A stretch of 64,000 nucleotides of DNA from Planococcus maritimus (lineage in GTDB: Bacteria > Bacillota > Bacilli > Bacillales_A > Planococcaceae), in NCBI RefSeq assembly GCF_001687625.2, contig NZ_CP016538.2:2820501-2884500 (forward strand). Direction: 5' to 3'. Positions 1-64,000 of the stretch are shown here, one piece after another. Below the pieces are notes generated by a model. It was not told the origin of the DNA. It did not search any database and saw only the letters and a list, made by a program, of their open reading frames with translations. Every line of letters starts with the position of its first letter. The first letter of the stretch is position 1. The translations under genes were made by a program, and so were the position numbers.

Positions 1-107
1 GGCTCTGTGACACCCAATAGGATAAAGACCACAGGAATCCAAAACAATTTGTAATTGCGCAGATTCTCACGCCATTCTTTTAATAAGAGTGCTGAGAATT
101 GTTTCAT
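1..107 (-). CDS. ABC-2 type transporter permease, 5' fragment (YxlG-like)
   Basis: Only the first 35 codons lie in the window. The reading frame starts at ATG 107 and runs off the left edge: a short basic N-terminus (MKQFSALLLKEWRENLRNYK) followed by the start of a hydrophobic segment (FWIPVVFILLGV). This is the usual start of an ABC-2 permease subunit, which sits in the membrane and works with the ATPase encoded just upstream. Its ATG overlaps the stop codon of that ATPase gene in an ATGA, so the two are translationally coupled. Assignment to the YxlG type rests on the gene order YxlE-YxlF-YxlG known from Bacillus subtilis. Confidence 0.7.
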   Translation of the reverse strand, partial: MKQFSALLLKEWRENLRNYKLFWIPVVFILLGVTE

Positions 108-985
108 TTTCCTGCCACCACCTTCAAGAAAATATCTTCTAGGCTGGCAGTCTCATGTTCGACCCCGATAACAGGGAAACTCTTCACCGATAAAAATCGG
201 AAGACATCCTGTATGGCCGGCCCTTCCGCTTTCACCGGAATAACAGCTGCTGTGCCTTTAACCGAAGTTGGCCAAGGCGCTTCACGCATAAACCATTCCG
301 CAGCGTCAGTGTTTTCGAAGCGCACACGAATATGCGGGTCCTCATAACGGCGGCGCACTTGGCTAAGGGAACCTTGTTCCACTAATCGGCCATTTTTCAA
401 AAATAAGAGTTGATCGGTCATTTCTTCGGCATCATTTAAAATATGAGTAGAATAAAGAACCGTTGTTTGCCCGAGTAACGACTTTAATAACTCCATCACT
501 TCTCTTCGCCCAGTTGGATCCAAGGAAGAAATCGGTTCATCTAAAAGCAACACACTCGGCTGGTGGACAATCGCTTGTGCCAGTCCGAGCCGTTGCTTCA
601 TGCCTCCTGAAAACCCACCGATCTTTTTATGGGCCACTTGGTGAAGACCGACAAACCCTAGCGTCCGTTCAGATTGCTGGCGGGCTTTCTTGGCATCGAC
701 GCCGCTTAGCTTAGCGGCCATTTCCGTAAACTCCAAAGCACTCAGCCATGGAAAAAAACGCGGATATTGCGGCAAAAAGCCAATCGTTAAATTTTTCTTG
801 CGCTGGATCTCCCCGTCCGTTGCTTCCAACAGCCCTGCAAGCATCGACAGCGTCGTTGTCTTTCCTGCACCGTTTGGCCCAATCAATGCCGTCGCACTGC
901 CCTCTGCCAATTCAAAACTTATCCCATCAACTGCCTGTTCGTTTCCAAAACGCTTTGACAACGACTTAACTTCCAATAGGTTCAA
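104..985 (-). CDS. ABC transporter ATP-binding protein (YxlF-like)
   Basis: Cytoplasmic ATPase subunit, 293 residues, that powers the neighbouring ABC-2 permease. Walker A GPNGAGKTTT lies at about residues 37-46, the signature FSGGMKQRLGLAQA near 125-140, and Walker B LLLDEP follows with the D-loop SSLDP. The region after about 205 is the variable C-terminal domain of this subfamily. I start it at TTG 985 because an AGGGAGG site lies 8 nt upstream (994-1000) and because this TTG overlaps the TGA of the preceding gene (TTGA). A longer frame to 1063 has no ribosome site and would overlap the neighbour. The substrate is unknown. The gene order matches the yxlEFG part of the B. subtilis sigY operon. 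Confidence 0.85.
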   Translation of the reverse strand: MNLLEVKSLSKRFGNEQAVDGISFELAEGSATALIGPNGAGKTTTLSMLAGLLEATDGEIQRKKNLTIGFLPQYPRFFPWLSALEFTEMAAKLSGVDAKKARQQSERTLGFVGLHQVAHKKIGGFSGGMKQRLGLAQAIVHQPSVLLLDEPISSLDPTGRREVMELLKSLLGQTTVLYSTHILNDAEEMTDQLLFLKNGRLVEQGSLSQVRRRYEDPHIRVRFENTDAAEWFMREAPWPTSVKGTAAVIPVKAEGPAIQDVFRFLSVKSFPVIGVEHETASLEDIFLKVVAGK

Positions 986-1176
986 TAATTTCGCCTCCCT
1001 ATCACAAAGTATAGAATCGGCCCGATCAGATTCAGCAAGACAATGATCGCCGCCCACATCCATTTCGGTCCATTGGGATTTGGATTTCTAATCAAATCCA
1101 CTATTGCGAAGATCATCAAGGCGATTTGCAACACCAAAATGGGCAGCACTAATAGAATGGTGCGTTCATCCAGCAT
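982..1176 (-). CDS. Small PLDc_N-domain membrane protein (YxlE-like)
   Basis: 64-residue protein with two hydrophobic segments (about residues 6-26 and 40-58) around the motif NPNPNGPKWMWAAIIVLLNL, typical of the phospholipase D nuclease N-terminal (PLDc_N) family. In spite of the domain name there is no nuclease part; in B. subtilis YxlE is a small membrane partner of the YxlFG transporter. The start at ATG 1176 is chosen over 1197 because AGGGGAGGAA (1184-1193) is correctly spaced for it. It overlaps the next gene by the sequence TTGA, so it heads an operon of at least three coupled genes. Role in this organism is inferred only. Confidence 0.75.
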   Translation of the reverse strand: MLDERTILLVLPILVLQIALMIFAIVDLIRNPNPNGPKWMWAAIIVLLNLIGPILYFVIGRRNY

Positions 1177-1291
1177 GTTCGTATTCCTCCCCTGCACTTC
1201 TTGTTCCTCTACTGTTATTTCGCTCCATAGCCCTGCTCTCCCTGCTTATGCATTAAAAAAGGGGCAGTCCCTTTTCGTCTTCTAAAGAAAA

Positions 1292-1442
1292 GGCTGATGT
1301 CCATTTCGACGGACGCTTTCCGCGGGCACGGCCTTAGCCGCTTCCCTCGCTCCGCTCAGTCCAGGGTCTTCGGCTCGCGTCGCTCCTTCGCTTAGCTCAG
1401 TCACTGCTCCCGCTGGAGTCGCCGTCTCCATTCCCATCAGCC
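1292..1442. repeat. 151-bp intergenic element with inverted ends
   Basis: GC-rich segment between the yxlE-like gene and msrA. Its ends are perfect 8-bp inverted repeats (GGCTGATG at 1292, CATCAGCC at 1435), and the pairing continues inward in blocks, for example GACGG at 1309-1313 with its complement near 1421-1425. It contains GACGCTTTCCGCGGGC and CCCGCTGGAGTCGCC, wording I recall from dispersed intergenic repeats of Bacillales. There is no convincing open frame. I see one copy in the window. It may be a small non-autonomous element or a dispersed structural repeat. Confidence 0.6.
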
Positions 1443-1461
1443 GGTTTAAAAAGAAAAAATG

Positions 1462-1505
1462 AAAAACAGACGGAGAAAGAGAAATTCTTTTTCTCCATCT
1501 GTTTT
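1462..1505 (-). terminator. Rho-independent terminator after msrA
   Basis: Long inverted repeat with arms 1463-1483 and 1485-1505, differing at two positions. It has T-rich tails on either strand and lies 43 nt after the msrA stop. Confidence 0.8.
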
Positions 1506-1547
1506 ATTTTAGGGGATTGTGGGACAGCCCCTTGAATATTCAGTGAA

Positions 1548-2216
1548 TCACCATTTCAGCTCTAGTAAGACTTGCCGAAGAAGTGCTCGATATTTATCAG
1601 CAATCGGCCATTCACCGATCTCTTCTAGCAATTGTTGGCGGCTGCCGAAGCCTTTGACAAATCCGTTCAGCCGCGCAGCAAAAGTCGACCTAGTCAATAA
1701 GCTGGCATCAGGATAAAGTTCAGCCAATTGATCGAGCGCTTTAGGATAGCGCTTCAAATAATATTTCTGGTGGCGCTCCTCCGCTTCGGTAAATCCATCG
1801 AACGGCCGGATTTCGGTTTCAACCGGTTCGTTCAACTGCTGTTCCTTTTCTTTTTTCAACTTCTCAAGGCTGAGCCGTTGTGCTTCCGATTGCCAAAATA
1901 TCAAGGAAATGTATTGACGCTCTTTATAAGCATCACGATTCGGGTAATGGCTGCGCCAAAATTCCCTGACGATTTCTTCAAAGTGAATTTGTCCGGGATC
2001 AAATTCCACTTGGATGGTTTCTGTATGGTCCCCCATTTGGCGGTAAGTGGGACTATTCGAAGTGCCGCCTGCATAGCCGGTCCGTGTCCGAATCACTCCA
2101 GACAATGAACCAAATTGCGCATCCGGGCTCCAAAAGCAACCCATCCCGAAAGTTGCGGTTTCAAGTACCGCTGTATCTGGCAATTCCCGTTCAAGTGTTG
2201 AGATTATTGTTGTCAC
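1548..2216 (-). CDS. msrA: Peptide methionine sulfoxide reductase MsrA
   Basis: Repairs methionine-S-sulfoxide in oxidised proteins in the cytoplasm. The catalytic motif GCFW is at residues 26-29 with nucleophile Cys27. The family blocks TGYAGG, HTETIQVEFDP and the HQKYY near the end of the core are present. Cys27 is the only cysteine in the 222 residues, so there is no internal resolving cysteine and the enzyme would rely on thioredoxin or a small thiol (1-Cys type). The residue after GCFW is Ser, not the common Gly or Cys. The C-terminal 50 residues extend past the compact core. GTG start at 2216 with AAAGGAG 10 nt upstream. Confidence 0.93.
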   Translation of the reverse strand: MTTIISTLERELPDTAVLETATFGMGCFWSPDAQFGSLSGVIRTRTGYAGGTSNSPTYRQMGDHTETIQVEFDPGQIHFEEIVREFWRSHYPNRDAYKERQYISLIFWQSEAQRLSLEKLKKEKEQQLNEPVETEIRPFDGFTEAEERHQKYYLKRYPKALDQLAELYPDASLLTRSTFAARLNGFVKGFGSRQQLLEEIGEWPIADKYRALLRQVLLELKW

Positions 2217-2236
2217 TATATCCAGCTCCTTTCCTC

Positions 2237-2268
2237 AATAGCCCTCCTTTGTGCTCAGGGCTATTTTT
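2237..2268. promoter_or_regulatory. Hairpin in the msrA/pcm divergent spacer
   Basis: Perfect 9-bp inverted repeat AATAGCCCT (2237-2245) / AGGGCTATT (2257-2265), followed on the plus strand by a short T-run. It lies between divergent genes, 60 nt before the methyltransferase start and 20 nt before msrA. It looks like an attenuator in front of the methyltransferase, or a leader hairpin of msrA. No known riboswitch motif is visible. Confidence 0.45.
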
Positions 2269-2326
2269 CATTATGATAGTAACAAGCAAGCTGATCGATA
2301 AATCACTGGAAAGCAGGTGCTTTTTC

Positions 2327-2911
2327 ATGACTGCTCGCAGACAGGACATCGTCGATTATTTCCACTCACTCGACAGACGGTCGTTCATGGATCGCCACCA
2401 GCAAGATGCCGGGCGCGACGAAGCCTTGCCGATTGGATATGGCCAGACGATTTCGCAGCCTTCACTCGTTTTGCAAATGACCATTGCCCTCGATCTCGAA
2501 AAACACCACAAAGTGCTGGAAATCGGCACAGGTTCCGGTTTCCAAACAGCGCTGCTGGCAAGATTTTCAAATGAAGTGTATACAATCGAAAACATTCCCC
2601 AGCTAGCGGAGAGCGTCCAAAAACGGCTCGAAGCGAAAGGATTTAGCAACATTTCTTTCTTTCTGGGCGATGGCAGCCTCGGCTGGCCGGAACATGCACC
2701 GTATGACCGGATCATTGTCACTGCGGCCGCTTCGGACATTCCGAAAGAGTTGATCGATCAATTATCTCCCGGCGGACGCATGATTATTCCAGTCGGCAAG
2801 CAGAACAGCCAAGATCTTCTGGCCATCGACAAATCAAGCGATGGAAAATTAGAAAAGACAGCTCTCGAAGCTGTCCGTTTTGTCCCGTTGAAGGGAAAGT
2901 ATGAAAACTAG
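2327..2911 (+). CDS. Protein-L-isoaspartate O-methyltransferase-like protein
   Basis: 194-residue class I SAM-dependent methyltransferase of the PCMT family, which starts repair of isoaspartyl damage by methylating the abnormal carboxylate. Visible motifs are the family stretch RSFM and GQTISQPSLV (substrate loop), SAM motif I VLEIGTGSGFQTALLA (about residues 68-83), the acidic VYTIE after it, DRIIVTAAASDIP and LSPGGRMIIPVG. Start ATG 2327 has AGGTG 8 nt upstream; the open frame extends further upstream without homology or a better ribosome site. It is divergent from msrA, so two protein-repair genes share a spacer. Confidence 0.85.
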   Translation: MTARRQDIVDYFHSLDRRSFMDRHQQDAGRDEALPIGYGQTISQPSLVLQMTIALDLEKHHKVLEIGTGSGFQTALLARFSNEVYTIENIPQLAESVQKRLEAKGFSNISFFLGDGSLGWPEHAPYDRIIVTAAASDIPKELIDQLSPGGRMIIPVGKQNSQDLLAIDKSSDGKLEKTALEAVRFVPLKGKYEN

Positions 2912-2933
2912 AGAATAGAATAATGGAGAGGCA

Positions 2934-3419
2934 TTAATCGTCCTCTTTGGAAGCATTGCGCAAAACTGACCAACCAAGTAAAAACAAGAAAGCGGCTGTC
3001 CCAAGCCATAGCGATTCATAGAATACGGGGTCACCTATGTCCCGAACGGTATGAAGATTTAGCAGCAGCCGGAACACCAGACTGTCGACGATCAACAATA
3101 TGCCGCCACCGATCAAGGCGCTTCCTAAAAAGCGTGCTGGCCAAAAGGCTTTTCGCCTGGCCAAGTCGGCAGCAACTGATAGCGACAAAACCGTCATTGC
3201 CCAGCCACTGACCTGGTAGATTCCTTCACCTGTCAAAATCGCTTGGGGGCCATTGCCTTCGTAGAAATGATGCCATTGTAAAAAGAAATGGAAAATGCTT
3301 TGTTCGAGCACTGAAAACATTCCAGCTCCGAACAGTACGCCCGCCCAAAAATTCCGGGACATGTGGACGCGCCGGTTTCTTGCCGTTGTAAGATCCGTCT
3401 TTCGTTCCGCCGAAACCAT
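2934..3419 (-). CDS. DUF2243 family membrane protein
   Basis: 161 residues with four predicted membrane helices and a basic N-terminus. The stretch LFGAGMFSVLEQSIFHFFLQWHHFYEG at about residues 22-48 contains the LQWHH block typical of DUF2243. Function of the family is unknown. ATG 3419 is chosen because AAGGGGTGG precedes it by 5 nt; a GTG nine bases upstream sits inside that ribosome site. It is convergent with the methyltransferase gene, with 22 nt between the stops. Confidence 0.7.
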   Translation of the reverse strand: MVSAERKTDLTTARNRRVHMSRNFWAGVLFGAGMFSVLEQSIFHFFLQWHHFYEGNGPQAILTGEGIYQVSGWAMTVLSLSVAADLARRKAFWPARFLGSALIGGGILLIVDSLVFRLLLNLHTVRDIGDPVFYESLWLGTAAFLFLLGWSVLRNASKEDD

Positions 3420-3580
3420 TCGATCCACCCCTTTTGGATTCCGTGCATGTCCGTTTTTCCATTTATACCCGCTCCATGGGCCAATTAATCGTGATTACCT
3501 GTTCCGCCTAACGTACACTTAAAAAAATTAACCATATCCTACTCGGTATGCATATCTCATTATTCAAGGAGGCGAACCCT

Positions 3581-4279
3581 GTGCAAAATTCCAAGACCAT
3601 GCAAAGCGAAATTGGAGGCTATATTTCAACTCTCATCCGCGAACACTTCGGGAAAGGCCCCACTTCTGTATTCGCTATTGTGCAACCACCATTTGTTATC
3701 ATACATGTCAGAGGCTTTTTAAGTCCCACGGAAAAAATACTGCTCCAGAAGAATGAAATCAGACGCGTGTTGGAAATTCGTGAGTTGCTCTTTGAAGAAT
3801 TGAAGCCGGATATTTGCAGTGCTTTATCAAAGATTGCTGGAAAAGAAGTGGAAACTTTTTATTACGACTGGCATCTCGAAAGCCAGACCGGCATGCTCCT
3901 CGGTGTTATGGACCACCGGGATGCCACAGCCAATTTTGACTGGCTGTCCGATGCTGACCCGGAAACACTTCAGAAATCGGTAGTAGAGGCAAGCCGAAAA
4001 GCCGAGAAAAAACCCGAAAGCACAGAGCTATTTTGGCTGAATGACCGCACTTTATTGATCAAACGAGTTGGTTTTCTTGTCGAGATTGAACGCGAACTGA
4101 TTTACAATGGACTCGTCAAAGAACTTAAGCAGGTTAAACGCCCACTCGAGAAACGATTGCTGCTTAAAGAAACGTCGTTTCCAGGACTTCTCGGCCGGGA
4201 TGTTAAAGAAATTTTTCTAGACTGGGAGTTCTCAATAGATACCAGCTACATTCTGGTATTACTCGAACCTAAAAAATGA
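3581..4279 (+). CDS. MpsC/DUF2294 family protein, two tandem domains
   Basis: 232 residues made of two related halves (about 5-115 and 125-232). Each half carries a central hydrophobic strand plus a block of the type R-E-L-L-F/ E-R-E-L and ends with a D-W motif (YYDWHLES and FLDWEFSI). This matches the DUF2294/MpsC family; in Staphylococcus aureus MpsC belongs to the MpsABC sodium/CO2-related membrane-potential system. The partners MpsA and MpsB are not in this window, so a link to ion transport is only by family name. GTG 3581 is the start: AAGGAGG lies 8 nt upstream, while the ATG at 3548 has none. Confidence 0.7.
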   Translation: MQNSKTMQSEIGGYISTLIREHFGKGPTSVFAIVQPPFVIIHVRGFLSPTEKILLQKNEIRRVLEIRELLFEELKPDICSALSKIAGKEVETFYYDWHLESQTGMLLGVMDHRDATANFDWLSDADPETLQKSVVEASRKAEKKPESTELFWLNDRTLLIKRVGFLVEIERELIYNGLVKELKQVKRPLEKRLLLKETSFPGLLGRDVKEIFLDWEFSIDTSYILVLLEPKK

Positions 4280-4287
4280 AATTCAAT

Positions 4288-4316
4288 AAAAAAGCCGCCA
4301 ACTGGGCGGCTTTTTT
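4288..4316. terminator. Bidirectional terminator
   Basis: GCCGCC (4294-4299) / GGCGGC (4305-4310) with an A-run before and T-run after. It serves the MpsC-like gene and the convergent small gene at 4330-4521. Confidence 0.9.
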
Positions 4317-4329
4317 CACGTTATTTAAT

Positions 4330-4521
4330 CTACCCCACAGTGGATTGAGCAGTTTGGCAATGGGGACAATGTTCATACTCCTTGTCCGACAAGCCCTCCA
4401 CATACTCCACTTTATCTGTAAATTCCCTTTGTTCAATGGGTGTTTGCAAAAAGCCACAACTATCTCCTGCAAATTGGCTATGATGGATTTTTTTCGTTCG
4501 GTGATCTATAAAATAACCCAT
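4330..4521 (-). CDS. Small CxxC protein, function unknown
   Basis: 63-residue protein that I do not recognise. It starts MGYFIDHRTKKIHHSQFAG and ends with EHCPHCQTAQSTVG. The CPHC pair near the C-terminus and the single Cys in DSCGF, with several His residues, would allow metal binding, but there is no complete zinc-ribbon pattern. ATG 4521 has a GGGGGGAAG site at ideal spacing. The transcript carries a strong hairpin with a T-run directly before that ribosome site (4544-4591), so expression may be attenuated. Confidence 0.65.
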   Translation of the reverse strand: MGYFIDHRTKKIHHSQFAGDSCGFLQTPIEQREFTDKVEYVEGLSDKEYEHCPHCQTAQSTVG

Positions 4522-4543
4522 TCTTGCTTCCCCCCTATAAAAA

Positions 4544-4591
4544 AAAGCCGAAAAGGACCCTCTTCCTATCGAGAGAGATCTTTTCGGCTTT
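4544..4591 (-). promoter_or_regulatory. Terminator-like hairpin before the small CxxC gene
   Basis: On the minus strand the 12-base arm ending CGAAAAG (4580-4591) pairs with its complement at 4544-4555, followed by eight T and then the ribosome site of the gene at 4521. It can end transcripts from upstream or act as an attenuator. The stretch upstream (4592-4680) is GC-rich, with CGCCGGAGGCAAAGCCG. I could not match it to a known riboswitch class. Confidence 0.55.
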
Positions 4592-4691
4592 GCCTCCGGC
4601 GCTATAGTCCGCGGCATTTGACCTGCTATATACAGTTATTGCTTATCAACGTTCCCTATTGTACATGAACATATACTAGGTGACAAAGAAA

Positions 4692-4904
4692 TCACTCCAC
4701 GTGAAAGCCTGCTTCTTTGACGAGACGGATAATTTGGCTTTCTTTAACCTGCGTTTCATCCAGCTCCAGTTTGACTTCGCCGTCTCCCACGTCAATCAAT
4801 GCCCGCTCAACGCCTGGCTCTTTTAACAGCAGATCCTCCAGTTCGTGAATCGGACGGTCTGATTTTGCTTCTTCTACATACATTGTCATTTTTCTCATTA
4901 TCAT
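4692..4904 (-). CDS. HMA-like small protein lacking the CxxC metal motif
   Basis: 70 residues with the beta-alpha-beta-beta-alpha-beta pattern of heavy-metal-associated domains (copper-chaperone fold): MTMYVEE, then a helix ELEDLLLKEPGVERALID, strand GEVKLELD and helix ESQIIRLVKEAGF. The metal-binding MxCxxC loop of CopZ is replaced by VEEAKSD and there is no cysteine at all, so it cannot bind copper in the usual way. AAAGGAG precedes ATG 4904 closely; ATG 4898 is the alternative start. It lies 33 nt upstream of the topB stop side and is read in the same direction. Confidence 0.65.
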   Translation of the reverse strand: MIMRKMTMYVEEAKSDRPIHELEDLLLKEPGVERALIDVGDGEVKLELDETQVKESQIIRLVKEAGFHVE

Positions 4905-4937
4905 TATCTCTCCTTTCTGTGTATTTCCCGGGAAATG

Positions 4938-7046
4938 TTAAAACTTCATTTTCAACTTCCCTTCTTCTAATTCCAGGCTAGCATTGAACTTCTTGCCATT
5001 CTTCGAAACGAAGCCTTTGATGACCGGCGTTTTGCCCCTCGTACACAAGTATTCGATATGTTTAGCTGTCAGTCTTTTTTTCAAAAACACCGCTGGGAAA
5101 GATTGCTTGCAGCCATTGGCATGTTCGGTACAGCCATATGAGCCTTTACGTGAGATGATCGAGCCTTTTTTACAACGCGGGCATATCGCAATTTCGCTTC
5201 CTTGCAATAACGGCATTTCATCCGGCATTCCATTGCTGCGCAATTGCTCCGGCACGTCCTGCAGCAACTTCTCGATGAACTTTCCAATAGTGGCAAGAAA
5301 CACTTCCGACGAGCCTTCGCCTTTGCCGATTTTCTTCAAATAGCTTTCCCATTTGGCGGTCATCGATGGGCTCGACAGCAAATTGCCTTCAATCGCTTGG
5401 CACAGCATGCGTCCTTTCTCAGTGACTGAAACAATGTTTCTCTTGACCTCGATATAATTATGGCGCTTGATCGTTTCAATGATACCGCTGCGCGTCGCTT
5501 CCGTTCCGAGACCTTCGACTTCCTTGAGGATTTCGCTGTCCGCTACGTCTTCCGCGAACTTCCCGCAAGTTTTCATCATAGCAATCAATTGCCCTTCCGT
5601 ATAAGGCTTTGGCGCAGTCGTCATGCCCTCGGCAATAGCGATTGCTGCCGCTACTTGTTCTTGTACGGTCAATTCTGGAAGCGGCGGATCCTGTTTCGCT
5701 TCTTTGGCAGTCGGAAATAAAGACTTCCAGCCTTTGTCGAGCTCTGTCCGGCCGGTCGTATGGAATTCAAGCCCTTTGACATCGGTCACGACTTTTGTTT
5801 CGGCGTAACGGTAATCTCGGTGGAACATGCCGAGCGTCGTGCGCATCACTTCTTCGTATAAATTTCGCTCATCTTGTGGCAAGCCTTCAATTTTTCGAGC
5901 TGTCGGCAAACTTTTCGTCGGGATGATTGCATAGTGCTCCTGTACTTTCGTGTTGTCGACGAAACGCTTTTTCGGTGTTTTTGTTGCGATCGCAAACGGG
6001 GCATCGATGAGCTTTTGGTAACTCTCCACTTGGGCAGACAAATAGCCGAATTCTGCAGAGGTGATATGGCGCGAATCGGTCCGCGGATAACTGACGAGTT
6101 TCTTCTCATAGAGTTTTTGCATGGCTGATAGCACTTTTTGAGGGCTGTATTTCCATTTGCGGTTGGCAGCTGCCTGCAGGCTGGATAAAGAATGCAAAGG
6201 CTGCGGCGGAATGTGCTTTTCTGCCGTCTTTAATTGTTTAATAAAGCCTTGTGCTTTCCCTTCGATCAACTCGTGGGAAGCGAGAAGCTCTTGGGCTTTT
6301 TGGCGCTCTTTCGCTTTCAGTTTGGCTTTTCCTTTATAGCTGCCTTTCGCCGCTTTGAACTTCCCTTCGATTTCATAAAACGGTTCCGGCTTGAAGGCCT
6401 CAATTTCCTTTTGGCGCTGATAGATCAAAAAGACAGTTGGTGTTTGGACACGTCCAATTGCAAACACTTCGTGTATGCCGCGTTCTTGGAGCAGCAGGGA
6501 ATACAGTCTCGAACCGTTCATGCCAACGAGCCAGTCGCTGATTTGGCGCGCCCGTGCTTCTTCGTAAAGACGCAGGTCTTCTTTGTTGTCGCGCAAATTG
6601 CGGAAGCCTTCTCGCACTTCGTCGACTTCGAGTGAATTGATCCACAGCCGTTTGATGTGTTTGCCGCGCACGCCGGTCTGCCGGTAGATGCTATAGAAGA
6701 TATTCGAGCCTTCGCGGTCCACATCGCAGGCATTGATAACGGTATCGGTTTCTCTCAAGAGTTTTTTGATGATATTGAATTGAGTTGATTTGCCCCGCGC
6801 TACTTGGAATTGGTATTCGTTTGGCAAAATCGGCAAGGACGCGAGCGACCATTTGCCCCATTTCGGGTCGTAGGCTTTTGGCTCTTTCAGTTCAACGAGG
6901 TGGCCAATTCCCCAGGTAATGTAGGCGCCTTCCGGGAAGATCGGATTTGCCGCCATTTCCATATAGCCTTCCCGTTTCACCGTTTTGAATGCGTCGCCAT
7001 AGGCTTTTGCCTGACTCGGCTTTTCGGCTATAATTACTGGTTTCAT
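4938..7046 (-). CDS. topB: DNA topoisomerase III
   Basis: Type IA topoisomerase of 702 residues that passes single strands to decatenate and relax DNA. The N-terminal toprim domain shows IIAEKPSQAK at residues 5-14 and the acidic triad motif DVDREG at 108-113. The active-site tyrosine is Tyr320 in SYPRTDSRHI, and FAIGRVQTP at 195-203 is also typical. A C-terminal zinc-ribbon-like segment follows (CPRC...CTEHANGC). Length and order match Bacillus TopB (about 727). The start at ATG 7046 is preceded by GGAAAG. Upstream lies the repeat array, so the gene probably has its own promoter there. Confidence 0.95.
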   Translation of the reverse strand: MKPVIIAEKPSQAKAYGDAFKTVKREGYMEMAANPIFPEGAYITWGIGHLVELKEPKAYDPKWGKWSLASLPILPNEYQFQVARGKSTQFNIIKKLLRETDTVINACDVDREGSNIFYSIYRQTGVRGKHIKRLWINSLEVDEVREGFRNLRDNKEDLRLYEEARARQISDWLVGMNGSRLYSLLLQERGIHEVFAIGRVQTPTVFLIYQRQKEIEAFKPEPFYEIEGKFKAAKGSYKGKAKLKAKERQKAQELLASHELIEGKAQGFIKQLKTAEKHIPPQPLHSLSSLQAAANRKWKYSPQKVLSAMQKLYEKKLVSYPRTDSRHITSAEFGYLSAQVESYQKLIDAPFAIATKTPKKRFVDNTKVQEHYAIIPTKSLPTARKIEGLPQDERNLYEEVMRTTLGMFHRDYRYAETKVVTDVKGLEFHTTGRTELDKGWKSLFPTAKEAKQDPPLPELTVQEQVAAAIAIAEGMTTAPKPYTEGQLIAMMKTCGKFAEDVADSEILKEVEGLGTEATRSGIIETIKRHNYIEVKRNIVSVTEKGRMLCQAIEGNLLSSPSMTAKWESYLKKIGKGEGSSEVFLATIGKFIEKLLQDVPEQLRSNGMPDEMPLLQGSEIAICPRCKKGSIISRKGSYGCTEHANGCKQSFPAVFLKKRLTAKHIEYLCTRGKTPVIKGFVSKNGKKFNASLELEEGKLKMKF

Positions 7047-7164
7047 GCTGTTCTTCCTTTCCCGTGTTCTTTATTTCATTGTACTCTTTCCGCTGAGAAA
7101 TCCAAATGAAAGCTGATTGGTATTTCCGTAGTTAAATGCTTTATCAGGCGGGTTTAAATGAAGA

Positions 7165-7890
7165 GAGTGAAGGTTTGCTCGTGGACATGTTTTTGAAGTT
7201 GAGTCGGGCTTCGTCTTGGTATTCGCCGCCCGGCTTTGGGTTGGCCTCTTGCAATAAGCCAGAAAGAACATCTGTCTTATTGCGTCGGCTCACCCTGTGC
7301 GCTGGGCAGCTTAGAGATTTCTTTGTGTGAAGTTTGTTTAGGCAGGTCTGCTTCTGTATTTAGTTGCCGGCTAGTGGGGGGAATCGCTTCCTGGATCTAG
7401 TGTAGAACTAGAGAATGAGGGGTTGCTTGCGGACATGTTCCTAGAGTTGAGTCGGGCTTCGTCTTGGTATTCGCTGCCCGGCTTTGGGTTGGCCTCTTGC
7501 AATAAGCCAGAAAGAGCATCTGTCTTATTGCGTCAGCTCACCCTGTGCGCTGGGCAGCTTAGAGATTTCGTTGTGTGAAGTTTGTTTAGGCAGGTCTGCT
7601 TCTGTATTTAGTTGCCGGTTAGTGGGGAAATCGCTTCCTGGGTCTAGTGTAGAACTAGAGAATGGGGGGTTGCTTGTGGACATGTTTTTGAAGTTGAGTC
7701 GGGCTTCGTTTTGGTATTCGCTGCCCGGCTTTGGGTTGGCCTTTTGCAATAAGCCAGAAAGAGCATCTGTCTTATTGCGTCGGCTCACCCTTTTACGCCG
7801 GGCGGCTTGGAGATTTCGTTGTGTGAAGACTGTTCAAACGGATCTGCTTTTGTATTCAGTTACCGGCTAGTGGGGAAATCGCTTCCTGGG
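7165..7890. repeat. Three tandem ~248-bp structured repeats
   Basis: The stretch from topB to the TauE gene holds no convincing gene but three tandem copies of a unit with period 247-248 (GAGTCGGGC at 7201, 7449 and 7696). Each unit has a long imperfect hairpin. The outer arm is GCTGCCCGGC or a variant (7225, 7473, 7720) and pairs with 7301-7310, 7549-7558 and 7797-7806. Inside it are GGGTTGGCC / GGCTCACCC, GCAATAAG / CTTATTGC and a short CAGA / TCTG. A second conserved block GCCGGCTAGTGGGG plus ATCGCTTCC ends each unit. Open frames in this array have no ribosome site, differ between copies and follow the DNA repeat. Two more diverged copies lie at 53655-54090. Confidence 0.85.
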
Positions 7891-7949
7891 ACAAGACATT
7901 AGACGAACCTTTTCTCGAATTGTGACTATTGCTGCCATAAAAGATAAAA

Positions 7950-7977
7950 AAAGCTTCCGGCAGCTGCCGGAAGCTTT
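7950..7977. terminator. Terminator after the TauE-like gene
   Basis: Perfect 28-bp palindrome centred on GGCAGCTGCC, flanked by an A-run on the left and a T-run on the right. It ends the minus-strand sulfur operon (stop at 7984). Confidence 0.9.
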
Positions 7978-7983
7978 CGTTTT

Positions 7984-8760
7984 TTACAGAATATCGAGCC
8001 AGATTTTAATGGCTGTCCCTAGGATCAATAGCGATAAAATCCACTGTAATACTTTAGTGTTCGCTTTTTGTCCTATTTTTGCGCCTAATGGAGCAGCGAG
8101 AATACTCGCAACAATCATCACAGCAGCCGGTCCGTATAAAATCTGATCGGTCACAATTTTACCAACCGTGGCACCGATAGATGAAATGAACGTGATTGCC
8201 AATGACGTTGCGATGGTCATGCGAGTTGGGATCCGCAAGACCACGAGCATAATTGGCACTAGAATGAAGGCGCCTGCTGCACCGACGATCCCTGCCGCAA
8301 TTCCTACGACAAAAGCCAGTCCAGCGGCAAGCCATTTATTGAAAGTCACTTGATCTGCCGGAATATCATCTAAGCCTTTTTTAGGGATGAACATCATAAT
8401 GACTGCAATGGTCGCGAGGACAGCATAGACAATATTGATAGCGGCCTCAGACAAGAGAGTCGAGCCGTATCCGCCGATAAAACTCCCGACGAGAATCGCG
8501 CCACCCATATAAGTGATAAGAGACTTATTCAAATACCCGCTTCCGCGGTATGCCCACACCCCAGCGATGGTTGCGAAAAACACTTGAATGGCACTAATGC
8601 CGGATACTTCATGGGCTGAAAATGCTGTATATCCCAGCATAACTGGGATATATAACAGCATCGGGTACTTGATAATAGAGCCGCCAATTCCGACCATCCC
8701 AGAGATGAAGGAACCGACAAAGCCGATCAAGAAAATAACAATCATAAAATCAATACTCAT
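7984..8760 (-). CDS. TauE/SafE family sulfite/sulfur-anion exporter
   Basis: 258-residue integral membrane protein with about eight helices in two repeated halves, each starting with a glycine-rich turn ([16 protein letters not shown] at about 20-35 and [18 protein letters not shown] at about 158-175), the hallmark of TauE/SafE. The family moves sulfite, sulfoacetate or related anions across the membrane. As last gene of an operon of persulfide-handling enzymes it most likely exports the sulfite or thiosulfate they produce, like TauE of the staphylococcal cst locus. That role is inferred from context. Confidence 0.88.
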
Positions 8761-8820
8761 AAAACCCCACCTTCCCTGGAAAGCAATTCCACTTACAATT
8801 CTATTTTAATGGGCTGGGTT

Positions 8821-9048
8821 TCAGCCTTTTTTAATCCAGAACTTCAGTACGTCGCCATCAATTTGCTCTTCCAAGAGGTCGTGACCGCCTGATTTAGCCC
8901 AAGCTGTCAAATCTGCTGAAGCGCCTTTGTCTGTTGCTTGGATTTCCAATACTTGTCCAGACTCCATAGCTTTCATTTCTTTTCTTGTTTTTACGATTGG
9001 CATTGGGCAAGCCAAGCCTTTTGCGTCTAGTACTTTATCTGCGTTCAT
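8821..9048 (-). CDS. TusA-family sulfur carrier
   Basis: 75-residue TusA-like protein with the LDAKGLACPMPIVKT motif; the Cys of CPMP carries the sulfane sulfur as a persulfide. It is very similar to the TusA half of the CstA-like fusion two genes upstream (both contain LDAKGLACPMPIVKT and LEIQATDKG), which suggests duplication inside the operon. ATG 9048 is the start because AAAGGAG lies 8 nt upstream. It should hand sulfur between the rhodanese-type proteins of the operon. Confidence 0.9.
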   Translation of the reverse strand: MNADKVLDAKGLACPMPIVKTRKEMKAMESGQVLEIQATDKGASADLTAWAKSGGHDLLEEQIDGDVLKFWIKKG

Positions 9049-9100
9049 CAAAATCTCTCCTTTAAAATTGGGTTTTATTGTGACTTGCTGTTAGATCAAA

Positions 9101-10222
9101 TTAGCGTACGGCACAGCGGTTCGGGCCGATTTCCATTTCACGCTGCATTTCGTCTTCTGGCGTGATTTGGCCCATATTGGTTTTGCGGATATCTTCGTAA
9201 GCGTTTGGCTGCGGGGGCAAGTTTTTCGTGACCATATCACGGAATTCCTGCTCATCCGCAATGTTTAAGCCGTGGTTTTCTTTAAATAAATCGCCTAATT
9301 TTTTCGCGACACTGCCGTCTTCATTCAGTTCATCCATAATCATGAAATGCGCCGGCAATACGGTCAATTCATTAGCAAGAGCTTGGTAGCGCTCGTAAAG
9401 AGATTCACGTAAATCGCCAACCCAGTCTTCCGCAAGCCCAGCAAGGTCTGGACGGCCGATCGAGTCGATGAACAGGATATCGCCTGTCATCAAGTATTGG
9501 TCATCCACGATAAACGAAGTTGAGCCAATGGTATGGCCTGGTGTATAAAGGGCTTCGACTTTCGAACTGCCGATGCCTGCTTCAAATCCACTTTCAAGAG
9601 CCGTGTAATCGAACGTCACGCCATTGGCATCAGCCGGCGGCAAGTAATAAACTGCGCCAGTAGCTTCCGCAATGTGGCGTCCTCCTGAAATATGGTCTGC
9701 GTGAAGATGTGTATCAAATACATGCTTGATCGTTGCGCCTTTTTCCTGCGCGAAGTTCAAGAAGACATCCGTCATACGAGTTGCGTCGATAATTGCCGCT
9801 TCCCCGTTCGAAATTGCCATGTAAGACAAGCACCCTTTGCCGACGCGAACGAATTGATAAAGTTCTCCGCCATCTTTTAGATTGCTGACTTTAACGGGCT
9901 CTAAATGCTCGCTCCATGCTTTCATGCCGCCTGACAGATAGGCTGTCTCTACGCCTTCCTCTGCAAGCATGTCTGCGACCATGATGGAAGATCCCTCTTT
10001 GGCACAGACGACCAAAATATCACGGTCATTTGGCAATTGATCGATGACTTCTTCAACGCCGTCCAATAAATCAAAATAGGGAATGTTCAAGTACTGGATA
10101 TTGCCGCCTTCAATTTTCCAATCGGCAAATGCGTCGCCGTTGCGGACATCCAGAATGAACAATGGTTTGTTATCAATTACTTTGCGGGCTACTTGCGCCG
10201 CTGTCATTGCTGTTACTGACAT
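9101..10222 (-). CDS. Rhodanese-persulfide dioxygenase fusion, CstB-like (copy 1)
   Basis: 373 residues. An N-terminal rhodanese-like domain (about 5-110) has LDVRNGDAF and the loop CAKEGSS with a possible active Cys. A metallo-beta-lactamase domain of the persulfide dioxygenase type (about 120-373) shows [39 protein letters not shown] and LPAHF. Such enzymes oxidise glutathione- or low-molecular-thiol persulfide to sulfite with oxygen at an iron centre; CstB of S. aureus does this and makes thiosulfate. Domain order here is rhodanese first. The start ATG 10222 has GGGAGG upstream; the frame before it is not conserved with copy 2 (12699-13817). Confidence 0.88.
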
Positions 10223-10315
10223 ACACCAATTACCTCCCGGGGTATTATTATTAGTAAAAAAAATATGCTGGATCCTAAAGTATAATGGCCGGCTTGGCGC
10301 CAAGGACTGGCCCGA

Positions 10316-10873
10316 TTACTCGGTTTTGCCAGTCCAATCACGCATACCAGGTACTACGTTATACAGATTTTCAAATCCTTTTTTCGCCATCATGTCTCCC
10401 GCTGTTGCACTTCTACGGCCAGAATAGCAGATGATGTAGATTTCTTTATCTTTCTCCAATTCGTTCATGTGGGCTTCCACTTCACCAAGCGGAATGTGTT
10501 TGACGCCAGGAATATGCGCTTCATCGTATTCTTCTTGTTCGCGGACATCCAAAATGTTCAGCGAATCCCCCTTTTCCACGCGCGCTTGGAACTCGGCAAG
10601 CGAGACTTCAGGGATTTCGATTGTCTCTTCCACATTGTTTACGCCATCTTTGCGCAAATAATGAAGCAATACGTCTCCTTCAGTTTCTGTACCGATATAC
10701 TCATGGCCTGAGCTCTTCGCCCATGCCTGTAAATCAGCTGTAGAGCCTTTATCGGTCGCTTGGATTTCCAGCACATCGCCGGAGCTCAAGTCTTTCATCG
10801 CTTTTTTCGTTTTCACGATCGGCATTGGGCATGCCAGCCCTTTAGCGTCTAATACTCTATCAATTTGAACCAT
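10316..10873 (-). CDS. TusA-rhodanese fusion sulfurtransferase (CstA-like)
   Basis: 185 residues. Residues 1-75 are a TusA domain with CPMP; residues 90-183 are a rhodanese domain with LDVREQEEYDEAHIPGV and the catalytic loop CYSGRRS. The protein can take sulfane sulfur on one cysteine and pass it to the other, linking persulfide capture to the dioxygenase encoded next. S. aureus CstA contains these two domain types plus a DsrE-like part; here a separate DsrE-like gene lies in the same operon at 11627-12106. It starts at ATG 10873 with GGAGGAG in place. Confidence 0.88.
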   Translation of the reverse strand: MVQIDRVLDAKGLACPMPIVKTKKAMKDLSSGDVLEIQATDKGSTADLQAWAKSSGHEYIGTETEGDVLLHYLRKDGVNNVEETIEIPEVSLAEFQARVEKGDSLNILDVREQEEYDEAHIPGVKHIPLGEVEAHMNELEKDKEIYIICYSGRRSATAGDMMAKKGFENLYNVVPGMRDWTGKTE

Positions 10874-10918
10874 TACTCTTTCTCCTCCTTTTACAGATCC
10901 ATGCCTTTTATATGCAGA

Positions 10919-11215
10919 TTACTCCGTGTCGCCTTCCCAGTTCATCATGCCGCCGTCCATGTTGATAACGTTATAGCCGCGGTCTTCGAGAAAACGTGTT
11001 GCTTGCCCACTGCGGTTACCCGAACGGCAGACCATGATGTGCTCTTTTGATTTATCGATATCTTGCAAACGGAATTCCAACAAACCTAATGGGATGTGCT
11101 CAGCTCCTGGAATTTTTCCTGCAGCGACTTCTTCCGTCTCGCGTACATCGATGAGTGACGCCTCGGGGTTGTTTTTCATATATTCTTGAACTTCTTGTGT
11201 AGTCATGCTTTTCAT
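10919..11215 (-). CDS. Single-domain rhodanese-like protein
   Basis: 98-residue rhodanese domain with LIDVRETEEVAAGKIPGAEHIPLG and the active loop CRSGNRSGQA. Such single domains move sulfane sulfur between thiols. GGAGGAATTTACC precedes ATG 11215. It is one of five rhodanese-type domains in this stretch (with the two CstB-like proteins, the CstA-like protein and the membrane-anchored one at 11234-11599). Confidence 0.9.
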   Translation of the reverse strand: MKSMTTQEVQEYMKNNPEASLIDVRETEEVAAGKIPGAEHIPLGLLEFRLQDIDKSKEHIMVCRSGNRSGQATRFLEDRGYNVINMDGGMMNWEGDTE

Positions 11216-11233
11216 GGTAAATTCCTCCTCTAA

Positions 11234-11599
11234 TTATGCGCGGTAACTATTCATGCCGCCTCTGATATTCACTATATGGGTAAATCCATTTTTCTTCAAT
11301 AATTGGCTCGCTCTGCTGCTGCGCATGCCGCTTTGGCAAATAACCAATGTTTCTTTATCCTTCGACAGCTCATTCACACGCTTTGGCAACTCATTCAATG
11401 GAATGTTCTTGAAGCCTTTAATATGGTTTGCTTTAAACTCTACCGGCGTCCGGACATCAATATACTGCTTATCTTTCTTGCCTAGTACAGGTTTTAGTTC
11501 ATCAATAGACATTGTCTTAATTCCTTTAGTTGGTGCAGTAAAGCGGGAGATTGCGATATAAGCAAGAATCCCGATTGCAATCCAGAGCAACCATTCCAT
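11234..11599 (-). CDS. Membrane-anchored rhodanese-like protein
   Basis: 121 residues with one N-terminal transmembrane helix (MEWLLWIAIGILAYIAISRF) and a rhodanese domain behind it with YIDVRTPVEF and the active loop CQSGMRSSRA. The domain is expected on the cytoplasmic side, where it could accept sulfur at the membrane, for example from a quinone-linked sulfide oxidase (none is in this window). Of three possible starts I take ATG 11599, which has AAAGGA 8 nt before it. Confidence 0.85.
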   Translation of the reverse strand: MEWLLWIAIGILAYIAISRFTAPTKGIKTMSIDELKPVLGKKDKQYIDVRTPVEFKANHIKGFKNIPLNELPKRVNELSKDKETLVICQSGMRSSRASQLLKKNGFTHIVNIRGGMNSYRA

Positions 11600-11626
11600 A
11601 TACTTCATCCTTTCCACGTTTGGGAG

Positions 11627-12106
11627 TTAGATAAACAAGTTCACATTGCCGTCTTCTGCATCGCCAAGGTAAGCCGCGACTCCTGCATAGACGATATCAT
11701 CGAGCAACTCTTCCTTCTGTAAGCCTAAAAGATCCATGGTCATTGTGCAGGCAACCAATTTTATATCTTGCTCTTGAGCCATGTCGATCAAGTCCGGCAA
11801 AGGCATAGCGTTGTGTTTTTTCATCACTTTTTTAATCAGTTTCGGCCCCATGCCCCCGAATTGCATATTGGAAAGCCCTAATTTGTCCGCTCCACGCGGC
11901 ATCATTTTTGAGAACATCGCTTCAAGGCGCCCTTTTTTGACTGCTGGCGGATTTTCTTTGCGAAGTGCGTTCAATCCCCAGAATGTGTGGAAAATGGTGA
12001 CTTCGTGATCATAAGCTGCTGCGCCGTTTGCAATGATATAAGCGGCCATTGCTTTGTCGTAATCTCCGCTAAAAAGTACGATGGTGGTTTTCTTTTGTTC
12101 TGCCAT
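11627..12106 (-). CDS. DsrE/DsrF-like sulfur-relay protein
   Basis: 159-residue DsrE-family protein: N-terminal TTIVLFSGDYDKAMAAYIIANGAAA, TIFHTFWGLNALRK, and the conserved cysteine in KLVACTMTMDLLGL near residue 120. Relatives annotated as peroxiredoxin- or NADH-dehydrogenase-like sulfur carriers are common next to TusA and rhodanese genes. It is the first gene of the eight-gene... six downstream genes form one run on the same strand ending with the TauE gene. ATG 12106 has GGAGGAG 8 nt upstream; the longer frame covers the promoter and operators. Confidence 0.85.
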   Translation of the reverse strand: MAEQKKTTIVLFSGDYDKAMAAYIIANGAAAYDHEVTIFHTFWGLNALRKENPPAVKKGRLEAMFSKMMPRGADKLGLSNMQFGGMGPKLIKKVMKKHNAMPLPDLIDMAQEQDIKLVACTMTMDLLGLQKEELLDDIVYAGVAAYLGDAEDGNVNLFI

Positions 12107-12125
12107 TCTGTAAACTCCTCCAGTA

Positions 12126-12145
12126 ATTACCCCTATGGGTATAAT
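12126..12145. promoter_or_regulatory. CstR-type operator in the leader of the sulfur operon
   Basis: Imperfect palindrome ATTACCCCTATGGGTATAAT, a variant of ATACCC-N4-GGGTAT, between the predicted transcription start and the ribosome site of the DsrE-like gene. It is the weakest of the three sites. Confidence 0.55.
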
Positions 12146-12192
12146 TTTCTCCAAAAAAAAGAACGTTTTATAGTGGCGCCGCACTCTTTCTG

Positions 12193-12235
12193 ATACCCTA
12201 TAGGGTATATTAAAGCATCTATGCTATTAAGTCAA
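12193..12235 (-). promoter_or_regulatory. Promoter and CstR-type operator of the sulfur operon
   Basis: On the minus strand a sigma-A promoter TTGACT (12230-12235), 17-bp spacer, TAATAT (12207-12212). A perfect 16-bp palindrome ATACCCTATAGGGTAT (12193-12208) overlaps the end of the -10. The half-sites match the CsoR/CstR operator form. Binding there would block transcription of the operon from the DsrE-like gene to TauE. Confidence 0.8.
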
Positions 12236-12265
12236 CAGCTAAAGTCTTTTTTCTTCTATCCTGCC

Positions 12266-12526
12266 TTAACGGCTCTTCACGAGAAGCTCGACTGCTTCTT
12301 TGACGACGTCTTCTGTGCTTTCGCCTTTTTCTAAACTATCGCGTACACAAGTCTGCAAGTTTTCACTGACAATGACGCCGATCGTCCGGTCCACTGCACT
12401 TCTAACTGCTGACAGCTGAGTCACTACATCGCGGCACTCGCCATCTGCTTCGACCATTTTGATGACTCCGCGCAACTGGCCTTCAATACGCTTGAGGCGG
12501 TTTTCAATCTTTTTATCGTATTCCAT
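12266..12526 (-). CDS. cstR: CsoR-family repressor of the persulfide-sensing CstR type
   Basis: 86-residue all-helical repressor of the CsoR/RcnR family (RLKRIEGQLRGVIKMVE). Cys31 and Cys60 are present, but the copper-binding His of CsoR, four residues before the second Cys, is Asn56. Two cysteines without the His is the pattern of CstR, which senses sulfane sulfur by linking these cysteines and then releases DNA. ATG 12526 has AGGAGG 8 nt upstream. Its promoter holds an operator of the same form as that of the downstream operon, so it should repress itself and the sulfur genes. Confidence 0.9.
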   Translation of the reverse strand: MEYDKKIENRLKRIEGQLRGVIKMVEADGECRDVVTQLSAVRSAVDRTIGVIVSENLQTCVRDSLEKGESTEDVVKEAVELLVKSR

Positions 12527-12572
12527 CAGACAAGCCTCCTGTTCAAAATATATAATGAAGTTGTTATGCTCT

Positions 12573-12601
12573 ACAATATACCCCTTAGGGTATGATGTCA
12601 A
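12573..12601 (-). promoter_or_regulatory. cstR promoter with operator in the spacer
   Basis: Minus strand: TTGACA (12596-12601), 17-bp spacer, TATTGT (12573-12578). The palindrome ATACCCCTTAGGGTAT occupies 12578-12593, that is, nearly the whole spacer. This is a classic autorepression layout. Confidence 0.8.
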
Positions 12602-12651
12602 ACGAAAAACTCACTAGCTTTTTTCGCTTTACTTGAGGGTATTTTATCATG

Positions 12652-12678
12652 AAAAGCCCCTGCCAATATAGCAGGGAC
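12652..12678 (-). terminator. Terminator after CstB copy 2
   Basis: CCCCTGC (12657-12663) / GCAGGG (12671-12676); on the minus strand it is followed by GGCTTTTC. It lies 21 nt after the stop at 12699. Confidence 0.7.
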
Positions 12679-12698
12679 TCTTGTATAGCCAGCATTCC

Positions 12699-13817
12699 TT
12701 AGACCGCGCAGTTGTTTGGGCCGGTTTCCATTTCTTTTTGTTCGTCTTCGGATGGGGTAACTTTCCCCATATTGGTCTTGCGGATATCTTCATAAGCATT
12801 TGGCTGCTCTTTTAAGTTTTCCGTCACGCGCTTAATAAAGCGCTCTTCTCCGTCAATATTCAAGCCATCATTTTGGTCATACAAATCACTGAGTTTTTTA
12901 TGGACACTGCCGTCTTCGTTCATTTCTTCAATATCGCCGTAATGGGCGGGCAAGACAATCAACTCTTTCGACAAATCGCCATAGCGCTCATGGAGTGTTT
13001 CGTACAGGTCTTGCGCCCAGTCAGTCGCTTTCCCTGCTAGGTCTGGCCGTCCGATGGATTCGATGAATAGGATATCGCCTGTAAGCAAATACTCATCATC
13101 GACAATAAAGGAAGTACTGCCGATCGTATGGCCCGGCGAGTAAAATGCCTTGATCTTAGTGTTTCCTATTTCTACAGTTGCTCCATCTTTAGCAGATTCA
13201 TAATCGAATACCACTTCGTCTGCATCATCCGGCGGCAAGTGATACTGCGCGCCGAATTGTTCGGCCAGTTTTCGGCCACCAGAAATATGGTCCGCGTGAA
13301 GATGCGTATCCAGCACGTGGCTAATTTTCGCCGAATGCTCTTTGGCGAAAGTTTCATACGGCTCGGTCATCCGAGCCGCATCAATTACCGCTGCTTCGCC
13401 GTTCGACTCGATCAAGTAAGACAAGCAGCCTTTGCCGACACGGACAAATTGGTAAATCGCTCCGCCACTTTTCAAGTCACCGATCTTCACGGGCTCTACC
13501 TGTTCGCTCCAAGAAGCCATTCCACCTTCGATCGAAATAACGTTTTCAAATCCTTGATTTTGCAAGTATTCTGCCGCTTTCTTCGAGGTATTGCCTTTCG
13601 CACACATCGTATAAAGCGGCTTTTCTTTCGGCAGCTTATTGATTTCTTCGCTACTTTCTTCTATTTTATTGAACGGAATATTATGAAGCTCAACATGGCT
13701 GCCTTCTACATGCCAATTCTCCACATCTTCTGTGCTACGGACATCAAGAATGGCAACAGGTTCGTTGTTCATTACTTTTTCGGCGATTTTTTTAGCAGAT
13801 GTAAATTGGACTGTCAT
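12699..13817 (-). CDS. Rhodanese-persulfide dioxygenase fusion, CstB-like (copy 2)
   Basis: 372 residues, collinear with copy 1 at 9101-10222: rhodanese-like domain with LDVRSTEDVENW and loop CAKGNTS, then the dioxygenase domain with [39 protein letters not shown] and LPAHYGDIEEMNEDGS. The C-terminal [13 protein letters not shown] is nearly identical in both. It lies upstream of cstR in a separate transcription unit with the DUF302 gene. The LPAHYGDIEEMNEDGS loop differs from copy 1, where it reads [16 protein letters not shown], so substrate preference may differ. ATG 13817 has GGAGGG upstream. Confidence 0.88.
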   Translation of the reverse strand: MTVQFTSAKKIAEKVMNNEPVAILDVRSTEDVENWHVEGSHVELHNIPFNKIEESSEEINKLPKEKPLYTMCAKGNTSKKAAEYLQNQGFENVISIEGGMASWSEQVEPVKIGDLKSGGAIYQFVRVGKGCLSYLIESNGEAAVIDAARMTEPYETFAKEHSAKISHVLDTHLHADHISGGRKLAEQFGAQYHLPPDDADEVVFDYESAKDGATVEIGNTKIKAFYSPGHTIGSTSFIVDDEYLLTGDILFIESIGRPDLAGKATDWAQDLYETLHERYGDLSKELIVLPAHYGDIEEMNEDGSVHKKLSDLYDQNDGLNIDGEERFIKRVTENLKEQPNAYEDIRKTNMGKVTPSEDEQKEMETGPNNCAV

Positions 13818-13848
13818 ACAGAAATCCCTCCATCAGTATTTTCGAAAT

Positions 13849-14235
13849 TTATGCAGTCTGGTCAATGCATTTGATTAAGCGGTTTTCGATATCCGTAGCC
13901 ACTTCAGTCAATTTCCCGCCATCTTCAGCCATACCAATCAGCGAAGTCGGCTTCGGCATGCCAATCTTTGTTTCTGTCCCGTCTTTATAAACAACAATTT
14001 TACATGGCAAGAAATAACCGACCATCAAGTTTTCAGAGAGTACAGTATTCGCTTCTTTTGGGTTGCACACTTCTAGAATCTTGTACGCCGTATCGAAGTC
14101 TTGGCCTTTTTCCTGCAGTTTTGCAGTCAAGTCGAAGTTCCACAAGACACCGAACTGCTCTTCTTTCAAATTCTCCTCAAGCGATGCCACTGCTTCATCC
14201 ACTGATTTGCTAGTCGTTACGGTATAATCAAACAT
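13849..14235 (-). CDS. DUF302 family protein
   Basis: 128-residue DUF302 protein: FDYTVTTSKSVDEAVASLEENLKEEQFGVLW at the start, then CNPKEANTVLSENLMVGYFLPCKIVVY. The family is common beside sulfur and redox genes but its reaction is unknown. Two cysteines 21 residues apart (CNP and PCK) are typical and might form a thiol pair. It is 31 nt upstream of CstB copy 2 on the same strand and surely cotranscribed. GAGGAGG lies before ATG 14235. Confidence 0.85.
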   Translation of the reverse strand: MFDYTVTTSKSVDEAVASLEENLKEEQFGVLWNFDLTAKLQEKGQDFDTAYKILEVCNPKEANTVLSENLMVGYFLPCKIVVYKDGTETKIGMPKPTSLIGMAEDGGKLTEVATDIENRLIKCIDQTA

Positions 14236-14320
14236 TTTTCTGCCTCCTCTAGTTTAAATTGCTTCTAGAATTACCCTACCCCCTATTTTTCCACCTAAAC
14301 ATAAGGGCTCGTTGCAGACA

Positions 14321-14351
14321 AAAAGCCATCCTTCTTGTGAAGGGTGGCTTT
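14321..14351. terminator. Terminator after the SLC13 gene
   Basis: Arms AAAAGCCATCCTT (14321-14333) and AAGGGTGGCTTT (14340-14351). On the minus strand a T-run follows. Confidence 0.85.
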
Positions 14352-14372
14352 GGCAATTATAAATTAATTCCA

Positions 14373-15752
14373 TCACCAGATGAAAACCGCAAAAAAGATG
14401 GCAATTGCCGTGATGACAACACTTGAAAAGCTGCCAATGAGCAATTGTTCACGCTGGGAAAACGCCCCTTTTTGGAATGCCAGAAAAGTGGTCGGTGAAT
14501 GGATTGGCAATATGGTGACGCCCCCGATGATCATGATCAATAAAAACGCTATCGGCAAAATCGGCAAGCCCAGCATTTCCGCAAAGCTGACGATGATTGG
14601 AAAAATGACAATCATCGATGTGGAAGGCACGACAAACAAGAAGCGCAATAAGAAAATGAGACAAGCAATAAAGAGAATATTTACCCCCGTGCCCATTCCT
14701 ACTGGCAGCAATTGAATCAGTTGGCTCGCCAAAACACCAGCCGTTCCGTTTTCTTCTATTAAATAACCAAGTGAAAAGGAGGCACCAAGCAATAGGAAAG
14801 TTTCCCAATCGTAATCCCGGACAAGTCGGTCGTCGACAAGCCCAATCATCGGCAACGCATAATACGCGAGCAACAGAAACGGTGCCACGATGAGTGGAAT
14901 CTGTTCCTGGTCGATGACGATCCAACTGATGATCATGGCAAAAAAAGGGATAATCACCCACCAGAAATGTTCCGGCAAGCGGGCCGCAGGAGTGAATTCC
15001 ATCTGCTCCATCTTAAGTCCGGCACCGCTGCGGCGTTTGAAAAAGAACCAGACACCGAAACTGACGAATAGTAGTGCCAGCCAAAGCGCCGGTGCGATGC
15101 GCACAAACCAGCCAAGCCAGGAGATTTGGATCCCCCCGAAATCGCTCAGCAATTGAGCCGCTAAAATCGGGAATCCGCCTCCCGTGAAGACAACCATCGT
15201 CGAATTTTGGTTCATCATGCCGATGACATAAAAGCTGAACTGTCGGAAAAGGCTTCTCTTGCCGAGCGCGAAACGATCGTTCACTTGCTCGATGATCGGT
15301 TCTAAAATCCGGAACCTGGCGACAGCAGAAGGCAGCAGGATGGGCAAAAAAACGATCAATAGCGGCAAGCCGACCAACAGCCGCTGGACTTTGCCTTTGC
15401 TCATTTTCAACAACACGCCGACAAATACTTGATCGGCTTCCGCTTTCACCAACACCTTGGAAATCAACGTCAGTGCCAGGATAAAATAAAGCGCATCCGA
15501 CAGAAAACCGGCAAAAGCCTGCTCCGGCTTTTCCGTCAGACGGAAAAGCAGCAGCAGGCCAAGTACCAGAAGACTCGAAGCGGAGAGCGGCATGGCGCTT
15601 ACCGTCCACAAACCGATAGCGATGCCAAGCAAGAGCAGCGTCAGTTTCTGGTCATCTGTATAAGCATCCAATAAGCCCGACATCCATAAAAGAGCAAAGC
15701 CAGCAGCCAACAGAAAAGCAAGAACACGCGGCATTAGCTTAAAGTTTCTCAC
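14373..15752 (-). CDS. SLC13/DASS-type anion permease
   Basis: 459-residue membrane protein with about 12 helices. It resembles the divalent anion:sodium symporter (SLC13/DASS) group: SDALYFILALTLISKVLV in the first half, FYVIGMMNQNSTMVVFTGGG in the middle, and FLFVVPSTSMIVIFPIIVSFA followed by ILPIHSPTTFLAF in the second half. Likely substrates are di- or tricarboxylates, which fits its position 12 nt after tctA. A two-component-regulated citrate-type operon with both a secondary carrier and a TctABC system is unusual. Exact substrate unknown. Confidence 0.75.
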   Translation of the reverse strand: MRNFKLMPRVLAFLLAAGFALLWMSGLLDAYTDDQKLTLLLLGIAIGLWTVSAMPLSASSLLVLGLLLLFRLTEKPEQAFAGFLSDALYFILALTLISKVLVKAEADQVFVGVLLKMSKGKVQRLLVGLPLLIVFLPILLPSAVARFRILEPIIEQVNDRFALGKRSLFRQFSFYVIGMMNQNSTMVVFTGGGFPILAAQLLSDFGGIQISWLGWFVRIAPALWLALLFVSFGVWFFFKRRSGAGLKMEQMEFTPAARLPEHFWWVIIPFFAMIISWIVIDQEQIPLIVAPFLLLAYYALPMIGLVDDRLVRDYDWETFLLLGASFSLGYLIEENGTAGVLASQLIQLLPVGMGTGVNILFIACLIFLLRFLFVVPSTSMIVIFPIIVSFAEMLGLPILPIAFLLIMIIGGVTILPIHSPTTFLAFQKGAFSQREQLLIGSFSSVVITAIAIFFAVFIW

Positions 15753-15763
15753 TTTCCCACCCC

Positions 15764-17266
15764 TTAATTTTGTTTATATGCCAGCCTATTGCTTCTCCAT
15801 TTCAGGAATGCCGGAACCAATAGTGAAATCAATGCAACTAGCAGCAAAGATAGTGGTAACGGGCTATCGACAAAAATGCTCAAGCTACCATTAGAGATGG
15901 TCATGGACTGGCGGAACGCCTGCTCCATCATGCCTCCAAGGATAAATGCCAAGATGAATGGCGGTGCGGGGAATGAAAAGATCCGCATCGCAAATCCTAA
16001 TGCGCCAAATACCAGCAGCATGTATAGGTCAAAGACATTGAAGCTGATCGAATAGACGCCGATCAAACTGAACATAATGACGAGTGAAATAAGCAAGGGA
16101 CGCGGAATGCTCAAGATTTTCGCCAAGTATGGAATCAGCGGCAAGTTCAAAATTAAGAGGAAGACGTTCCCGAGATACATGGAAGCGATGATGCCCCAGA
16201 AGATTTCTGGACGGTCAGTCATCAACAGCGGACCTGGCTGTACGCCGAGCACAAGGAACGCGCCTAACATGACAGCCGTTGTTCCTGAACCCGGAATCCC
16301 CAAGCTCAAAAGCGGAACGAACGCACCGCTTGTCGCGGCATTATTGGAACTTTCCGGTGCTGCGAGCCCTTTGATGGACCCTTTCCCGAACTCTTCAGGA
16401 TTTTTGGCAATGCGTTTTTCAAAAATATAACTGATGAAAGAAGCGATTGTTGCCCCTGCACCCGGCAAAACACCAAGCAAAAAGCCAACAAACGACTGGC
16501 GGCTGACGGGCCCGCTCATTTCTTTCAGATCCGCTTTCGATAACTTCAAGCTGCCCAGTTTCTGGTCGTCGCTCAAGCTGCGGTTTTTGCGGTTCAAGAT
16601 GAGCATGCAGACTTCCGCGACCGCAAAGAGGCCAAGCGCGATAATCAAAAAGTCGAATCCGTCGAACAAGTTGACGTTCCCGAATGTAAAGCGCTGTGTC
16701 CCTGTCTGCGGGTCAATGCCAATTGTTACGACCATAAAGCCTGCGACGGCTGCGATCATGGCTTTGATCGTCGATCCTTCAGATAAACTGGAAATTGCGG
16801 TTAATCCCATGAACATTAAAGCAAAATACGCTGGCGGCCCGAAGGAAATCGCTACGCTGGACAATGCTGGGGCGAGCAACATCAACAGGACAACCGAGAC
16901 GGTTCCACCGATGAACGAAGAAATCGCCGCAATAGCTAACGCCTTTCCGGCCTTTCCTTGCTGGGCCATCGGATAGCCGTCAAAAGCTGTAGCGACAGTT
17001 CCGGAAATTCCCGGGGCGTTCAACAGGATTGAAGAAGTCGAACCGCCGAACACTGCCCCGTAATAGACGCCCGCCATCATGACGAGTGCCGGCGCCGGGT
17101 CCATTCCGTATGTAATCGGAATCATGATCGCAATGGCACTGATCGGGCCGAGCCCTGGCATCATCCCGATTAACGTACCGACAATGACGCCAATCAGCAC
17201 GAACATAATCCCTTCTAGACTTAAGGCAACTTGAAAACCGGTCAATAGACCTTGAAATGCATCCAT
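15764..17266 (-). CDS. tctA: Tripartite tricarboxylate transporter, large permease TctA
   Basis: 500 residues, about 12 helices. The first half shows GMMPGLGPISAIAIMIP and YGAVFGGSTSSILLNAPG and the second half GVLPGAGATIASFISYIFEK and SLGIPGSGTTAVMLGAF: the repeated glycine- and proline-rich re-entrant motifs of TctA. With TctB and TctC it takes up tricarboxylates or other carboxylates using the ion gradient. It follows tctB by 15 nt. A ribosome site AAGGAGGGA lies before ATG 17266. Confidence 0.93.
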   Translation of the reverse strand: MDAFQGLLTGFQVALSLEGIMFVLIGVIVGTLIGMMPGLGPISAIAIMIPITYGMDPAPALVMMAGVYYGAVFGGSTSSILLNAPGISGTVATAFDGYPMAQQGKAGKALAIAAISSFIGGTVSVVLLMLLAPALSSVAISFGPPAYFALMFMGLTAISSLSEGSTIKAMIAAVAGFMVVTIGIDPQTGTQRFTFGNVNLFDGFDFLIIALGLFAVAEVCMLILNRKNRSLSDDQKLGSLKLSKADLKEMSGPVSRQSFVGFLLGVLPGAGATIASFISYIFEKRIAKNPEEFGKGSIKGLAAPESSNNAATSGAFVPLLSLGIPGSGTTAVMLGAFLVLGVQPGPLLMTDRPEIFWGIIASMYLGNVFLLILNLPLIPYLAKILSIPRPLLISLVIMFSLIGVYSISFNVFDLYMLLVFGALGFAMRIFSFPAPPFILAFILGGMMEQAFRQSMTISNGSLSIFVDSPLPLSLLLVALISLLVPAFLKWRSNRLAYKQN

Positions 17267-17281
17267 ATGGAAACTCCCTCC

Positions 17282-17740
17282 TTAAAATGGCAAGATGCCG
17301 CGCGGCAATACAATCCCCAGCGCGAAAACGAAAATAGCATACATAACAATCGGGAATAGAAGAGAGACCAATATATTTGTCTTCCATGCTCTATAACCTA
17401 AAAACCACGAACAAAAGAAAATGAATAACGACGTTGTGATGATGAAGCCGATCGTTTCAAACAACAGAATGTAGACAAAAATCATGGCAAATACTGCGGC
17501 AATGACCCCTAGTTCTGTTTTCGGGATATCGCGCTTTGCCTTTTCCGCATCCGTTTCCACTGCGCGGGAAAAAAATAGGAAGACGGATAGCACTAATAAC
17601 AAAATGCCTAAGCCCTTCGGAATAACATCCGCATCGATCGGGGCATATTGGTAATTGGGCAATTGAAAACTTAAATATAAATAGACGGCCGCTACAATGA
17701 AAATCAACAGCCCCAACTTTCGGTTTATGCTTGCAAGCAA
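17282..17740 (-). CDS. tctB: Tripartite tricarboxylate transporter, small subunit TctB
   Basis: 152 residues with four predicted membrane helices, DUF1468/TctB type (LIFIVAAVYLYLSFQLPNYQYAPIDADVIPKGLGI near the start). TctB is the small, poorly conserved membrane partner of TctA. Start is TTG 17740: GGAGG lies 8 nt upstream and no ATG fits. A hairpin in the spacer to tctC (17771-17797) probably lowers expression relative to the binding protein. Confidence 0.9.
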   Translation of the reverse strand: MLASINRKLGLLIFIVAAVYLYLSFQLPNYQYAPIDADVIPKGLGILLLVLSVFLFFSRAVETDAEKAKRDIPKTELGVIAAVFAMIFVYILLFETIGFIITTSLFIFFCSWFLGYRAWKTNILVSLLFPIVMYAIFVFALGIVLPRGILPF

Positions 17741-17770
17741 ACGAAACCCCTCCTTTTAACTGAAAAGAGA

Positions 17771-17797
17771 GAAACCGAATACCAAAGATTCGGTTTC
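17771..17797 (-). terminator. Intercistronic hairpin between tctC and tctB
   Basis: Perfect 10-bp inverted repeat GAAACCGAAT (17771-17780) / ATTCGGTTTC (17788-17797), followed on the minus strand by TCTCTCTTTTC. Such hairpins after a binding-protein gene partly stop transcription or protect the upstream mRNA, giving more binding protein than permease. Confidence 0.7.
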
Positions 17798-17852
17798 ACT
17801 TCTTCCTTTTGAGCTGTCTGAACAGCTATAATTTCTTTGTTACTAAGCTTTT

Positions 17853-18860
17853 TTATTGTCCTAATCCGATTTCCTCAAGCAATGCGGCAATTTCTTCTTT
17901 CTCGCCTTCAAGGAATTCGCTATATTCTTCGCTGTTCATATACATTTCGTTCCAGCCATATTTTTCACGAACTTCCGCAAATTCTTCCGATTCGCTCAAC
18001 TCCTGGAATTTGGCTTCGTAATAGTCGACCGCTGCCTGGTCCATGCCTGGAGGCCCAAAGAATCCACGCCAGTTGACGAAGCTCTCATCGATGCCCTGCT
18101 CGATCGCTGTTGGGAATTCGGACAGCACTTCCCCTTCCATGCGCTCTTCTGCCGTTACACCCAATACTTTAATATTGCCGGCACGCACTTGCTCGATCGT
18201 TTCGCCGACACCTGTGGAGAAGACATCTACCGAGCCGTTCAGAACCGCTGTCAAAGCGCCGCCTTCTTGATCAGAAACGTATTTGATCTTAGTTGGGTCT
18301 ACGCCCGCAGCTTTGGCGATGCGGACAAATTGCATATGGTCCATGCTTCCGGGAGCGGAAGTACCGATCACCGTTACGCTTTCCGGATCGTCTTTCATCT
18401 GGTCAAATAGATCGTTCAAATCTTCAAACTCGCTGTCTTCACGAACAGCAAATGCGCCGTAATCAGCAATCATGTTGGCAAGTGGCGTAAAGTCTTCATG
18501 GCCGTGTTCTGATTGGCCGTTTAGCGGTACGAACATCAAGGGCGGTGAAGCAACGAACATGCTATGGGCATCGCCTTCTTTTCCGTGGACATACGCCCAA
18601 CCGATCGCTCCGCCTCCGCCTTCCCGGTTGATGACAGTCATATTTTCATCGATAATTTCGGTTTCGCCGAATACACGGGCAACTTCACGGGCAGTCGTAT
18701 CCCAGCCACCACCCGATCCGGCCGGTGCCACCACTTCGATCGTTTTTGATGGTTCAAAGTTTCCATCTGCTCCCGCTGTGTTTGCCGCGTCGTCAGATCC
18801 ACAACCGGCAAATGTTAGAGCGCTCACACTCAAAATCCCAGCAAAAATCGTTTTTCTCAT
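17853..18860 (-). CDS. tctC: Tripartite tricarboxylate transporter substrate-binding lipoprotein TctC
   Basis: 335 residues. A lipoprotein signal peptide ends in LTFAGC (lipid-modified Cys at residue 20) and an acidic linker follows. The TctC/Bug family fold shows IEVVAPAGSGGGWDTTAR, VINREGGGGAIGWAYVH and the later GVTAEERMEG and GFFGPPGM. It binds the carboxylate outside the membrane and delivers it to TctAB. A GAGGGGG site precedes ATG 18860. The promoter carries a cre box (18925-18938) and the CitAB-like two-component genes lie just beyond, so both catabolite repression and ligand induction are likely. Confidence 0.93.
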   Translation of the reverse strand: MRKTIFAGILSVSALTFAGCGSDDAANTAGADGNFEPSKTIEVVAPAGSGGGWDTTAREVARVFGETEIIDENMTVINREGGGGAIGWAYVHGKEGDAHSMFVASPPLMFVPLNGQSEHGHEDFTPLANMIADYGAFAVREDSEFEDLNDLFDQMKDDPESVTVIGTSAPGSMDHMQFVRIAKAAGVDPTKIKYVSDQEGGALTAVLNGSVDVFSTGVGETIEQVRAGNIKVLGVTAEERMEGEVLSEFPTAIEQGIDESFVNWRGFFGPPGMDQAAVDYYEAKFQELSESEEFAEVREKYGWNEMYMNSEEYSEFLEGEKEEIAALLEEIGLGQ

Positions 18861-18901
18861 TTTATTTCCCCCTCAGTTCGTATAGTTTTCTTATGAGTTG
18901 A

Positions 18902-18938
18902 AGTATAACTATGAATTTTCAGAATGTAACCGTTTTCA
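18902..18938 (-). promoter_or_regulatory. tctC promoter overlapped by a CcpA cre box
   Basis: Minus strand: -35 GTTACA (18925-18930), 17-bp spacer, -10 TATACT (18902-18907). TGTAACCGTTTTCA at 18925-18938 fits the cre consensus TGWAANCGNTNWCA at every fixed position and covers the -35. This predicts repression of the carboxylate operon by CcpA when sugar is plentiful. Confidence 0.75.
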
Positions 18939-19084
18939 AAATAAGCTGTATAAAGGATTTTTTGATCATTTTGTTCATAAAGTTCACCAGGATTCTTTAT
19001 TTTAAGTATATTTCACTTATAGGGAATAATAGGAAATTGTGATAAACTAAAGATGACATAAACTTAATTTAAAGGAGGCCGACA

Positions 19085-19297
19085 ATGCGACGTTTCTCGG
19101 CTATAACTCCTGGCGCCTGGACTTTTATCCTCGGCGCCATATTAATTCTCAGCATTGGAAGCGCCATTGCGGCACAGAGCTATTTTAGCTATGTAGAAGT
19201 AACTGAAGCCGCTAATCGCTGTTACGAATTAGGCGGATTTCCTGAAATCGAGAAAAACGGTTGGCAAATGACTCATTTCGAATGCCACCTAGACTGA
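19085..19297 (+). CDS. Small single-span membrane protein, function unknown
   Basis: 70 residues that I do not recognise. A hydrophobic helix spans about residues 11-31 (GAWTFILGAILILSIGSAIA), then a short polar tail with two cysteines (NRCYELGG and FECHLD). The tail would lie outside if the N-terminus is inside, where the two Cys might form a disulfide. AAAGGAGG at ideal distance before ATG 19085 and its own terminator (19323-19360) support a real gene. It lies between tctC and the response regulator gene, on the opposite strand. Confidence 0.75.
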   Translation: MRRFSAITPGAWTFILGAILILSIGSAIAAQSYFSYVEVTEAANRCYELGGFPEIEKNGWQMTHFECHLD

Positions 19298-19322
19298 TTG
19301 CCAAAAACAAAACGACAGCGCG

Positions 19323-19360
19323 AAAAAGCAACTTCCCAGTTTAGGGAAGTTGCTTTTTTT
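19323..19360 (+). terminator. Terminator of the small membrane protein gene
   Basis: AAGCAACTTCCC and GGGAAGTTGCTT with a T-run of seven; also usable on the minus strand after the response regulator gene. Confidence 0.9.
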
Positions 19361-19418
19361 AGGCTGTCGAGAAACTCTTAAAACTCGTATTTGCCGAAGC
19401 TTATCAGTCGTTTTCACT

Positions 19419-20087
19419 TCATTTCACAAAATATTTCCGTTCTGGCCTGCCGACGATTCCGTATCCGAGCTCGGCGTAACAATCATCTGTCGACACCAAA
19501 TATTCCAGGTAGCGCCTCGCGGTTGTGCGAGAAGCGCCCATTTCTTCGCCCATTTTCTCAGCTGTCACGCCTTCTTCATACTGCCCCAACAACTTCTGCA
19601 CTTTTCGCATCGTCAGCGGGTCTATCCCTTTGACCGTTGGCGCTTCTTTTTTGATTGCCTTGACACCAAACAGTTCATCCAAATACTGCTGGTCGACGGT
19701 TTCTTGGCTCGACAGTTTTTCTCTGTCTTTACGATATTTCTCGATTGTGGCAGTAAACTGGCCAAGTTCTGCCGGTTTTAAGATGATGCCTTTTACACCT
19801 TTGCGTAGCGCCGTTTCGATATACTCCCGTTCGTTTGCTGCCGAGACAAGGATGATGTCGGTCGCTGGGCTTTCTTTCCGTAACTCATCGATCAGCTCGA
19901 TGCCGAGCCCGTCTGGCATATAATTATCCAATAGCACCAAATCTGGCCGCTCTTGCTTCACTGCCGCCACCGTTTCGGCGCAGTCTTTCGCTTTCGCCGC
20001 CAGTTCTACTTGCTTTATCTTCGCTAAAAATTTCTCGTGTACTTGTGCGACACGAAAATCATCTTCTGCAATTACTACCCGCAGCAT
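19419..20087 (-). CDS. Response regulator, CitB/DcuR type
   Basis: 222 residues. The receiver domain (1-120) starts MLRVVIAEDDFRVAQVH and has the phospho-acceptor Asp in LVLLDNYMPDGLG at about residue 54 and the Lys in GIILKPAE. The C-terminal part (about 160-222) is the helix-turn-helix of the CitB/CitT group (TAEKMGEEMGASRTTARRYLEYLV). With the adjacent kinase it should activate the carboxylate uptake genes. Its ATG overlaps the kinase stop (TAATG), so the pair is translationally coupled. Confidence 0.92.
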   Translation of the reverse strand: MLRVVIAEDDFRVAQVHEKFLAKIKQVELAAKAKDCAETVAAVKQERPDLVLLDNYMPDGLGIELIDELRKESPATDIILVSAANEREYIETALRKGVKGIILKPAELGQFTATIEKYRKDREKLSSQETVDQQYLDELFGVKAIKKEAPTVKGIDPLTMRKVQKLLGQYEEGVTAEKMGEEMGASRTTARRYLEYLVSTDDCYAELGYGIVGRPERKYFVK

Positions 20088-21679
20088 TATGCCACCTCCG
20101 TCGTTTTTTTCGGGATAAAGACGCTGAATATCGTTCCGTAGTGTGGCGTTGAGTCCACTTCAATCCAGCCATCCAAGTCTTCAACCGCTTGTTTGACGAT
20201 CGCTAAACCGTAGCCTCTATCCGCTTTCTCCATTTTTGTGGAGAACCCTTGCGTAAAAAATTGGTCAAGGTTGCCGGTTTCGATTCCGCGCCCACTGTCT
20301 TGAACTTCGATAACCAAGTCGTTGCCGATATCGGTGATAAAAAAAGACACTTCTTTCCTATCGCTCGATTCAACTTCTTCAATGGCATTGTCAATCAGAT
20401 TTCCGACTATGTGAATGACTTTAGAAATATCCACATGGTCAGGTAATTTGGCGAGTGAACTGTTTTCGTCTACCGATAGCTCAACTTTCGCTTCAGACGC
20501 TTTTCCCATTTTGCCGAGCAGAATCGCCTGGACTTTTTTATCTTCAATATGGTTCAGTGTATGCTTCGTCTGCTTTTCATGATGATGGGTCTCTTGTTGG
20601 ATCAACCGGACTGCTTCCTCAGTCTCTTCTAATTGCAGAAGCCCGGATATGGCATACAACTTATTCGCATATTCATGCGTTTGCGCCCGCAGGCTTTCTG
20701 AGTATTGACGGATTTCCGATAGGGTTTCTAACACTTCCTGTACTTCCGTTTTTTCACGGAATGTCGAAACGGCGCCGATTATGTCACCTTCTGCCCAAAT
20801 CGGCTTTTGATTGACAATAAAAACCGTCCCACCAATCAAGATTTCTTTATTCTTCCATGAATTTCCTGTCGTCAAGGTTTCGCCCATTCTCAGTTCCGGC
20901 AATATCTCATCGGACAAGGTGTGTAGAAAGCTTTGGTCCATAGCAAGCATCTTTTCTGCGGAACTGTTCAACTCCGTGATGCGCCCATCCTTATCTATGG
21001 CGATAACCCCTTCAATAATCGACGATAGCAAAGCTTCCCGGTCCTGGTACAAGCGAGCAATTTCCCGGGGTTCAAGCCCCAGCGTGTCTTTTCTGATATT
21101 CCGAGCGAGCAAGATGCTGCCCAACACGCCGATGACCAGCGTCAATAGAGCCAGCGCCATGACATCCATAATATTGCCGAAAATGATCGCTTCAATGTCT
21201 TCGATCATATACCCTACCGAGACCACACCTATGATGCGACCGTCGCCGTCATAAATTGGCGCTTTGCCGCGCAGGCTTCTGCCGAGCGACCCGAATGCTT
21301 CGGACACATAGACTTTGCCTTCTTGGAGGGCACGTTCGTTATCACCGCCGACCATTTGTTCGCCGATTTTTTCTGGATCTGGATGTGAATAACGAACGCT
21401 CTCCCTATTGCCGATGACGATGAACTCAGCGCCTACTTGCTTGCGCAAATACTCAGCAATCGGCTGGATTTGCAACGCTGGTTCTTCATCGTCCATCGCT
21501 TCGACTATCGTCGGCATGGCAGAGATTCCGATCGCCGTTTCCTGTGCCCGTTGACCGATGTTCTCTTTGATTTCTGCGATCTCCTGATAGCTCAAAATCC
21601 CGCCAAAGACGACTGTTGTTAAAAGCACAAGAGAAGTCGTCAGCAGGATAATTTTAGTTTGCAAGGATAATTTTTTCAT
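20087..21679 (-). CDS. Sensor histidine kinase, CitA/DcuS type
   Basis: 530 residues. Membrane helices at about 9-29 and 170-192 enclose an extracytoplasmic PAS-like sensor domain. A cytoplasmic PAS domain follows (about 210-320), then the SpoOB-type dimerisation helix with phospho-acceptor His in RAQTHEYANKLYAISGLLQL, and the ATPase domain with NLIDNAIEEV and DSGRGIE and GYGLAIVKQAV. Kinases of this group sense external citrate, malate or other carboxylates directly, which fits the adjacent tct operon. A weak GAGGACGGG site precedes ATG 21679. Confidence 0.93.
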   Translation of the reverse strand: MKKLSLQTKIILLTTSLVLLTTVVFGGILSYQEIAEIKENIGQRAQETAIGISAMPTIVEAMDDEEPALQIQPIAEYLRKQVGAEFIVIGNRESVRYSHPDPEKIGEQMVGGDNERALQEGKVYVSEAFGSLGRSLRGKAPIYDGDGRIIGVVSVGYMIEDIEAIIFGNIMDVMALALLTLVIGVLGSILLARNIRKDTLGLEPREIARLYQDREALLSSIIEGVIAIDKDGRITELNSSAEKMLAMDQSFLHTLSDEILPELRMGETLTTGNSWKNKEILIGGTVFIVNQKPIWAEGDIIGAVSTFREKTEVQEVLETLSEIRQYSESLRAQTHEYANKLYAISGLLQLEETEEAVRLIQQETHHHEKQTKHTLNHIEDKKVQAILLGKMGKASEAKVELSVDENSSLAKLPDHVDISKVIHIVGNLIDNAIEEVESSDRKEVSFFITDIGNDLVIEVQDSGRGIETGNLDQFFTQGFSTKMEKADRGYGLAIVKQAVEDLDGWIEVDSTPHYGTIFSVFIPKKTTEVA

Positions 21680-21786
21680 GGCACCCGTCCTCTACATCGC
21701 CCATTTTTCATTAGCTGTAGTCTACCATATTCAGAAACGGACAAAAGAAAATTATGAGAATTCTCCAAAATCATTTTTTCTGCATC

Positions 21787-21822
21787 AAAAAACCCTGTTC
21801 TCCAAAATAGAAAAACAGGGCT
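21787..21822 (-). terminator. Terminator after the OsmC-like gene
   Basis: CCCTGTT (21793-21799) / AACAGGG (21814-21820) with an A-run on the left, i.e. a T-run on the minus strand. Confidence 0.8.
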
Positions 21823-21827
21823 TCGCA

Positions 21828-22274
21828 TTATGCAACCGTAATATCGGCTTCAAGTTCGACTGCAACATTGCCTTTAATAGCGCGTGTGATCATGCAGGAT
21901 GATTCGGCTTTTTCCGCGAGCTTGTGCGCAAGCTTGAGTTCTTTTTCGCTGGCCTCAGCCGATAAGACGACTTTCGGGCGGTGGATAATTTTTTTATAAG
22001 TGATAACGCCATTCTCGACTTCCACGATGCCTTCCGACTCCATCGTCAGCGACTCTTTTGCCAGTTTGCTGCGCTCCATCATGGCGGCGAGTGTGATGAT
22101 ATAGCAGGTCGCTGCCGCACCAAGCAGCATCTCGTCCGGATTCGTGCCGGCTCCAGGGCCGTCCATTTCCGGGGGAATCGAGATCTGTGTCTTCAAATTC
22201 CCCGTTTCAATAGTCCCGACATCGTTGCGATTGCCGGGCCAGTCTGCTGTTAAATGAAAACTATGCATGGCCAT
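21828..22274 (-). CDS. OsmC-family peroxide reductase
   Basis: 148 residues. The OsmC/Ohr fold is shown by ISIPPEMDGPGAGTNPDEMLLGAAATCYIITLAAMMERSKL, in which the Cys of ATCY is the first catalytic residue, and by AEKAESSCMITRAIKGN with the second Cys. Such proteins reduce organic hydroperoxides with a Cys-Cys pair. The subgroup resembles the staphylococcal OsmC-like proteins. ATG 22274 has GGAGG 8 nt upstream and lies 17 nt after the PfkB kinase gene, so they form an operon. Confidence 0.88.
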   Translation of the reverse strand: MAMHSFHLTADWPGNRNDVGTIETGNLKTQISIPPEMDGPGAGTNPDEMLLGAAATCYIITLAAMMERSKLAKESLTMESEGIVEVENGVITYKKIIHRPKVVLSAEASEKELKLAHKLAEKAESSCMITRAIKGNVAVELEADITVA

Positions 22275-22291
22275 TGCTGCTTCCTCCTCTT

Positions 22292-23230
22292 CTATTCCCA
22301 ATCTTCCATATCTTCGCTTCGGGGCATCGCTGTGATGGCGCCTGCCCGTGTTGCACAAAGCGCTCCCAGCTTATTGCCGAAGCCAGCACAAGCAACCAGT
22401 TGTTGCTGGTTTTTTGGCATGCCATTTAAATGGACATGGCGGATGATGCCTGCCATAAACGCATCTCCAGCACCCGTCGTATCGACAGGCTGGACCGGTA
22501 CGACCGGCACATGGATGGTCTCTTCCTGAAAAACCGCATGCGTGCCATGTTCTCCATCCGTGACGAAAACTACCGGCAGGCGGTATTTTTTCAAACTTTC
22601 GATGCCCGCTTCCAATGAATCAGCTTCCATCAGGAACAATAGCTCTTCCACTGTCAGTTTTAAAATATCCGCCTGCGGCAAGAAGCGCAGGACGGTCTGT
22701 CGACACAACTCCTCGCTTTCCCAGCGCAAAGGCCGGATATTGACGTCATATGAACAAATCACATCGTGGGATTTAGCCAACTCCAAAGCCTGCGCCGTCG
22801 TTTCACGCGCTTCCGGATGAAACAAGGTGCCTGAGCAAAAATGGAACAGGCTGGCCGATTCAAAGGCTTCCCCTGCGAGTTCGTCCGCTGTAACTTGCAA
22901 ATCGGGCGTCTCATTATCATAAGAAGCGAAGACGCGATCGTTCGCTTCCGTTAAATGAATATAAACTCCGCTGATGCGTTTTTCCGGGCGTTTGATTGAA
23001 TGCGTCAAATCGACACCTTCCGCCTGGAGCGCCTGGCAGAAAAACGATGAAATTTCATCATCCCCAGTGATGGTGATAAATGCCGAGGGGACTCCAAGCC
23101 GGCTGACGCCGGCAGAGACGTTGACGGTAGCGCCTCCGAGATATAGATCAAACGAGTCGTTATCTTTGGTAGTGGCGATATAGTCGACAAACGCGTCGCC
23201 ATAAGTCAGGACGTGCCTGTTAGCTTCCAT
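22292..23230 (-). CDS. PfkB-family sugar kinase (fructokinase-like)
   Basis: 312-residue ribokinase-type kinase. The first PfkB signature is visible in LYLGGATVNVSAGVSRLG (about residues 29-46) and the second, with the catalytic Asp, in VDTTGAGDAFMAGII (about 249-263). The likely product is fructokinase or another ketose kinase; the exact sugar cannot be read from the sequence. No sugar transporter or hydrolase lies beside it. GGAGAAGGGGAGAG precedes ATG 23230. Confidence 0.85.
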   Translation of the reverse strand: MEANRHVLTYGDAFVDYIATTKDNDSFDLYLGGATVNVSAGVSRLGVPSAFITITGDDEISSFFCQALQAEGVDLTHSIKRPEKRISGVYIHLTEANDRVFASYDNETPDLQVTADELAGEAFESASLFHFCSGTLFHPEARETTAQALELAKSHDVICSYDVNIRPLRWESEELCRQTVLRFLPQADILKLTVEELLFLMEADSLEAGIESLKKYRLPVVFVTDGEHGTHAVFQEETIHVPVVPVQPVDTTGAGDAFMAGIIRHVHLNGMPKNQQQLVACAGFGNKLGALCATRAGAITAMPRSEDMEDWE

Positions 23231-23373
23231 AATTCTCTCCCCTTCTCCAAAGAACCTTCACATGCTGCTTTTCTCTCAGCAACTTGTTAAATTCACTTTC
23301 CCTATTATTTCAACAGAAAACGGGCAGGGCAAGAGAAAAGCTTTAAACGCGCGGTATCATGGGTTTTTGGCAT

Positions 23374-23401
23374 AAAAAAACCGGAGAAAAATTTTCTCCG
23401 G
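23374..23401 (-). terminator. Terminator of the metNIQ operon
   Basis: CCGGAGAAAA / TTTTCTCCGG (23381-23401), with seven A to the left, i.e. a T-run on the minus strand. It lies 14 nt after the metQ stop. Confidence 0.92.
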
Positions 23402-23414
23402 CGGGCTTATCTTA

Positions 23415-24242
23415 TTATTCAGCCATCCACTCCGGTTTGCCGAAGCCTACGAATTGCTCATCAATGACCACTTCGAATTCTTCCGACTCGACGATTTCGA
23501 CCAGATCCGCTGCCAATTCGCTATCTTCATTGTCTGCTGAAACCGCTACGACATTGCGGTACTGGTCAGGCATGTCTTCAAGCGCCAAAGCGTCAAGCAA
23601 GTCCATGTCCGCTGCGAGGGCGTAGTTGCCCGGAACGGCGGCAAGGTCTGTTCCTTCCACTGAACGCGGCAATTGGCCCGCTTCAATCGGCTGGAACACC
23701 AGGTTTTTTGGATTTTCCGTTACATCGCGCTCGGAAACTTTGAGCACTTCCGCATCCGGGTCTAGTTCAACCAAGCCTTCATCCTGCAGGATCAATAATG
23801 CCCGTGCACCGTTGACGGGATCGTTCGGAATCGCGATAGTCGCGCCTTCCTCTATTGCCTCTATCGAATCGAATTCATTCGAGTAGATGCCCATCGGCGC
23901 GGTCGGGACTGTGATCAATGCACTCAAATCCATATTGTTTTCCGTTTCGAAGTTTTCTAGGTAAACCGTGTGCTGGAACAAGTTGGCGTCGATCTCCCCG
24001 TTGTTCAACGCATTATTCGGCTGGATATAATCACTGAATTCGATTGTTTCCACCGTGTAGCCCTTTTCTTCAAGTGACGGCACAATGGCCGCGTTCAGCA
24101 TATCGCTATAAGGGCCGGCTGTCGCGCCTAGTTTGATGTCTTTCGACGCTTCGCCGCCTTCAGTTCCTGAATCTGTTTCTTCTCCGCCGCACGCGGCTAG
24201 TGCAAGTGCGCTCGCTGCCAATATCCATGTAAGTTTTTTCAT
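23415..24242 (-). CDS. metQ: Methionine-binding lipoprotein MetQ
   Basis: 275 residues. The lipobox LALAACGG places the modified Cys at residue 19. The NlpA/MetQ family blocks follow: IKLGATAGPYSDMLNAAIVPSLEEKGY, EIDANLFQHTVYLENF, PNDPVNGARALLILQDEGL and the C-terminal FEVVIDEQFVGFGKPEW. It binds methionine outside the membrane for the MetNI transporter. It is the last gene of the S-box-controlled operon, 12 nt after metI. Confidence 0.95.
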   Translation of the reverse strand: MKKLTWILAASALALAACGGEETDSGTEGGEASKDIKLGATAGPYSDMLNAAIVPSLEEKGYTVETIEFSDYIQPNNALNNGEIDANLFQHTVYLENFETENNMDLSALITVPTAPMGIYSNEFDSIEAIEEGATIAIPNDPVNGARALLILQDEGLVELDPDAEVLKVSERDVTENPKNLVFQPIEAGQLPRSVEGTDLAAVPGNYALAADMDLLDALALEDMPDQYRNVVAVSADNEDSELAADLVEIVESEEFEVVIDEQFVGFGKPEWMAE

Positions 24243-24254
24243 GTCTTTCTCTCC

Positions 24255-24926
24255 TTATCGTTTATCCAGTTTTTTGGCTGTAAAGTCGCCGGCTTGTTGA
24301 ATCAATTGAACGAGCACGATCAAGATGACCACTGTCACAACCATGATTGTATTGTCATATCGGTAATAACCGAAACGGATGGCCAAATCGCCGATACCGC
24401 CGCCGCCGACTACGCCCGCCATCGCTGAATAGGCGATTAGGCTGATGACCGTCAGCGTAACGCCTTGGATCAGGCTCGCTTTTGCTTCCGGTAAGAGTAC
24501 GTCTTTAATGATCATCCACGGCGTGGCACCGACGGCGATCGCCGCTTCGATGACGCCTTTATCGATATCCCGAAGCGCCGTTTCCACAATGCGTGCGAAA
24601 AACGGAATCGCTGCAACCGATAAGGAAACGCTCGCTGCAATCGGCCCGATCGTTGTACCCGTGATCAATTGCGTCAATGGAATGAGCGCTACCAGCAAAA
24701 TGATGAAAGGGATCGAGCGGACGATATTGACGATAAACCCGATGACCGAATTGACCGGCCGGTTTTCCCAGAACAAGCCCCGGTCTGTGATGAATAGCAA
24801 GATGCCAAGAGGCAAGCCGATGATCAATGCCACGGCCAATGAAATGCCGATCATGATCAGGGTCTGATAAAACGCTACTTGGATCTCCGGCCACAAATCA
24901 ATAATTCTTTCCCATTCAATCCCCAT
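24255..24926 (-). CDS. metI: Methionine ABC transporter permease MetI
   Basis: 223 residues with five predicted membrane helices and the binding-protein-dependent permease motif in the loop EAAIAVGATPWMIIKDVLLPEAKASLIQG (EAA motif, about residues 135-163), which docks to MetN. Its start overlaps the end of metN by 11 nt, so translation is coupled. Confidence 0.94.
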   Translation of the reverse strand: MGIEWERIIDLWPEIQVAFYQTLIMIGISLAVALIIGLPLGILLFITDRGLFWENRPVNSVIGFIVNIVRSIPFIILLVALIPLTQLITGTTIGPIAASVSLSVAAIPFFARIVETALRDIDKGVIEAAIAVGATPWMIIKDVLLPEAKASLIQGVTLTVISLIAYSAMAGVVGGGGIGDLAIRFGYYRYDNTIMVVTVVILIVLVQLIQQAGDFTAKKLDKR

Positions 24927-25929
24927 GCTTCATCACCTCCGCAATTGCATTGCGTTGTTCTAGATACCTAATTGCCTCGCCTACTTGCGCTTGGCCGCCT
25001 TTCAGTTCCATGACAAAAATTCCAAGCGGCAGCTCCTGTATGTATTCAATCGCACCGTGCAGGAAATTGCCTTTGACCGGATAGCTTTGCAGCATGTCCG
25101 AAATAATCCCTTCCCCGGCGACTTCACCTTTGAACAATACTTTGACAATCGTGCCGTCGCAGCGTGCAAGAATTTCTTCCGGCACATTAAATGACACGAC
25201 GCTCGAGATAAATTCTTTTGTCAAAGCCGTTTTCGGATCGGCGAAGATATCGTAGACGCGCCCTTCTTCGATGACGCGCCCTCCTTGCATGACCGCCATA
25301 CGGTCGCAAATTTCCTTGACGACGTTCATTTCATGGGTGATCAGCACAATCGTGATATTGAGCTTGCGATTGATGTCTTTCAATAAACGCAAAATCGATA
25401 AGGTCGTGTTCGGGTCAAGTGCAGAAGTCGCTTCATCGCATAACAGCACGGCCGGTTCATTGGCGAGTGCTCGGGCGATGCCGACACGCTGCTTTTGCCC
25501 GCCGCTCAGCTGTGCGGGATAGACATCGCGTTTATCCGACAAGCCGACCATTTCCAGCAGCTCATCGACGCGCGTGCCGATTTTCTTGCTCGGCGTGCCC
25601 GCTGCGCGCAGGGCGAAGGAAATGTTTTCCGCAACTGTTTTTTGGCTGATTAGATAAAAGTGCTGGAAAATCATGCCGATTTTCAGGCGCGCTTTGCGCA
25701 ATCCGTCACCGCTCAGCTTCGTTAAATCCTGCCCATCAACTCTCACCGTCCCGGATGTCGGGCGTTCGAGCAAATTGATGCAGCGAATCAGCGAGCTCTT
25801 GCCCGCTCCCGAATAGCCGACAATGCCGAAAATCTCCCCGGTCTTCACTTCTAAGCTGACATCGTCCACGCCATTGACCGTACCGTGCTTGGTTTGATAA
25901 GTTTTGCTCAATTGTTCGATTTGAATCAT
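24916..25929 (-). CDS. metN: Methionine ABC transporter ATP-binding protein MetN
   Basis: 337 residues. ATPase domain with Walker A GYSGAGKSS (about 38-46), signature [15 protein letters not shown] and Walker B VLLCDEATSALDP, followed by the C-terminal NIL/ACT-like regulatory domain (about 265-337) that binds methionine and inhibits transport. ATG 25929 has GGGGGAG 8 nt upstream. The longer open frame runs through the riboswitch and is not coding. The operon order metN-metI-metQ is standard for Bacillales. Confidence 0.95.
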   Translation of the reverse strand: MIQIEQLSKTYQTKHGTVNGVDDVSLEVKTGEIFGIVGYSGAGKSSLIRCINLLERPTSGTVRVDGQDLTKLSGDGLRKARLKIGMIFQHFYLISQKTVAENISFALRAAGTPSKKIGTRVDELLEMVGLSDKRDVYPAQLSGGQKQRVGIARALANEPAVLLCDEATSALDPNTTLSILRLLKDINRKLNITIVLITHEMNVVKEICDRMAVMQGGRVIEEGRVYDIFADPKTALTKEFISSVVSFNVPEEILARCDGTIVKVLFKGEVAGEGIISDMLQSYPVKGNFLHGAIEYIQELPLGIFVMELKGGQAQVGEAIRYLEQRNAIAEVMKHGD

Positions 25930-25952
25930 GCTGTCCACTCCCCCAGGCAAAT

Positions 25953-26107
25953 AAAAAATGTCTCTTTTTTTATCAAAAAGAGACATCGAAAATGAAAATT
26001 CCGACTTATCTTTCAGAATGGCATCCATTCTGCAGGAATTGGCACCTTCCCATTATATGGGGGTTGCCGGACGTCATAGGGCCTTACCCTCGGTCTCTCT
26101 TGATAAG
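25953..26107 (-). promoter_or_regulatory. SAM-I riboswitch (S-box) controlling metNIQ
   Basis: Minus-strand leader with the S-box core. P1 is CTTATC (26102-26107) with GATAAG (26005-26010), and inside it are AGAGAGACCGAGGG, GGCCCTATGACGTCCGGCAACC and AAGGTGCCAATTCCTGCAGAA. The expression platform is a terminator hairpin ATGTCTCTTTTT / AAAAAGAGACAT (25958-25986) with a T-run. When SAM is bound the terminator forms and uptake of methionine is shut off. Confidence 0.96.
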
Positions 26108-26129
26108 CGTGCGTATTTGGTTGTTTTCC

Positions 26130-26159
26130 ATACTACCTGCACGGGGACAGTATTGTCAA
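26130..26159 (-). promoter_or_regulatory. Promoter of the metNIQ operon
   Basis: Minus strand TTGACA (26154-26159), 18-bp spacer, TAGTAT (26130-26135). The -35 hexamer shares bases with the stop codon of the upstream amidase gene. Transcription would start about 20 nt before the S-box. Confidence 0.75.
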
Positions 26160-26950
26160 TGCGATTTTTCAAACTTTTTGTATAACTCGACGCGCCGGTC
26201 ATCGAATACCGGGATACGGCCCCGTACTTCGTCGACTTCTAACAGGTCGATTTCAGTGTAGCCGATGCCTTCGTCTTGCCCCATGTCCATCCGCACTTCC
26301 CCCCACGGTGCAATGACCATCGAATGGCCGCCGAACTCATTTTTCGGGTCACTGCCGATGCGGTTTACGGCGATGATGAAGCATTGGTTTTCGATCGCTC
26401 GCGCCTGCAGCAGAATACGCCAATGGTCGATTCGCGCTGCCGGCCATTCAGCTGGCACGAAAATTGCCTTCGCCCCGTTCAGCGCTTGTGCGCGCAACCA
26501 TTCCGGGAAACGGATGTCGTAACAGATGACGCCGCCATAGGTTTCGCCATCCAACTTGAATGTGCCGAGCGATCCGCCTTCTTCGAGATGGATATGTTCA
26601 TCCATCAAGCCAAAGCGATGCGCTTTATCGTATTCCGAGACGAGTTCTCCAGTCGAATCGGCTACATACATCGTGTTGTAAAAACCGCCGTCTTTCTTAG
26701 TCGAAACCGAACCCCCGACGATATGGACGTCCCGTTCTTTCGCAAATTGCTGCAACAATTTCATGGTTCGGCCATCACGGTCCGCAAGCTCCTCAAGCTG
26801 TGTCAATGCGTATCCCGTGTTCCACATTTCAGGCAACACGATGATTTCCGCCCCGTTTTCTGCGGCTTCTTCCAAATAATCTTTCACACGTTGAAAATTC
26901 GTTTCCGGGTCGCCAAACGCGATATTCATCTGCACACAAGCGATTTTCAT
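26156..26950 (-). CDS. mtnU: Carbon-nitrogen hydrolase, omega-amidase-like (MtnU)
   Basis: 264-residue nitrilase-superfamily enzyme with the Glu-Lys-Cys triad: Glu in VLPEMWNTGY (about residue 41), Lys in SEYDKAHRF (about 111) and Cys in GGVICYDIRFPEW (about 144). Its neighbour on the other side of an 85-bp divergent spacer is an mtnE-like aminotransferase. In Bacillus the pair MtnU-MtnE belongs to methionine salvage, where the amidase hydrolyses the alpha-keto amide left when glutamine is the amino donor. The metNIQ operon downstream fits this theme. Confidence 0.87.
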   Translation of the reverse strand: MKIACVQMNIAFGDPETNFQRVKDYLEEAAENGAEIIVLPEMWNTGYALTQLEELADRDGRTMKLLQQFAKERDVHIVGGSVSTKKDGGFYNTMYVADSTGELVSEYDKAHRFGLMDEHIHLEEGGSLGTFKLDGETYGGVICYDIRFPEWLRAQALNGAKAIFVPAEWPAARIDHWRILLQARAIENQCFIIAVNRIGSDPKNEFGGHSMVIAPWGEVRMDMGQDEGIGYTEIDLLEVDEVRGRIPVFDDRRVELYKKFEKSH

Positions 26951-27035
26951 GTTCTCTCCCCCTGTAGACAGTTTAGATTAAACTCTATAAGATTTGATGT
27001 AGATGTGCAATTATTTAGAAAACAAGGAGGATTCC

Positions 27036-28205
27036 ATGGACTTTTCAAATCGCTTACACAATCTTCCAGATCAATTTTTCGCTACGCTCGTTGCGAAAGC
27101 TTCAAAAGCGATCGAAGAAGGGCGCGACGTCATCAATCTGGGCCAGGGAAATCCTGACCAGCCGACACCGCCGCATATCGTCAAGGCTATGCAAACAGCA
27201 GTAGCCGATCCGAAAACACACCGTTACTCACCATTTCGCGGGCTTGGTACATTACGAAAAGCCGCTGCCGATTTTTATAAACGGGAATACGGCGTCGACA
27301 TCGATCCGGATTTGGAAGTCGCTATTCTTTCCGGCACAAAAATCGGCTTTGTCGAATTGCCGATTGCCCTTCTGAACCCTGGCGACTCTCTCTTACTGCC
27401 CGATCCAGGCTATCCGGATTATTTATCTGGCGCACCGCTTGCTGATATCACACTTGATTTGATGAAGCTCGAGCAGGCCAATAGCTATCTGCCCAACTAT
27501 AACGATGTGTCAGAGTCGGTCCGAGAGCGCGCCAAACTGCTGTATTTGAACTACCCAAACAACCCGACCGGTGCTACTGCCGATCAGGCTTTTTTTGACG
27601 AGACCATTGAGTTCGCCAAACAGAACGACATTGCCGTCGTGCATGACTTTGCCTACGGGGGTATCGGTTTTGAAGGCCAAAAACCGGTGAGCTTCTTACA
27701 ATCTGAAGGAGCCAAAGATGTCGGCATTGAAATGTACACCTTATCGAAAACCTATAATATGGCAGGCTGGCGCATCGGCTTTGCAGTCGGTAATTCCAAG
27801 ATGATCGAGGCCTTGAATACAGTCCAGGATCATTTGTTTGCAGGCATCTTCCCGGCGGTTCAGCTCGCCGCAGCCGAAGCCCTAACTGCAAGCCAGCAAT
27901 GTGTCGATGAGCTGGTTGAACTGTACGAAAACAGGCGCCGCGTACTGATGGATGAATGCCGCCGGATCGGCTGGGATGTCGAGGCACCTAAAGGCTCGTT
28001 CTTCGCCTGGCTGCCGGTCCCTGAAGGCTTCACAAGCATCGCATTTTCCGATTACCTGCTCGACAAAGCGGACATCGCCGTGGCGGCAGGAAGCGGCTTT
28101 GGCTCTGCAGGCGAAGGCTTTGTCCGCGTCGGCTTGCTGGTGGACGAACAGCGCATCAAAGAAGCGATCCAGCGCATCGAGAAACTGGGCATTTTCACTA
28201 AGTAA
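27036..28205 (+). CDS. mtnE: PLP-dependent aminotransferase, methionine salvage type (MtnE)
   Basis: 389-residue class I/II aminotransferase. INLGQGNPDQPTPPHIV near the start, YPNNPTGA, HDFAYGGIGF and the PLP lysine in YTLSKTYNMAGWRIGFAVG (about residue 230) are all present, and the end has GEGFVRVGLLVDEQRI. In Bacillus MtnE makes methionine from 2-keto-4-methylthiobutyrate. Start at ATG 27036 with AAGGAGG 6 nt upstream. A broader aminotransferase role cannot be excluded by sequence alone. Confidence 0.85.
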   Translation: MDFSNRLHNLPDQFFATLVAKASKAIEEGRDVINLGQGNPDQPTPPHIVKAMQTAVADPKTHRYSPFRGLGTLRKAAADFYKREYGVDIDPDLEVAILSGTKIGFVELPIALLNPGDSLLLPDPGYPDYLSGAPLADITLDLMKLEQANSYLPNYNDVSESVRERAKLLYLNYPNNPTGATADQAFFDETIEFAKQNDIAVVHDFAYGGIGFEGQKPVSFLQSEGAKDVGIEMYTLSKTYNMAGWRIGFAVGNSKMIEALNTVQDHLFAGIFPAVQLAAAEALTASQQCVDELVELYENRRRVLMDECRRIGWDVEAPKGSFFAWLPVPEGFTSIAFSDYLLDKADIAVAAGSGFGSAGEGFVRVGLLVDEQRIKEAIQRIEKLGIFTK

Positions 28206-28212
28206 GCAAAAT

Positions 28213-28243
28213 AAAAAAGAAGGCGCAATGCCTTCTTTTTTTT
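28213..28243. terminator. Bidirectional terminator
   Basis: AAGAAGGC / GCCTTCTT with A- and T-runs, between the convergent aminotransferase and phosphoesterase genes; it overlaps the stop codon of the latter. Confidence 0.93.
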
Positions 28244-30512
28244 ATTTTGTATTAACTACCATTTCCATATCCCAATACAAATCAGAACTGAAGCGGTCGT
28301 CTTGATGCACTTGGGCAGCCATTACATTGTCGCCGTCTTTCAAATGGCTTAGAACTTCTTCATCCAAGTAAATGCGCTCAATCCGGTCTTCGCTTACAAG
28401 ATCTTCGTCACTCACTTCTTGCTGATAATCCTCAAAGCCAAATTCGCCTGTCTCCGGCATATTAAAACGTAGAATTTCTGCTCCGTTCAAATACAAGATG
28501 ACCGCATCGTCGACACTGAACTCCACGTATCCCAAATCGCCGATTGCTTCCACATCTTCGACTTCAAAATTTGTTCTGAAATAGGTCAGAGCAATTTTGT
28601 CGATTTCATCCCCTCCGTAGCCGATAAGCGTTTTGACAGTACCGAATTCCGGCCGTTCTTCATCTTTCGGATAACCGAGCGGGCCCGCTCCTTGTGCCCA
28701 TTTGCTATCATCGTAATCCACTTCAAGCCAAGCTCTTTTCTGGTCGCTGCCATCGTCCAAATAACGCCACTCGCTAGCCGCTTCGAGCAACTCAATTTCT
28801 TCATGTTCGACCAAGTCGACTTGAATCGTGTTGCTTTCAAATATTCGTTCGCCATCGTTTACTTCTGCATAAATTTCGATTTCCCCCGGAGCCCCATTTT
28901 CTGCTGACAGGATTTTCCCGTCCTTTATTTCGATGGCTTTACTGCTTGTGTGGTATGTGACCGACTCAGGTGAAATATCGTATTGCCCGCCTTCGACATT
29001 TTGTCCCGAAAGCTTGAGTTCCGCTTGTGGGTAAAAGGAATTCTCTTCTGTGGCAAGTACGGTGCTACTCGCTTCGAGTTCTACTTTCTCGAGCGCAGGC
29101 ACAATCGTTTCGATGGACGGGTCTTTAATGATCTCGTATTCGTCGACCCGTTTTTCCGTGTCTGTCCGGTACGTTTCAAAGCGCAAACGCGTCGGCTCGA
29201 CTTGGATCGTCATATACGTCGGCACCCCCCATTGTTCGCGCACTGCCGAATACGGTTCGCGTTCGGGCTGCATGCCGTAGAATTTACTGCCGCTCGCCGT
29301 GTTTCCGGTGAGATAGACCGTACCTTCGGGATTGACCGGCGCATCGCCATCCATCATATGATTTCTCAAGGGCTGGAAATTTTCCATTTGATAGGTCCTC
29401 ACATAAGAATGGTCATGCCCCATCAAAACCGCGTCAAATCCGAGTTTATCAATCGTCGGGACGAGCTGGTCTCGCAAATTCAGCACCATTTCGCTTTGGG
29501 AATGGGCAGCGGCGCTATAAATCGAATGATGGAAGACGAGTATCTTCCATTTCCAGTCTCTGCCGGCGGTCGCTTCAGCCGTTTCCTCCATGAATTGAAC
29601 ATGTTCTTCCAGATTCAGGCTATTGGAATTCAAATTCATGAACAAGGTATCCCCGTAGGAAAAATAATAATCGCCACCGGAGTTGTCATAATTGCCGAGT
29701 TCCCAGTTTTCATTCGGGACATTGAAATGATAGGCGTAATGGTAAGTATCGTCATGGTTGCCAATGGTGGTCGCCGCTGGATAATTGCGCAGTGGTTCCG
29801 GCGCGAAATATGCCGCGTATTCTTTTTCGGAATAGCGGGCATCGACTTGGTCGCCAGCAGACAGGATAAAGCTCGACTCCGGGCTGCGCGCGATTGCTTG
29901 TTGCAAAGTTTTTTCCCAGCCACGTTGATCTTCTGCAATATCGCCAGATGCCCCGATTTGCGGATCGGCGATCATCAGGAATTCATAGGAAGAGGGGTCC
30001 TGGGTTTTGAAATGAAAAGCTTGCGTCCAATTGCCGCGGCCGTCCCCCAGACGATACAAATAGTCCGTTTCGTTTTCGAGCCCGGCAATCACCGCTTCAT
30101 GGGCGGAATAGCCGTAGGTGGCATTTTTCAATGCGGCATCGATGGTCATTGCAACGTGTTCTGGGAATTCTTCACTACCAGGGGATGCTTTCGCGTATTG
30201 CACTTGGCCCGCCTGTGCGGTACTCGGTGCATACCAGGAAAAGTTCATCTCCGATTCATCGCTGCCGGGCGCGAACGCGATATGCGAGGCCGGATATGCA
30301 TCCTCTTCTTCACTAGTGATGCCCCGGTCCATGAATAACAGCGAACTGGAAAGATGCATTTGAAACGCATTGCGCTGCCCTTCCATTAAATTCGCGGCCG
30401 CGATGTCAAAAGTGCTTGCTGCTGCTTGTCCTTCTCCCAAGTGAAGGGCCGCGCCGCCCGCAATTGCCGCGATGAGCAAATACTGTCCTGTCTTGCGCCA
30501 TATTGCCTCCAT
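28242..30512 (-). CDS. Secreted calcineurin-like phosphoesterase
   Basis: 756 residues. A signal peptide (about 1-32, cleavage near GQAAA) is followed by a purple-acid-phosphatase-type N-terminal domain (about 80-170). The metallophosphatase core has all five motifs: IADPQIG, GDQVD, IGNHDDT, FHHSIYSA and MGHDHSYVRTYQ (about 180-395). The C-terminal 300 residues are beta-rich, with a stretch like a bacterial Ig-like domain (ATEENSFYPQAELKLSG) and a jelly-roll-like end (EFSVDDAVILYLNGAEI). It probably releases phosphate from organic phosphates outside the cell. Substrate is not determined. It stands alone between terminators. Confidence 0.88.
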   Translation of the reverse strand: MEAIWRKTGQYLLIAAIAGGAALHLGEGQAAASTFDIAAANLMEGQRNAFQMHLSSSLLFMDRGITSEEEDAYPASHIAFAPGSDESEMNFSWYAPSTAQAGQVQYAKASPGSEEFPEHVAMTIDAALKNATYGYSAHEAVIAGLENETDYLYRLGDGRGNWTQAFHFKTQDPSSYEFLMIADPQIGASGDIAEDQRGWEKTLQQAIARSPESSFILSAGDQVDARYSEKEYAAYFAPEPLRNYPAATTIGNHDDTYHYAYHFNVPNENWELGNYDNSGGDYYFSYGDTLFMNLNSNSLNLEEHVQFMEETAEATAGRDWKWKILVFHHSIYSAAAHSQSEMVLNLRDQLVPTIDKLGFDAVLMGHDHSYVRTYQMENFQPLRNHMMDGDAPVNPEGTVYLTGNTASGSKFYGMQPEREPYSAVREQWGVPTYMTIQVEPTRLRFETYRTDTEKRVDEYEIIKDPSIETIVPALEKVELEASSTVLATEENSFYPQAELKLSGQNVEGGQYDISPESVTYHTSSKAIEIKDGKILSAENGAPGEIEIYAEVNDGERIFESNTIQVDLVEHEEIELLEAASEWRYLDDGSDQKRAWLEVDYDDSKWAQGAGPLGYPKDEERPEFGTVKTLIGYGGDEIDKIALTYFRTNFEVEDVEAIGDLGYVEFSVDDAVILYLNGAEILRFNMPETGEFGFEDYQQEVSDEDLVSEDRIERIYLDEEVLSHLKDGDNVMAAQVHQDDRFSSDLYWDMEMVVNTK

Positions 30513-30682
30513 TTCCCCACCCCTTTATCAATCGCTCTTTTTTCAAATATTCAGTAATTTAATTTTATCATAATTCTATTGAACTAAAAAGAAATAAAAT
30601 ATGATTATTTGGAACTATTTAGGCGTTCTTTTGACACCTATAACCTTCCCGTGCACAGGAAAATCCATGATTACGGGCAAAT

Positions 30683-30727
30683 AAAAAAGCTTCTTCCACA
30701 GAGCGCATGCCCCATAGAAAAAGCTTT
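30683..30727 (-). terminator. Terminator after the signal peptidase gene
   Basis: AAAGCTTTTTC... and ...GAAGAAGCTTTTTT on the minus strand form an imperfect hairpin with a T-run, 18 nt after the stop. Confidence 0.7.
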
Positions 30728-30744
30728 ACTTGTAGCCAGTTGGC

Positions 30745-31263
30745 TCATTCGACAAACCCAAAATCCCTAAAAGGCGCAAAGCGAAATTTCACTTCACCGA
30801 CCACGTCTTGTTTGCGGATAAACCCAAGAACGCGGGAATCCGTGCTATTGCCGCGATTATCCCCTAAGACATAGTAGCAGTCCGGGGGCACGGAAAACTC
30901 ACTGGCCAATTGAGAGTCTGCCAACCTGTCCTTCGCGCCTTGATCCAAGTACGGCTCATCCAGCAGTTTACCATTCAGGATAATCTCTCCACCCGACATC
31001 AGGATATGGTCGCCCGGAATGCCGATGACACGCTTGATAAAACGGCTGCCATCAGGCGCGATGAATACGATCGTATCGAAGTTGGCGATCGTGGTCGCTT
31101 TGCTCAACACCAATTTATCGTTTTCGTAATAACTTGGCTGCATCGACCCGCCTTCGACGATGACGGGCTCGAACAGGAATTGCCGGACGCCAAGAATGAT
31201 GAATGCCGTCAACAGCAGCACTTTCATCCATAACAGCATTTCTTTGACTGGATCTTCGTTCAA
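30745..31263 (-). CDS. Type I signal peptidase
   Basis: 172 residues with one N-terminal membrane helix (about 9-31). The Ser-Lys dyad of the prokaryotic type is seen as Ser40 in EGGSMQPS and Lys77 in SRFIKRVIGIPGD; box E GDNRGNSTDSR follows near residue 140. It cuts signal peptides of secreted proteins outside the membrane. I set the start at TTG 31263, which has GGGGGAG just upstream; the GTG at 31320 has no ribosome site. Several paralogues are usual in Bacillales, so no gene letter is given. Confidence 0.92.
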   Translation of the reverse strand: MNEDPVKEMLLWMKVLLLTAFIILGVRQFLFEPVIVEGGSMQPSYYENDKLVLSKATTIANFDTIVFIAPDGSRFIKRVIGIPGDHILMSGGEIILNGKLLDEPYLDQGAKDRLADSQLASEFSVPPDCYYVLGDNRGNSTDSRVLGFIRKQDVVGEVKFRFAPFRDFGFVE

Positions 31264-31410
31264 GGTCTCTCCCCCGCCTCGCTTTTTCTTTAGTTTACTA
31301 TAGCGCTTCCCGCCTTGCACTCGGAGATTTCTTGCTCGATAATGAAATATGCGAGTTGAATGAATTATCAGACACGCAATTTTGAACTTAATCCAAAAGG
31401 AGTGGGATAG

Positions 31411-32313
31411 ATGAAGACCTTACCTGCACAAGATGTCATTTACGCGTTTTCCAACAAACATGAACCGAGCCTGCGGGCAGCAGCCGGTGATACAGTAAAG
31501 ATCGACACATTCGATTGTTTCAAGAACCAAATCCAATCGGCCAGCCAAGAAGTCGCTGGCATCGATTGGGACCAAGTAAACCCAGCTACAGGGCCGATCT
31601 TCGTTGAAGGCGCCGAGGTCGGCGATGTCTTGAAAGTGGAGATCAAAGACCTTGAAATCGGTGAACAGGGCGTCATGGTCACAGGGCCGGACCTCGGTGT
31701 GATGGGCCACCGGATGGAAGCAATGGAATCGAAAATCATCCCCATACAAAATGGCAAGGCCGTCTTCAACGACCGGCTGCAGCTGCCGCTGAATCCCATG
31801 ATCGGCGTTATCGGTGTCGCACCGGAAGGCGAGCCCGTCTCCTGCGGCACCCCTGGGTCGCATGGCGGCAATATGGATACGAAGCTGATCACAAAAGGCG
31901 CAACGCTTTATTTTCCTGTAGCGGTTAAAGGCGCATTGTTTGCACTCGGTGATTTCCATGCCGCGATGGGCGACGGGGAAATCAGTGTTTCCGGCATTGA
32001 AGTGCCCGGCAGCGCTACCGTCCAATTCGATGTCATCAAAGGCAGCCACCTGAAGCATCCATTGCTCGAAAACGAAGAGGGCCTGGCGTTTCTCGTATCG
32101 GCGATGACTTTAGACGAAGCTGTCTCTACTGCAGTGGAAGAGATGATCGATCTATTGCTCTCCCAATCCAATTTATCCGTCAGCGAAATGACCATGCTCA
32201 TGAGCGCTGCCGGTGAAGCACAGATCAGTCAAGTGGTCGATCCCCTTGTGACGGCCAGATTTTTTGTTCCTCGCCATGTACTAGAAGGCTTGAACTTCCA
32301 TTTATTTGCTTAA
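31411..32313 (+). CDS. Acetamidase/formamidase family protein
   Basis: 300 residues of the FmdA/AmdA family: GPIFVEGAEVGDVLKVEIKDLEIG, the metal-site region CGTPGSHGGNMDTKLI and FALGDFHAAMGDGEI, all typical. The family hydrolyses formamide or acetamide to ammonia and the acid; the real substrate here is unknown. AAAAGGAGTGGG precedes ATG 31411. It stands alone and is divergent from the signal peptidase gene. Confidence 0.9.
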   Translation: MKTLPAQDVIYAFSNKHEPSLRAAAGDTVKIDTFDCFKNQIQSASQEVAGIDWDQVNPATGPIFVEGAEVGDVLKVEIKDLEIGEQGVMVTGPDLGVMGHRMEAMESKIIPIQNGKAVFNDRLQLPLNPMIGVIGVAPEGEPVSCGTPGSHGGNMDTKLITKGATLYFPVAVKGALFALGDFHAAMGDGEISVSGIEVPGSATVQFDVIKGSHLKHPLLENEEGLAFLVSAMTLDEAVSTAVEEMIDLLLSQSNLSVSEMTMLMSAAGEAQISQVVDPLVTARFFVPRHVLEGLNFHLFA

Positions 32314-32420
32314 TATAGGAAATTCAAGGGGATATGAGCTTGTTTATAGGTCTGAATCGTCAGACTTTTGAGCGCCGAAAGATTTTATGTTACACTCAAG
32401 AAAAAATGTAGGTGATTAGA

Positions 32421-33440
32421 ATGGTAGGAAGAAATGATCCGTGTCCATGTGGCAGCGGAAAGAAATATAAGAAATGTCACGGGAAACAACAGACAGTTTC
32501 CATCAACGATTTGGTGAACGAAGAGCTGTTCCAAGTCAGACAGCAGTTCTTCTCGGAAAACCCAAACCGTGACCAGCTAACGGATTTCCGCGAGCTCCAA
32601 CAAGATTGGCAGCCGCGCTTAATGAAATCGATGGCCGAAAACGATGCACAGGCTTTTGTCATCGAAAACTTCTTGTTCATGCAAAAACCGGAACTATGGC
32701 AAAACTTCCTGTCTAAGCAAATCGAACAAACGCAGCGCCCAACAACGAAAGAAGTGTTGGAGCAATGGCCAAACTTCCGTGTCTTCCTCGGCCAATTGGT
32801 TTCAGGCGATACAGAAAAAGCCGAGTTGAAAGATGCCTTTACTGGCGAAACTTACGTCATGGCGGACCAGCCGCCGACAGATATGGAAGAAAACCAAGGG
32901 CTTCTTGCGATTCTTTTGCCGGATGCACGCGCTGGTGAACAAGGCATCTTGTTCTTGAACGGCTATTTGACGATTGTCGGCAAATTTGCACCGTTCTTTG
33001 AACAGTTGCAAAAACGCATCGAAGAAAAAGGCGCTTCTGCGAACGAAGACTATCTTCGCGAGCATTACCTGGAAGTGGTCGAGCATATCGTCCAATATTC
33101 AACAGGTGCTGTCGAAGAAAGCATCGAGCTTTCTCCGGAACACCAATCGGTTATGGATGAATTAAAAAAACACATTGATGCAGCGGATTTCGATGAAGAA
33201 ACCGTGACGAATGTAACAAGTATCCTCAACAGCTACCTGGTCAGCCAGCAGCCGACCGTCCAGAAACCAGAGGCACTTGTTGCCGGCTACTGGCGCTTCT
33301 TGCAAGACCACGAATTGATTCAAGGGCCAATGCTTTCTGCTAAAGACTTGAGCGAAAAATTCGGCGTCTCGTCTAGCACGATCCTAAAACGCTCTAAAGA
33401 ATTCGGTTCTTATTTTGAAGAATTGTTAGCTAAAAAATAA
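32421..33440 (+). CDS. SEC-C motif protein
   Basis: 339 residues. The N-terminus is a SEC-C zinc motif ([19 protein letters not shown], residues 3-21), like the one at the end of SecA. A helical central region follows, and the C-terminal 50 residues read like a helix-turn-helix ([22 protein letters not shown]). It may be an adaptor or DNA-binding factor; no defined role is known to me. ATG 32421 has AGGTG 6 nt upstream. It is closed by a terminator at 33449-33476. Confidence 0.8.
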
Positions 33441-33448
33441 TTGAGAAC

Positions 33449-33476
33449 AGCACCGGGTTATTCCGGTGCTTTTTTT
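33449..33476. terminator. Bidirectional terminator
   Basis: AGCACCGG / CCGGTGCT with a T-run of seven, between the SEC-C gene and the convergent small membrane protein gene. Confidence 0.92.
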
Positions 33477-33687
33477 AATCTCCTTTTCTTCTTCTGAAGG
33501 TAATCAAGATATACATCAGAATGCCAGAAACCGCGAAAAATAAATACACACGCCAAAACGAACCCGTTAACCAATCTATTGAGGCAAAGTTAAACCAATT
33601 GTTCAAGACTGTCACTAAAAACAAGGCAGTGCTTAAGAAAAACAGCGTCATGCCTAAAAAACGGAAAAAATTTAGAACGCCCTCCAT
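33475..33687 (-). CDS. Small two-helix membrane protein, function unknown
   Basis: 70 residues with two hydrophobic helices (about 6-28 and 42-62) and a basic end RRRKGD. I do not recognise it. GAGGAGG lies 10 nt before ATG 33687; the ATG at 33696 is too close to that site. It is convergent with the SEC-C gene and faces the DnaA-box region on the other side. Confidence 0.65.
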   Translation of the reverse strand: MEGVLNFFRFLGMTLFFLSTALFLVTVLNNWFNFASIDWLTGSFWRVYLFFAVSGILMYILITFRRRKGD

Positions 33688-33801
33688 CTTTTTCATTCCT
33701 CCTCACTTCTCTTATTCCTTATTCCCGAATTTGCTTTATTTGAACAACAAGCGTACAGACAGGGTTTACCTAATGCCGTTGGATGTTGTCTTCGTATGAA
33801 A

Positions 33802-33970
33802 CTATCCACATAATCTGGTTTTACGTCCAATATTCGAGGGAAAGCCCTTAATAAGTACGAAAAAACGGTAGTTATGCACAATAATTAACAAAATTCCGTG
33901 GGTTATGTGGGTAAATATCTAAATTTACAGTCGATTTCTAATGAAAATGGACTTATCCACATGTTGATAA
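33802..33970. other. Cluster of five DnaA-box-like sites
   Basis: The 324-bp AT-rich spacer between a small membrane protein gene and the DUF421 gene holds: CTATCCACA (33802-33810), TTATGCACA (33872-33880), TTACCCACA on the minus strand (33906-33914), a perfect TTATCCACA (33953-33961) and TTATCAACA on the minus strand (33962-33970). The last two abut in opposite orientation. Four sites differ by one base from the consensus. The window has no replication gene here, so this is not oriC; it resembles the DnaA-binding clusters found away from oriC in Bacillus. Confidence 0.6.
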
Positions 33971-34011
33971 GAAAATCTTATCTTTCCGCATTCGAAAGGA
34001 GAAATAGCCGC

Positions 34012-34530
34012 ATGTTTGATATGAGTTGGGACAGTTTTATCCGGATTGTCACAGTAGGCGTTCTGGCGTATATTGGTTTACTGGCGTTTTTAAGAACTTC
34101 AGGAAAACGGACTTTAACGAAACTTAACGCCTTCGACCTCGTTGTCACCGTCGCACTTGGCTCCACCTTGGCGACGATTCTTCTCGACAGCAAACTAAGC
34201 TTATGGGAAGGCCTTACTGCGTTTGCCGTCTTGATTGCTTTGCAGTATTTGATCACTTTCACGGCAGTACGTTCGAAAAGCTTCAATAAGCTGATCAAAT
34301 CAGAACCACGGCTGTTGTTTTCAGAAGGTGAATTCTTGAAACAGGCCATGCGCGATGAACGCATCAAGGATATTGAAATCATGCAGGCGGTGCGCAATTC
34401 AGGAGAAGGCGACCTGCAAAATATCAAAGCCGTCATCCTTGAAACTGATGGCAGCATGTCGGTCATTACGAACCAACCAGGCAGTGCGCTTGCCAATGTC
34501 AAAGAGAACGTAAAAAAGGATCCCTTGTAG
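34012..34530 (+). CDS. DUF421 family membrane protein
   Basis: 172 residues. Two or three N-terminal membrane helices, the second with FLRTSGKRTLTKLNAFDLVVTVALGSTLATILL typical of DUF421 (YetF/YrbG group), then a cytoplasmic alpha/beta domain (GEFLKQAMRDERI). Function of the family is unclear; B. subtilis members are linked to membrane or sporulation roles. ATG 34012 has AAAGGAG upstream; earlier in-frame starts lie inside the DnaA-box region. The terminator overlaps the last codons. Confidence 0.82.
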   Translation: MFDMSWDSFIRIVTVGVLAYIGLLAFLRTSGKRTLTKLNAFDLVVTVALGSTLATILLDSKLSLWEGLTAFAVLIALQYLITFTAVRSKSFNKLIKSEPRLLFSEGEFLKQAMRDERIKDIEIMQAVRNSGEGDLQNIKAVILETDGSMSVITNQPGSALANVKENVKKDPL

Positions 34531-34541
34531 GATCCTTTTTT
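34512..34541. terminator. Bidirectional terminator
   Basis: AAAAAAGGATCC (34512-34523) and GGATCCTTTTTT (34530-34541). It overlaps the stop codons of both convergent genes. Confidence 0.92.
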
Positions 34542-35016
34542 ATCTAGGTGTTTTTGCGCGTTGTTTGCGGTGTTCCCGGCGCGCTGGCGCTGATTCGAAA
34601 AACAGCTTCTCGCCTGCCGTCTCCGGATAGACAGCGGGCACCGGTGTTGGCTTCCCGTCATCGCCGATCGCGACCAAAGTCAAAAACGATTCGGTCGTCA
34701 ATCGTTCTTCTCCGGTTTCTAAGTTCTTCGATTTAACGCGCACATACACTTCCATCGAAGTTCTGCCGGTTGAAGTAACATTCGCCTCCAACTCCAGGAC
34801 GTCACCCACTTTGGCAGACGACAAAAAGTCCACCGAGTCGATCGATGCTGTTACCACAATGTGGCGGCTCGCATGCTTCATTGCCGAAATTCCGGCAATT
34901 TCATCGATATAGGCAAGCACTTTTCCGCCGAAAATCGATTCCATGTGATTCGTATCTGGCGGCAACACCAGCTTTGTCTGTATCGTGCGTGATTCACGCA
35001 TCGGTCTCGCTTCCAT
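34540..35016 (-). CDS. Acyl-CoA thioesterase (YkhA-like hotdog protein)
   Basis: 158-residue hotdog-fold enzyme: TKLVLPPDTNHMESIFGGKVLAYIDEIAGISAMKHA with the Asn and Asp of the active region, then VDFLSSAKVGDVLELEANV. It hydrolyses acyl-CoA thioesters in the cytoplasm; chain preference is unknown. GGAGGAG precedes ATG 35016. The C-terminal tail is basic (RREHRKQRAKTPR). Confidence 0.9.
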   Translation of the reverse strand: MEARPMRESRTIQTKLVLPPDTNHMESIFGGKVLAYIDEIAGISAMKHASRHIVVTASIDSVDFLSSAKVGDVLELEANVTSTGRTSMEVYVRVKSKNLETGEERLTTESFLTLVAIGDDGKPTPVPAVYPETAGEKLFFESAPARREHRKQRAKTPR

Positions 35017-35152
35017 ACATACTCCTCCTTATCTTCATTACGGCTATTCCCGTTGCAGAAAAAATTCAATCCGAAACAAGTTTACACTATTTAAAAAACA
35101 AAAACCGGCATATCGCCTTATGGTAAAGTGGAAAAAAGGAGGAATTGCACCG

Positions 35153-35971
35153 ATGTCTGATCTTTTTCAAATTCTAAATACCCCCGATTTCCAATCCAAA
35201 GATTCATTGAAGCAACAACTACTCGAACTGGGAATTGCAGCCGGTGACCATTTAATCGTCCATTCTTCGTTAAAGTCGATCGGCTGGGTTGCCGGAGGCG
35301 CTCAGGCAGTCGTTGAAGCATTGATGGAAATCCTTACTCCTGAAGGGACACTAGTCATGCCTTCACAGTCTGCCGATAATTCTGACCCAAGTTATTGGAT
35401 GGCACCGCCGATCCCCGAGAATTGGCATCAGCCGACGCGCGATCATATGCCGGCATACGACCCTGCCCTGACGAATATGCGTGGCATGGGCAAAATACCA
35501 GAATGCCTCCATCGCCACCCGGCAACCATCCGCAGCCCTCATCCAAGTCATTCATTTATCGCCTGGGGGCGGTTTGCCGCTGAATGGATGGCGGAACAGC
35601 CGCTCGAAGATTCGTTTGGCAAGACATCGCCACTTGGAAAAATGATGGAGCACCCAGTCAAAATCTTGTTGATCGGCACGGGATTCGATTCGTGCACGGC
35701 GCTTCATTACGCGGAATTCATTCAACCGGCTCCTAGCCGTTCGCCACAGGGCGCAGCGATGTACATTAACGGCGTTCGGCACTGGGCCACCTATGATTGC
35801 ATCGATATGGATTCAGACCGCTTTCCTGGAATCGCTAAGGACTTTCCAGGTATTATCGCCAAAGGAGTCCTGGGGCAAGCCGAAACCCAGCTCACCGACA
35901 TGCGCCCGCTCGTGGAATTTGCTTCGGCCTGGCTCCAACGAAACCCCGCGCCCCGCGAACAAGAAAACTAA
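35153..35971 (+). CDS. AAC(3)-family N-acetyltransferase
   Basis: 272 residues of the Antibiotic_NAT (AAC(3)) family: LIVHSSLKSIGWVAGGAQAVVEALMEILTPEGTLVMP (about 28-64), HPTxSI-like HRHPATIRSPHPSHSFIAWG, and LIGTGFDSCTALHYAE. Known relatives acetylate the 3-amino group of aminoglycosides using acetyl-CoA, but chromosomal Bacillales members such as YokD often show no clear resistance. There is no mobile element or resistance cassette around it, so I do not call it a resistance gene. AAAAAAGGAGG precedes ATG 35153. Confidence 0.85.
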   Translation: MSDLFQILNTPDFQSKDSLKQQLLELGIAAGDHLIVHSSLKSIGWVAGGAQAVVEALMEILTPEGTLVMPSQSADNSDPSYWMAPPIPENWHQPTRDHMPAYDPALTNMRGMGKIPECLHRHPATIRSPHPSHSFIAWGRFAAEWMAEQPLEDSFGKTSPLGKMMEHPVKILLIGTGFDSCTALHYAEFIQPAPSRSPQGAAMYINGVRHWATYDCIDMDSDRFPGIAKDFPGIIAKGVLGQAETQLTDMRPLVEFASAWLQRNPAPREQEN

Positions 35972-35977
35972 ACAGAA

Positions 35978-36021
35978 CAGGCTGAAACGGCAGATCATCT
36001 GCCGTCTCAGCCTGTTTTTTT
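35978..36021. terminator. Bidirectional terminator
   Basis: CAGGCTGA plus ACGGCAGAT pair with ATCTGCCGT plus TCAGCCTG around a two-base centre, with a T-run of seven. It separates the AAC(3) gene from the Fic gene. Confidence 0.93.
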
Positions 36022-36044
36022 CAGCATGCGCCTGGTTAGCACAT

Positions 36045-36632
36045 TCAAGTGATGATTTCCGAAAGTAACGCTTCCAACCGCTCATTGTCTTTATTAAAAG
36101 AATCCACAAACGCATTGATGATATGAGCGGGTTCTTCCATCTTCGTCCAATCCAGCCGGTAGCCGGCATTCAAGGCGAGCTGGCGGGCAAATTCTCGTAC
36201 TGCCCGACCGTTGCCTTCACGAAAAGGATGGAGTGCGTTCAATTCCGCTAAATAATGGGCGAGGCGCTGGATAAAAACATCTTTGCTCAAACCCTTCAAA
36301 TAAGCCTCTTCAGCCAATTCATCGAAAAGCTGCTTTAACTGGCCAGCTAAGTGTTTAGGATGGGCGAACGTCGAACTGCCTTTTGACGTCATTTCCTCGC
36401 GCAGCTTGCCGGCGAACGGATAGACATCCTGCAGCAAGCAGTGATGGATAGCCAAGAACACTTTAAGATCGGAGGGGTCTTGCGGCTTTTTTAATTGCAG
36501 TTCCGACAAGCGATAAAGCGCATAGACTGTCTCTAATTCCTTTAGCTTGTCCTCGTCCCGGAGATCGAACGCATTTACCAGCACGTCTGTTCCAGGGTAA
36601 CAGTACATGGACGCATGTTGATATTTAGACAT
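36045..36632 (-). CDS. Fic-domain AMP transferase (toxin)
   Basis: 195 residues. The full Fic motif HPFREGNGR occupies residues 135-143 in LNALHPFREGNGRAVREF; His135 is the catalytic base and the motif predicts active AMP (or nucleotide) transfer from ATP to a target hydroxyl. The flap region TFAHPKHLAGQL lies upstream. There is no inhibitory helix within the protein; it is supplied by the gene in front (36625-36813), making this a class I Fic module. The two genes overlap by 8 nt. Targets of related toxins include DNA gyrase and topoisomerase IV; the target here is unknown. Confidence 0.9.
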   Translation of the reverse strand: MSKYQHASMYCYPGTDVLVNAFDLRDEDKLKELETVYALYRLSELQLKKPQDPSDLKVFLAIHHCLLQDVYPFAGKLREEMTSKGSSTFAHPKHLAGQLKQLFDELAEEAYLKGLSKDVFIQRLAHYLAELNALHPFREGNGRAVREFARQLALNAGYRLDWTKMEEPAHIINAFVDSFNKDNERLEALLSEIIT

Positions 36633-36813
36633 CGAAACGTGCTTTGATGGCCTGGTGGAATTGAGCTTCCGTGCGTTCTCCAGTCAAGACAGAACGGACA
36701 AAATTCCGGTCTTCATGGGTCACATCAAACCCTTCCGTTACAAGAGAGTGTGCGGCACAGGAAATCGCGTGATTTGCTTGTTCATGGGATACCCGGTTGG
36801 CTAAATTCGTCAC
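36625..36813 (-). CDS. VbhA-like antitoxin of the Fic module
   Basis: 62 residues, mainly helical. The inhibitory motif [S/T]xxxE[G/N] is present as Ser23-Leu-Val-Thr-Glu27-Gly28; in VbhA-type antitoxins this Glu blocks the ATP pocket of Fic. ATG is absent at the best start; GTG 36813 has AAAGGTGG 8 nt upstream and gives MTNLANRVSHEQ. It precedes and overlaps the toxin gene, so antitoxin is made first. Promoter elements lie in 36814-36956, not clearly identified. Confidence 0.85.
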   Translation of the reverse strand: MTNLANRVSHEQANHAISCAAHSLVTEGFDVTHEDRNFVRSVLTGERTEAQFHQAIKARFDV

Positions 36814-36956
36814 ATGGATGACCACCTTTCATTCTGCTATTATACCATTTTAAGGCCTGTGTTTCCACGATTGCCCCTCTTTTGAAGCTGTTGCATCAGC
36901 ACTGAAGATGCTTTTTCGCACTCTTGCTTTCCGTTTTTTTAACAGCTGATACATTT

Positions 36957-36987
36957 AAAAATCCCGGATGCCATGCATCCGGGATTT
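36957..36987. terminator. Terminator after the DUF779 gene
   Basis: AAATCCCGGATG / CATCCGGGATTT (36959-36987), 8 nt after the stop; T-rich on the minus strand. Confidence 0.88.
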
Positions 36988-36994
36988 CTGTAAA

Positions 36995-37351
36995 TTAATT
37001 TTGCAGCTCTTTGGATTCTTCTGCTGTGAAAACACGAGATCGAGTCAAGAAACGCTTGCCTTCTGCGCCTTCAAGAGAAAACATCCCGCCACGCCCCGGC
37101 ACCACATCAATAATCAGTTGCGTGTGGCTCCAGTATTCAAATTGACTTTTGTGCATATAAAACTCGCTGTCGCCAATGATCCCCATCAAGACGTCCTGAT
37201 CGCCAACCATTAAATCTCCTTTTGGGTAGCACATCGGCGAACTGCCATCGCAGCAGCCTCCCGATTGATGAAACATCAATGGGCCGTGCTTTTCCTGCAA
37301 AGCGTCGATCAACTCTAAGGCGGCGTCTGTGGCGATTACCCGTTCTGTCAT
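36995..37351 (-). CDS. DUF779 family protein
   Basis: 118 residues. The DUF779 core LMFHQSGGCCDGSSPMCYPKGDL has four close cysteines and may bind a metal, and VVPGRGGMFSLEGAEGKRFLTRSRVF ends the domain. This family nearly always follows an AldB/ExaC-type aldehyde dehydrogenase, as here, and is thought to assist it, but its role is not established. ATG 37351 has AAGAAGG upstream; the gene starts 19 nt after the dehydrogenase stop. Confidence 0.88.
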   Translation of the reverse strand: MTERVIATDAALELIDALQEKHGPLMFHQSGGCCDGSSPMCYPKGDLMVGDQDVLMGIIGDSEFYMHKSQFEYWSHTQLIIDVVPGRGGMFSLEGAEGKRFLTRSRVFTAEESKELQN

Positions 37352-37370
37352 GGCTAGCCCTTCTTTCTGA

Positions 37371-38891
37371 TCAGAAGAACCCAAGCTTGTCTTCGCTGTA
37401 GCTGACGAGCATGTTCTTCGTGTTCTGGTAATGGCTGAGCATCATCAAATGGTTTTCACGGCCGAAACCGGACATTTTGTAGCCGCCGAATGCTGCGTGG
37501 GCCGGATACTGGTGGTAGCAGTTTGTCCAGACACGCCCTGCTTGGATGCCGCGCCCGAAACGGTAAGCTGTGTTCGTATCGCGCGTCCAGATGCCCGCAC
37601 CTAAGCCGTATAACGTGTCGTTGGCAATTTCCATCGCTTCTTCTTTGGTTTTGAATGTCGCAACTGCAAGTACTGGCCCGAAAATTTCTTCCTGGAAAAT
37701 ACGCATGTTGTTATCGCCTTTGAAGACTGTTGGCTGGATATAGAAACCTTCTGAGAGATCGCCTTCTAAGTGGTTGCGGTCGCCTCCTGCCAAGACTTCT
37801 GCCCCTTCTTGCTTACCGATTTCCAAGTAAGATTGGATTTTCTCCAATTGTTCCGTCGATGCCTGGGCGCCCATCATCGTAGCTGGGTCAAGCGGATTAC
37901 CGGTCTTGATTTCTTCTACGCGTTTGATGGCGCGCTTCATAAATTCTTCGTAAATGTCTTCCTGGATCAAAGCACGCGATGGACATGTACAAACTTCGCC
38001 TTGGTTCAAAGCAAACATGACGAATCCTTCCACCGCTTTATCAAGGAAGGCATCATCCTGGTCCATGACGTCCTTGAAGAAAATATTCGGCGATTTTCCG
38101 CCGAGCTCGAGTGTCACCGGAATCAAGTTTTGCGACGCATACTGCATGATCATGCGGCCAGTCGTCGTTTCACCTGTAAAGGCGATTTTGCTGATGCGCG
38201 GGCTAGAAGCAAGCGGTTTACCCGTTTCGATCCCGAATCCGTTGACGATATTGAGAACGCCTGGCGGCAGCAAGTCGCCAATCAATTCAGCCCATACGAG
38301 AATGCTTACAGGTGTTTGTTCAGCTGGCTTGATGACGACACAGTTTCCAGCTGCTAGCGCTGGAGCGAGTTTCCAAACCGCCATAAGCAGCGGGAAATTC
38401 CAAGGAATAATTTGGCCGACAACACCCAGCGGCTCATGAAAATGGTAAGCGACCGTATCATTGTCAATTTGGCTAATGCCGCCTTCTTGTGCACGGATAG
38501 CTCCTGCGAAATAGCGGAAATGATCAATCGCAAGCGGCAAATCGGCATTCAATGTTTCACGGACCGCTTTTCCGTTATCCCAAGTTTCTGCCACTGCCAG
38601 CATCTCCAGATTCGCTTCCATGCGGTCAGCGATTTTCAACAGAATATTGCCACGTTCAGTCGTGGAGGTTTTTCCCCATGCCTCTTTTGCAGCGTGCGCC
38701 GCATCCAAAGCCGATTCGACATCCTCTGCGCTTGAACGCGCCACTTTTGTAAACACTTTGCCGTTTACAGGCGACAAATTCTCAAAATACTGGCCATTTT
38801 TAGGCGCTTGCCACGTGCCATTTATAAAATTATCATATTGCTCTTTAAAGTTTACTTTTGCACCGTCTGTGTTTGGAACTGCATATACCAT
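37371..38891 (-). CDS. NAD-dependent aldehyde dehydrogenase (AldB/ExaC type)
   Basis: 506 residues. The general base Glu lies in [13 protein letters not shown] and the catalytic Cys in [15 protein letters not shown]; the NAD-binding stretch [39 protein letters not shown] is complete. It oxidises aldehydes to acids, probably acetaldehyde or other small ones. Its companion DUF779 supports the ExaC/AldB class. Start ATG 38891 has AAAGGGGAG upstream. It could in principle oxidise carotenoid aldehydes, but it is 7 kb from the pigment genes and of a different subgroup, so I do not link them. Confidence 0.93.
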
Positions 38892-39100
38892 CCTAGATCT
38901 CCCCTTTGTTTGGTTTAGCCCCAATATGTATCCGCTTTCAAGAATCATTAAGCGCATCCTTCGCGTCGGGGCTCGCCTCTTTATATTGTCAAATAAATCG
39001 GAAGATTGCAACTGTTATCCTACAAATTTTTTTCTTATGAGGGACATCTGGAGTATAATGAGACCAGACAGTGGAAATATACAACCGAAAGGATTTTTTT

Positions 39101-39808
39101 ATGCGAATCAATAAATTCCTCAGCGAAACAGGCATCACATCCCGTCGTGGAGCCGATAAGTTTATCGATGCCGGACGCGTCGAAATCAACGGCCAAAAAG
39201 CGGAGCTCGGCAGTAAAGTTGAACCGGACGACGAAGTGCGGGTTGACGGCAAACTGGTCCAGCAACCGGAGCGCGCATACGTGTATTTAGCGCTCAACAA
39301 ACCGGTCGGCATTACCAGTACGACAGAACGCCATATCGAAGGCAATATTGTCGACTTTATCAACCATCCTGAACGCATCTTCCATATAGGACGCCTAGAT
39401 AAAGATTCAGAAGGACTCATCCTGATGACCAATGACGGCGATATTGTCAATGAGATCCTGCGGGCCGAGCACGAACACGAAAAAGAATACATCGTGACGG
39501 TCGACAAGCCGGTCACGGACGATTTTTTGAAACACATGGCAAGCGGCGTTGAGATTCTCGACACGACCACATTGCCAGCAAAAGCTGAGCGCGTCGCCAA
39601 ACACGTATTCAAATTGACGCTTCAACAAGGACTTAACCGCCAAATCCGCCGAATGTGTTCTGCGCTTGGCTACGAGGTAAAGCGCCTGCAACGCATCCGC
39701 ATCATGAATATCCGACTCGGCAATATGAAAGCGGGCGAATGGCGCGACCTGACACAAGAAGAAAAGCAGGAACTGTTCCGGCAACTGGATTACCAACCGA
39801 AACGCTAA
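39101..39808 (+). CDS. rluF: 23S rRNA pseudouridine synthase, RluF/RsuA family
   Basis: 235 residues. An S4 RNA-binding domain comes first (MRINKFLSETGITSRRGADKFIDAGRVEING, 1-31), followed by the catalytic domain with the Asp in FHIGRLDKDSEGLILMTNDG (about residue 106) and GLNRQIRRMCSALGYEVKRLQRIRI near the end. The RIRIMNI wording favours RluF, which modifies U2604 of 23S rRNA, over RsuA. AAAGGA precedes ATG 39101. The DUF6904 gene follows after 11 nt. Confidence 0.88.
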   Translation: MRINKFLSETGITSRRGADKFIDAGRVEINGQKAELGSKVEPDDEVRVDGKLVQQPERAYVYLALNKPVGITSTTERHIEGNIVDFINHPERIFHIGRLDKDSEGLILMTNDGDIVNEILRAEHEHEKEYIVTVDKPVTDDFLKHMASGVEILDTTTLPAKAERVAKHVFKLTLQQGLNRQIRRMCSALGYEVKRLQRIRIMNIRLGNMKAGEWRDLTQEEKQELFRQLDYQPKR

Positions 39809-39819
39809 GGAGGCATTTT

Positions 39820-40536
39820 ATGTTGAGCATGAAAACGACGCCGAACCATACAGGCGTCAAAATCAGCGGCGATTATTTCGATTTGGATGAACTGAACCAA
39901 GCCATCTATCAAGTAATCGGCAAAGAAGGCGAGTACCATGGCTATGAAGGATCGCGCTTGCGGATACTGGGCGTCTCTTATGAAATTCGCCATGCTGCTC
40001 AAGGCGACCGCAATGTCGAATCCGTCTTTAACGGTTTGCACGAACATACGAAAAAACAGCACGGCTTTATCGCACCTGACAAAAATATTTATTTTTCGGC
40101 GGAAGTATTATGGCCGGAACTGTTGTATGCAGCCTATGCCCTTCGTGATTTTGTCCGGCTTTATGCAGACAAGCGCGGCGATTTGTTGGCTGATACCCAT
40201 GCGCCTGTGATCGCTAAATTCCAGGCGCTCATCCTTGAATGCCTGCAAGGCCATGTCCCCAACGAAGAATATGCAGCCATTTTAGAAGCGTTCCGTAAAT
40301 CGCCTTCAGTCAATGATTACGCCATCCAATATGTGGACCTGTTAAATCTGAAGTATATCGATATGACTAAACAGCAGCGCGAAAAAAGCCTGTCGACTAT
40401 TGCTATGAAATTGGCGCTTCAAGACCCCGAGTACCAAGCCTTCCGCAAGCAAGTCATCGATGCGGCAACTCCCGGGAAGCTGCCTATCCACGAAATTGGC
40501 ATACAAGCTGAATACCCCGAGCAAGTGGAATGGTAA
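39820..40536 (+). CDS. DUF6904 family protein
   Basis: 238 residues, cytoplasmic, no signal. It starts MLSMKTTPNHTGVKISGDYFDLDELNQAIYQVIG, and SRLRILGVSYEIRHAAQGDRNVE, KNIYFSAEVLWPELLYAAYAL and DFVRLYADK follow. I recall these blocks from the DUF6904 family of Bacillales; no function is known. AAGGAGG precedes ATG 39820. It shares an operon with the rluF-like gene. Confidence 0.72.
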   Translation: MLSMKTTPNHTGVKISGDYFDLDELNQAIYQVIGKEGEYHGYEGSRLRILGVSYEIRHAAQGDRNVESVFNGLHEHTKKQHGFIAPDKNIYFSAEVLWPELLYAAYALRDFVRLYADKRGDLLADTHAPVIAKFQALILECLQGHVPNEEYAAILEAFRKSPSVNDYAIQYVDLLNLKYIDMTKQQREKSLSTIAMKLALQDPEYQAFRKQVIDAATPGKLPIHEIGIQAEYPEQVEW

Positions 40537-40570
40537 AAAAACCTCTCGAGCAATTGCTCGAGAGATTTTT
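40535..40570. terminator. Bidirectional terminator
   Basis: Perfect 22-bp palindrome (40543-40564) centred on AATT, with A-run left and T-run right. It overlaps the DUF6904 stop and lies 3 nt before the CBS gene stop. Confidence 0.92.
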
Positions 40571-40572
40571 AT

Positions 40573-40998
40573 CTACCGTCGTGGTTTGGCTGGCTCAGAA
40601 ACCTTTTCAAGTGCCGTTTCCGCTTCACCGGGCGTCTTGCCCCTAACGGCGATATCACCGAGCGAGACAATGCCGACGACTTGCTCTTTATGGACAATCG
40701 GCAAGCGTCGGATTTGGTGTCTGGCCATTAACGACGCCGCTTCCTCAACCAACATCTCTTCTGTCCCAGTAATCAAGGTTTCCGAAAAAATTTCCGAAAT
40801 GGGCGCATCCGTCTCAAGCTCTTCCGCAATGCCCCTCAGGACGATGTCACGGTCTGTGACGATGCCGATAATCTTCCCTTCTTCACAAATCGGAATCGAA
40901 CCGACATTAATCTCGCGCATCTTGGCCGCTATGTCCTGGATTGTTACGTTCGGCGGACAAGTTTCTACATCCGTTGTCATTATCTCCGCTATCTTCAT
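40573..40998 (-). CDS. Protein of two CBS domains
   Basis: 141 residues made of two CBS domains (about 7-58 and 72-122): SIPICEEGKIIGIVTDRDIVLRG and RLPIVHKEQVVGIVSLGDIAVRG. Paired CBS domains bind adenine nucleotides such as AMP, ATP or SAM and act as sensors. No attached effector domain, so its partner is unknown. AGGAGGAG precedes ATG 40998. Confidence 0.9.
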   Translation of the reverse strand: MKIAEIMTTDVETCPPNVTIQDIAAKMREINVGSIPICEEGKIIGIVTDRDIVLRGIAEELETDAPISEIFSETLITGTEEMLVEEAASLMARHQIRRLPIVHKEQVVGIVSLGDIAVRGKTPGEAETALEKVSEPAKPRR

Positions 40999-41192
40999 GC
41001 CGTCTCCTCCTCGAATTCTTTCTATTAATAGTCTTTATCCTCTTTTAGAAGCTGAAAACGTCTTTTGTAAAAAGAATAGGTATTTTCGACCTTTTGATTT
41101 ACCTGTCCATCAACTCTCGAGGGTTTTGGCTTTCCATTAAATTAACGCCTATGCTACACTACCGGACATTATGCGTTGGAAGGAGAATGAAA

Positions 41193-41963
41193 ATGATCAA
41201 AAAATGGTTTTTAGGATTATCCCTTGGTACATCACTTCTCGTCTTATCAGCATGCGGCGGTGCCGATGAATCTGCAGAAAACGAAAACGCGCAACCTGAA
41301 ACGCAAGAGCAAGCCCCTAGCGGCGAAGAAAATGCCGCACAACCAGAAATGCCCGAGCCCGACCTCGAAGGCATTCCTGAAGTCGTTGCACAAGTAAACG
41401 GCGAAGAAGTCAGCAAAGAAGATTTTGAAGCAGCATATACAGGCCAATTCCAACAAGCGGCCATGCAAGCCCAAATGTCCGGCCAGGAAATTGACCAGGA
41501 TCAATTAAAGAATCAATTGGCAGAAAGCATGGTCGGCCAGAAACTGCTCATCCAGGAAGCGGAAAATCAAAAATTGGCCGCTTCTGATGAAAAAGTAAAC
41601 CAAACTTTGGAGCAGCTAGCACAACAAAACGGCCTCGAAACCACAGATGAATTTCTGAAAGCTTTGGACGAACAGGGCATGAAAGAAGAAGAAGTTAGAT
41701 CGCAAGTCGCCACACAAGTGAAGGTAGATCAGCTGATCGCTGAGTCTGCAGGAGATACCACTCCTAGTGATGAAGAGGTAGAAGCCGCCTATGAGCAAAT
41801 GAAAGAACAACAAGAGCAAATGGGCAGCGAAGAAGAACTCCCGGCTTTTGAAGAACTAAAACCGGATCTTGAAGAACAAGTCAAGACGCAAAAAGAAAAC
41901 GAAGCCACTCAAACACTCGTGGCAGAACTGCGTGAAAAAGCAGACGTGACCATTAACCTTTAA
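41193..41963 (+). CDS. SurA-N-domain lipoprotein (PrsA/SurA-like)
   Basis: 256 residues. The lipobox LLVLSACGG sets the modified Cys near residue 20, then a Glu/Gln-rich linker. The SurA-type N-terminal chaperone domain begins VVAQVNGEEVSKEDFEAAY and contains LAESMVGQKLLIQEAENQ; the C-terminal helix PAFEELKPDLEEQVKTQ is typical. The peptidyl-prolyl isomerase domain of PrsA is missing between them, so it is likely a folding helper outside the membrane without isomerase activity. ATG 41193 has AAGGAG 7 nt upstream. Confidence 0.86.
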   Translation: MIKKWFLGLSLGTSLLVLSACGGADESAENENAQPETQEQAPSGEENAAQPEMPEPDLEGIPEVVAQVNGEEVSKEDFEAAYTGQFQQAAMQAQMSGQEIDQDQLKNQLAESMVGQKLLIQEAENQKLAASDEKVNQTLEQLAQQNGLETTDEFLKALDEQGMKEEEVRSQVATQVKVDQLIAESAGDTTPSDEEVEAAYEQMKEQQEQMGSEEELPAFEELKPDLEEQVKTQKENEATQTLVAELREKADVTINL

Positions 41964-41966
41964 TGC

Positions 41967-42002
41967 AAAAAACCAGATCCGGTTCTCCGGATCTGGTTTT
42001 TT
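41967..42002. terminator. Bidirectional terminator
   Basis: AAAACCAGATCCGG / CCGGATCTGGTTTT with TTCT loop and T-run, between the lipoprotein gene and the convergent ABC operon. Confidence 0.93.
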
Positions 42003-42043
42003 CATGCGTTTATACGTTTCAATGGAGCAAACGCTTTGTAGCC

Positions 42044-42766
42044 TTATTCAACCAATTGGATAAATTGGCGTGTCCGTTCATGCTGCGGGTTTTCAAAGAA
42101 GGTTTTCGGATCCGCCGATTCGATGATGGTTCCTTGGTCGATCATGATGATACGGTCCGCCACTTCTTTGGCGAACTTCATCTCGTGCGTCACGACGACC
42201 ATCGTCATGCCTTCTTCCGCGAGCTGCTTCATAACCTGCAGCACTTCTCCAACAAGTTCCGGGTCAAGCGCTGAGGTCGGCTCATCGAAGAGCATCACTT
42301 TCGGTTCCATCGCAAGTGAACGCGCGATGGCGACGCGCTGCTTCTGTCCGCCCGACAATTTACTCGGGTAGACGTCCGCCTTATCGCTCAAGCCGACTTT
42401 GTCCAATAGCTCAAGACCCAGCTTTTTGGCTTTATCCTTATTCATTTTCTTGACCGTGATCGGTGCCTCGATGACATTTTCGAGCACCGTCTTATGCGGG
42501 AACAAATTGAAATGCTGGAAGACCATGCCGACTTCGGCGCGGATCTTCGTCAGATTGTCTTTTTTCGCATCGACTTTCTTGCCATCAATCGTGATGGATC
42601 CTTCATTGATCATCTCCAGGAAATTGAAGCATCTGAGCAGCGTACTTTTGCCGGATCCACTGACCCCGACCAGAACAACCACCTCTTGGGGCTGGACGTG
42701 GAGATCCACGCCCTTCAACACCTCGAGATCACCAAAGGATTTGTGTATATTTTCTCCAATAATCAT
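42044..42766 (-). CDS. Polar amino acid ABC transporter, ATP-binding protein
   Basis: 240 residues of the GlnQ/HisP type: Walker [14 protein letters not shown] (about 34-46), Q-loop [12 protein letters not shown], signature [15 protein letters not shown], Walker [21 protein letters not shown]. It drives uptake of a polar amino acid, probably glutamine or a relative. It is the last gene of a four-gene run: RpiR regulator, binding protein, permease, ATPase. Confidence 0.94.
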
Positions 42767-42778
42767 AATTGCTCCTCC

Positions 42779-43447
42779 TTAGGTTTTGTCCACATCAAGC
42801 CGGTTCTCATACCAGCGCAGCAAGTACGTGAAGATCATGACGAGCACCAAGTAATAAAGCGCAACGACAATGAACGATTCAAACGGCTGGAATGATTGGG
42901 CCGCTTCCCGGTTGGCGAGGGAGAAAATCTCCGCCACGCCGATAATATAGACAAGCGACGAATCTTTTAGCGTAATGATGAACTGGTTGCCAAGCGGCGG
43001 GATCGAACGGCGCAGCGCTTGCGGAAAGACGATCCGCTGCATCGTCTGCTTGCGGTTCATCCCTAGCGACATACTCGCTTCGCGCTGTCCCGGGTCTACG
43101 CCTTGAATTGCCCCGCGGAAAATCTCCGCGATGTAAGCCCCGTTATGGACACCGAGTGCGATGGCGCCTGCCCAGAAATTCGACATGGTATAAATTTCTA
43201 CGATTCCAAAGTACAAGAACATGATCTGTACGATCAGCGGTGTACCTCGGATGATCGTAATATAAACATTCGCAATGCCTCGCAAAATCTTGGATCCAGA
43301 AATTTTCATCAAGGCAAACACCAAGCCGATTACCGTACCTAAAACAACACCGATTGCCGTTAATTGAAGCGTAACGACCGTAGCTTCAAGGAAGCCCGGA
43401 TATGTCCGCATGAATACTTCAAAAACTGTTCCAAATAATTCAAACAT
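42779..43447 (-). CDS. Polar amino acid ABC transporter, permease
   Basis: 222 residues with about five membrane helices. The His/Glu/Gln permease signature is visible in GVVLGTVIGLVFALMKISG and in the EAA loop EASMSLGMNRKQTMQRIVFPQALRRSIPPLGNQFI (about 145-180). It lies 12 nt before the ATPase gene. Confidence 0.94.
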   Translation of the reverse strand: MFELFGTVFEVFMRTYPGFLEATVVTLQLTAIGVVLGTVIGLVFALMKISGSKILRGIANVYITIIRGTPLIVQIMFLYFGIVEIYTMSNFWAGAIALGVHNGAYIAEIFRGAIQGVDPGQREASMSLGMNRKQTMQRIVFPQALRRSIPPLGNQFIITLKDSSLVYIIGVAEIFSLANREAAQSFQPFESFIVVALYYLVLVMIFTYLLRWYENRLDVDKT

Positions 43448-43479
43448 AGTCGAATCTCCCTTCTATTCCCAGCAAATTT

Positions 43480-44319
43480 TTAGTTGAGAATTTCGACGCC
43501 TTCAAGATCGACATCAAGGAGATCGCGTCCAAACCATTTTTCCGAAATCTCTGTATAGGTTCCATTTTCAATGATAGTTGCCAAAGCTTCGTTGATCGCT
43601 TCAAGCAGCGCCTCATCTTCTGGGCGCACTGCTACAGCAGCTTGCTCGATCCATAGTGGATCCCCGACCATTTCGATTTCAAGTCCAGCATTCTGTGCTT
43701 CAAAGCCGACAACATCTGCTGTAATGACGGCATCCAAACGGCCTTCAACCGTCAAATCTTGTAGAGCGACAACATCACTATTGTAGTATTGGATGTCATC
43801 TGTGTATTTTTGTGCCGCTGTATCATACGTACTTTGTCCGACTACGCCAATGGTCGCGCCTTCTAGGTCTGCTTCCGACTGGATTTCGGTATTGCCTTCA
43901 CGAACGAAAATCACGCCGCCAGAGTAGTAGTAAGGATCTGAGAAAGAAACTTGTTCTTGACGCTCTTCGGTAATAGCCATCGATCCCAAAATCGCGTCAA
44001 AGCGATCAGTCGTCAATCCTTGGATGATCGTTTCCCATGGTGTTGTGACCGGATTTGGTTCGAGTCCCATTTCTTCTGCGATGGCATTGCCGATCTCAAT
44101 ATCGAAGCCAGTTAAATTGCCGCCTTCTTCGTAGTTGAACGGCTTGTACAAACCGCTTGATGCAGTTGTGAATTTGCCTTCTTCCATAAGATTCAAATCA
44201 CTTCCTGCTGCCCCTTCGCTTGATCCTTCCGAGCCGGTGGTGGAGTCATCCGATCCACAGGCTGCCAAAAGCATGCCTGCTGTTAAAATTACGCCTGCTG
44301 TTGTAAATTTTTTATTCAT
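43480..44319 (-). CDS. Polar amino acid ABC transporter, binding lipoprotein
   Basis: 279 residues. The signal ends in the lipobox MLLAACGSDD (Cys at about residue 21), followed by an acidic, Ser-rich linker. Family 3 solute-binding blocks follow: FKPFNYEEGGNLTGFDIEIGNAIAEEMGLEPN-like start, GSMAITEERQEQVSFSDPYYYSGG and ATIGVVGQSTYDTAAQKY. It captures an amino acid such as glutamine or cystine; the ligand cannot be fixed from sequence. ATG 44319 has AAAGGGGAG upstream. Confidence 0.93.
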   Translation of the reverse strand: MNKKFTTAGVILTAGMLLAACGSDDSTTGSEGSSEGAAGSDLNLMEEGKFTTASSGLYKPFNYEEGGNLTGFDIEIGNAIAEEMGLEPNPVTTPWETIIQGLTTDRFDAILGSMAITEERQEQVSFSDPYYYSGGVIFVREGNTEIQSEADLEGATIGVVGQSTYDTAAQKYTDDIQYYNSDVVALQDLTVEGRLDAVITADVVGFEAQNAGLEIEMVGDPLWIEQAAVAVRPEDEALLEAINEALATIIENGTYTEISEKWFGRDLLDVDLEGVEILN

Positions 44320-44392
44320 CTTGCTCTCCCCTTTTCGTATGAGTTTGACCAAAACGCCGGAGCGATTCGGGACGTGCCTGCGATGGGTGTTG

Positions 44393-45238
44393 TTATATGA
44401 AGATGTCCTGGTCGGTGTAAGCCGCTTCGAGCTGTGCGAGCTTTTCCTTCACCTTGGCATGTTCTTTGACGTACAAAAAACGCATGACCGAAGTCAATAA
44501 TGCATGGACCGCCGTATAGGAATCGATATTCAAATTCGCGTTGACCGATACAGCCAGTACGAGATCGGCGTGTTTAGCGGCCGGCGAATCTTCTCTGTCG
44601 GTCAAGACGATGACTATCGCTCCTTTGCGTTTCGCTTGCTTCAATGTATCCATCAAGGTCCTCGTGTAGCGCGGGAATGCGAAAGCGATCACCGTGTCTT
44701 GCGGACCGAGTTCCCCGATCTGCCCATAATAAGCTGCAGTTCCAGGCTGCATCATCGTTGTATTCCCCAGTGCACTGCCGAGCCATCCCCCAAACCATTC
44801 GGCTAAGCCGAAATCGAAGAAATTGCCCGTGACATAGCGCTTGTCAGACTTGCTGATGCAATCGACCGCTTGCAGCAGATTTTCTTCGTTAATCGTTTCT
44901 TTAAGCTTCAGGATGCTGGTGATGTCCGCATCCAGCAGGTTTTCAAGAAACGACTGATCCGCAGCAGCAGGTTGCTCTTGCCGCGCAGTATTCAGACGCT
45001 CTTCTGCCAATTTACGCTGAAGCGTATGCTGAAACTCTGTATACCCTTTATAACCGAGCTTCTGCGTCCACCGAATGACGGTCGATTCGCTAACCTCCAC
45101 ACGCTTGCCTACTTCTAAGGCAGATGAAAAAGCGATAAATATCGGCTCGCGGAAAAAGAGATCGGCTATTTTTTTTTGCCCGGAACTAAATTCTTTATAC
45201 GAAGCTGATACATTTCGCATTAAATCCTGCATATTCAT
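44393..45238 (-). CDS. MurR/RpiR-family transcriptional regulator
   Basis: 281 residues. An N-terminal winged helix-turn-helix (about 1-77, VGKRVEVSESTVIRWTQKLGYKGYTEFQ) is followed by a SIS domain (about 120-255) that would bind a phosphosugar or related ligand. It heads the operon with the amino-acid ABC transporter, so it probably controls it. RpiR regulators of amino-acid transport are less usual. ATG 45238 and ATG 45232 are both possible; the second has better spacing to GGGGG. Its promoter holds a palindrome (45288-45305). Confidence 0.88.
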   Translation of the reverse strand: MNMQDLMRNVSASYKEFSSGQKKIADLFFREPIFIAFSSALEVGKRVEVSESTVIRWTQKLGYKGYTEFQHTLQRKLAEERLNTARQEQPAAADQSFLENLLDADITSILKLKETINEENLLQAVDCISKSDKRYVTGNFFDFGLAEWFGGWLGSALGNTTMMQPGTAAYYGQIGELGPQDTVIAFAFPRYTRTLMDTLKQAKRKGAIVIVLTDREDSPAAKHADLVLAVSVNANLNIDSYTAVHALLTSVMRFLYVKEHAKVKEKLAQLEAAYTDQDIFI

Positions 45239-45276
45239 ACCCCCATCGCAAGAACACGCTTAGTTGCTTGTCAATT

Positions 45277-45305
45277 AGTATATACTTTTGCAGGATTCCC
45301 TGCAA
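45277..45305 (-). promoter_or_regulatory. Promoter and likely RpiR operator
   Basis: Minus strand: -35 TTGCAG (45300-45305), 17-bp spacer, -10 TATACT (45277-45282). The palindrome TTGCAGGATTCCCTGCAA (45288-45305, 7-bp arms) covers the -35 and half of the spacer. Its place suggests autorepression by the RpiR-type protein and control of the transporter operon. Confidence 0.72.
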
Positions 45306-45458
45306 TATTTTACTGAAAATTCTGCTAGCTTTTATGACATTTTCCTCATAAATATACCGTCACATCAGCCTTTCCAGCAGAAATCCATAAACTAACTTTT
45401 TTTCGCCGTCCTCTGATTTTGCCACCCTGCCCTTTTCTTTCGTCTTTGCCAGCGATTG

Positions 45459-45476
45459 TTGTACACTATTTGTATA
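45459..45476 (+). promoter_or_regulatory. TTGTAyA direct repeat upstream of the plus-strand pigment operon
   Basis: TTGTACA (45459-45465) and TTGTATA (45470-45476) start 11 bp apart, followed by ACT. The same arrangement stands before the minus-strand pigment operon (53399-53416). It lies 25 nt before the first start codon, thus inside or just after the promoter. Confidence 0.6.
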
Positions 45477-45500
45477 ACTAATTTGGATGAGGTGCTGCAC

Positions 45501-46253
45501 GTGAAATGGGAAAATCGGATTTTCAAGTTATTCATTTTTTGGTATATCTGCGGCGTCATCTTATTGAGCTTTGATTTATTGCCTCCTTGGCTCGAATGGG
45601 CCAATGCTTTCTTCCTGATTCTTGCAGGAACGCTGAGCTTCTTTTATTTATGGAGGCGCTTTGGCCCGGCAATTGGCGGGTCGATTGGCGTACTCATTTT
45701 CTTTTCGACGTTCATCGTTGAATGGGCAGGTGCTGACAGCGGTTTCTTGTTCGGATCATACGACTATACGGATCGATTTGCACCAAATGTCTTCGGTGTG
45801 CCGATAGCGATTGGGTTCGCTTGGCTTATGGTCATGGCGACAAGCCACGTCATCGCGCGCTGGATTGTGCCTGGCGGCGGCATTCTATATGCGGCCGTTG
45901 GCGGTATCGCGGCAGTCATCATTGATTTGATCATCGATCCGGTCGCCTATAAAGTGAAAGGCTATTGGCTATGGGAAGACACCGGCATCTATTATGAAAT
46001 TCCATGGACCAATTTCACCGGGTGGTTTATCGTGGCGTTCGTCCTTCACTTGATACTCGATGCAGCGTTCAAAAAACAAGGACTCGAAGTGTCAGCTCGC
46101 CAGGCAGAAAAGCGTATGGCGTTGTTGTATGTGCTGATGATTGCCTTGTTTGTGTTGCTCGGTTTGATTGGCGGTCTATGGCTTGCGGCTGCTTTGACCT
46201 CTGTCCTGACAGCAGCAATTGTTGCTTTGGCATGGAAGAGGCGCCCCCAATGA
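45501..46253 (+). CDS. Carotenoid biosynthesis membrane protein, CruF/DUF422-like
   Basis: 250 residues with about seven membrane helices. FFSTFIVEWAGADSGFLFGSYDYTDRFAPNVFGVPIAIGFAWLMVM at about residues 72-117 is the family signature, and DLIIDPVAYKVKGYWLW follows. Relatives include CruF, which hydrates the carotenoid psi-end in cyanobacteria, and proteins of unknown step in Bacillales pigment clusters. Here it heads the operon and may modify the end group before glycosylation. GTG 45501 has AGGTG upstream; the earlier TTG would lie in the motif region. It overlaps the next gene by ATGA. Confidence 0.8.
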   Translation: MKWENRIFKLFIFWYICGVILLSFDLLPPWLEWANAFFLILAGTLSFFYLWRRFGPAIGGSIGVLIFFSTFIVEWAGADSGFLFGSYDYTDRFAPNVFGVPIAIGFAWLMVMATSHVIARWIVPGGGILYAAVGGIAAVIIDLIIDPVAYKVKGYWLWEDTGIYYEIPWTNFTGWFIVAFVLHLILDAAFKKQGLEVSARQAEKRMALLYVLMIALFVLLGLIGGLWLAAALTSVLTAAIVALAWKRRPQ

Positions 46254-46927
46254 TCCAAGCCAAAAAGTCAGCGCTCTTTGAACGCGCATTCGCCACATAT
46301 TTGATGCCATCGATTCGCAGGTCTTTTTCGCGTCTCTACGCCAGAAACATTCGCCAACCTAAAGGGCCGGCATTAATCATTTCTAATCACAGTTCTTGGT
46401 GGGACGGGCTATTGTTCTTTTTCCTGAACCGGCGCGTCTGGAATTTGGATGTCCACATTATGATGCACGAGCGAGGGCTAAAAGAATTTCCTTTTTTCCG
46501 CCGGCTCGGTGCCTTTTCAATCGACCGCAGTAACCCGAAAGACATTCTCGCTTCACTGCGTTATGCCGAAAATTTGCTAAAGCAAGGCAAAACGGTCATC
46601 TTGTTTCCGCAAGGCGATGAATTTCATTTGGAAACGCGCCCTTTGGAATTTCATACAGGGCTTGTTTATTTACTGGAAAAATGTCCAGAAATCCCACTTG
46701 TGCCGGTTCATTATTATTACTCGATGAGACGGGAAAAACATCCCGAAGTATGGGTCGACCAAGGCGATAGCTTGACGCTTAGCGATTTTCCGGAAGGTTC
46801 GCGGCATGAACGGACGGTTTGGCTTCAAGAGCGCGAAACTGCCGCGCTCGACCGGCTAAAAACAGACGTGCTTGAAGAGAATTACGGAGAGTTCCAGGAG
46901 ATGCTGAAAAGGAGGCGCAAGTCATGA
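46250..46927 (+). CDS. Acyltransferase of the PlsC family (CrtO-like role)
   Basis: 225 residues of the 1-acylglycerol-phosphate acyltransferase superfamily: the catalytic HX4D is seen in NHSSWWDGLLFFFL (about residues 41-54), and LFPQGDEF takes the place of the FPEGTRS motif. In staphyloxanthin synthesis CrtO acylates the sugar of the glycosylated carotenoid; its position before a glycosyltransferase and crtP supports such a role here. The start at ATG 46250 overlaps the previous stop (ATGA), and its own stop overlaps the next start the same way. Confidence 0.82.
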   Translation: MIQAKKSALFERAFATYLMPSIRRSFSRLYARNIRQPKGPALIISNHSSWWDGLLFFFLNRRVWNLDVHIMMHERGLKEFPFFRRLGAFSIDRSNPKDILASLRYAENLLKQGKTVILFPQGDEFHLETRPLEFHTGLVYLLEKCPEIPLVPVHYYYSMRREKHPEVWVDQGDSLTLSDFPEGSRHERTVWLQERETAALDRLKTDVLEENYGEFQEMLKRRRKS

Positions 46928-48027
46928 TTACAGCTTTGATTGTCGTTCACATCGCCTTTTTCTTTTGGATCGCGGTCAACCGGCTGTTCCTCCCAGCATT
47001 GCCAAAACAGCCGGCAGTAAAAGCCAATCCTTTAGTATCCATTCTCGTCCCGATGCGCAATGAAGAGCGCAATGTGCCAACAATCATACGGTCGTTAAAA
47101 GAGACCGATTGGGAACGGGCAGAGTTCATCATCTTGAATGACCAGTCAACGGATGGCACCCAAGCGGCACTCGACCGGGAAATTGCCGGTGATAAGCGAT
47201 TTACCGTCTTACAAGGTGTCGAACTGCCAACTGGATGGGTTGGCAAGGTCCACGCCTGCCATCAATTGCAAAAGCATGCATCCGGCGATTACTTGTTTTT
47301 TGTCGATGCTGACGTGCGCTTCCGCAAGCAAGCGGTACGGCAGACCCTTGGCTTGATGCAAAAACACCGTGCTGCCCTGCTATCAGGATTTCCCGCTTTT
47401 GAAGTGCCCGTGTTCTTAAGTAAATTGCTCGTACCGATGTTGCATTTCGTCATTTTATTCCACTTGCCATTAGCGCTCGCGAATTACGCGAAATTCCCAG
47501 CGGCCACTGCAGCGAACGGCATGTGGATGGCGTTTGAGCGCAAGGCATATGAGGCGATCGGCGGCCACGAAGCCGTGCGAACATCGCTTGTGGAAGATGT
47601 CCACATTGCGCGGACTTTGAAGCAAGGCGGCCATAAAGTGTTGCTCGCCAACATCACCGCTTCGGTCAAATGCCGCATGTACGAGACGCCTGCCGAAGTA
47701 TGGGAAGGCTTTTTGAAAAACAGCTATACCGGCATCGGCCGTTCGCCACTGATTGCCGTTTTCTTAACTGTGTTTTACAGCATCTTTTACATATTCCCGC
47801 TATTTCTCGCAGCAGCCGGTGCCATTATGGGCAATTGGATTTGGATCGTGCCGTATGCCCTGACTGTTTTGCAACGCTGGTATGTTGACATGGTCACCAA
47901 TCAACGCTGGTATTTGGCGTTTCTCATTCCCTTACAAGCTGCAGCGATGCTCGCGGTTATGCTAACTGCCATGAAAAAATCGCTGAAAAAAGAGTCCTAT
48001 ACATGGAAAGGCAGGCATTATTCATGA
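46924..48027 (+). CDS. Glycosyltransferase family 2 (CrtQ-like)
   Basis: 367 residues. An N-terminal helix anchors it; the GT-A domain has LVSILVPMRNEERNV, FIILNDQSTDGTQ, and the metal-binding DxD in YLFFVDADVRF (about 120). A later acidic motif LVEDVHIARTLKQGG and three C-terminal membrane helices follow. In staphylococci CrtQ adds glucose to the diaponeurosporenoate carboxylate; this protein has the same architecture and gene context. It overlaps both neighbours by ATGA. Confidence 0.85.
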   Translation: MITALIVVHIAFFFWIAVNRLFLPALPKQPAVKANPLVSILVPMRNEERNVPTIIRSLKETDWERAEFIILNDQSTDGTQAALDREIAGDKRFTVLQGVELPTGWVGKVHACHQLQKHASGDYLFFVDADVRFRKQAVRQTLGLMQKHRAALLSGFPAFEVPVFLSKLLVPMLHFVILFHLPLALANYAKFPAATAANGMWMAFERKAYEAIGGHEAVRTSLVEDVHIARTLKQGGHKVLLANITASVKCRMYETPAEVWEGFLKNSYTGIGRSPLIAVFLTVFYSIFYIFPLFLAAAGAIMGNWIWIVPYALTVLQRWYVDMVTNQRWYLAFLIPLQAAAMLAVMLTAMKKSLKKESYTWKGRHYS

Positions 48028-49511
48028 AACGACCACATATCGCTATTGTTGGCGGCGGGCTTGGGGGGTTGGCGGCAGCCATCACACTGGCAAACGCCGG
48101 GATGCGTGTTAGCCTATTCGAAAAGAACAGCCATTTCGGCGGCAAGTTAATGCCAGTGGAACTGGGCAGTTATCGATTCGACTTCGGACCGAACACGATC
48201 ACTATGCCCCATATCTTCCGACAAGTCATCGAACAAACCGGACGCGACCCTGAACAGTATTTCCAGCTCGAAAAGCTCGCCGTCCATACGCGCAACCATT
48301 TCGCTGATGGCAGCCACATCGACTTTAGCGCAGACCGACAAGAGATGATTCGCCAACTCGAAACGCTGGATCCTTTCGCAGCAGAGAAATATGATGCATT
48401 CTTAGCTGAAGTGGCTCGTCTGTACCATTCGTCCGAAAAACATTTCTTCCCATTGAGTTTTCAGTCCTTGCGTGATTATTTATCCCCTTCACTAGGTGCC
48501 GCCATGCTGAAAGTACGCCCGCTTGAATCGATGGATCATTTCTTCAGCCGCTATTTCAAACATGCCGGCTTGCGCCAAGCGGTCGGACGCTATGCTACTT
48601 ATATCGGCTCTTCTCCTTATAAAGCGCCGGCAACATTTGCGATGATCGCCCACCTCGAGCTTGCGCAAGGCGTCTTTTACGCAAAAGGTGGAAACACCAG
48701 CATTGCCCGGGGATTTGCCGAGGTCGCAGCGGAATGCGGCGTCGAACTGCATCCGGAAACAGCCGTCACCCGCATACTGACCGAGCGCGGGAAAGCGACA
48801 GGCGTCGAGCTTACGGACGGCGAACAAATTTCCGCAGATGCGGTTATCTTGAACGGCGACTTATTGTCTGCTTTCCCTAATTTGGTCGACGAAGCAGAAC
48901 GTCCTTCATTCCGCAACGCGAAACGCGATCGATTCGAGCCATCAATTTCTGCTTTCGTCATTACGGCGGGTCTCGATATCCGCTTGCCGGAATTAAAACA
49001 TCATAATGTCTTTTTTTCAGCCGACTATCCGCGTGAATTTCGCGAGCTGTTTACCGATAAGCAATACAGCGGCGAGCCAACCATCTACATCAGCAACTCG
49101 TCGCATTCCGACCCGTCTGTTTCGCCGCTTGGGGATAATTTGTTCATTCTCGTGAACGCCCCCGCTCTCACTGCACAAGGCGCTTTGCAAATTGATCCTG
49201 AACAGTATAAAGAACGAATTTATGATGTATTGGAACATCACGGGATTAATATACGTGCCCATTTAAAAGAAGAACGCATCTTCACCCCTGAATTTATCCG
49301 GGACAAATTCGGCTCTCACCGGGGCGCTTTATACGGGCCGTCTTCTAACCACCCTAAGGACGCTTTCTTGCGTCCGTCAAATGCCAGCCGCGATATCCAG
49401 AATTTGTTCTTTGTCGGTGGCAGCGTCCACCCAGGCGGCGGCTCCCCGATGGTCACATTGAGCGGTTTGAATGTGGCAGAGCGCCTGATCAAACGCTATC
49501 CGCCAAAATAA
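48024..49511 (+). CDS. crtP: 4,4'-diaponeurosporene oxygenase-like (CrtP)
   Basis: 495-residue FAD-dependent CrtI/CrtN-family oxidoreductase. The dinucleotide motif is IAIVGGGLGGLAAAITLANAG near the start, with GGKLMPVELGSYRFDFGPNTITMPHIF behind it and the end block LFFVGGSVHPGGGSPMVTLSG. YIGSSPYKAPATFAM and the end block resemble S. aureus CrtP more than CrtN, so I assign terminal oxidation of the C30 chain. ATG 48024 overlaps the glycosyltransferase stop in ATGA, which decides the start. It ends the plus-strand operon at a strong terminator. Confidence 0.82.
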   Translation: MKRPHIAIVGGGLGGLAAAITLANAGMRVSLFEKNSHFGGKLMPVELGSYRFDFGPNTITMPHIFRQVIEQTGRDPEQYFQLEKLAVHTRNHFADGSHIDFSADRQEMIRQLETLDPFAAEKYDAFLAEVARLYHSSEKHFFPLSFQSLRDYLSPSLGAAMLKVRPLESMDHFFSRYFKHAGLRQAVGRYATYIGSSPYKAPATFAMIAHLELAQGVFYAKGGNTSIARGFAEVAAECGVELHPETAVTRILTERGKATGVELTDGEQISADAVILNGDLLSAFPNLVDEAERPSFRNAKRDRFEPSISAFVITAGLDIRLPELKHHNVFFSADYPREFRELFTDKQYSGEPTIYISNSSHSDPSVSPLGDNLFILVNAPALTAQGALQIDPEQYKERIYDVLEHHGINIRAHLKEERIFTPEFIRDKFGSHRGALYGPSSNHPKDAFLRPSNASRDIQNLFFVGGSVHPGGGSPMVTLSGLNVAERLIKRYPPK

Positions 49512-49560
49512 AAAAGCTGTTTCCATCCGTCACAGATGACGGATGGAAACAGCTTTTTTT
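49510..49560. terminator. Bidirectional terminator between the pigment operons
   Basis: 21-base arms (49511-49531 and 49538-49558) with A- and T-runs. It overlaps the stops of crtP and crtM and insulates the two convergent operons. Confidence 0.95.
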
Positions 49561-49562
49561 AG

Positions 49563-50396
49563 TTATAAGCATTGCAAGATGGACTGTTTGGAATCGTCCG
49601 TGACGTAATGCTTTTCATGAAATACCGTATATTCTTTTGAGCGGATCGTCGATAGGATTTCCCGGTAAACGAGTGCAGCCCCTTTAACCGGTACGCGAGA
49701 CGATAAAGGATAATCGTTGATCGTTTCGAATGCGCGCTCGTAATGGGATTCGGCGATGCTCGCCAGTTCTTCCCATACTTGAATGAATGATTCAGAAACC
49801 GTGCCGCTGCCAAGTGCTTCCTCCGCCAAGCCATACTTCCGCATGATCTCCTGTGGCAAATAAATGCGGCCCCTCGACAAATCTTCCCCGATATCCCGCA
49901 GAATATTAGTGATTTGCATCGCATAGCCCAGTGAAATTGCACCGTCTTTTAATAGCGCTGTACGCCCCGGAGCGAGGATCGGCAACAGCATCAAGCCGAC
50001 CGTACTTGCCACATGATAGCTGTAATCCAGTAACTCATCAAGCGTCCGGTAACGATTGATCGTCAAATCCATTTCCTGTCCTTTGATCAATCCATAAAAC
50101 GCACTGGCGTCCATATCGTAGCTTTCGAAGACATCTTCAAGCGCCAGCCACATCGGGTCGTCCCATTTAATGGAACCTGCAAGAAATTCATCGAACTCTT
50201 TACGGAATGCCCTCAATTCAGGCTCTGGATGGCTGCCCTCGTCAACGATATCGTCGACTTTTCGGCAGAAGGCGTAGACCGCCCATACGGCTTTGCGTTT
50301 CTCTTTAGGCAACAGGGAAAATGCTTTGTAAAAGCTCTTTGAATTGTCGGCGATAATGCGTTCGCAATAGCTATAGGCTTGCTTCAATTCCATCAT
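49563..50396 (-). CDS. crtM: Dehydrosqualene (diapophytoene) synthase
   Basis: 277-residue squalene/phytoene synthase family enzyme. Both Asp-rich Mg-diphosphate sites are present: DDIVD at residues 48-52, and NILRDIGEDLSRGRIYLP around 165-185; YAFCRKVDD and VAGTVG-like VASTVGLML also fit. The length is that of the C30 enzyme CrtM, and the surrounding diapocarotenoid genes support joining of two farnesyl diphosphates rather than C40 synthesis. It overlaps crtN by ATGA and is last in its operon. Confidence 0.9.
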   Translation of the reverse strand: MMELKQAYSYCERIIADNSKSFYKAFSLLPKEKRKAVWAVYAFCRKVDDIVDEGSHPEPELRAFRKEFDEFLAGSIKWDDPMWLALEDVFESYDMDASAFYGLIKGQEMDLTINRYRTLDELLDYSYHVASTVGLMLLPILAPGRTALLKDGAISLGYAMQITNILRDIGEDLSRGRIYLPQEIMRKYGLAEEALGSGTVSESFIQVWEELASIAESHYERAFETINDYPLSSRVPVKGAALVYREILSTIRSKEYTVFHEKHYVTDDSKQSILQCL

Positions 50397-51844
50397 GAAC
50401 CGCCCCTTTCTTTCAAATCGCCGTGGATTCTGTCGGCCAACAATTTCGCTCCTTGCATAACGATTGGTATGCCGCCGCCCGGGTGGACAGAAGCTCCCAC
50501 TGCATACAAATTATCGGTGTCATCCGGTTTGACCTGAGGACGAAAGACGCCGGATTGCCGCAAGGTCGGGCCAATTCCAAAGCTGCCGCCCTTGAACAAG
50601 CCGAATGCTTCTGCCTCTTTTGGCGTACGCACATCCATCCATTCAATCGATTTCCGGAGATTCGGAAACGACAATGTCTCCATGCGGTCCAAAATACGCC
50701 CGATCCATTCTTCGTCTTGCTTCCAGTCAATTTCTGTACCTGAAGGGACCGGCACTAGTACGTACAACACCGATTTGCCTTCAGGAGCCAGAGAATCGTC
50801 AATAACAGAAGGATGGAATGTGTAGAATGCGGGGTTTTCGGTTTTTTGCCCTCTGACAAACACATCTTCCATATGTTCTTTATAATCATCACCGATAAAG
50901 AATTGGTGAACATTGACGTCTTTGTACACCTTGTCCAACCCAAAGTACAAAAGCACACAACCCGATGAAGGCGTGTATTCTTTCTGTTTCTTCATCGGCG
51001 CCAATTGATTCATTCCAGGGAAATCGCCGTTGTAGACAATGGCATCGTATTGTTCTGTACCTTGTGCCGTTTCGACCGCTGTCGCACGGCCATTTTCTTT
51101 TACGATACGTTGGACTGGCGTTTCAAGCCGGATATCGGTACCGCGGCTTCGCAATTCATCTTCCATGACTGGAATGATGCTTGCATAGCCACCTTTCACA
51201 TAATAGACACCGTGCTCATGCTCGCTGAATGGCACGAGTGAATACATTGCGGGTGCGCGGTAAGGATCTCCACCGATATACAAGGCCTGAAGAGAATAGG
51301 CCAGCTGCAGCCGTTCGTCCCTGAAATAATTTTCCATCAAGCGATGGACAGATTGCTGGGGTTTCAACTTCATCAAATTGCGGATATTGCGGAAGGTCCA
51401 AAAATCCGCTTTCCGGACAAAATCGTGTTCCAGAAAAGCTGGCTTGCCGATATCGAACCGCTTTTGCCCTTCGTCCATAAAACGGATAAACCCTTCTTTA
51501 TCGTCCGGGAACTGTTCTTCAACTTCTTGTAATTGACGCTCACGCCCAGGATATTTCGTGTACACTTTGCCGTCTGTAAAACGAATTGTGTAAAGTGGGT
51601 CGCATAATAACAATTCGATGCTTTCAGGGTCGATTCCTGCCTGCGCAAATAAATCACGGAACATTTCAGGCAATAATACAATCGTCGGGCCTTCATCGAT
51701 TCGGAAGCCGTCCCGTTCCACAAAGGCCATCCTGCCGCCAAGCTTATGTTCTTTTTCATAAATCGTGACCTCGTAGCCGAGCTTTGTTAAATAGAGCGCG
51801 CCCATCAAACCGCCGATGCCGCCTCCGATCATCGCTATTTTCAT
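50393..51844 (-). CDS. crtN: 4,4'-diapophytoene desaturase-like (CrtN)
   Basis: 483-residue FAD-dependent desaturase. IAMIGGGIGGLMGALYLTKLGYEVTIYEKEHKLGGRM opens the protein and DGFRIDEGPTIVLLPEMF follows; the end block is YAVGASVHPGGGIPIVMQGAKL. LYIGGDPYRAPAMYSLVP and ASVHPGGGIPIV are closer to S. aureus CrtN than the other two paralogues in this cluster, so I give it the main desaturation steps. Start at ATG 51844 overlaps the preceding stop (ATGA) and has GGAGGGG upstream. Confidence 0.8.
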   Translation of the reverse strand: MKIAMIGGGIGGLMGALYLTKLGYEVTIYEKEHKLGGRMAFVERDGFRIDEGPTIVLLPEMFRDLFAQAGIDPESIELLLCDPLYTIRFTDGKVYTKYPGRERQLQEVEEQFPDDKEGFIRFMDEGQKRFDIGKPAFLEHDFVRKADFWTFRNIRNLMKLKPQQSVHRLMENYFRDERLQLAYSLQALYIGGDPYRAPAMYSLVPFSEHEHGVYYVKGGYASIIPVMEDELRSRGTDIRLETPVQRIVKENGRATAVETAQGTEQYDAIVYNGDFPGMNQLAPMKKQKEYTPSSGCVLLYFGLDKVYKDVNVHQFFIGDDYKEHMEDVFVRGQKTENPAFYTFHPSVIDDSLAPEGKSVLYVLVPVPSGTEIDWKQDEEWIGRILDRMETLSFPNLRKSIEWMDVRTPKEAEAFGLFKGGSFGIGPTLRQSGVFRPQVKPDDTDNLYAVGASVHPGGGIPIVMQGAKLLADRIHGDLKERGGS

Positions 51845-53367
51845 ACATACCCCTCCACTTTTGGAAGCGGGCCGATCGGAATTCCGGATTTGCCGTCTTC
51901 TTTCAAAATGCCGTTCGCTGTAATGCGGGCTGATTCTAAGATGGTTGGCAAACCGCTGCCAGGATGCGTACCGCCGCCAACCAGCCAGCAATTGTCGAGC
52001 TCTTCGAATTTATTGTGCGGACGGAAAACCATCATTTGCGATAATTGATGTCCCAGATTGAACGTAGCGCCGCGGTACACGGAGTAATCCGATTCCCAAC
52101 CGAATGGTGTCAGCATCTTCTCTACTTCGATATGGTCGCGCAAATCTTTGAAATCGGTTTTTTCTTCGATAATGTCCAGTACCAGTTCACGGAATGCTTC
52201 CTGCTCGTTTTCCCAGCCGATATCGCTGAAATTATTCGGCACTGGCGCCAGTATATAAAGTGCCGACTTGCCTTCTGGTGCCAAGGTCGGATCCGTCACG
52301 CTGGCGTTTTGGACGTAAATCGAAGGATCTGCCGACAAGATGCGCGACTTGGTCATTTCTTCGACGTTCCGCTTATAGTCTTTGGAGAAAACGATGGTGT
52401 GATGCGATAAATCGTATTTCTTGTCGAGCCCTAAATAAAGCATGAATGTCGAACAGGAATATTTTTTCTTATCGAGCTTTTGAGGAGTGTATTTTTTCAA
52501 AATACCAGGCTCTACTAGATGAGTCATGACATGGGCAAAATCGCCATTGATTACCACTTCATCCGCTGCTTCGCGGCTGCCATCGTATAGATCGACCCCT
52601 TTTACTGTCCGGTCCTCAATCCACAGTTTCTGTACGCCTTTATTGAGATGGATGCGGCCACCCATTTCCTTGACCGCCTTGGCCATTGCTGCAGACAATT
52701 GGTTGACGCCGCCAATTGGATGATAGATGCCGTATGCATGTTCCATATAAGACAGGATTGTGAAAGCCCCTGGGCATTCCCAAGGCGACATCCCTAAGTA
52801 TTTGGACTGGAATGCAAATGCCATTTTCAAACGTTCGTCTTTAAAGTAACGGGATAGCACATCGTAAAGAGTCTTGCCTACTTCAAGTTCCGGAAGTGCT
52901 TTAATCACTTTCGGCTGCATCAGGTCCGTCATGCGGTCCATTTTCGTTTGCAGCAATGGAGACATCGCTTCGAGCTTCTTGCCTGTGTCGTTCATAAAAC
53001 GCACATAACCGTCCCCATCGCCTTTGAAGTTTTCATCAATTTGTTTGCGCATTTCTTCCGGGTTGCGCGTCATCACCAAGTTCTGGTCTTCAAAGCGCAA
53101 TTCGTACATCGGGTCCAGTTCGACCGCTTCCATATAATCATGGACATTGCGTCCAGTCGTTTCAAACAATTCCTCTACTAGATGAAGCATGCTCAAAAAC
53201 GTTGGGCCTGTATCAAATGTGAAATCGCCTAAGGTTAATGCAGCATTGCGTCCGCCGATGCGGTCATTTTTTTCATAAATGTCGACTTGGTACCCTTTGC
53301 TGGCTAAAAGCATTCCTGCTGCCAAGCCGCCTGGGCCCGCTCCTATAATGATCATTCGTTTTGCCAT
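51841..53367 (-). CDS. CrtN-family desaturase/oxidase paralogue
   Basis: 508 residues of the same FAD family: MIIIGAGPGGLAAGMLLASKGYQVDIYEKNDRIGGRN near the start, FTFDTGPTFLSMLHLVEELF, and GGGTHPGSGLPTILESARIT near the end. It differs from both crtN and crtP of this cluster, and the similar three-paralogue sets (CrtNa, Nb, Nc) known from related pigmented Bacillales suggest division of labour between desaturation and terminal oxidation. The exact step cannot be told. It is first in its operon; a GGGGG site precedes ATG 53367. Confidence 0.75.
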   Translation of the reverse strand: MAKRMIIIGAGPGGLAAGMLLASKGYQVDIYEKNDRIGGRNAALTLGDFTFDTGPTFLSMLHLVEELFETTGRNVHDYMEAVELDPMYELRFEDQNLVMTRNPEEMRKQIDENFKGDGDGYVRFMNDTGKKLEAMSPLLQTKMDRMTDLMQPKVIKALPELEVGKTLYDVLSRYFKDERLKMAFAFQSKYLGMSPWECPGAFTILSYMEHAYGIYHPIGGVNQLSAAMAKAVKEMGGRIHLNKGVQKLWIEDRTVKGVDLYDGSREAADEVVINGDFAHVMTHLVEPGILKKYTPQKLDKKKYSCSTFMLYLGLDKKYDLSHHTIVFSKDYKRNVEEMTKSRILSADPSIYVQNASVTDPTLAPEGKSALYILAPVPNNFSDIGWENEQEAFRELVLDIIEEKTDFKDLRDHIEVEKMLTPFGWESDYSVYRGATFNLGHQLSQMMVFRPHNKFEELDNCWLVGGGTHPGSGLPTILESARITANGILKEDGKSGIPIGPLPKVEGYV

Positions 53368-53398
53368 TGCGTAAGCCCCCGTTTCGCTTGTTAAAAGT

Positions 53399-53416
53399 TA
53401 TACAATATCTATACAA
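53399..53416 (-). promoter_or_regulatory. TTGTATA direct repeat upstream of the minus-strand pigment operon
   Basis: On the minus strand two TTGTATA copies (53410-53416 and 53399-53405) start 11 bp apart and the second is followed by ACT, the same as at 45459-45476. A further ATGTATA lies 13 bp upstream. Confidence 0.6.
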
Positions 53417-53654
53417 ACAGTATATACATCTCTTCCCTAAAAGACTAATTATTTAACCTCTATACGGGACTTGTTTTCATATTCTTGGGTTCTGGTGAAT
53501 AAAATTGCTGTATTGGATGGATCGTTGCTGTGAGCATGAAGCTCAGTGCCGTTTTCTATTGGAAATGGTAGAAGCACTTCACGTAGTAGGAGTTTAATAA
53601 AGATAGCGTGAGATTTTGTGTGTATTTGTTTCGGTTGCTGGATTGAGTTTCTGC

Positions 53655-54090
53655 TTGAGAGTCGCCGGCCGGCTTTGGGTTGGCCTCTTGCCGTAAGCCA
53701 GGAAGTGCGCCTGTCTTACGGCGTCGGCTCACCCTTTTGCGCTCGCCGGCTGAGTGATTTCGTTGATCACTGTGTGTTTAAGTAGATCTGCTTTTTTACC
53801 CAGTTGTCGGCTAGTGGGGGAATCGCTTCCCGGCATCCGGTATGTGTGAAGATAGTGAGAGTTTGTTTGTGAAATTTTTTCGGGGCTTGGCAATGAAGTT
53901 TCTTTTGGTTATTCGCCGCCTTGCTTGGGGTTGGCCTTTGGCAGTAAGCCAAGAAGACCATTTGTCTTACTGCGTCGGCTCACCCTGGGCGCTCGCCGGC
54001 TGAGAGATCTCGTTGATCGATGTGTGTTTAAGTAGATTTGCTTTTTTACCTAGTTGCCGGCTAGTGGGGGAATCGCTTCTTGGATGGTGG
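53655..54090. repeat. Two further copies of the structured repeat
   Basis: The 857-bp stretch between the pigment operon and the YocH-like gene holds two copies with period 251 of the element seen at 7165-7890. The hairpin is kept but its sequence differs: GCCGTAAG / CTTACGGC and CAGG / CCTG in the first copy, GCAGTAAG / CTTACTGC and CAAG / TTTG in the second. GGGTTGGCC / GGCTCACCC and the tail GGCTAGTGGGGGAATCGCTTC are conserved. The rest of the stretch (53420-53650, 54091-54190) shows nothing I can name. Confidence 0.82.
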
Positions 54091-54192
54091 CTTGTCTTGT
54101 GGTGTTTATGCTGATAGCTGTCTGCAATAGGCATGCGCTGATTTATGGTATAGGGTTTTTCAGAAGCAGCCCTGTGAAAAAACGCCATAGAA

Positions 54193-54222
54193 AAAACCCG
54201 GCAGCTGAATCTGCCGGGTTTT
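54193..54222 (-). terminator. Terminator after the YocH-like gene
   Basis: AAAACCCGGCAG (54193-54204) / CTGCCGGGTTTT (54211-54222), 3 nt after the stop. Confidence 0.93.
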
Positions 54223-54224
54223 GC

Positions 54225-54788
54225 TTATTTTAGGATTTTGATTTTCACGTTTTTGCGTCCCCATTTAAGCGCTTGGCTTTGAGTTGGGATGAAGACGTCG
54301 ATTTTATTGCCTTTGATTGCGCCGCCCGTATCGCCAGCGACGGCGTAGCCGTATCCTTCCACCCATACTTTCGTACCGAGCGGGATGACTTTCGGGTCGA
54401 CTGCGATGACTTTAGCTCCTGGGTTCTTCTTTAGGTTAATACCGGTTCTTGTAATACCTGAGCACCCTTTGCAATAAGCTGTATACGCTGTGGACGAAAC
54501 CGTGAATTCCTTCACTACTTGATCCTTGCTTGAAGATGGAGTGGACGGCTTAGAGATGGTTTGAGCTGTTGTTTTTTTCAACTTTAATTGTTGTTTTGGG
54601 AAAATCAAGTTCGATTTCAAACCATTCCATGACTTTAAGTTGTTGACGGAAACTTTCGTTTGTTGGGAAATTTTATAAAGCGTATCGCCGCTTTTCACTG
54701 TATATACATTTGATGCTGCCGAAGTTGTAACTGAAGTTCCAATCAATAAGAGCAATGCCATTCCTAAAGCCGCCAATAATTTTTTCAA
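54225..54788 (-). CDS. yocH: Secreted LysM and 3D-domain protein (YocH-like)
   Basis: 187 residues: a signal peptide (about 1-25, ending TSAAS), one LysM domain (YTVKSGDTLYKISQQTKVSVNNLKSWNG, 29-56) that binds peptidoglycan, a Ser/Thr linker, and a C-terminal 3D domain with the three Asp in IAVDPKVIPLGT, VAGDTGG and NKIDVFIP. The 3D fold is a lytic-transglycosylase-like wall hydrolase domain. The closest known case is B. subtilis YocH, a muropeptide-linked wall hydrolase controlled by WalR. Start is TTG 54788, with AAGGGGATAGGA upstream. Its promoter has a WalR-like box. Confidence 0.88.
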   Translation of the reverse strand: MKKLLAALGMALLLLIGTSVTTSAASNVYTVKSGDTLYKISQQTKVSVNNLKSWNGLKSNLIFPKQQLKLKKTTAQTISKPSTPSSSKDQVVKEFTVSSTAYTAYCKGCSGITRTGINLKKNPGAKVIAVDPKVIPLGTKVWVEGYGYAVAGDTGGAIKGNKIDVFIPTQSQALKWGRKNVKIKILK

Positions 54789-54874
54789 GTTCCTATCCCC
54801 TTCGCGTATCGGATAATTGCGCCTTGCGTAAATCGTCTGAAAGCTTTCTAGTAAAAATAAAATAGCACGGCAAG

Positions 54875-54891
54875 GTTACAATCATGTGACA
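54875..54891 (-). promoter_or_regulatory. WalR-type box and promoter of the YocH-like gene
   Basis: Minus strand TGTCAC-N5-TGTAAC, one base off the WalR consensus TGTWAH-N5-TGTWAH. It overlaps a possible -35 TTGTAA, followed after 16 bp by TATTTT. This matches the known control of yocH in B. subtilis. Confidence 0.65.
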
Positions 54892-54972
54892 GACTTAGGC
54901 ATTTTTGATTACAGTTTCGATTTATTTCGTGACAAAAGAACTTATCTCTAAAAAAGACATGTGTAGTCATAG

Positions 54973-55015
54973 AAAAAAGACCCAATCCCGAGTGGTAAGT
55001 CTCAGGATTGGGTCT
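54973..55015 (-). terminator. Terminator after dbpA
   Basis: AGACCCAATCC (54978-54988) / GGATTGGGTCT (55005-55015) with a T-run on the minus strand, 5 nt after the stop. Confidence 0.88.
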
Positions 55016-55019
55016 CTTC

Positions 55020-56465
55020 TTATTTTTTCGCTTTATGCACTTTTAAGGTTTTGCCTTTGACGGTTTTTTCTTTCATTGCCTTCAAAACATGCAGCCCTTT
55101 GCCATTCAAAATATCGATATACGTAACCGTGTCTTGGATTTTGATGATGCCGATATCTTCCGCCGTGATGCCCGGTATGCTGGTCAGTGTCCCGACAAAA
55201 TCGACGGCGCGGAGCTTTTTCTTTTTGCCCCCATTGAAATACAGCTTCATGATGTCTTGGTTCAGTGCCGCCGCTTTATGTTTTTTCGGTTTCTGGCGGC
55301 TCTCGATTTTATCTTCGAATGCTGGTTTCGCTAAGGCAACCTGCTCTCTCGACGGCCGTTCTACGCGCGTAATCTCAAATCCTAAATAGTCTTCTGTTTC
55401 CTTCAAGAATTTGTCTTCGAATGGCGTGACGAATGAAATCGCCTTGCCGCTCTTGCCAGCGCGTCCTGTACGCCCCGCGCGGTGGACGTAGCTTTCCTTC
55501 TCGAGCGGGAAATCATAATTGATGACATGGGTGATGCCATCGATATCGATGCCGCGCGCTGCAACGTCTGTCGCCACCAAATAACGGAACTCACCGCGGC
55601 GAAAATCATCCATGACGCCGAAACGGTCTTCCTGGGTCATGCCGCCGTGTAATTGGTCGCTCGTATAGAACAAGCGCTCAAGCCCTTCCGATACAGCATC
55701 CACCTGGTCTTTCGTACGGCAGAAAACGATGCAGCTATCTGGATTTTCCACAACGGTGACGTCGCGCAGCAACTGAAATTTATCCTGTTCCTTGACAATT
55801 ACAAGTGAATGTTCTATGCGTTCTTCCAAAGTATCAGCGGCCTGAATCCCGATATAGCGGGGAGAACGCATGAAATCACGCTGCAGTTTCTCCAGATGGC
55901 CTGGAAATGTCGCTGAGAACAGCATGGTCGTTCGTTGTTTCGGAAGCTGCTTAATGATCGATTCCACTTGTTCGATAAAACCCATATTGAGCATTTCATC
56001 AGCTTCATCGAGCACCAGGTACTCAATTTTGTCGAGCTTCAACGTGCCTTTTTCGATATGGTCGAGTACGCGTCCCGGCGTACCAACGACAATATGGCAT
56101 TTTTGCTTCAATTCTTCCTTTTGATACGCAAATGGATGCTTGCCATAAATAGCGGCAGCTTTGATGCGCTTGAAGCGGCCGATATGGGTGATATCTTCTT
56201 TCACTTGATCGGCAAGTTCGCGCGTTGGAGTCAGGACCAGTACCTGCGGCTTGTTTTCATCCCAATCGACCAGTTCGCACAGTGGAATGCCGAATGCCGC
56301 GGTCTTGCCGCTGCCCGTTTGCGATTTGACAGTCAAATCTTGTTTTCCAAGAGCCGCCGGGATGACTTGCTGTTGGACTTCAGTTGGTTCTTGATAGCCC
56401 AATCCTGCCAGCGCTTTTACAATCGGTTCGCTGATACCGTAATCTTTGAATTGTTTCGTGTTCAT
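55020..56465 (-). CDS. dbpA: DEAD-box RNA helicase DbpA (YxiN-like)
   Basis: 481 residues. Both RecA domains are complete: Q motif, Walker [26 protein letters not shown] ([13 protein letters not shown]), SAT, then [12 protein letters not shown] and [13 protein letters not shown]. The C-terminal 75 residues ([21 protein letters not shown] and [10 protein letters not shown]) are the DbpA RNA-binding domain, which in DbpA/YxiN grips hairpin 92 of 23S rRNA. Role: late assembly of the 50S subunit. ATG 56465 is chosen because AGAAGGAG lies 6 nt upstream; the ATG at 56486 has none. Confidence 0.93.
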
Positions 56466-56547
56466 AAGTTCTCCTTCTCCGTTCATCTGTCTTATCCTTT
56501 CATTATGGCACGGATCGGGAAGTTTTGCAGTTGAGCGATTATTGGCA

Positions 56548-58419
56548 TTATTGGTCGAGCAAACTAACCGACACTTTCACATCGAGCGACTGGCTGCCAC
56601 CTCTATAGACGCCTTGCAACGGGCTGACGTCGTTGTAATCGCGGCCAACGCCAACGCGGATATGGTTTTCCAGCGCTTCGACATTATTGGTTGGATCGAG
56701 CCCGACCCAGCCGATGCCAGGCACCATGAACTCTACCCACGCATGACTTGCTGCATCGCCGACAAGCGCGGAATCTTCGCCAACGTACAGATAGCCACTA
56801 ACGTAACGTGCCGGGATATTCTTATTGCGTAAAATCCCGAGCATGACGTGTGTAATATCCTGGCATACGCCTTTTTTCAAATCGAACGATTCGCTTGCTT
56901 TGGTCGTGACGGTCGTCGATTCCCCGTCGTAAGTGAAATGTTCGAATACATATTCGGTGACATCGATTGCGTATTGAACAGGGTTGTTCATGGTCCCAAG
57001 TTCTCGGTCAACCAATTCCATTTGTTCAGGCGTGATATACGTATAAGCGGTATTGCTTAAAAACGCCATATAATGTTCGGCGAATAATTGGGAATGGAAG
57101 ATGATGTTCATCTCTGGTGAATAGTCGATACGATGAATGAACGGGCTCTTTTGAATACTGACAATAGACGTTGATTTCACTTCCAGATGCTGATGGTGTT
57201 CGGCGATAAAAAAGGTCTCGACGTTATTGCCGAAAATATCCACGTGCTCTTTCGTCAAAGTAGCCGGTGTAATATCCGCTCGATACGATAGCAGGCGCTG
57301 ACATTCATCGGTTCTTGGCTTCAGGCGGATCGTGTTCATACTTTGGTCAACAATGGTTTCGTAATCAAAAATATTGGTGTGCTCGATTTTGTATTTCATT
57401 GAAGTTATTCCTTTCATATCCATCCCTTGGGATTGGAAGGCCATCGCCGTTTCCGCTTCCGGATCGGTTAAATAATAAGTGCTGGAGAAAATTCGGCTGA
57501 TTTCATTGCAGCCATCCTGGAAACGGTTCAAAAACTGCATCAACTCATCCGAATCAAGAGATCCGATATCGGTTTCACTAAACGAGGTCCGGACTTCATC
57601 GAGTTTGGCATATAACTCCCATGAATAATGGGACACTTTTCCGCCTTCTAGTTCTTCGACGGCATCGCGGACATGATCGAGGCAGTAACGAATCGATCTC
57701 GGAAAGTTTTTATCCGAAATCAAGAAAGCCAATACGTTCTTCGGTTCCATGCGTGGCGGGTTGCTTTTCAGGTAGGCATTATAGCCGTTAGTCATTCTAA
57801 GTGCAGCCAGCCAAAAATAATAATCATCTGTTTTCTCTTTCCTTATACGCTCGCGCGTACGTTCACAGACGACATTCAAAATACGCGCAGTCTTTTCCGC
57901 CCGTTCGAGCCATTTGGCAATTTTGATCATTTGATACGCCACGCCGCGAGACATCGAAGACTCAACAATCCCCTGCGAAATTAGCGTAGTCGTTTTGATA
58001 TTTTCCAAAAATGATCTCATATCACGGACCGAACTGTTTTTTAAATCCATGTCGGTGAGAGCTAAGTACGAGCGGTTCCATGTTTCCCAATAATCATCAG
58101 GGATGTGGTCTCGGCTAATGCGGGCATTTTCACGGACGACCATCGCACAACTTGCGACAGAATTGGAATTCTCTTGCGCCATCGCCAAATACTGAACCAA
58201 TTCCGATTCTTCATAGCTCGGGTTGGCTTTGATGCGGCGCATCGTCTCCGTTGAATCGCAGATCTCAAAAATCAATCGCCAATCTGAGTCTCGCACGAGT
58301 TCTTCATCGGCTGCTTCGATCATCTGCAGCAATTGCACATCGAGGATGCGCGCATTGTTCTCCGCTCGCTCCACATTCCGTGACATCCAATACAGTGAAT
58401 TTGCAACACGGCTTAACAT
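56548..58419 (-). CDS. Alpha-E domain fused to a transglutaminase-like domain
   Basis: 623 residues. Residues 1-315 are an alpha-E (DUF403) helical domain ([24 protein letters not shown]). From 341 a bacterial transglutaminase-like protein begins ([14 protein letters not shown]), with N-terminal beta domain and catalytic triad Cys519 (GVCQDITH), His559 (ASHAWVEF) and Asp575 (GLDPTNN). These two are usually separate neighbours. An internal ATG at 57399 (Met341) has AAAGGA 9 nt before it, so a free transglutaminase may also be made. The gene starts directly at the stop of the ATP-grasp gene (TAAATG). The set is thought to form or modify an unknown peptide; this is not proven. Confidence 0.88.
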
Positions 58420-59877
58420 TTACGCATCCTCCCCTTCTTCTTTCTTTTTGAACACCCATGTGTCTTTTCCGCCGCCGCCTTGCGACGAGTTCACGACAAG
58501 CGAGCCTTCTTTCAGCGCGACACGAGACAGCCCGCCAGGCAGCACATGTGTCGTTTCGCCTCTCATGACGAATACCCTAAGGTCTACATGGCACGGATAG
58601 AATTTGTCTCCTTGATAAGCGGGCGCACGCGACAGCTTGATCGTCGGTTGTGCAATGTATTGATGAGGTGTTTCGATAATTTTCTCCCTGAATTTTTCGA
58701 TCAGTTCCTTCGAGGCATGCGGACCGACAAGCATATCATAACCTCCGGAGGCTCCTACGTTTTTGACGACGAGCTCTTCAAGATGTTCGAGTACCCATTC
58801 CCGATCTTCAGGTTTATCAAGCAAATACGTTTTGACATTATCGATGATCGGTTCTTCCTTCAAATAGTAGCGGATCATGTCCGGAACATATGCATAAATT
58901 GCCTTATCATCCGCCACGCCATTGCCGACAGCGTTCAAAATGGCGACATTGCCCTTTTGATAGGCTTCCATGACGCCCCGTACTCCAAGTGCGGAATCTT
59001 CACGGAATGCTTCCGGATCCAAAAAATCGTCATCAATGCGGCGGTAGATAATGTCGACACGCTTTAATCCACGAATCGATTTCATATAAACAATGTTATT
59101 CCGGACGACAAGGTCGCGTCCTTCCACAAGATCCATGCCCATTTGCTGGGCCAGGAAAACGTGGTCGTAATAAGCTGAGTTATACATGCCCGGCGTTAAC
59201 AGCACGGCAAACGGTTTTTCCTTTCTTCCTGTCGGGGCATGATCCAAAATGGCATCGTGCAAAAAGCTCATCTGATGCTCCAGTGTCCTCACCGAATGGT
59301 TGACGAAAAACTCTGGGTACACTTGCCTCATGACGTAGCGGTTCTGATATACATACGATAAACCAGACGGATTGCGCAAATTGTCTTCGAGGACGTGGTA
59401 CTTTCCATTCTCATCACGAATCAAATCGATTCCTGCTAGAAAGATATGATTGTTAAGCGGAATCGTAACGTCTTGCATCTGCTTTTTGTAATAGTAGGGA
59501 TTGTCCTCAACCAAATGCTTTGGCACAATGCCTGCTTCAATAATTTTTTGCTCGTGATAGACATCATCTAAAAAGCGGTTTAACGCTTCCGCTCGCTGCG
59601 TCATTCCTTTTTCGACGACTTCCCATTCTTCTGGAGGAATGATGATGGGGACAAAGTCGAATGGCATCGTCCGCTCGGTACCGACATTGTTATGATAGAC
59701 CGTGAACGTGATTCCTTGCCGAAGAAACGACAATTGTGCCGTCTCATGCTTTTCCTTTAGTTCGTCATTCGAAAATCGCTTGATCACTTCATGGAACATT
59801 TCGTAATGGGCTTTCGGTTTTCCATCAGGCGTGAACATTTCATCAAAAAACGGACTGGTTTGATAGTCTTTAAACAC
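58420..59877 (-). CDS. Circularly permuted ATP-grasp protein
   Basis: 485 residues of the CP_ATPgrasp (DUF404/DUF407) family: FDFVPIIIPPEEWEVVEKGMTQRAEALNRFLDDVYHEQ near residue 75-110, VLEDNLRNPSGLSYVYQNR at about 163-181, NVGASGGYDMLVGPHA and FVMRGETTHVLPGGLSRVAL. ATP-grasp enzymes join a carboxylate to an amine by an acyl phosphate; the substrate of this family is unknown. Start is GTG 59877 with GAGGGGG 9 nt upstream. It is the first gene of a two-gene operon with the alpha-E/transglutaminase fusion. Confidence 0.9.
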   Translation of the reverse strand: MFKDYQTSPFFDEMFTPDGKPKAHYEMFHEVIKRFSNDELKEKHETAQLSFLRQGITFTVYHNNVGTERTMPFDFVPIIIPPEEWEVVEKGMTQRAEALNRFLDDVYHEQKIIEAGIVPKHLVEDNPYYYKKQMQDVTIPLNNHIFLAGIDLIRDENGKYHVLEDNLRNPSGLSYVYQNRYVMRQVYPEFFVNHSVRTLEHQMSFLHDAILDHAPTGRKEKPFAVLLTPGMYNSAYYDHVFLAQQMGMDLVEGRDLVVRNNIVYMKSIRGLKRVDIIYRRIDDDFLDPEAFREDSALGVRGVMEAYQKGNVAILNAVGNGVADDKAIYAYVPDMIRYYLKEEPIIDNVKTYLLDKPEDREWVLEHLEELVVKNVGASGGYDMLVGPHASKELIEKFREKIIETPHQYIAQPTIKLSRAPAYQGDKFYPCHVDLRVFVMRGETTHVLPGGLSRVALKEGSLVVNSSQGGGGKDTWVFKKKEEGEDA

Positions 59878-60031
59878 GTGGCCGAACCCCCTCTGTTAGA
59901 ATACCGCCAGTAAATTCCGGTGTTTTTTAAAAGATATGAATTTTCTGTCTACTGGAGGGAAAGAAAAAGCCATGCCCATGCCCATGCTCGGCATAGCTGT
60001 TCTTTGTTCTATTATAACCGAAGTTATTTTT

Positions 60032-60565
60032 TCATGTTTTATCATTTGAATTTTTGTCAGAACTTGCCTCTTTTTCCGGATGCTTTTTTAATGATTCGGT
60101 ATAGTTTGTGCTGCCGCCGAACGCGCCGCCGCTTGGTCTGTCAGAATCCAGAGAAGAATGACTCGCTGAAGAAGTAGTTTTGCTGTCTGAAGAAGCTGAT
60201 TGGCCTGTTTGCGGACTAGAGCCTTTTGTGTCACCGACTTCCTCTTGAACAGTTTGATTCGCTTGATCGAGTGCATCTTTTTCCTTATCCATCATTTGCT
60301 GCTGTTTTTCAATGGTCGTCTTGACCGTATCTACCGCTTTATTGATGTGCGGCTTGACTTTATCGACCATTCCGCCCGATTGTTCATTAAAGCGGTCTAA
60401 GTTTTTCTTGATGTTTTCTTTGATATCGGCTGTGCTCGTCGAAGAACTGCGTGTGTTCTGGGTACTGCCAGTTTCCGACTTTTTCTGTGTCATTGCCGCC
60501 CCGATCGCCGCTCCTACGCCAAGTAATACGAGCTTGCTGAAAAATCCACCTGATTTTCTTGCCAT
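60032..60565 (-). CDS. YtxH-domain protein
   Basis: 177 residues. The N-terminal hydrophobic stretch FFSKLVLLGVGAAIGAAMTQKK is the YtxH motif, followed by a long amphipathic helix (ADIKENIKKNLDRFNEQSG to VDTVKTTIEKQQQMM) and a Ser/Thr-rich low-complexity tail (GSSPQTGQSASSDSKTTSSAS). YtxH proteins of Bacillales are small stress-related membrane-associated proteins with unknown activity. GAAGGAGGAG precedes ATG 60565. No clear terminator follows in 59878-60031. Confidence 0.82.
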   Translation of the reverse strand: MARKSGGFFSKLVLLGVGAAIGAAMTQKKSETGSTQNTRSSSTSTADIKENIKKNLDRFNEQSGGMVDKVKPHINKAVDTVKTTIEKQQQMMDKEKDALDQANQTVQEEVGDTKGSSPQTGQSASSDSKTTSSASHSSLDSDRPSGGAFGGSTNYTESLKKHPEKEASSDKNSNDKT

Positions 60566-60652
60566 GTAATAATCTCCTCCTTCATTTGATAGAACTTAGT
60601 GTAGTAAGTATAGACGGAATGGCCCACTTTTAAACATCTCTTTATCTCCAAT

Positions 60653-60685
60653 AAAAAAGGCCACCCTTATTAAAGAGCGCCCTTT
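60653..60685 (-). terminator. Terminator after the HD-GYP gene
   Basis: Minus strand: AAAGGGCGCTCTT pairs with AAGGGTGGCCTTT over 12 of 13 positions including wobbles, followed by a T-run. It includes the stop codon. Confidence 0.75.
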
Positions 60686-61598
60686 ATACCATCTCTATTA
60701 ATTTGCCTTCTTCAATCAACATTTGCTTGAATGCTTTCACAACTTCTTCCTCGTATTGAATACCGATCAACCGCTCGAGCTCATCCATCGCATACTCGGC
60801 CGTAAATGCAGAACGATAGGCGCGATCTTCCGTCATCGCATCAAAAGTGTCACACACTCCGATGATTTTTGCCTCGTCGAGAATCTCGTCCCCTTTTAAG
60901 CCAAACGGATATCCTCGCCCGTTCACTCGCTCATGATGCTGCTCAACAATGTCGGCGATATCTTTATAGGGGGTGTCGCGAATCATATCAGCGCCATCTC
61001 CTGGGTGTTTCTTAATGAGCGCAAACTCTTCGTCCGTCAACTTCGACGGCTTTTTGAGAACTTCTTCAGGTACATTGATTTTGCCGATATCGTGGAGCAT
61101 GGAGGCCAGGAATAACGATTCCATTCGTTCTCTTGAAAGTTTCATCTTAGCCGCCGTCTTTACCGCATAATTGGCTACTCTCGAACTATGGTTATAAGTG
61201 TAGCGGTCTTTCTCTTCTACTTTTTTGCCGATCTTCCGCAGTTCTCCGATCATTTCACTAACATAGTGAAAAATCGGCATAGTAGAGACCGATAATAAAG
61301 TAACTGTTTCAACTACGGTGAAGGAAACTGGGCTTTCGAGATCTTTGCACGAAAAGAAATCATCCGCTTCCAGCCGAATGGGACGCTCATCGATATCCGT
61401 TTGTATGGCTCCATCGACGATGTAGTAAAACTCTTGCGCTTCCGCAGCTTCACTCGGAATCAGGATAAAAGTTTTGTCTTTTTGGATTGATTGCTTCATC
61501 AATTCCAAACCGCTCCCTGTCGCTAATAGGGAAAGTGTTGTTGATCCATTTTCTATTGTTTCCAGATGTTTTCCTTTTAAAATGTCCAAGCCCTTCAC
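60684..61598 (-). CDS. HD-GYP domain phosphodiesterase
   Basis: 304 residues. Residues 1-125 form a domain that looks like a cyclic-nucleotide-binding or cupin fold (FILIPSEAAEAQEFYYIVDGAIQTDIDERPIRLEADDFFSC). The HD-GYP domain follows (about 132-290): HSSRVANYAV, MLHDIGKINVP, HHERVNGRGYPFG and CDTFDAMTEDRAYR, so all metal ligands and the GYP motif are present. It should cleave cyclic di-GMP or a related cyclic dinucleotide, with the N-terminal domain as sensor. GTG 61598 is the start, with GGAAG upstream. Confidence 0.9.
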   Translation of the reverse strand: MKGLDILKGKHLETIENGSTTLSLLATGSGLELMKQSIQKDKTFILIPSEAAEAQEFYYIVDGAIQTDIDERPIRLEADDFFSCKDLESPVSFTVVETVTLLSVSTMPIFHYVSEMIGELRKIGKKVEEKDRYTYNHSSRVANYAVKTAAKMKLSRERMESLFLASMLHDIGKINVPEEVLKKPSKLTDEEFALIKKHPGDGADMIRDTPYKDIADIVEQHHERVNGRGYPFGLKGDEILDEAKIIGVCDTFDAMTEDRAYRSAFTAEYAMDELERLIGIQYEEEVVKAFKQMLIEEGKLIEMV

Positions 61599-61683
61599 GT
61601 GTTCACTTCCTTCCCCATAAAAAAATGAGAGTAGATTATCTCTACCCCCATTCTACTATTTATCGCAAATATCTACAATACGA

Positions 61684-62154
61684 TTACCAGCCTACAACAA
61701 TAATTGGATCGATTTTTGCGTTTCTATCGCCAAACAACGTGTCGACGAAAGCGATTTCGGATTGGATACCTGCTGCATTAGAGCGTTCAATGCCCGCTAG
61801 TGTGATTTGCTGCGCTGTTAACTGCAGCTGTGAAATCAAGCTTGTAATTTCAGTTTCATACTGTGCTGTCAATTGTGCTTTCGCAGCAGCATTTTCCTCA
61901 GCTGCCAAATTGCTTTGGTAGTTTGCGTAAAGCGTTGCAGCCGCCGCTTGTGCAGCTGTGATTTCCGCTTCGATTTGAGCGTTTACTCGGTTGACGTCTG
62001 CGATCGCTACTTGAATTTCCTCGCTCATGCCAGTTTCAACTTCGTAGTATGGCATTTCTTCTACTACTGTTAAATCTTCTGCAAAACCGCCCGTCGCCAT
62101 CGATAAGATCATCACGAACATTAAGATGAACATTGTCATGCTTTTCTTGAACAT
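61684..62154 (-). CDS. Secreted Ala/Gln-rich helical protein, function unknown
   Basis: 156 residues that I do not recognise. A signal peptide (about 1-25, cut near GGFAED) precedes a long Ala-, Glu- and Gln-rich region (about 45-125: VNAQIEAEITAAQAAAATLYANY, AENAAAKAQLTAQYETEITSLISQLQL) predicted to be one or two long coiled-coil helices. No cysteine and no sorting motif are present in the mature part, so it is probably released. AGGAGGAG precedes ATG 62154. It stands alone between the HD-GYP gene and gltD. Confidence 0.75.
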   Translation of the reverse strand: MFKKSMTMFILMFVMILSMATGGFAEDLTVVEEMPYYEVETGMSEEIQVAIADVNRVNAQIEAEITAAQAAAATLYANYQSNLAAEENAAAKAQLTAQYETEITSLISQLQLTAQQITLAGIERSNAAGIQSEIAFVDTLFGDRNAKIDPIIVVGW

Positions 62155-62396
62155 TTGAACTCCTCCTAAAATTTTTTATAAAAAATACATCAGAAACCTA
62201 GTCGATATGACATCTTCGACCAATGATAACCTCAGCATCCTTAGTATATACAAACTAGGACTTACGCACAATCTCTCCTGAAATAATTTACATTAATAAA
62301 TTATTTCCCTATTCAGAAAAAACGTTTAGAAAAAGGCTGTCTCACTCTTTCGCTTTTTGCCGGAAACCTTCGCGCATAAATCATACTTCGTGAACG

Positions 62397-62434
62397 CAGA
62401 AAAACTGCCCAAATGCTTTTGGACAGTTTTTCTG
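62397..62434 (-). terminator. Terminator after gltD
   Basis: CAGAAAAACTG / CAGTTTTTCTG with inner CC/GG pairs. It lies 10 nt after the gltD stop. The rest of the 62155-62396 spacer shows only AT-rich promoter-like sequence for the secreted protein gene. Confidence 0.88.
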
Positions 62435-62444
62435 AATCAACATA

Positions 62445-63932
62445 TTAAGGTAAAACGGTCGCGCCCATCAAATAACGATCGCACTCCCTCGCCGCTTCAC
62501 GGCCTTCATTGATCGCCCAAACGATCAAGCTCTGGCCTCTGCGCATATCGCCAGCTGCGAAGATGCCTTCGACGTTTGTGCGGTAATCGCCGTATTCCGC
62601 TTTGACGCGTGAATTGGCGTGCGTTTCCACATTCAACTGATCGATTAGCATTTGTTCTGGTCCGCTGAAGCCGATAGCGATTAAGATCAGATCTGCTTTC
62701 CATACTTTTTCCGTTCCTGGGATTTCTTCACGGATGCGGTTTCCTTGCTCATCGATTTTCAGTTTGACGTTGACGGTATGGACTTCTTTCACATGCCCGT
62801 TTTCGTCACCGACGAATTTCTTCGTCATGACCGCATAAGCACGCGGATCGTCACCGAACGTTGCGGCCGCTTCTTTATGGCCATATTCTACACGGTGCAC
62901 TTTTGGATATTGCGGCCATGGATTGCCCTTTTCGTCGCGGATTGCGCCTTTTTGGTCATAGACATCGAATTGCACGAGGCTCTTGCAGCCATGGCGGACA
63001 GAGGTTGCGAGACAGTCGGTTCCTGTATCACCGCCGCCAATAACGATAACGTCTTTGCCTTTGGCTGAAATATAATTGCCATCTTCCAAATCGGAATCGA
63101 GCAAACTCTTCGTGCTGGCGTGCAGGAAATCCATGGCGAAATGAACGCCTTCTAAGTCACGCCCTTCGACATCGATATTACGGTGGACCGTCGCGCCGGT
63201 CGCCATAATAACCGAATCGAAATTATCGCGCAATTCCGTTGCAGGATAGTTTTTGCCGACTTCGACATTCGTCACGAACGTGATGCCTTCCTGTTCAAGG
63301 ATTTTGACGCGGCGCATAACCATATCGTACGGCAGTTTCATCTCCGGAATGCCATAAGTCAACAATCCGCCAATCCGATCGCTTTTTTCGAAGACCGTCA
63401 CGGTATGGCCTGCTTTATTCAATTGCGCCGCTGCTGCAAGACCTGCTGGACCTGAACCCACCACAGCTATTTTTTTACCGGTACGCTGTTTTGGCGGCTC
63501 TGGAACGACCCAGCCTTCCGCAAATCCGCGTTCGATGATGGACCTCTCAACCGTACGGATCGCAACAGAAGGTTCGTTGATCCCGAGCACGCATGCCCCT
63601 TCACACGGCGCTGGACAAGCGACACCGGTGAATTCCGGGAAATTATTCTTTAAATGCTCGCGGTGAAGCGCCTCTTTCCATTGGCCGCGGTAAACGAGAT
63701 CATTCCATTCAGGAATCAAGTGATTAACCGGGCATCCAGTCGTACCATTGTCGAGATCCATACCAGTCTGGCAAGTAGGGACGCCGCAATCCATGCAGCG
63801 GGCCCCTTGTTTTTGTACTTCTTGCTCAGATAGCGGAATCGTATAATCTTTCCAGTCATGCGTTCGCTGTGCCGGGTCACGTTCTTTTACAGTCTGACGG
63901 TCATATTCCATAAATCCGGTTATCTTCCCCAT
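62445..63932 (-). CDS. gltD: Glutamate synthase small subunit
   Basis: 495 residues. The N-terminal iron-sulfur domain has the cysteine cluster in [12 protein letters not shown] and [11 protein letters not shown] and [15 protein letters not shown] site [24 protein letters not shown] (about 153-175), NADPH site [13 protein letters not shown], and the end block [23 protein letters not shown] are complete. It feeds electrons from NADPH to the large subunit GltB, which makes glutamate from glutamine and 2-oxoglutarate. ATG 63932 has CTGGAGGG upstream. gltB would be expected just beyond the window edge. Confidence 0.95.
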
Positions 63933-64000
63933 CGTTTCCCTCCAGTTCGCGTATTTGCCAAGCTTTTCTCGCTCTTCACGCTATTACTTGCCGGCATTCG
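63933..64000 (-). other. Leader of gltD, possibly the very end of gltB
   Basis: On the minus strand the last 68 bases contain the gltD ribosome site and two frames that stop (NAGK then TAA, and ECRQVIA then TGA). Either could be the gltB end, but the piece is too short to decide. Confidence 0.3.

Follow-up and report, generated by a model that had tools for sequence, protein, structure and literature searches.

A BIME-like extragenic hairpin repeat of the Planococcaceae whose fold may be kept at the DNA level

Which constraint keeps a long hairpin intact in tandem repeats that lie between the genes of Planococcus maritimus? The question arises from the window analysed here, a stretch of 64,000 nucleotides of the P. 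maritimus chromosome (NZ_CP016538.2, positions 2,820,501 to 2,884,500), in which a first-pass annotation made from the letters alone had described tandem units of ~248 bp in the spacer between topB and a TauE gene and had counted five copies of the family. The joint change of paired bases was taken there as selection on a fold, and three possible uses were offered, i.e., an RNA family, a transposase-mobilised palindrome or a chromosome-organising element. None of these three uses is proven. The element is well suited to the question of whether covarying pairs in bacterial intergenic repeats reflect a fold of the RNA or of the DNA.

It was found by nucleotide profile matches and repeat finding that the topB-tauE spacer is filled by three head-to-tail units and a second spacer by two, in agreement with both the repeat and the five copies described before. 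In the profile search the units span ~224 bp each, all on the + strand, and occupy window positions 7170-7889 (three units) and 53610-54083 (two units). Array 1 is composed of units at 7170-7394, 7418-7641 and 7666-7889 with a unit-to-unit start distance of 248 bp. Their hairpin cores were placed on the + strand at 7216-7325 (a covarying core) and 7464-7573 by alignment and pair analysis, and at 7711-7821 by alignment and single-stranded DNA (ssDNA) folding, the third forming a long hairpin on both strands. Array 2 contains units at 53610-53833, with a core at 53655-53765 (+; alignment, ssDNA folding), and at 53858-54083, with a core at 53906-54015 (+; alignment, pair analysis). As assigned by domain matches, array 1 is flanked by genes for a DNA topoisomerase (Topoisom_bac, Toprim; 4938-7046) and a TauE/SafE family protein (7984-8760), and array 2 by genes for a flavin amine oxidoreductase family protein (51841-53367) and a protein with LysM and 3D domains (54225-54788), all four on the - strand. 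Two terminator-like hairpins on the - strand were positioned from a terminator scan, one of the tauE gene at 7950-7977, between tauE and array 1 and followed by a T-run on that strand, and one of the LysM/3D gene at 54194-54221, beside array 2. A protein-coding origin was rejected: the 128-aa open reading frame across units 2 and 3 has no Pfam match, and the 248-bp start distance breaks the frame.

Each unit consists of an approximately 105-nt imperfect hairpin, whose apical region is conserved, and of clade-specific linkers. Paired changes are present in the window letters themselves (GCAATAAG/CTTATTGC, GCCGTAAG/CTTACGGC and GCAGTAAG/CTTACTGC; in the inner stem CAGA/TCTG versus CAGG/CCTG), and further paired shifts among the cores lead from GGCC/GGCT to GAGC/GCTT and from GGGT/ACCC to GGGC/GCCC. 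The inner changes quoted by the first-pass annotation were recovered in the sequence for CAGA/TCTG and CAGG/CCTG, but the third, CAAG/TTTG, contains one G.T pair; likewise its paired change in the outer arm is present, although pairing there is incomplete (a C/A mismatch in copy 1, at 7216, and a T/G pair in copy 3, at 7711; pair 12-95). The predicted hairpin comprises 24 pairs, 14 of which show double changes among the 73 distinct cores of the P. maritimus genome. In these cores 178 double-changed cells were observed compared to 50.3 +- 6.9 in shuffles that ignore relatedness, and further pair types did not exceed the shuffles (28 vs 28.6). Over 96 cores from several genera, distant ones included, double changes were found at 21 of 24 pairs, with 385 double-changed cells versus 108.4 +- 9.5 in shuffles that again ignore relatedness. 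Sliding the partners by 1-3 columns abolished the signal in the 96 cores. This alignment leans towards the hairpin because it was fitted to a model already carrying that structure, while the first alignment was built without structure. Compensatory changes of the kind that characterise a structured non-coding RNA were thus found in both core sets, and it is well supported that the paired change marks constraint on the fold of a multi-copy, intergenic family, as had been proposed.

Certain positions are hardly ever Watson-Crick. Below the apical helix a C/T mismatch is replaced by a Watson-Crick pair in only 1 of the 73 own-genome cores and in 2 of the 96 wider cores; for a second mismatch, located in the middle stem (T/C in the own genome, A/A in most others), the counts are 0/73 and 3/96, and its inner neighbour is a G.T pair in 68/73 own-genome cores and mostly T/T elsewhere. 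Folding as ssDNA gave the long hairpin for either strand of the copies at 7715-7815 (z -3.9 and -4.4) and 53659-53759 (z -2.1 and -3.4), and the whole 244-nt unit folded as RNA shows modest stability (z -1.8 on the + and -2.4 on the - strand). A SAM riboswitch within the window (26003-26109, - strand) served as control family, represented by 29 distinct rows out of 31 (the 30 top-scoring matches and the window copy) and by an RNAalifold structure rather than the curated one. Double-changed outnumber single-changed cells by 385 to 17 in the element (96 cores) and by 154 to 10 in this control, so that the excess is not special to the element. The ratio of G.T to A.C cells, 13:28, 16:25 and 19:43 in the element, was dropped as a test of strand or of RNA versus DNA, since the SAM riboswitch of the same genus gave 17:14 and the ratio therefore decides nothing in this respect. 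The covariation of the element is as clear as that of the riboswitch control, a warning that a motif is not shown to be an RNA by covariation by itself.

A covariance model (R2), built from the 96 cores, yielded 94 matches in the 3.28-Mb Planococcus chromosome; after two weak opposite-strand matches overlapping strong ones and one partial match were set aside, 91 copies remained, which form 43 arrays of 1-4 units spaced mainly near 216 and 247 bp. An earlier iterated nucleotide profile had given 81 matches, 74 of them near full length, in 32 arrays within the stretches of chromosome examined. At least 101 of 261 genomes of the family set, including all 46 of the genus, were positive with model R2 and at least 87 of 261 with model R1, where the best 14 candidates per genome were scored; in a class-wide sample, with the best nine candidates scored, at least 20 of 398 genomes were positive, and stricter filters mean that weakly matching genomes may be missed by these searches. 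An order-level search with R2 drew on no genomes beyond the 261 of the family set. All 20 positives of the class sample belong to the window's own family. Bacillales, the range suggested in the first-pass annotation for a covariance-model search, thus proved too wide. The highest count in one genome was 136 model matches, and among named relatives all 62 stretches that match a 25-base unit signature are from Planococcus, P. citreus DSM 20549 being one of the carriers. Phage records contained no match to the element. A plasmid origin was discarded, as the sole match in the plasmid collection, NZ_CP025126.1, is a linear 7-kb sequence with three units, and none of the five features listed for it is a replication gene; although labelled a plasmid, it equals a contig of genome G106 in length and is probably a chromosomal contig.

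Across the window and 16 further loci no Rfam family reached its gathering cut-off for the element, and a permissive scan of the window array gave one weak match only, far below its cut-off; at one locus (L092) a Bacillaceae-1 match on the opposite strand reaches into the end of a divergent copy. The earlier remark that no known non-coding RNA or riboswitch was recognised is borne out for this multi-copy intergenic family, which lies outside Rfam over these sequences. In the literature searched, mostly open-access and judged on titles and the beginnings of abstracts, no recognisable description of this family was found. A hairpin repeat with up to 136 model matches per genome, widespread within one bacterial family, was thus not found described.

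With respect to genomic placement, all of the 32 arrays examined lie clear of the genes predicted by codon-usage ORF picks, which are not an annotation and on which the orientation classes of spacers also rest. Both neighbours could be assigned for 31 arrays, which divide into 20 in tandem, 11 in convergent and none in divergent spacers, compared to 65 tandem, 8 convergent and 21 divergent among 94 array-free spacers of at least 80 bp; divergent spacers are depleted (Fisher p 0.0018) and convergent ones enriched (p 0.0008). A terminator-like hairpin with a T-run precedes the array at 40 of 43 facing gene 3' ends versus 3.8% of shuffled spacers. Within about 150 nt of the 3' end such a terminator is present at 34/43 ends facing an array and at 47/81 ends without one (p 0.028), so that the excess over ordinary 3' ends is only modest, although 34/43 may be low because the terminator finder kept the longest stem. 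REP/BIME elements are placed at gene ends as well. No common function of the flanking genes was seen in a scan of 61 of the 63 listed flanking proteins, with two left out: among the 25 commonest of 161 Pfam families the most frequent occurs in 5 proteins, and none of these 25 is a transposase.

The arrays change between genomes. At the tauE site of relatives (tauE 82-87% identical) 0 to 3 units were found per locus in a comparison covering loci from 30 of 41 matching genomes, one locus being cut off by a contig end; variants include one copy split by an inserted segment, one site with unrelated sequence and no unit, and one 67-base remnant. In genome G096, both flanks were found for 12 of the 32 arrays, the other 20 being not comparable because only 20 interpolated stretches were covered; a unit or remnant is present at 10 of these 12 sites and two are empty in G096. 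Unit number differs at 8 of the 10 retained sites. At the two empty sites, read by eye, no target-site duplication of the kind expected of a MITE was legible. Deletions of the apical hairpin part occur among the copies, and in four copies, two each in the own genome and G096, a single ~110-bp repeat has taken the place of the apex, always at the same point (L260:8631-8747, L138:1206-1322, L034:4179-4295 and L032:4288-4403, four different sites), with weaker matches elsewhere in the examined stretches. The repeat period is about 148-157 bp in two arrays of a second complete Planococcus genome (G086). A distant genome has copies that face opposite ways at a distance of about 200 bp and are not arranged head-to-tail (L094:1501-2097).

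Mosaic structures were observed as well. At one site the own genome and G083 share about 700-800 bp of intergenic sequence at 99-100% identity (L156 and L158, 1-3699; also L162 and L163), while windows in the flanking genes are mostly 80-97% identical, a sign of recent exchange between species; the tail part of this block is shared by G120 and G097 as well, where the breakpoint falls within the array. Downstream of many arrays (L156, L157, L159, L161) stands another hairpin repeat (GACGGAGTGGAAGGGGGCTGACGCC..., its loop stem being for example ACGTGTCGC/GCGACACGT), which also shows paired changes by eye; in L161 it is adjoined by Bacillaceae-1. Many intergenic copies and regular arrays mixed with other repeats, as known for BIME-like mosaics, are therefore found here.

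Taken together, we give an even chance to the explanation that the arrays are an extragenic, BIME-like repeat of the Planococcaceae whose hairpin is kept at the DNA level. It covers the many dispersed copies outside predicted genes, the head-to-tail arrays that vary in unit number between species at the same site, the paired letter changes next to set mismatches that stay non-Watson-Crick, the placement at gene 3' ends, where a terminator-like hairpin usually comes first, the lack of arrays in the divergent spacers examined, and the mosaics with other hairpin repeats. Mechanistically, the hairpin would be kept as the strand, folded while single-stranded during a replication, recombination or transposition step, is recognised by a protein of the host or of a mobile element. 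Units would be gained by occasional dispersal, arrays might grow and shrink by homologous recombination between neighbouring units, and copies would persist in spacers between terminators, where they presumably do least harm. Among the RAYT loci (discussed below) and neighbour proteins looked at, no partner protein for this reading was found. Counted against it are further that covariation is equally expected of an RNA, that no target-site duplication was legible at the two empty sites, that the sites are fairly stable, 10 of the 12 that could be compared retaining a unit or remnant, which is slow for a mobile element, that the terminator excess is modest, and that the origin bias of the own genome (see below) is not explained by it, though this bias did not recur in G086.

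The alternative of a structured non-coding RNA family, a use already offered in the first-pass annotation and taken here as single or tandem units transcribed from the spacers and acting in trans or binding a protein, stays a candidate that we hold to be possible, if clearly less probable. Such a family would be expected to covary strongly while its mismatches and its apical region are conserved, as is seen here, and the intergenic placement, usually past gene terminators, suits it. Furthermore, the composite downstream of one array contains a match to Bacillaceae-1 (RF01690), a motif rated 'Y' (certainly RNA) in the table of its authors (PMC2864571). However, in a crude sigma-70 scan, which other promoter types escape, neither strand carried more promoter-like sites than its shuffles (3 of 32 arrays on each, with shuffle means of 6.4 and 5.9), and at tandem-gene sites the + strand of the unit agrees with the genes in 7 cases and opposes them in 13. 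The period also varies by clade, from about 148-157 bp in the two G086 arrays to near 216 or 247 bp here, and 43 sites per genome are many for an sRNA gene.

A more specific idea, which we consider unlikely, holds that a structure-guided system, unrecognised so far and specific to the Planococcaceae, uses the hairpin as its substrate. Such a system would act on folded ssDNA, recognise the hairpin by its conserved mismatches, disperse units to gene ends and exchange the apex, for which the four copies with the ~110-bp repeat in place of the apical loop, always at one point, would be examples. A partner protein, if found, could reveal a new hairpin-recognising system.

The hairpin might also lack a selected function, if intra-strand template switching copied one arm onto the other and produced double changes by mutation alone. 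The large majority of double over single changes (385 vs 17 cells) is what this process would leave behind, and apical deletions and apex replacements occur. Yet template switching should also mend mismatches, and the two conserved ones are Watson-Crick in only 2/96 and 3/96 cores, the letters of one differing between lineages; moreover, the riboswitch control has a similar excess (154 vs 10). We regard this explanation as rather improbable.

For a chromosome-organising or replication-related site the chances appear very small. Of the 43 arrays of the own genome, 34 fall within the origin-proximal arm halves and 31 are directed towards the origin (p 0.005), but in G086 12 of 28 arrays point to it and 18 of 28 lie in these halves (hand counts; both chromosomes start at dnaA, by eye), and gene direction correlates with replication and is confounded with it in these counts. 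Origin orientation was therefore set aside as a general feature, and the chromosome-organising use offered before is not upheld by this second complete genome.

That the element is a REP/BIME mobilised by the RAYT-type Y1 transposase of the genome is scarcely credible. In its favour, one Y1_Tnp match is present in the P. maritimus genome, five of the six genus genomes with at most five element matches have no Y1_Tnp and the sixth, G085, has a weak one (E 1.8e-5), and GTAG stands directly before the hairpin in 20 of 73 own-genome cores. Against it, Y1_Tnp is lacking in G184 (96 element matches) and G199 (33) and occurs in 29 of 46 genus genomes versus 46 of 46 for the element. Ten RAYT-type genes, one from each of ten genomes, have no copy in the surrounding 5-5.5 kb (G246, one of the ten, has no element match at all), and another short repeat borders at least four of them (by eye). 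After inspection of these ten loci RAYT was discarded as partner. The single RAYT-type Y1 transposase gene of P. maritimus (L186:2250-3300; G000:C1:2382979-2383314) has short GTCCCTGTGCACCACACAATT-like repeats on both sides (by eye), which are likely its own element, in place of the hairpin unit described here. A transposase-mobilised palindrome, as proposed earlier, would agree with copies that are dispersed and form arrays, but the one Y1 transposase has a different flanking repeat and no copy of the element in the surrounding 5.5 kb.

Intergenic hairpin repeats are well known as a kind, REP/BIME, bcr1 and others being described in several sources (PMC2267715, PMC3733652, PMC2817692, PMC3116915). 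REP/BIME are multi-copy extragenic hairpins in composite, regularly spaced structures (PMC2817692), and REPs can be insertion targets of other elements (PMC8450116). Like REP/BIME of enterobacteria and Pseudomonas, the element is an extragenic multi-copy hairpin in regular composite arrays. In contrast to these, its hairpin measures about 105 nt versus 20-40 bp in REP, its arrays are mostly head-to-tail, GTAG precedes the hairpin in only 20/73 cores, with 14 of the 96 rows of the wider alignment carrying it within their first ten letters, and no link to a RAYT was seen. Within the Bacilli, Bcr1, Bant-1, Bhal-1 and Bhal-2 are stem-loop multi-copy repeats of single species, tabulated by size and copy number (PMC2267715). 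The element shares with these, as so described, a stem loop and multiple copies in Bacilli, but its hosts differ, being confined to the own family in the 398-genome class sample; the distinction is drawn by description. With the Bacillaceae-1 RNA (RF01690), a different motif of 67 nt with no Rfam match across the window hairpins, it has in common that both are structured intergenic motifs, and Bacillaceae-1 matches share composite spacers with the element (L161, L092). The STAXI motif is a pseudoknot in other hosts and near DNA-handling genes, unlike the element; it is also a tandemly repeated structure for which the authors discussed a role as single-stranded DNA (PMC2864571), and as such it resembles the element described here, a tandem repeat of a structured unit with a possible single-stranded DNA role.
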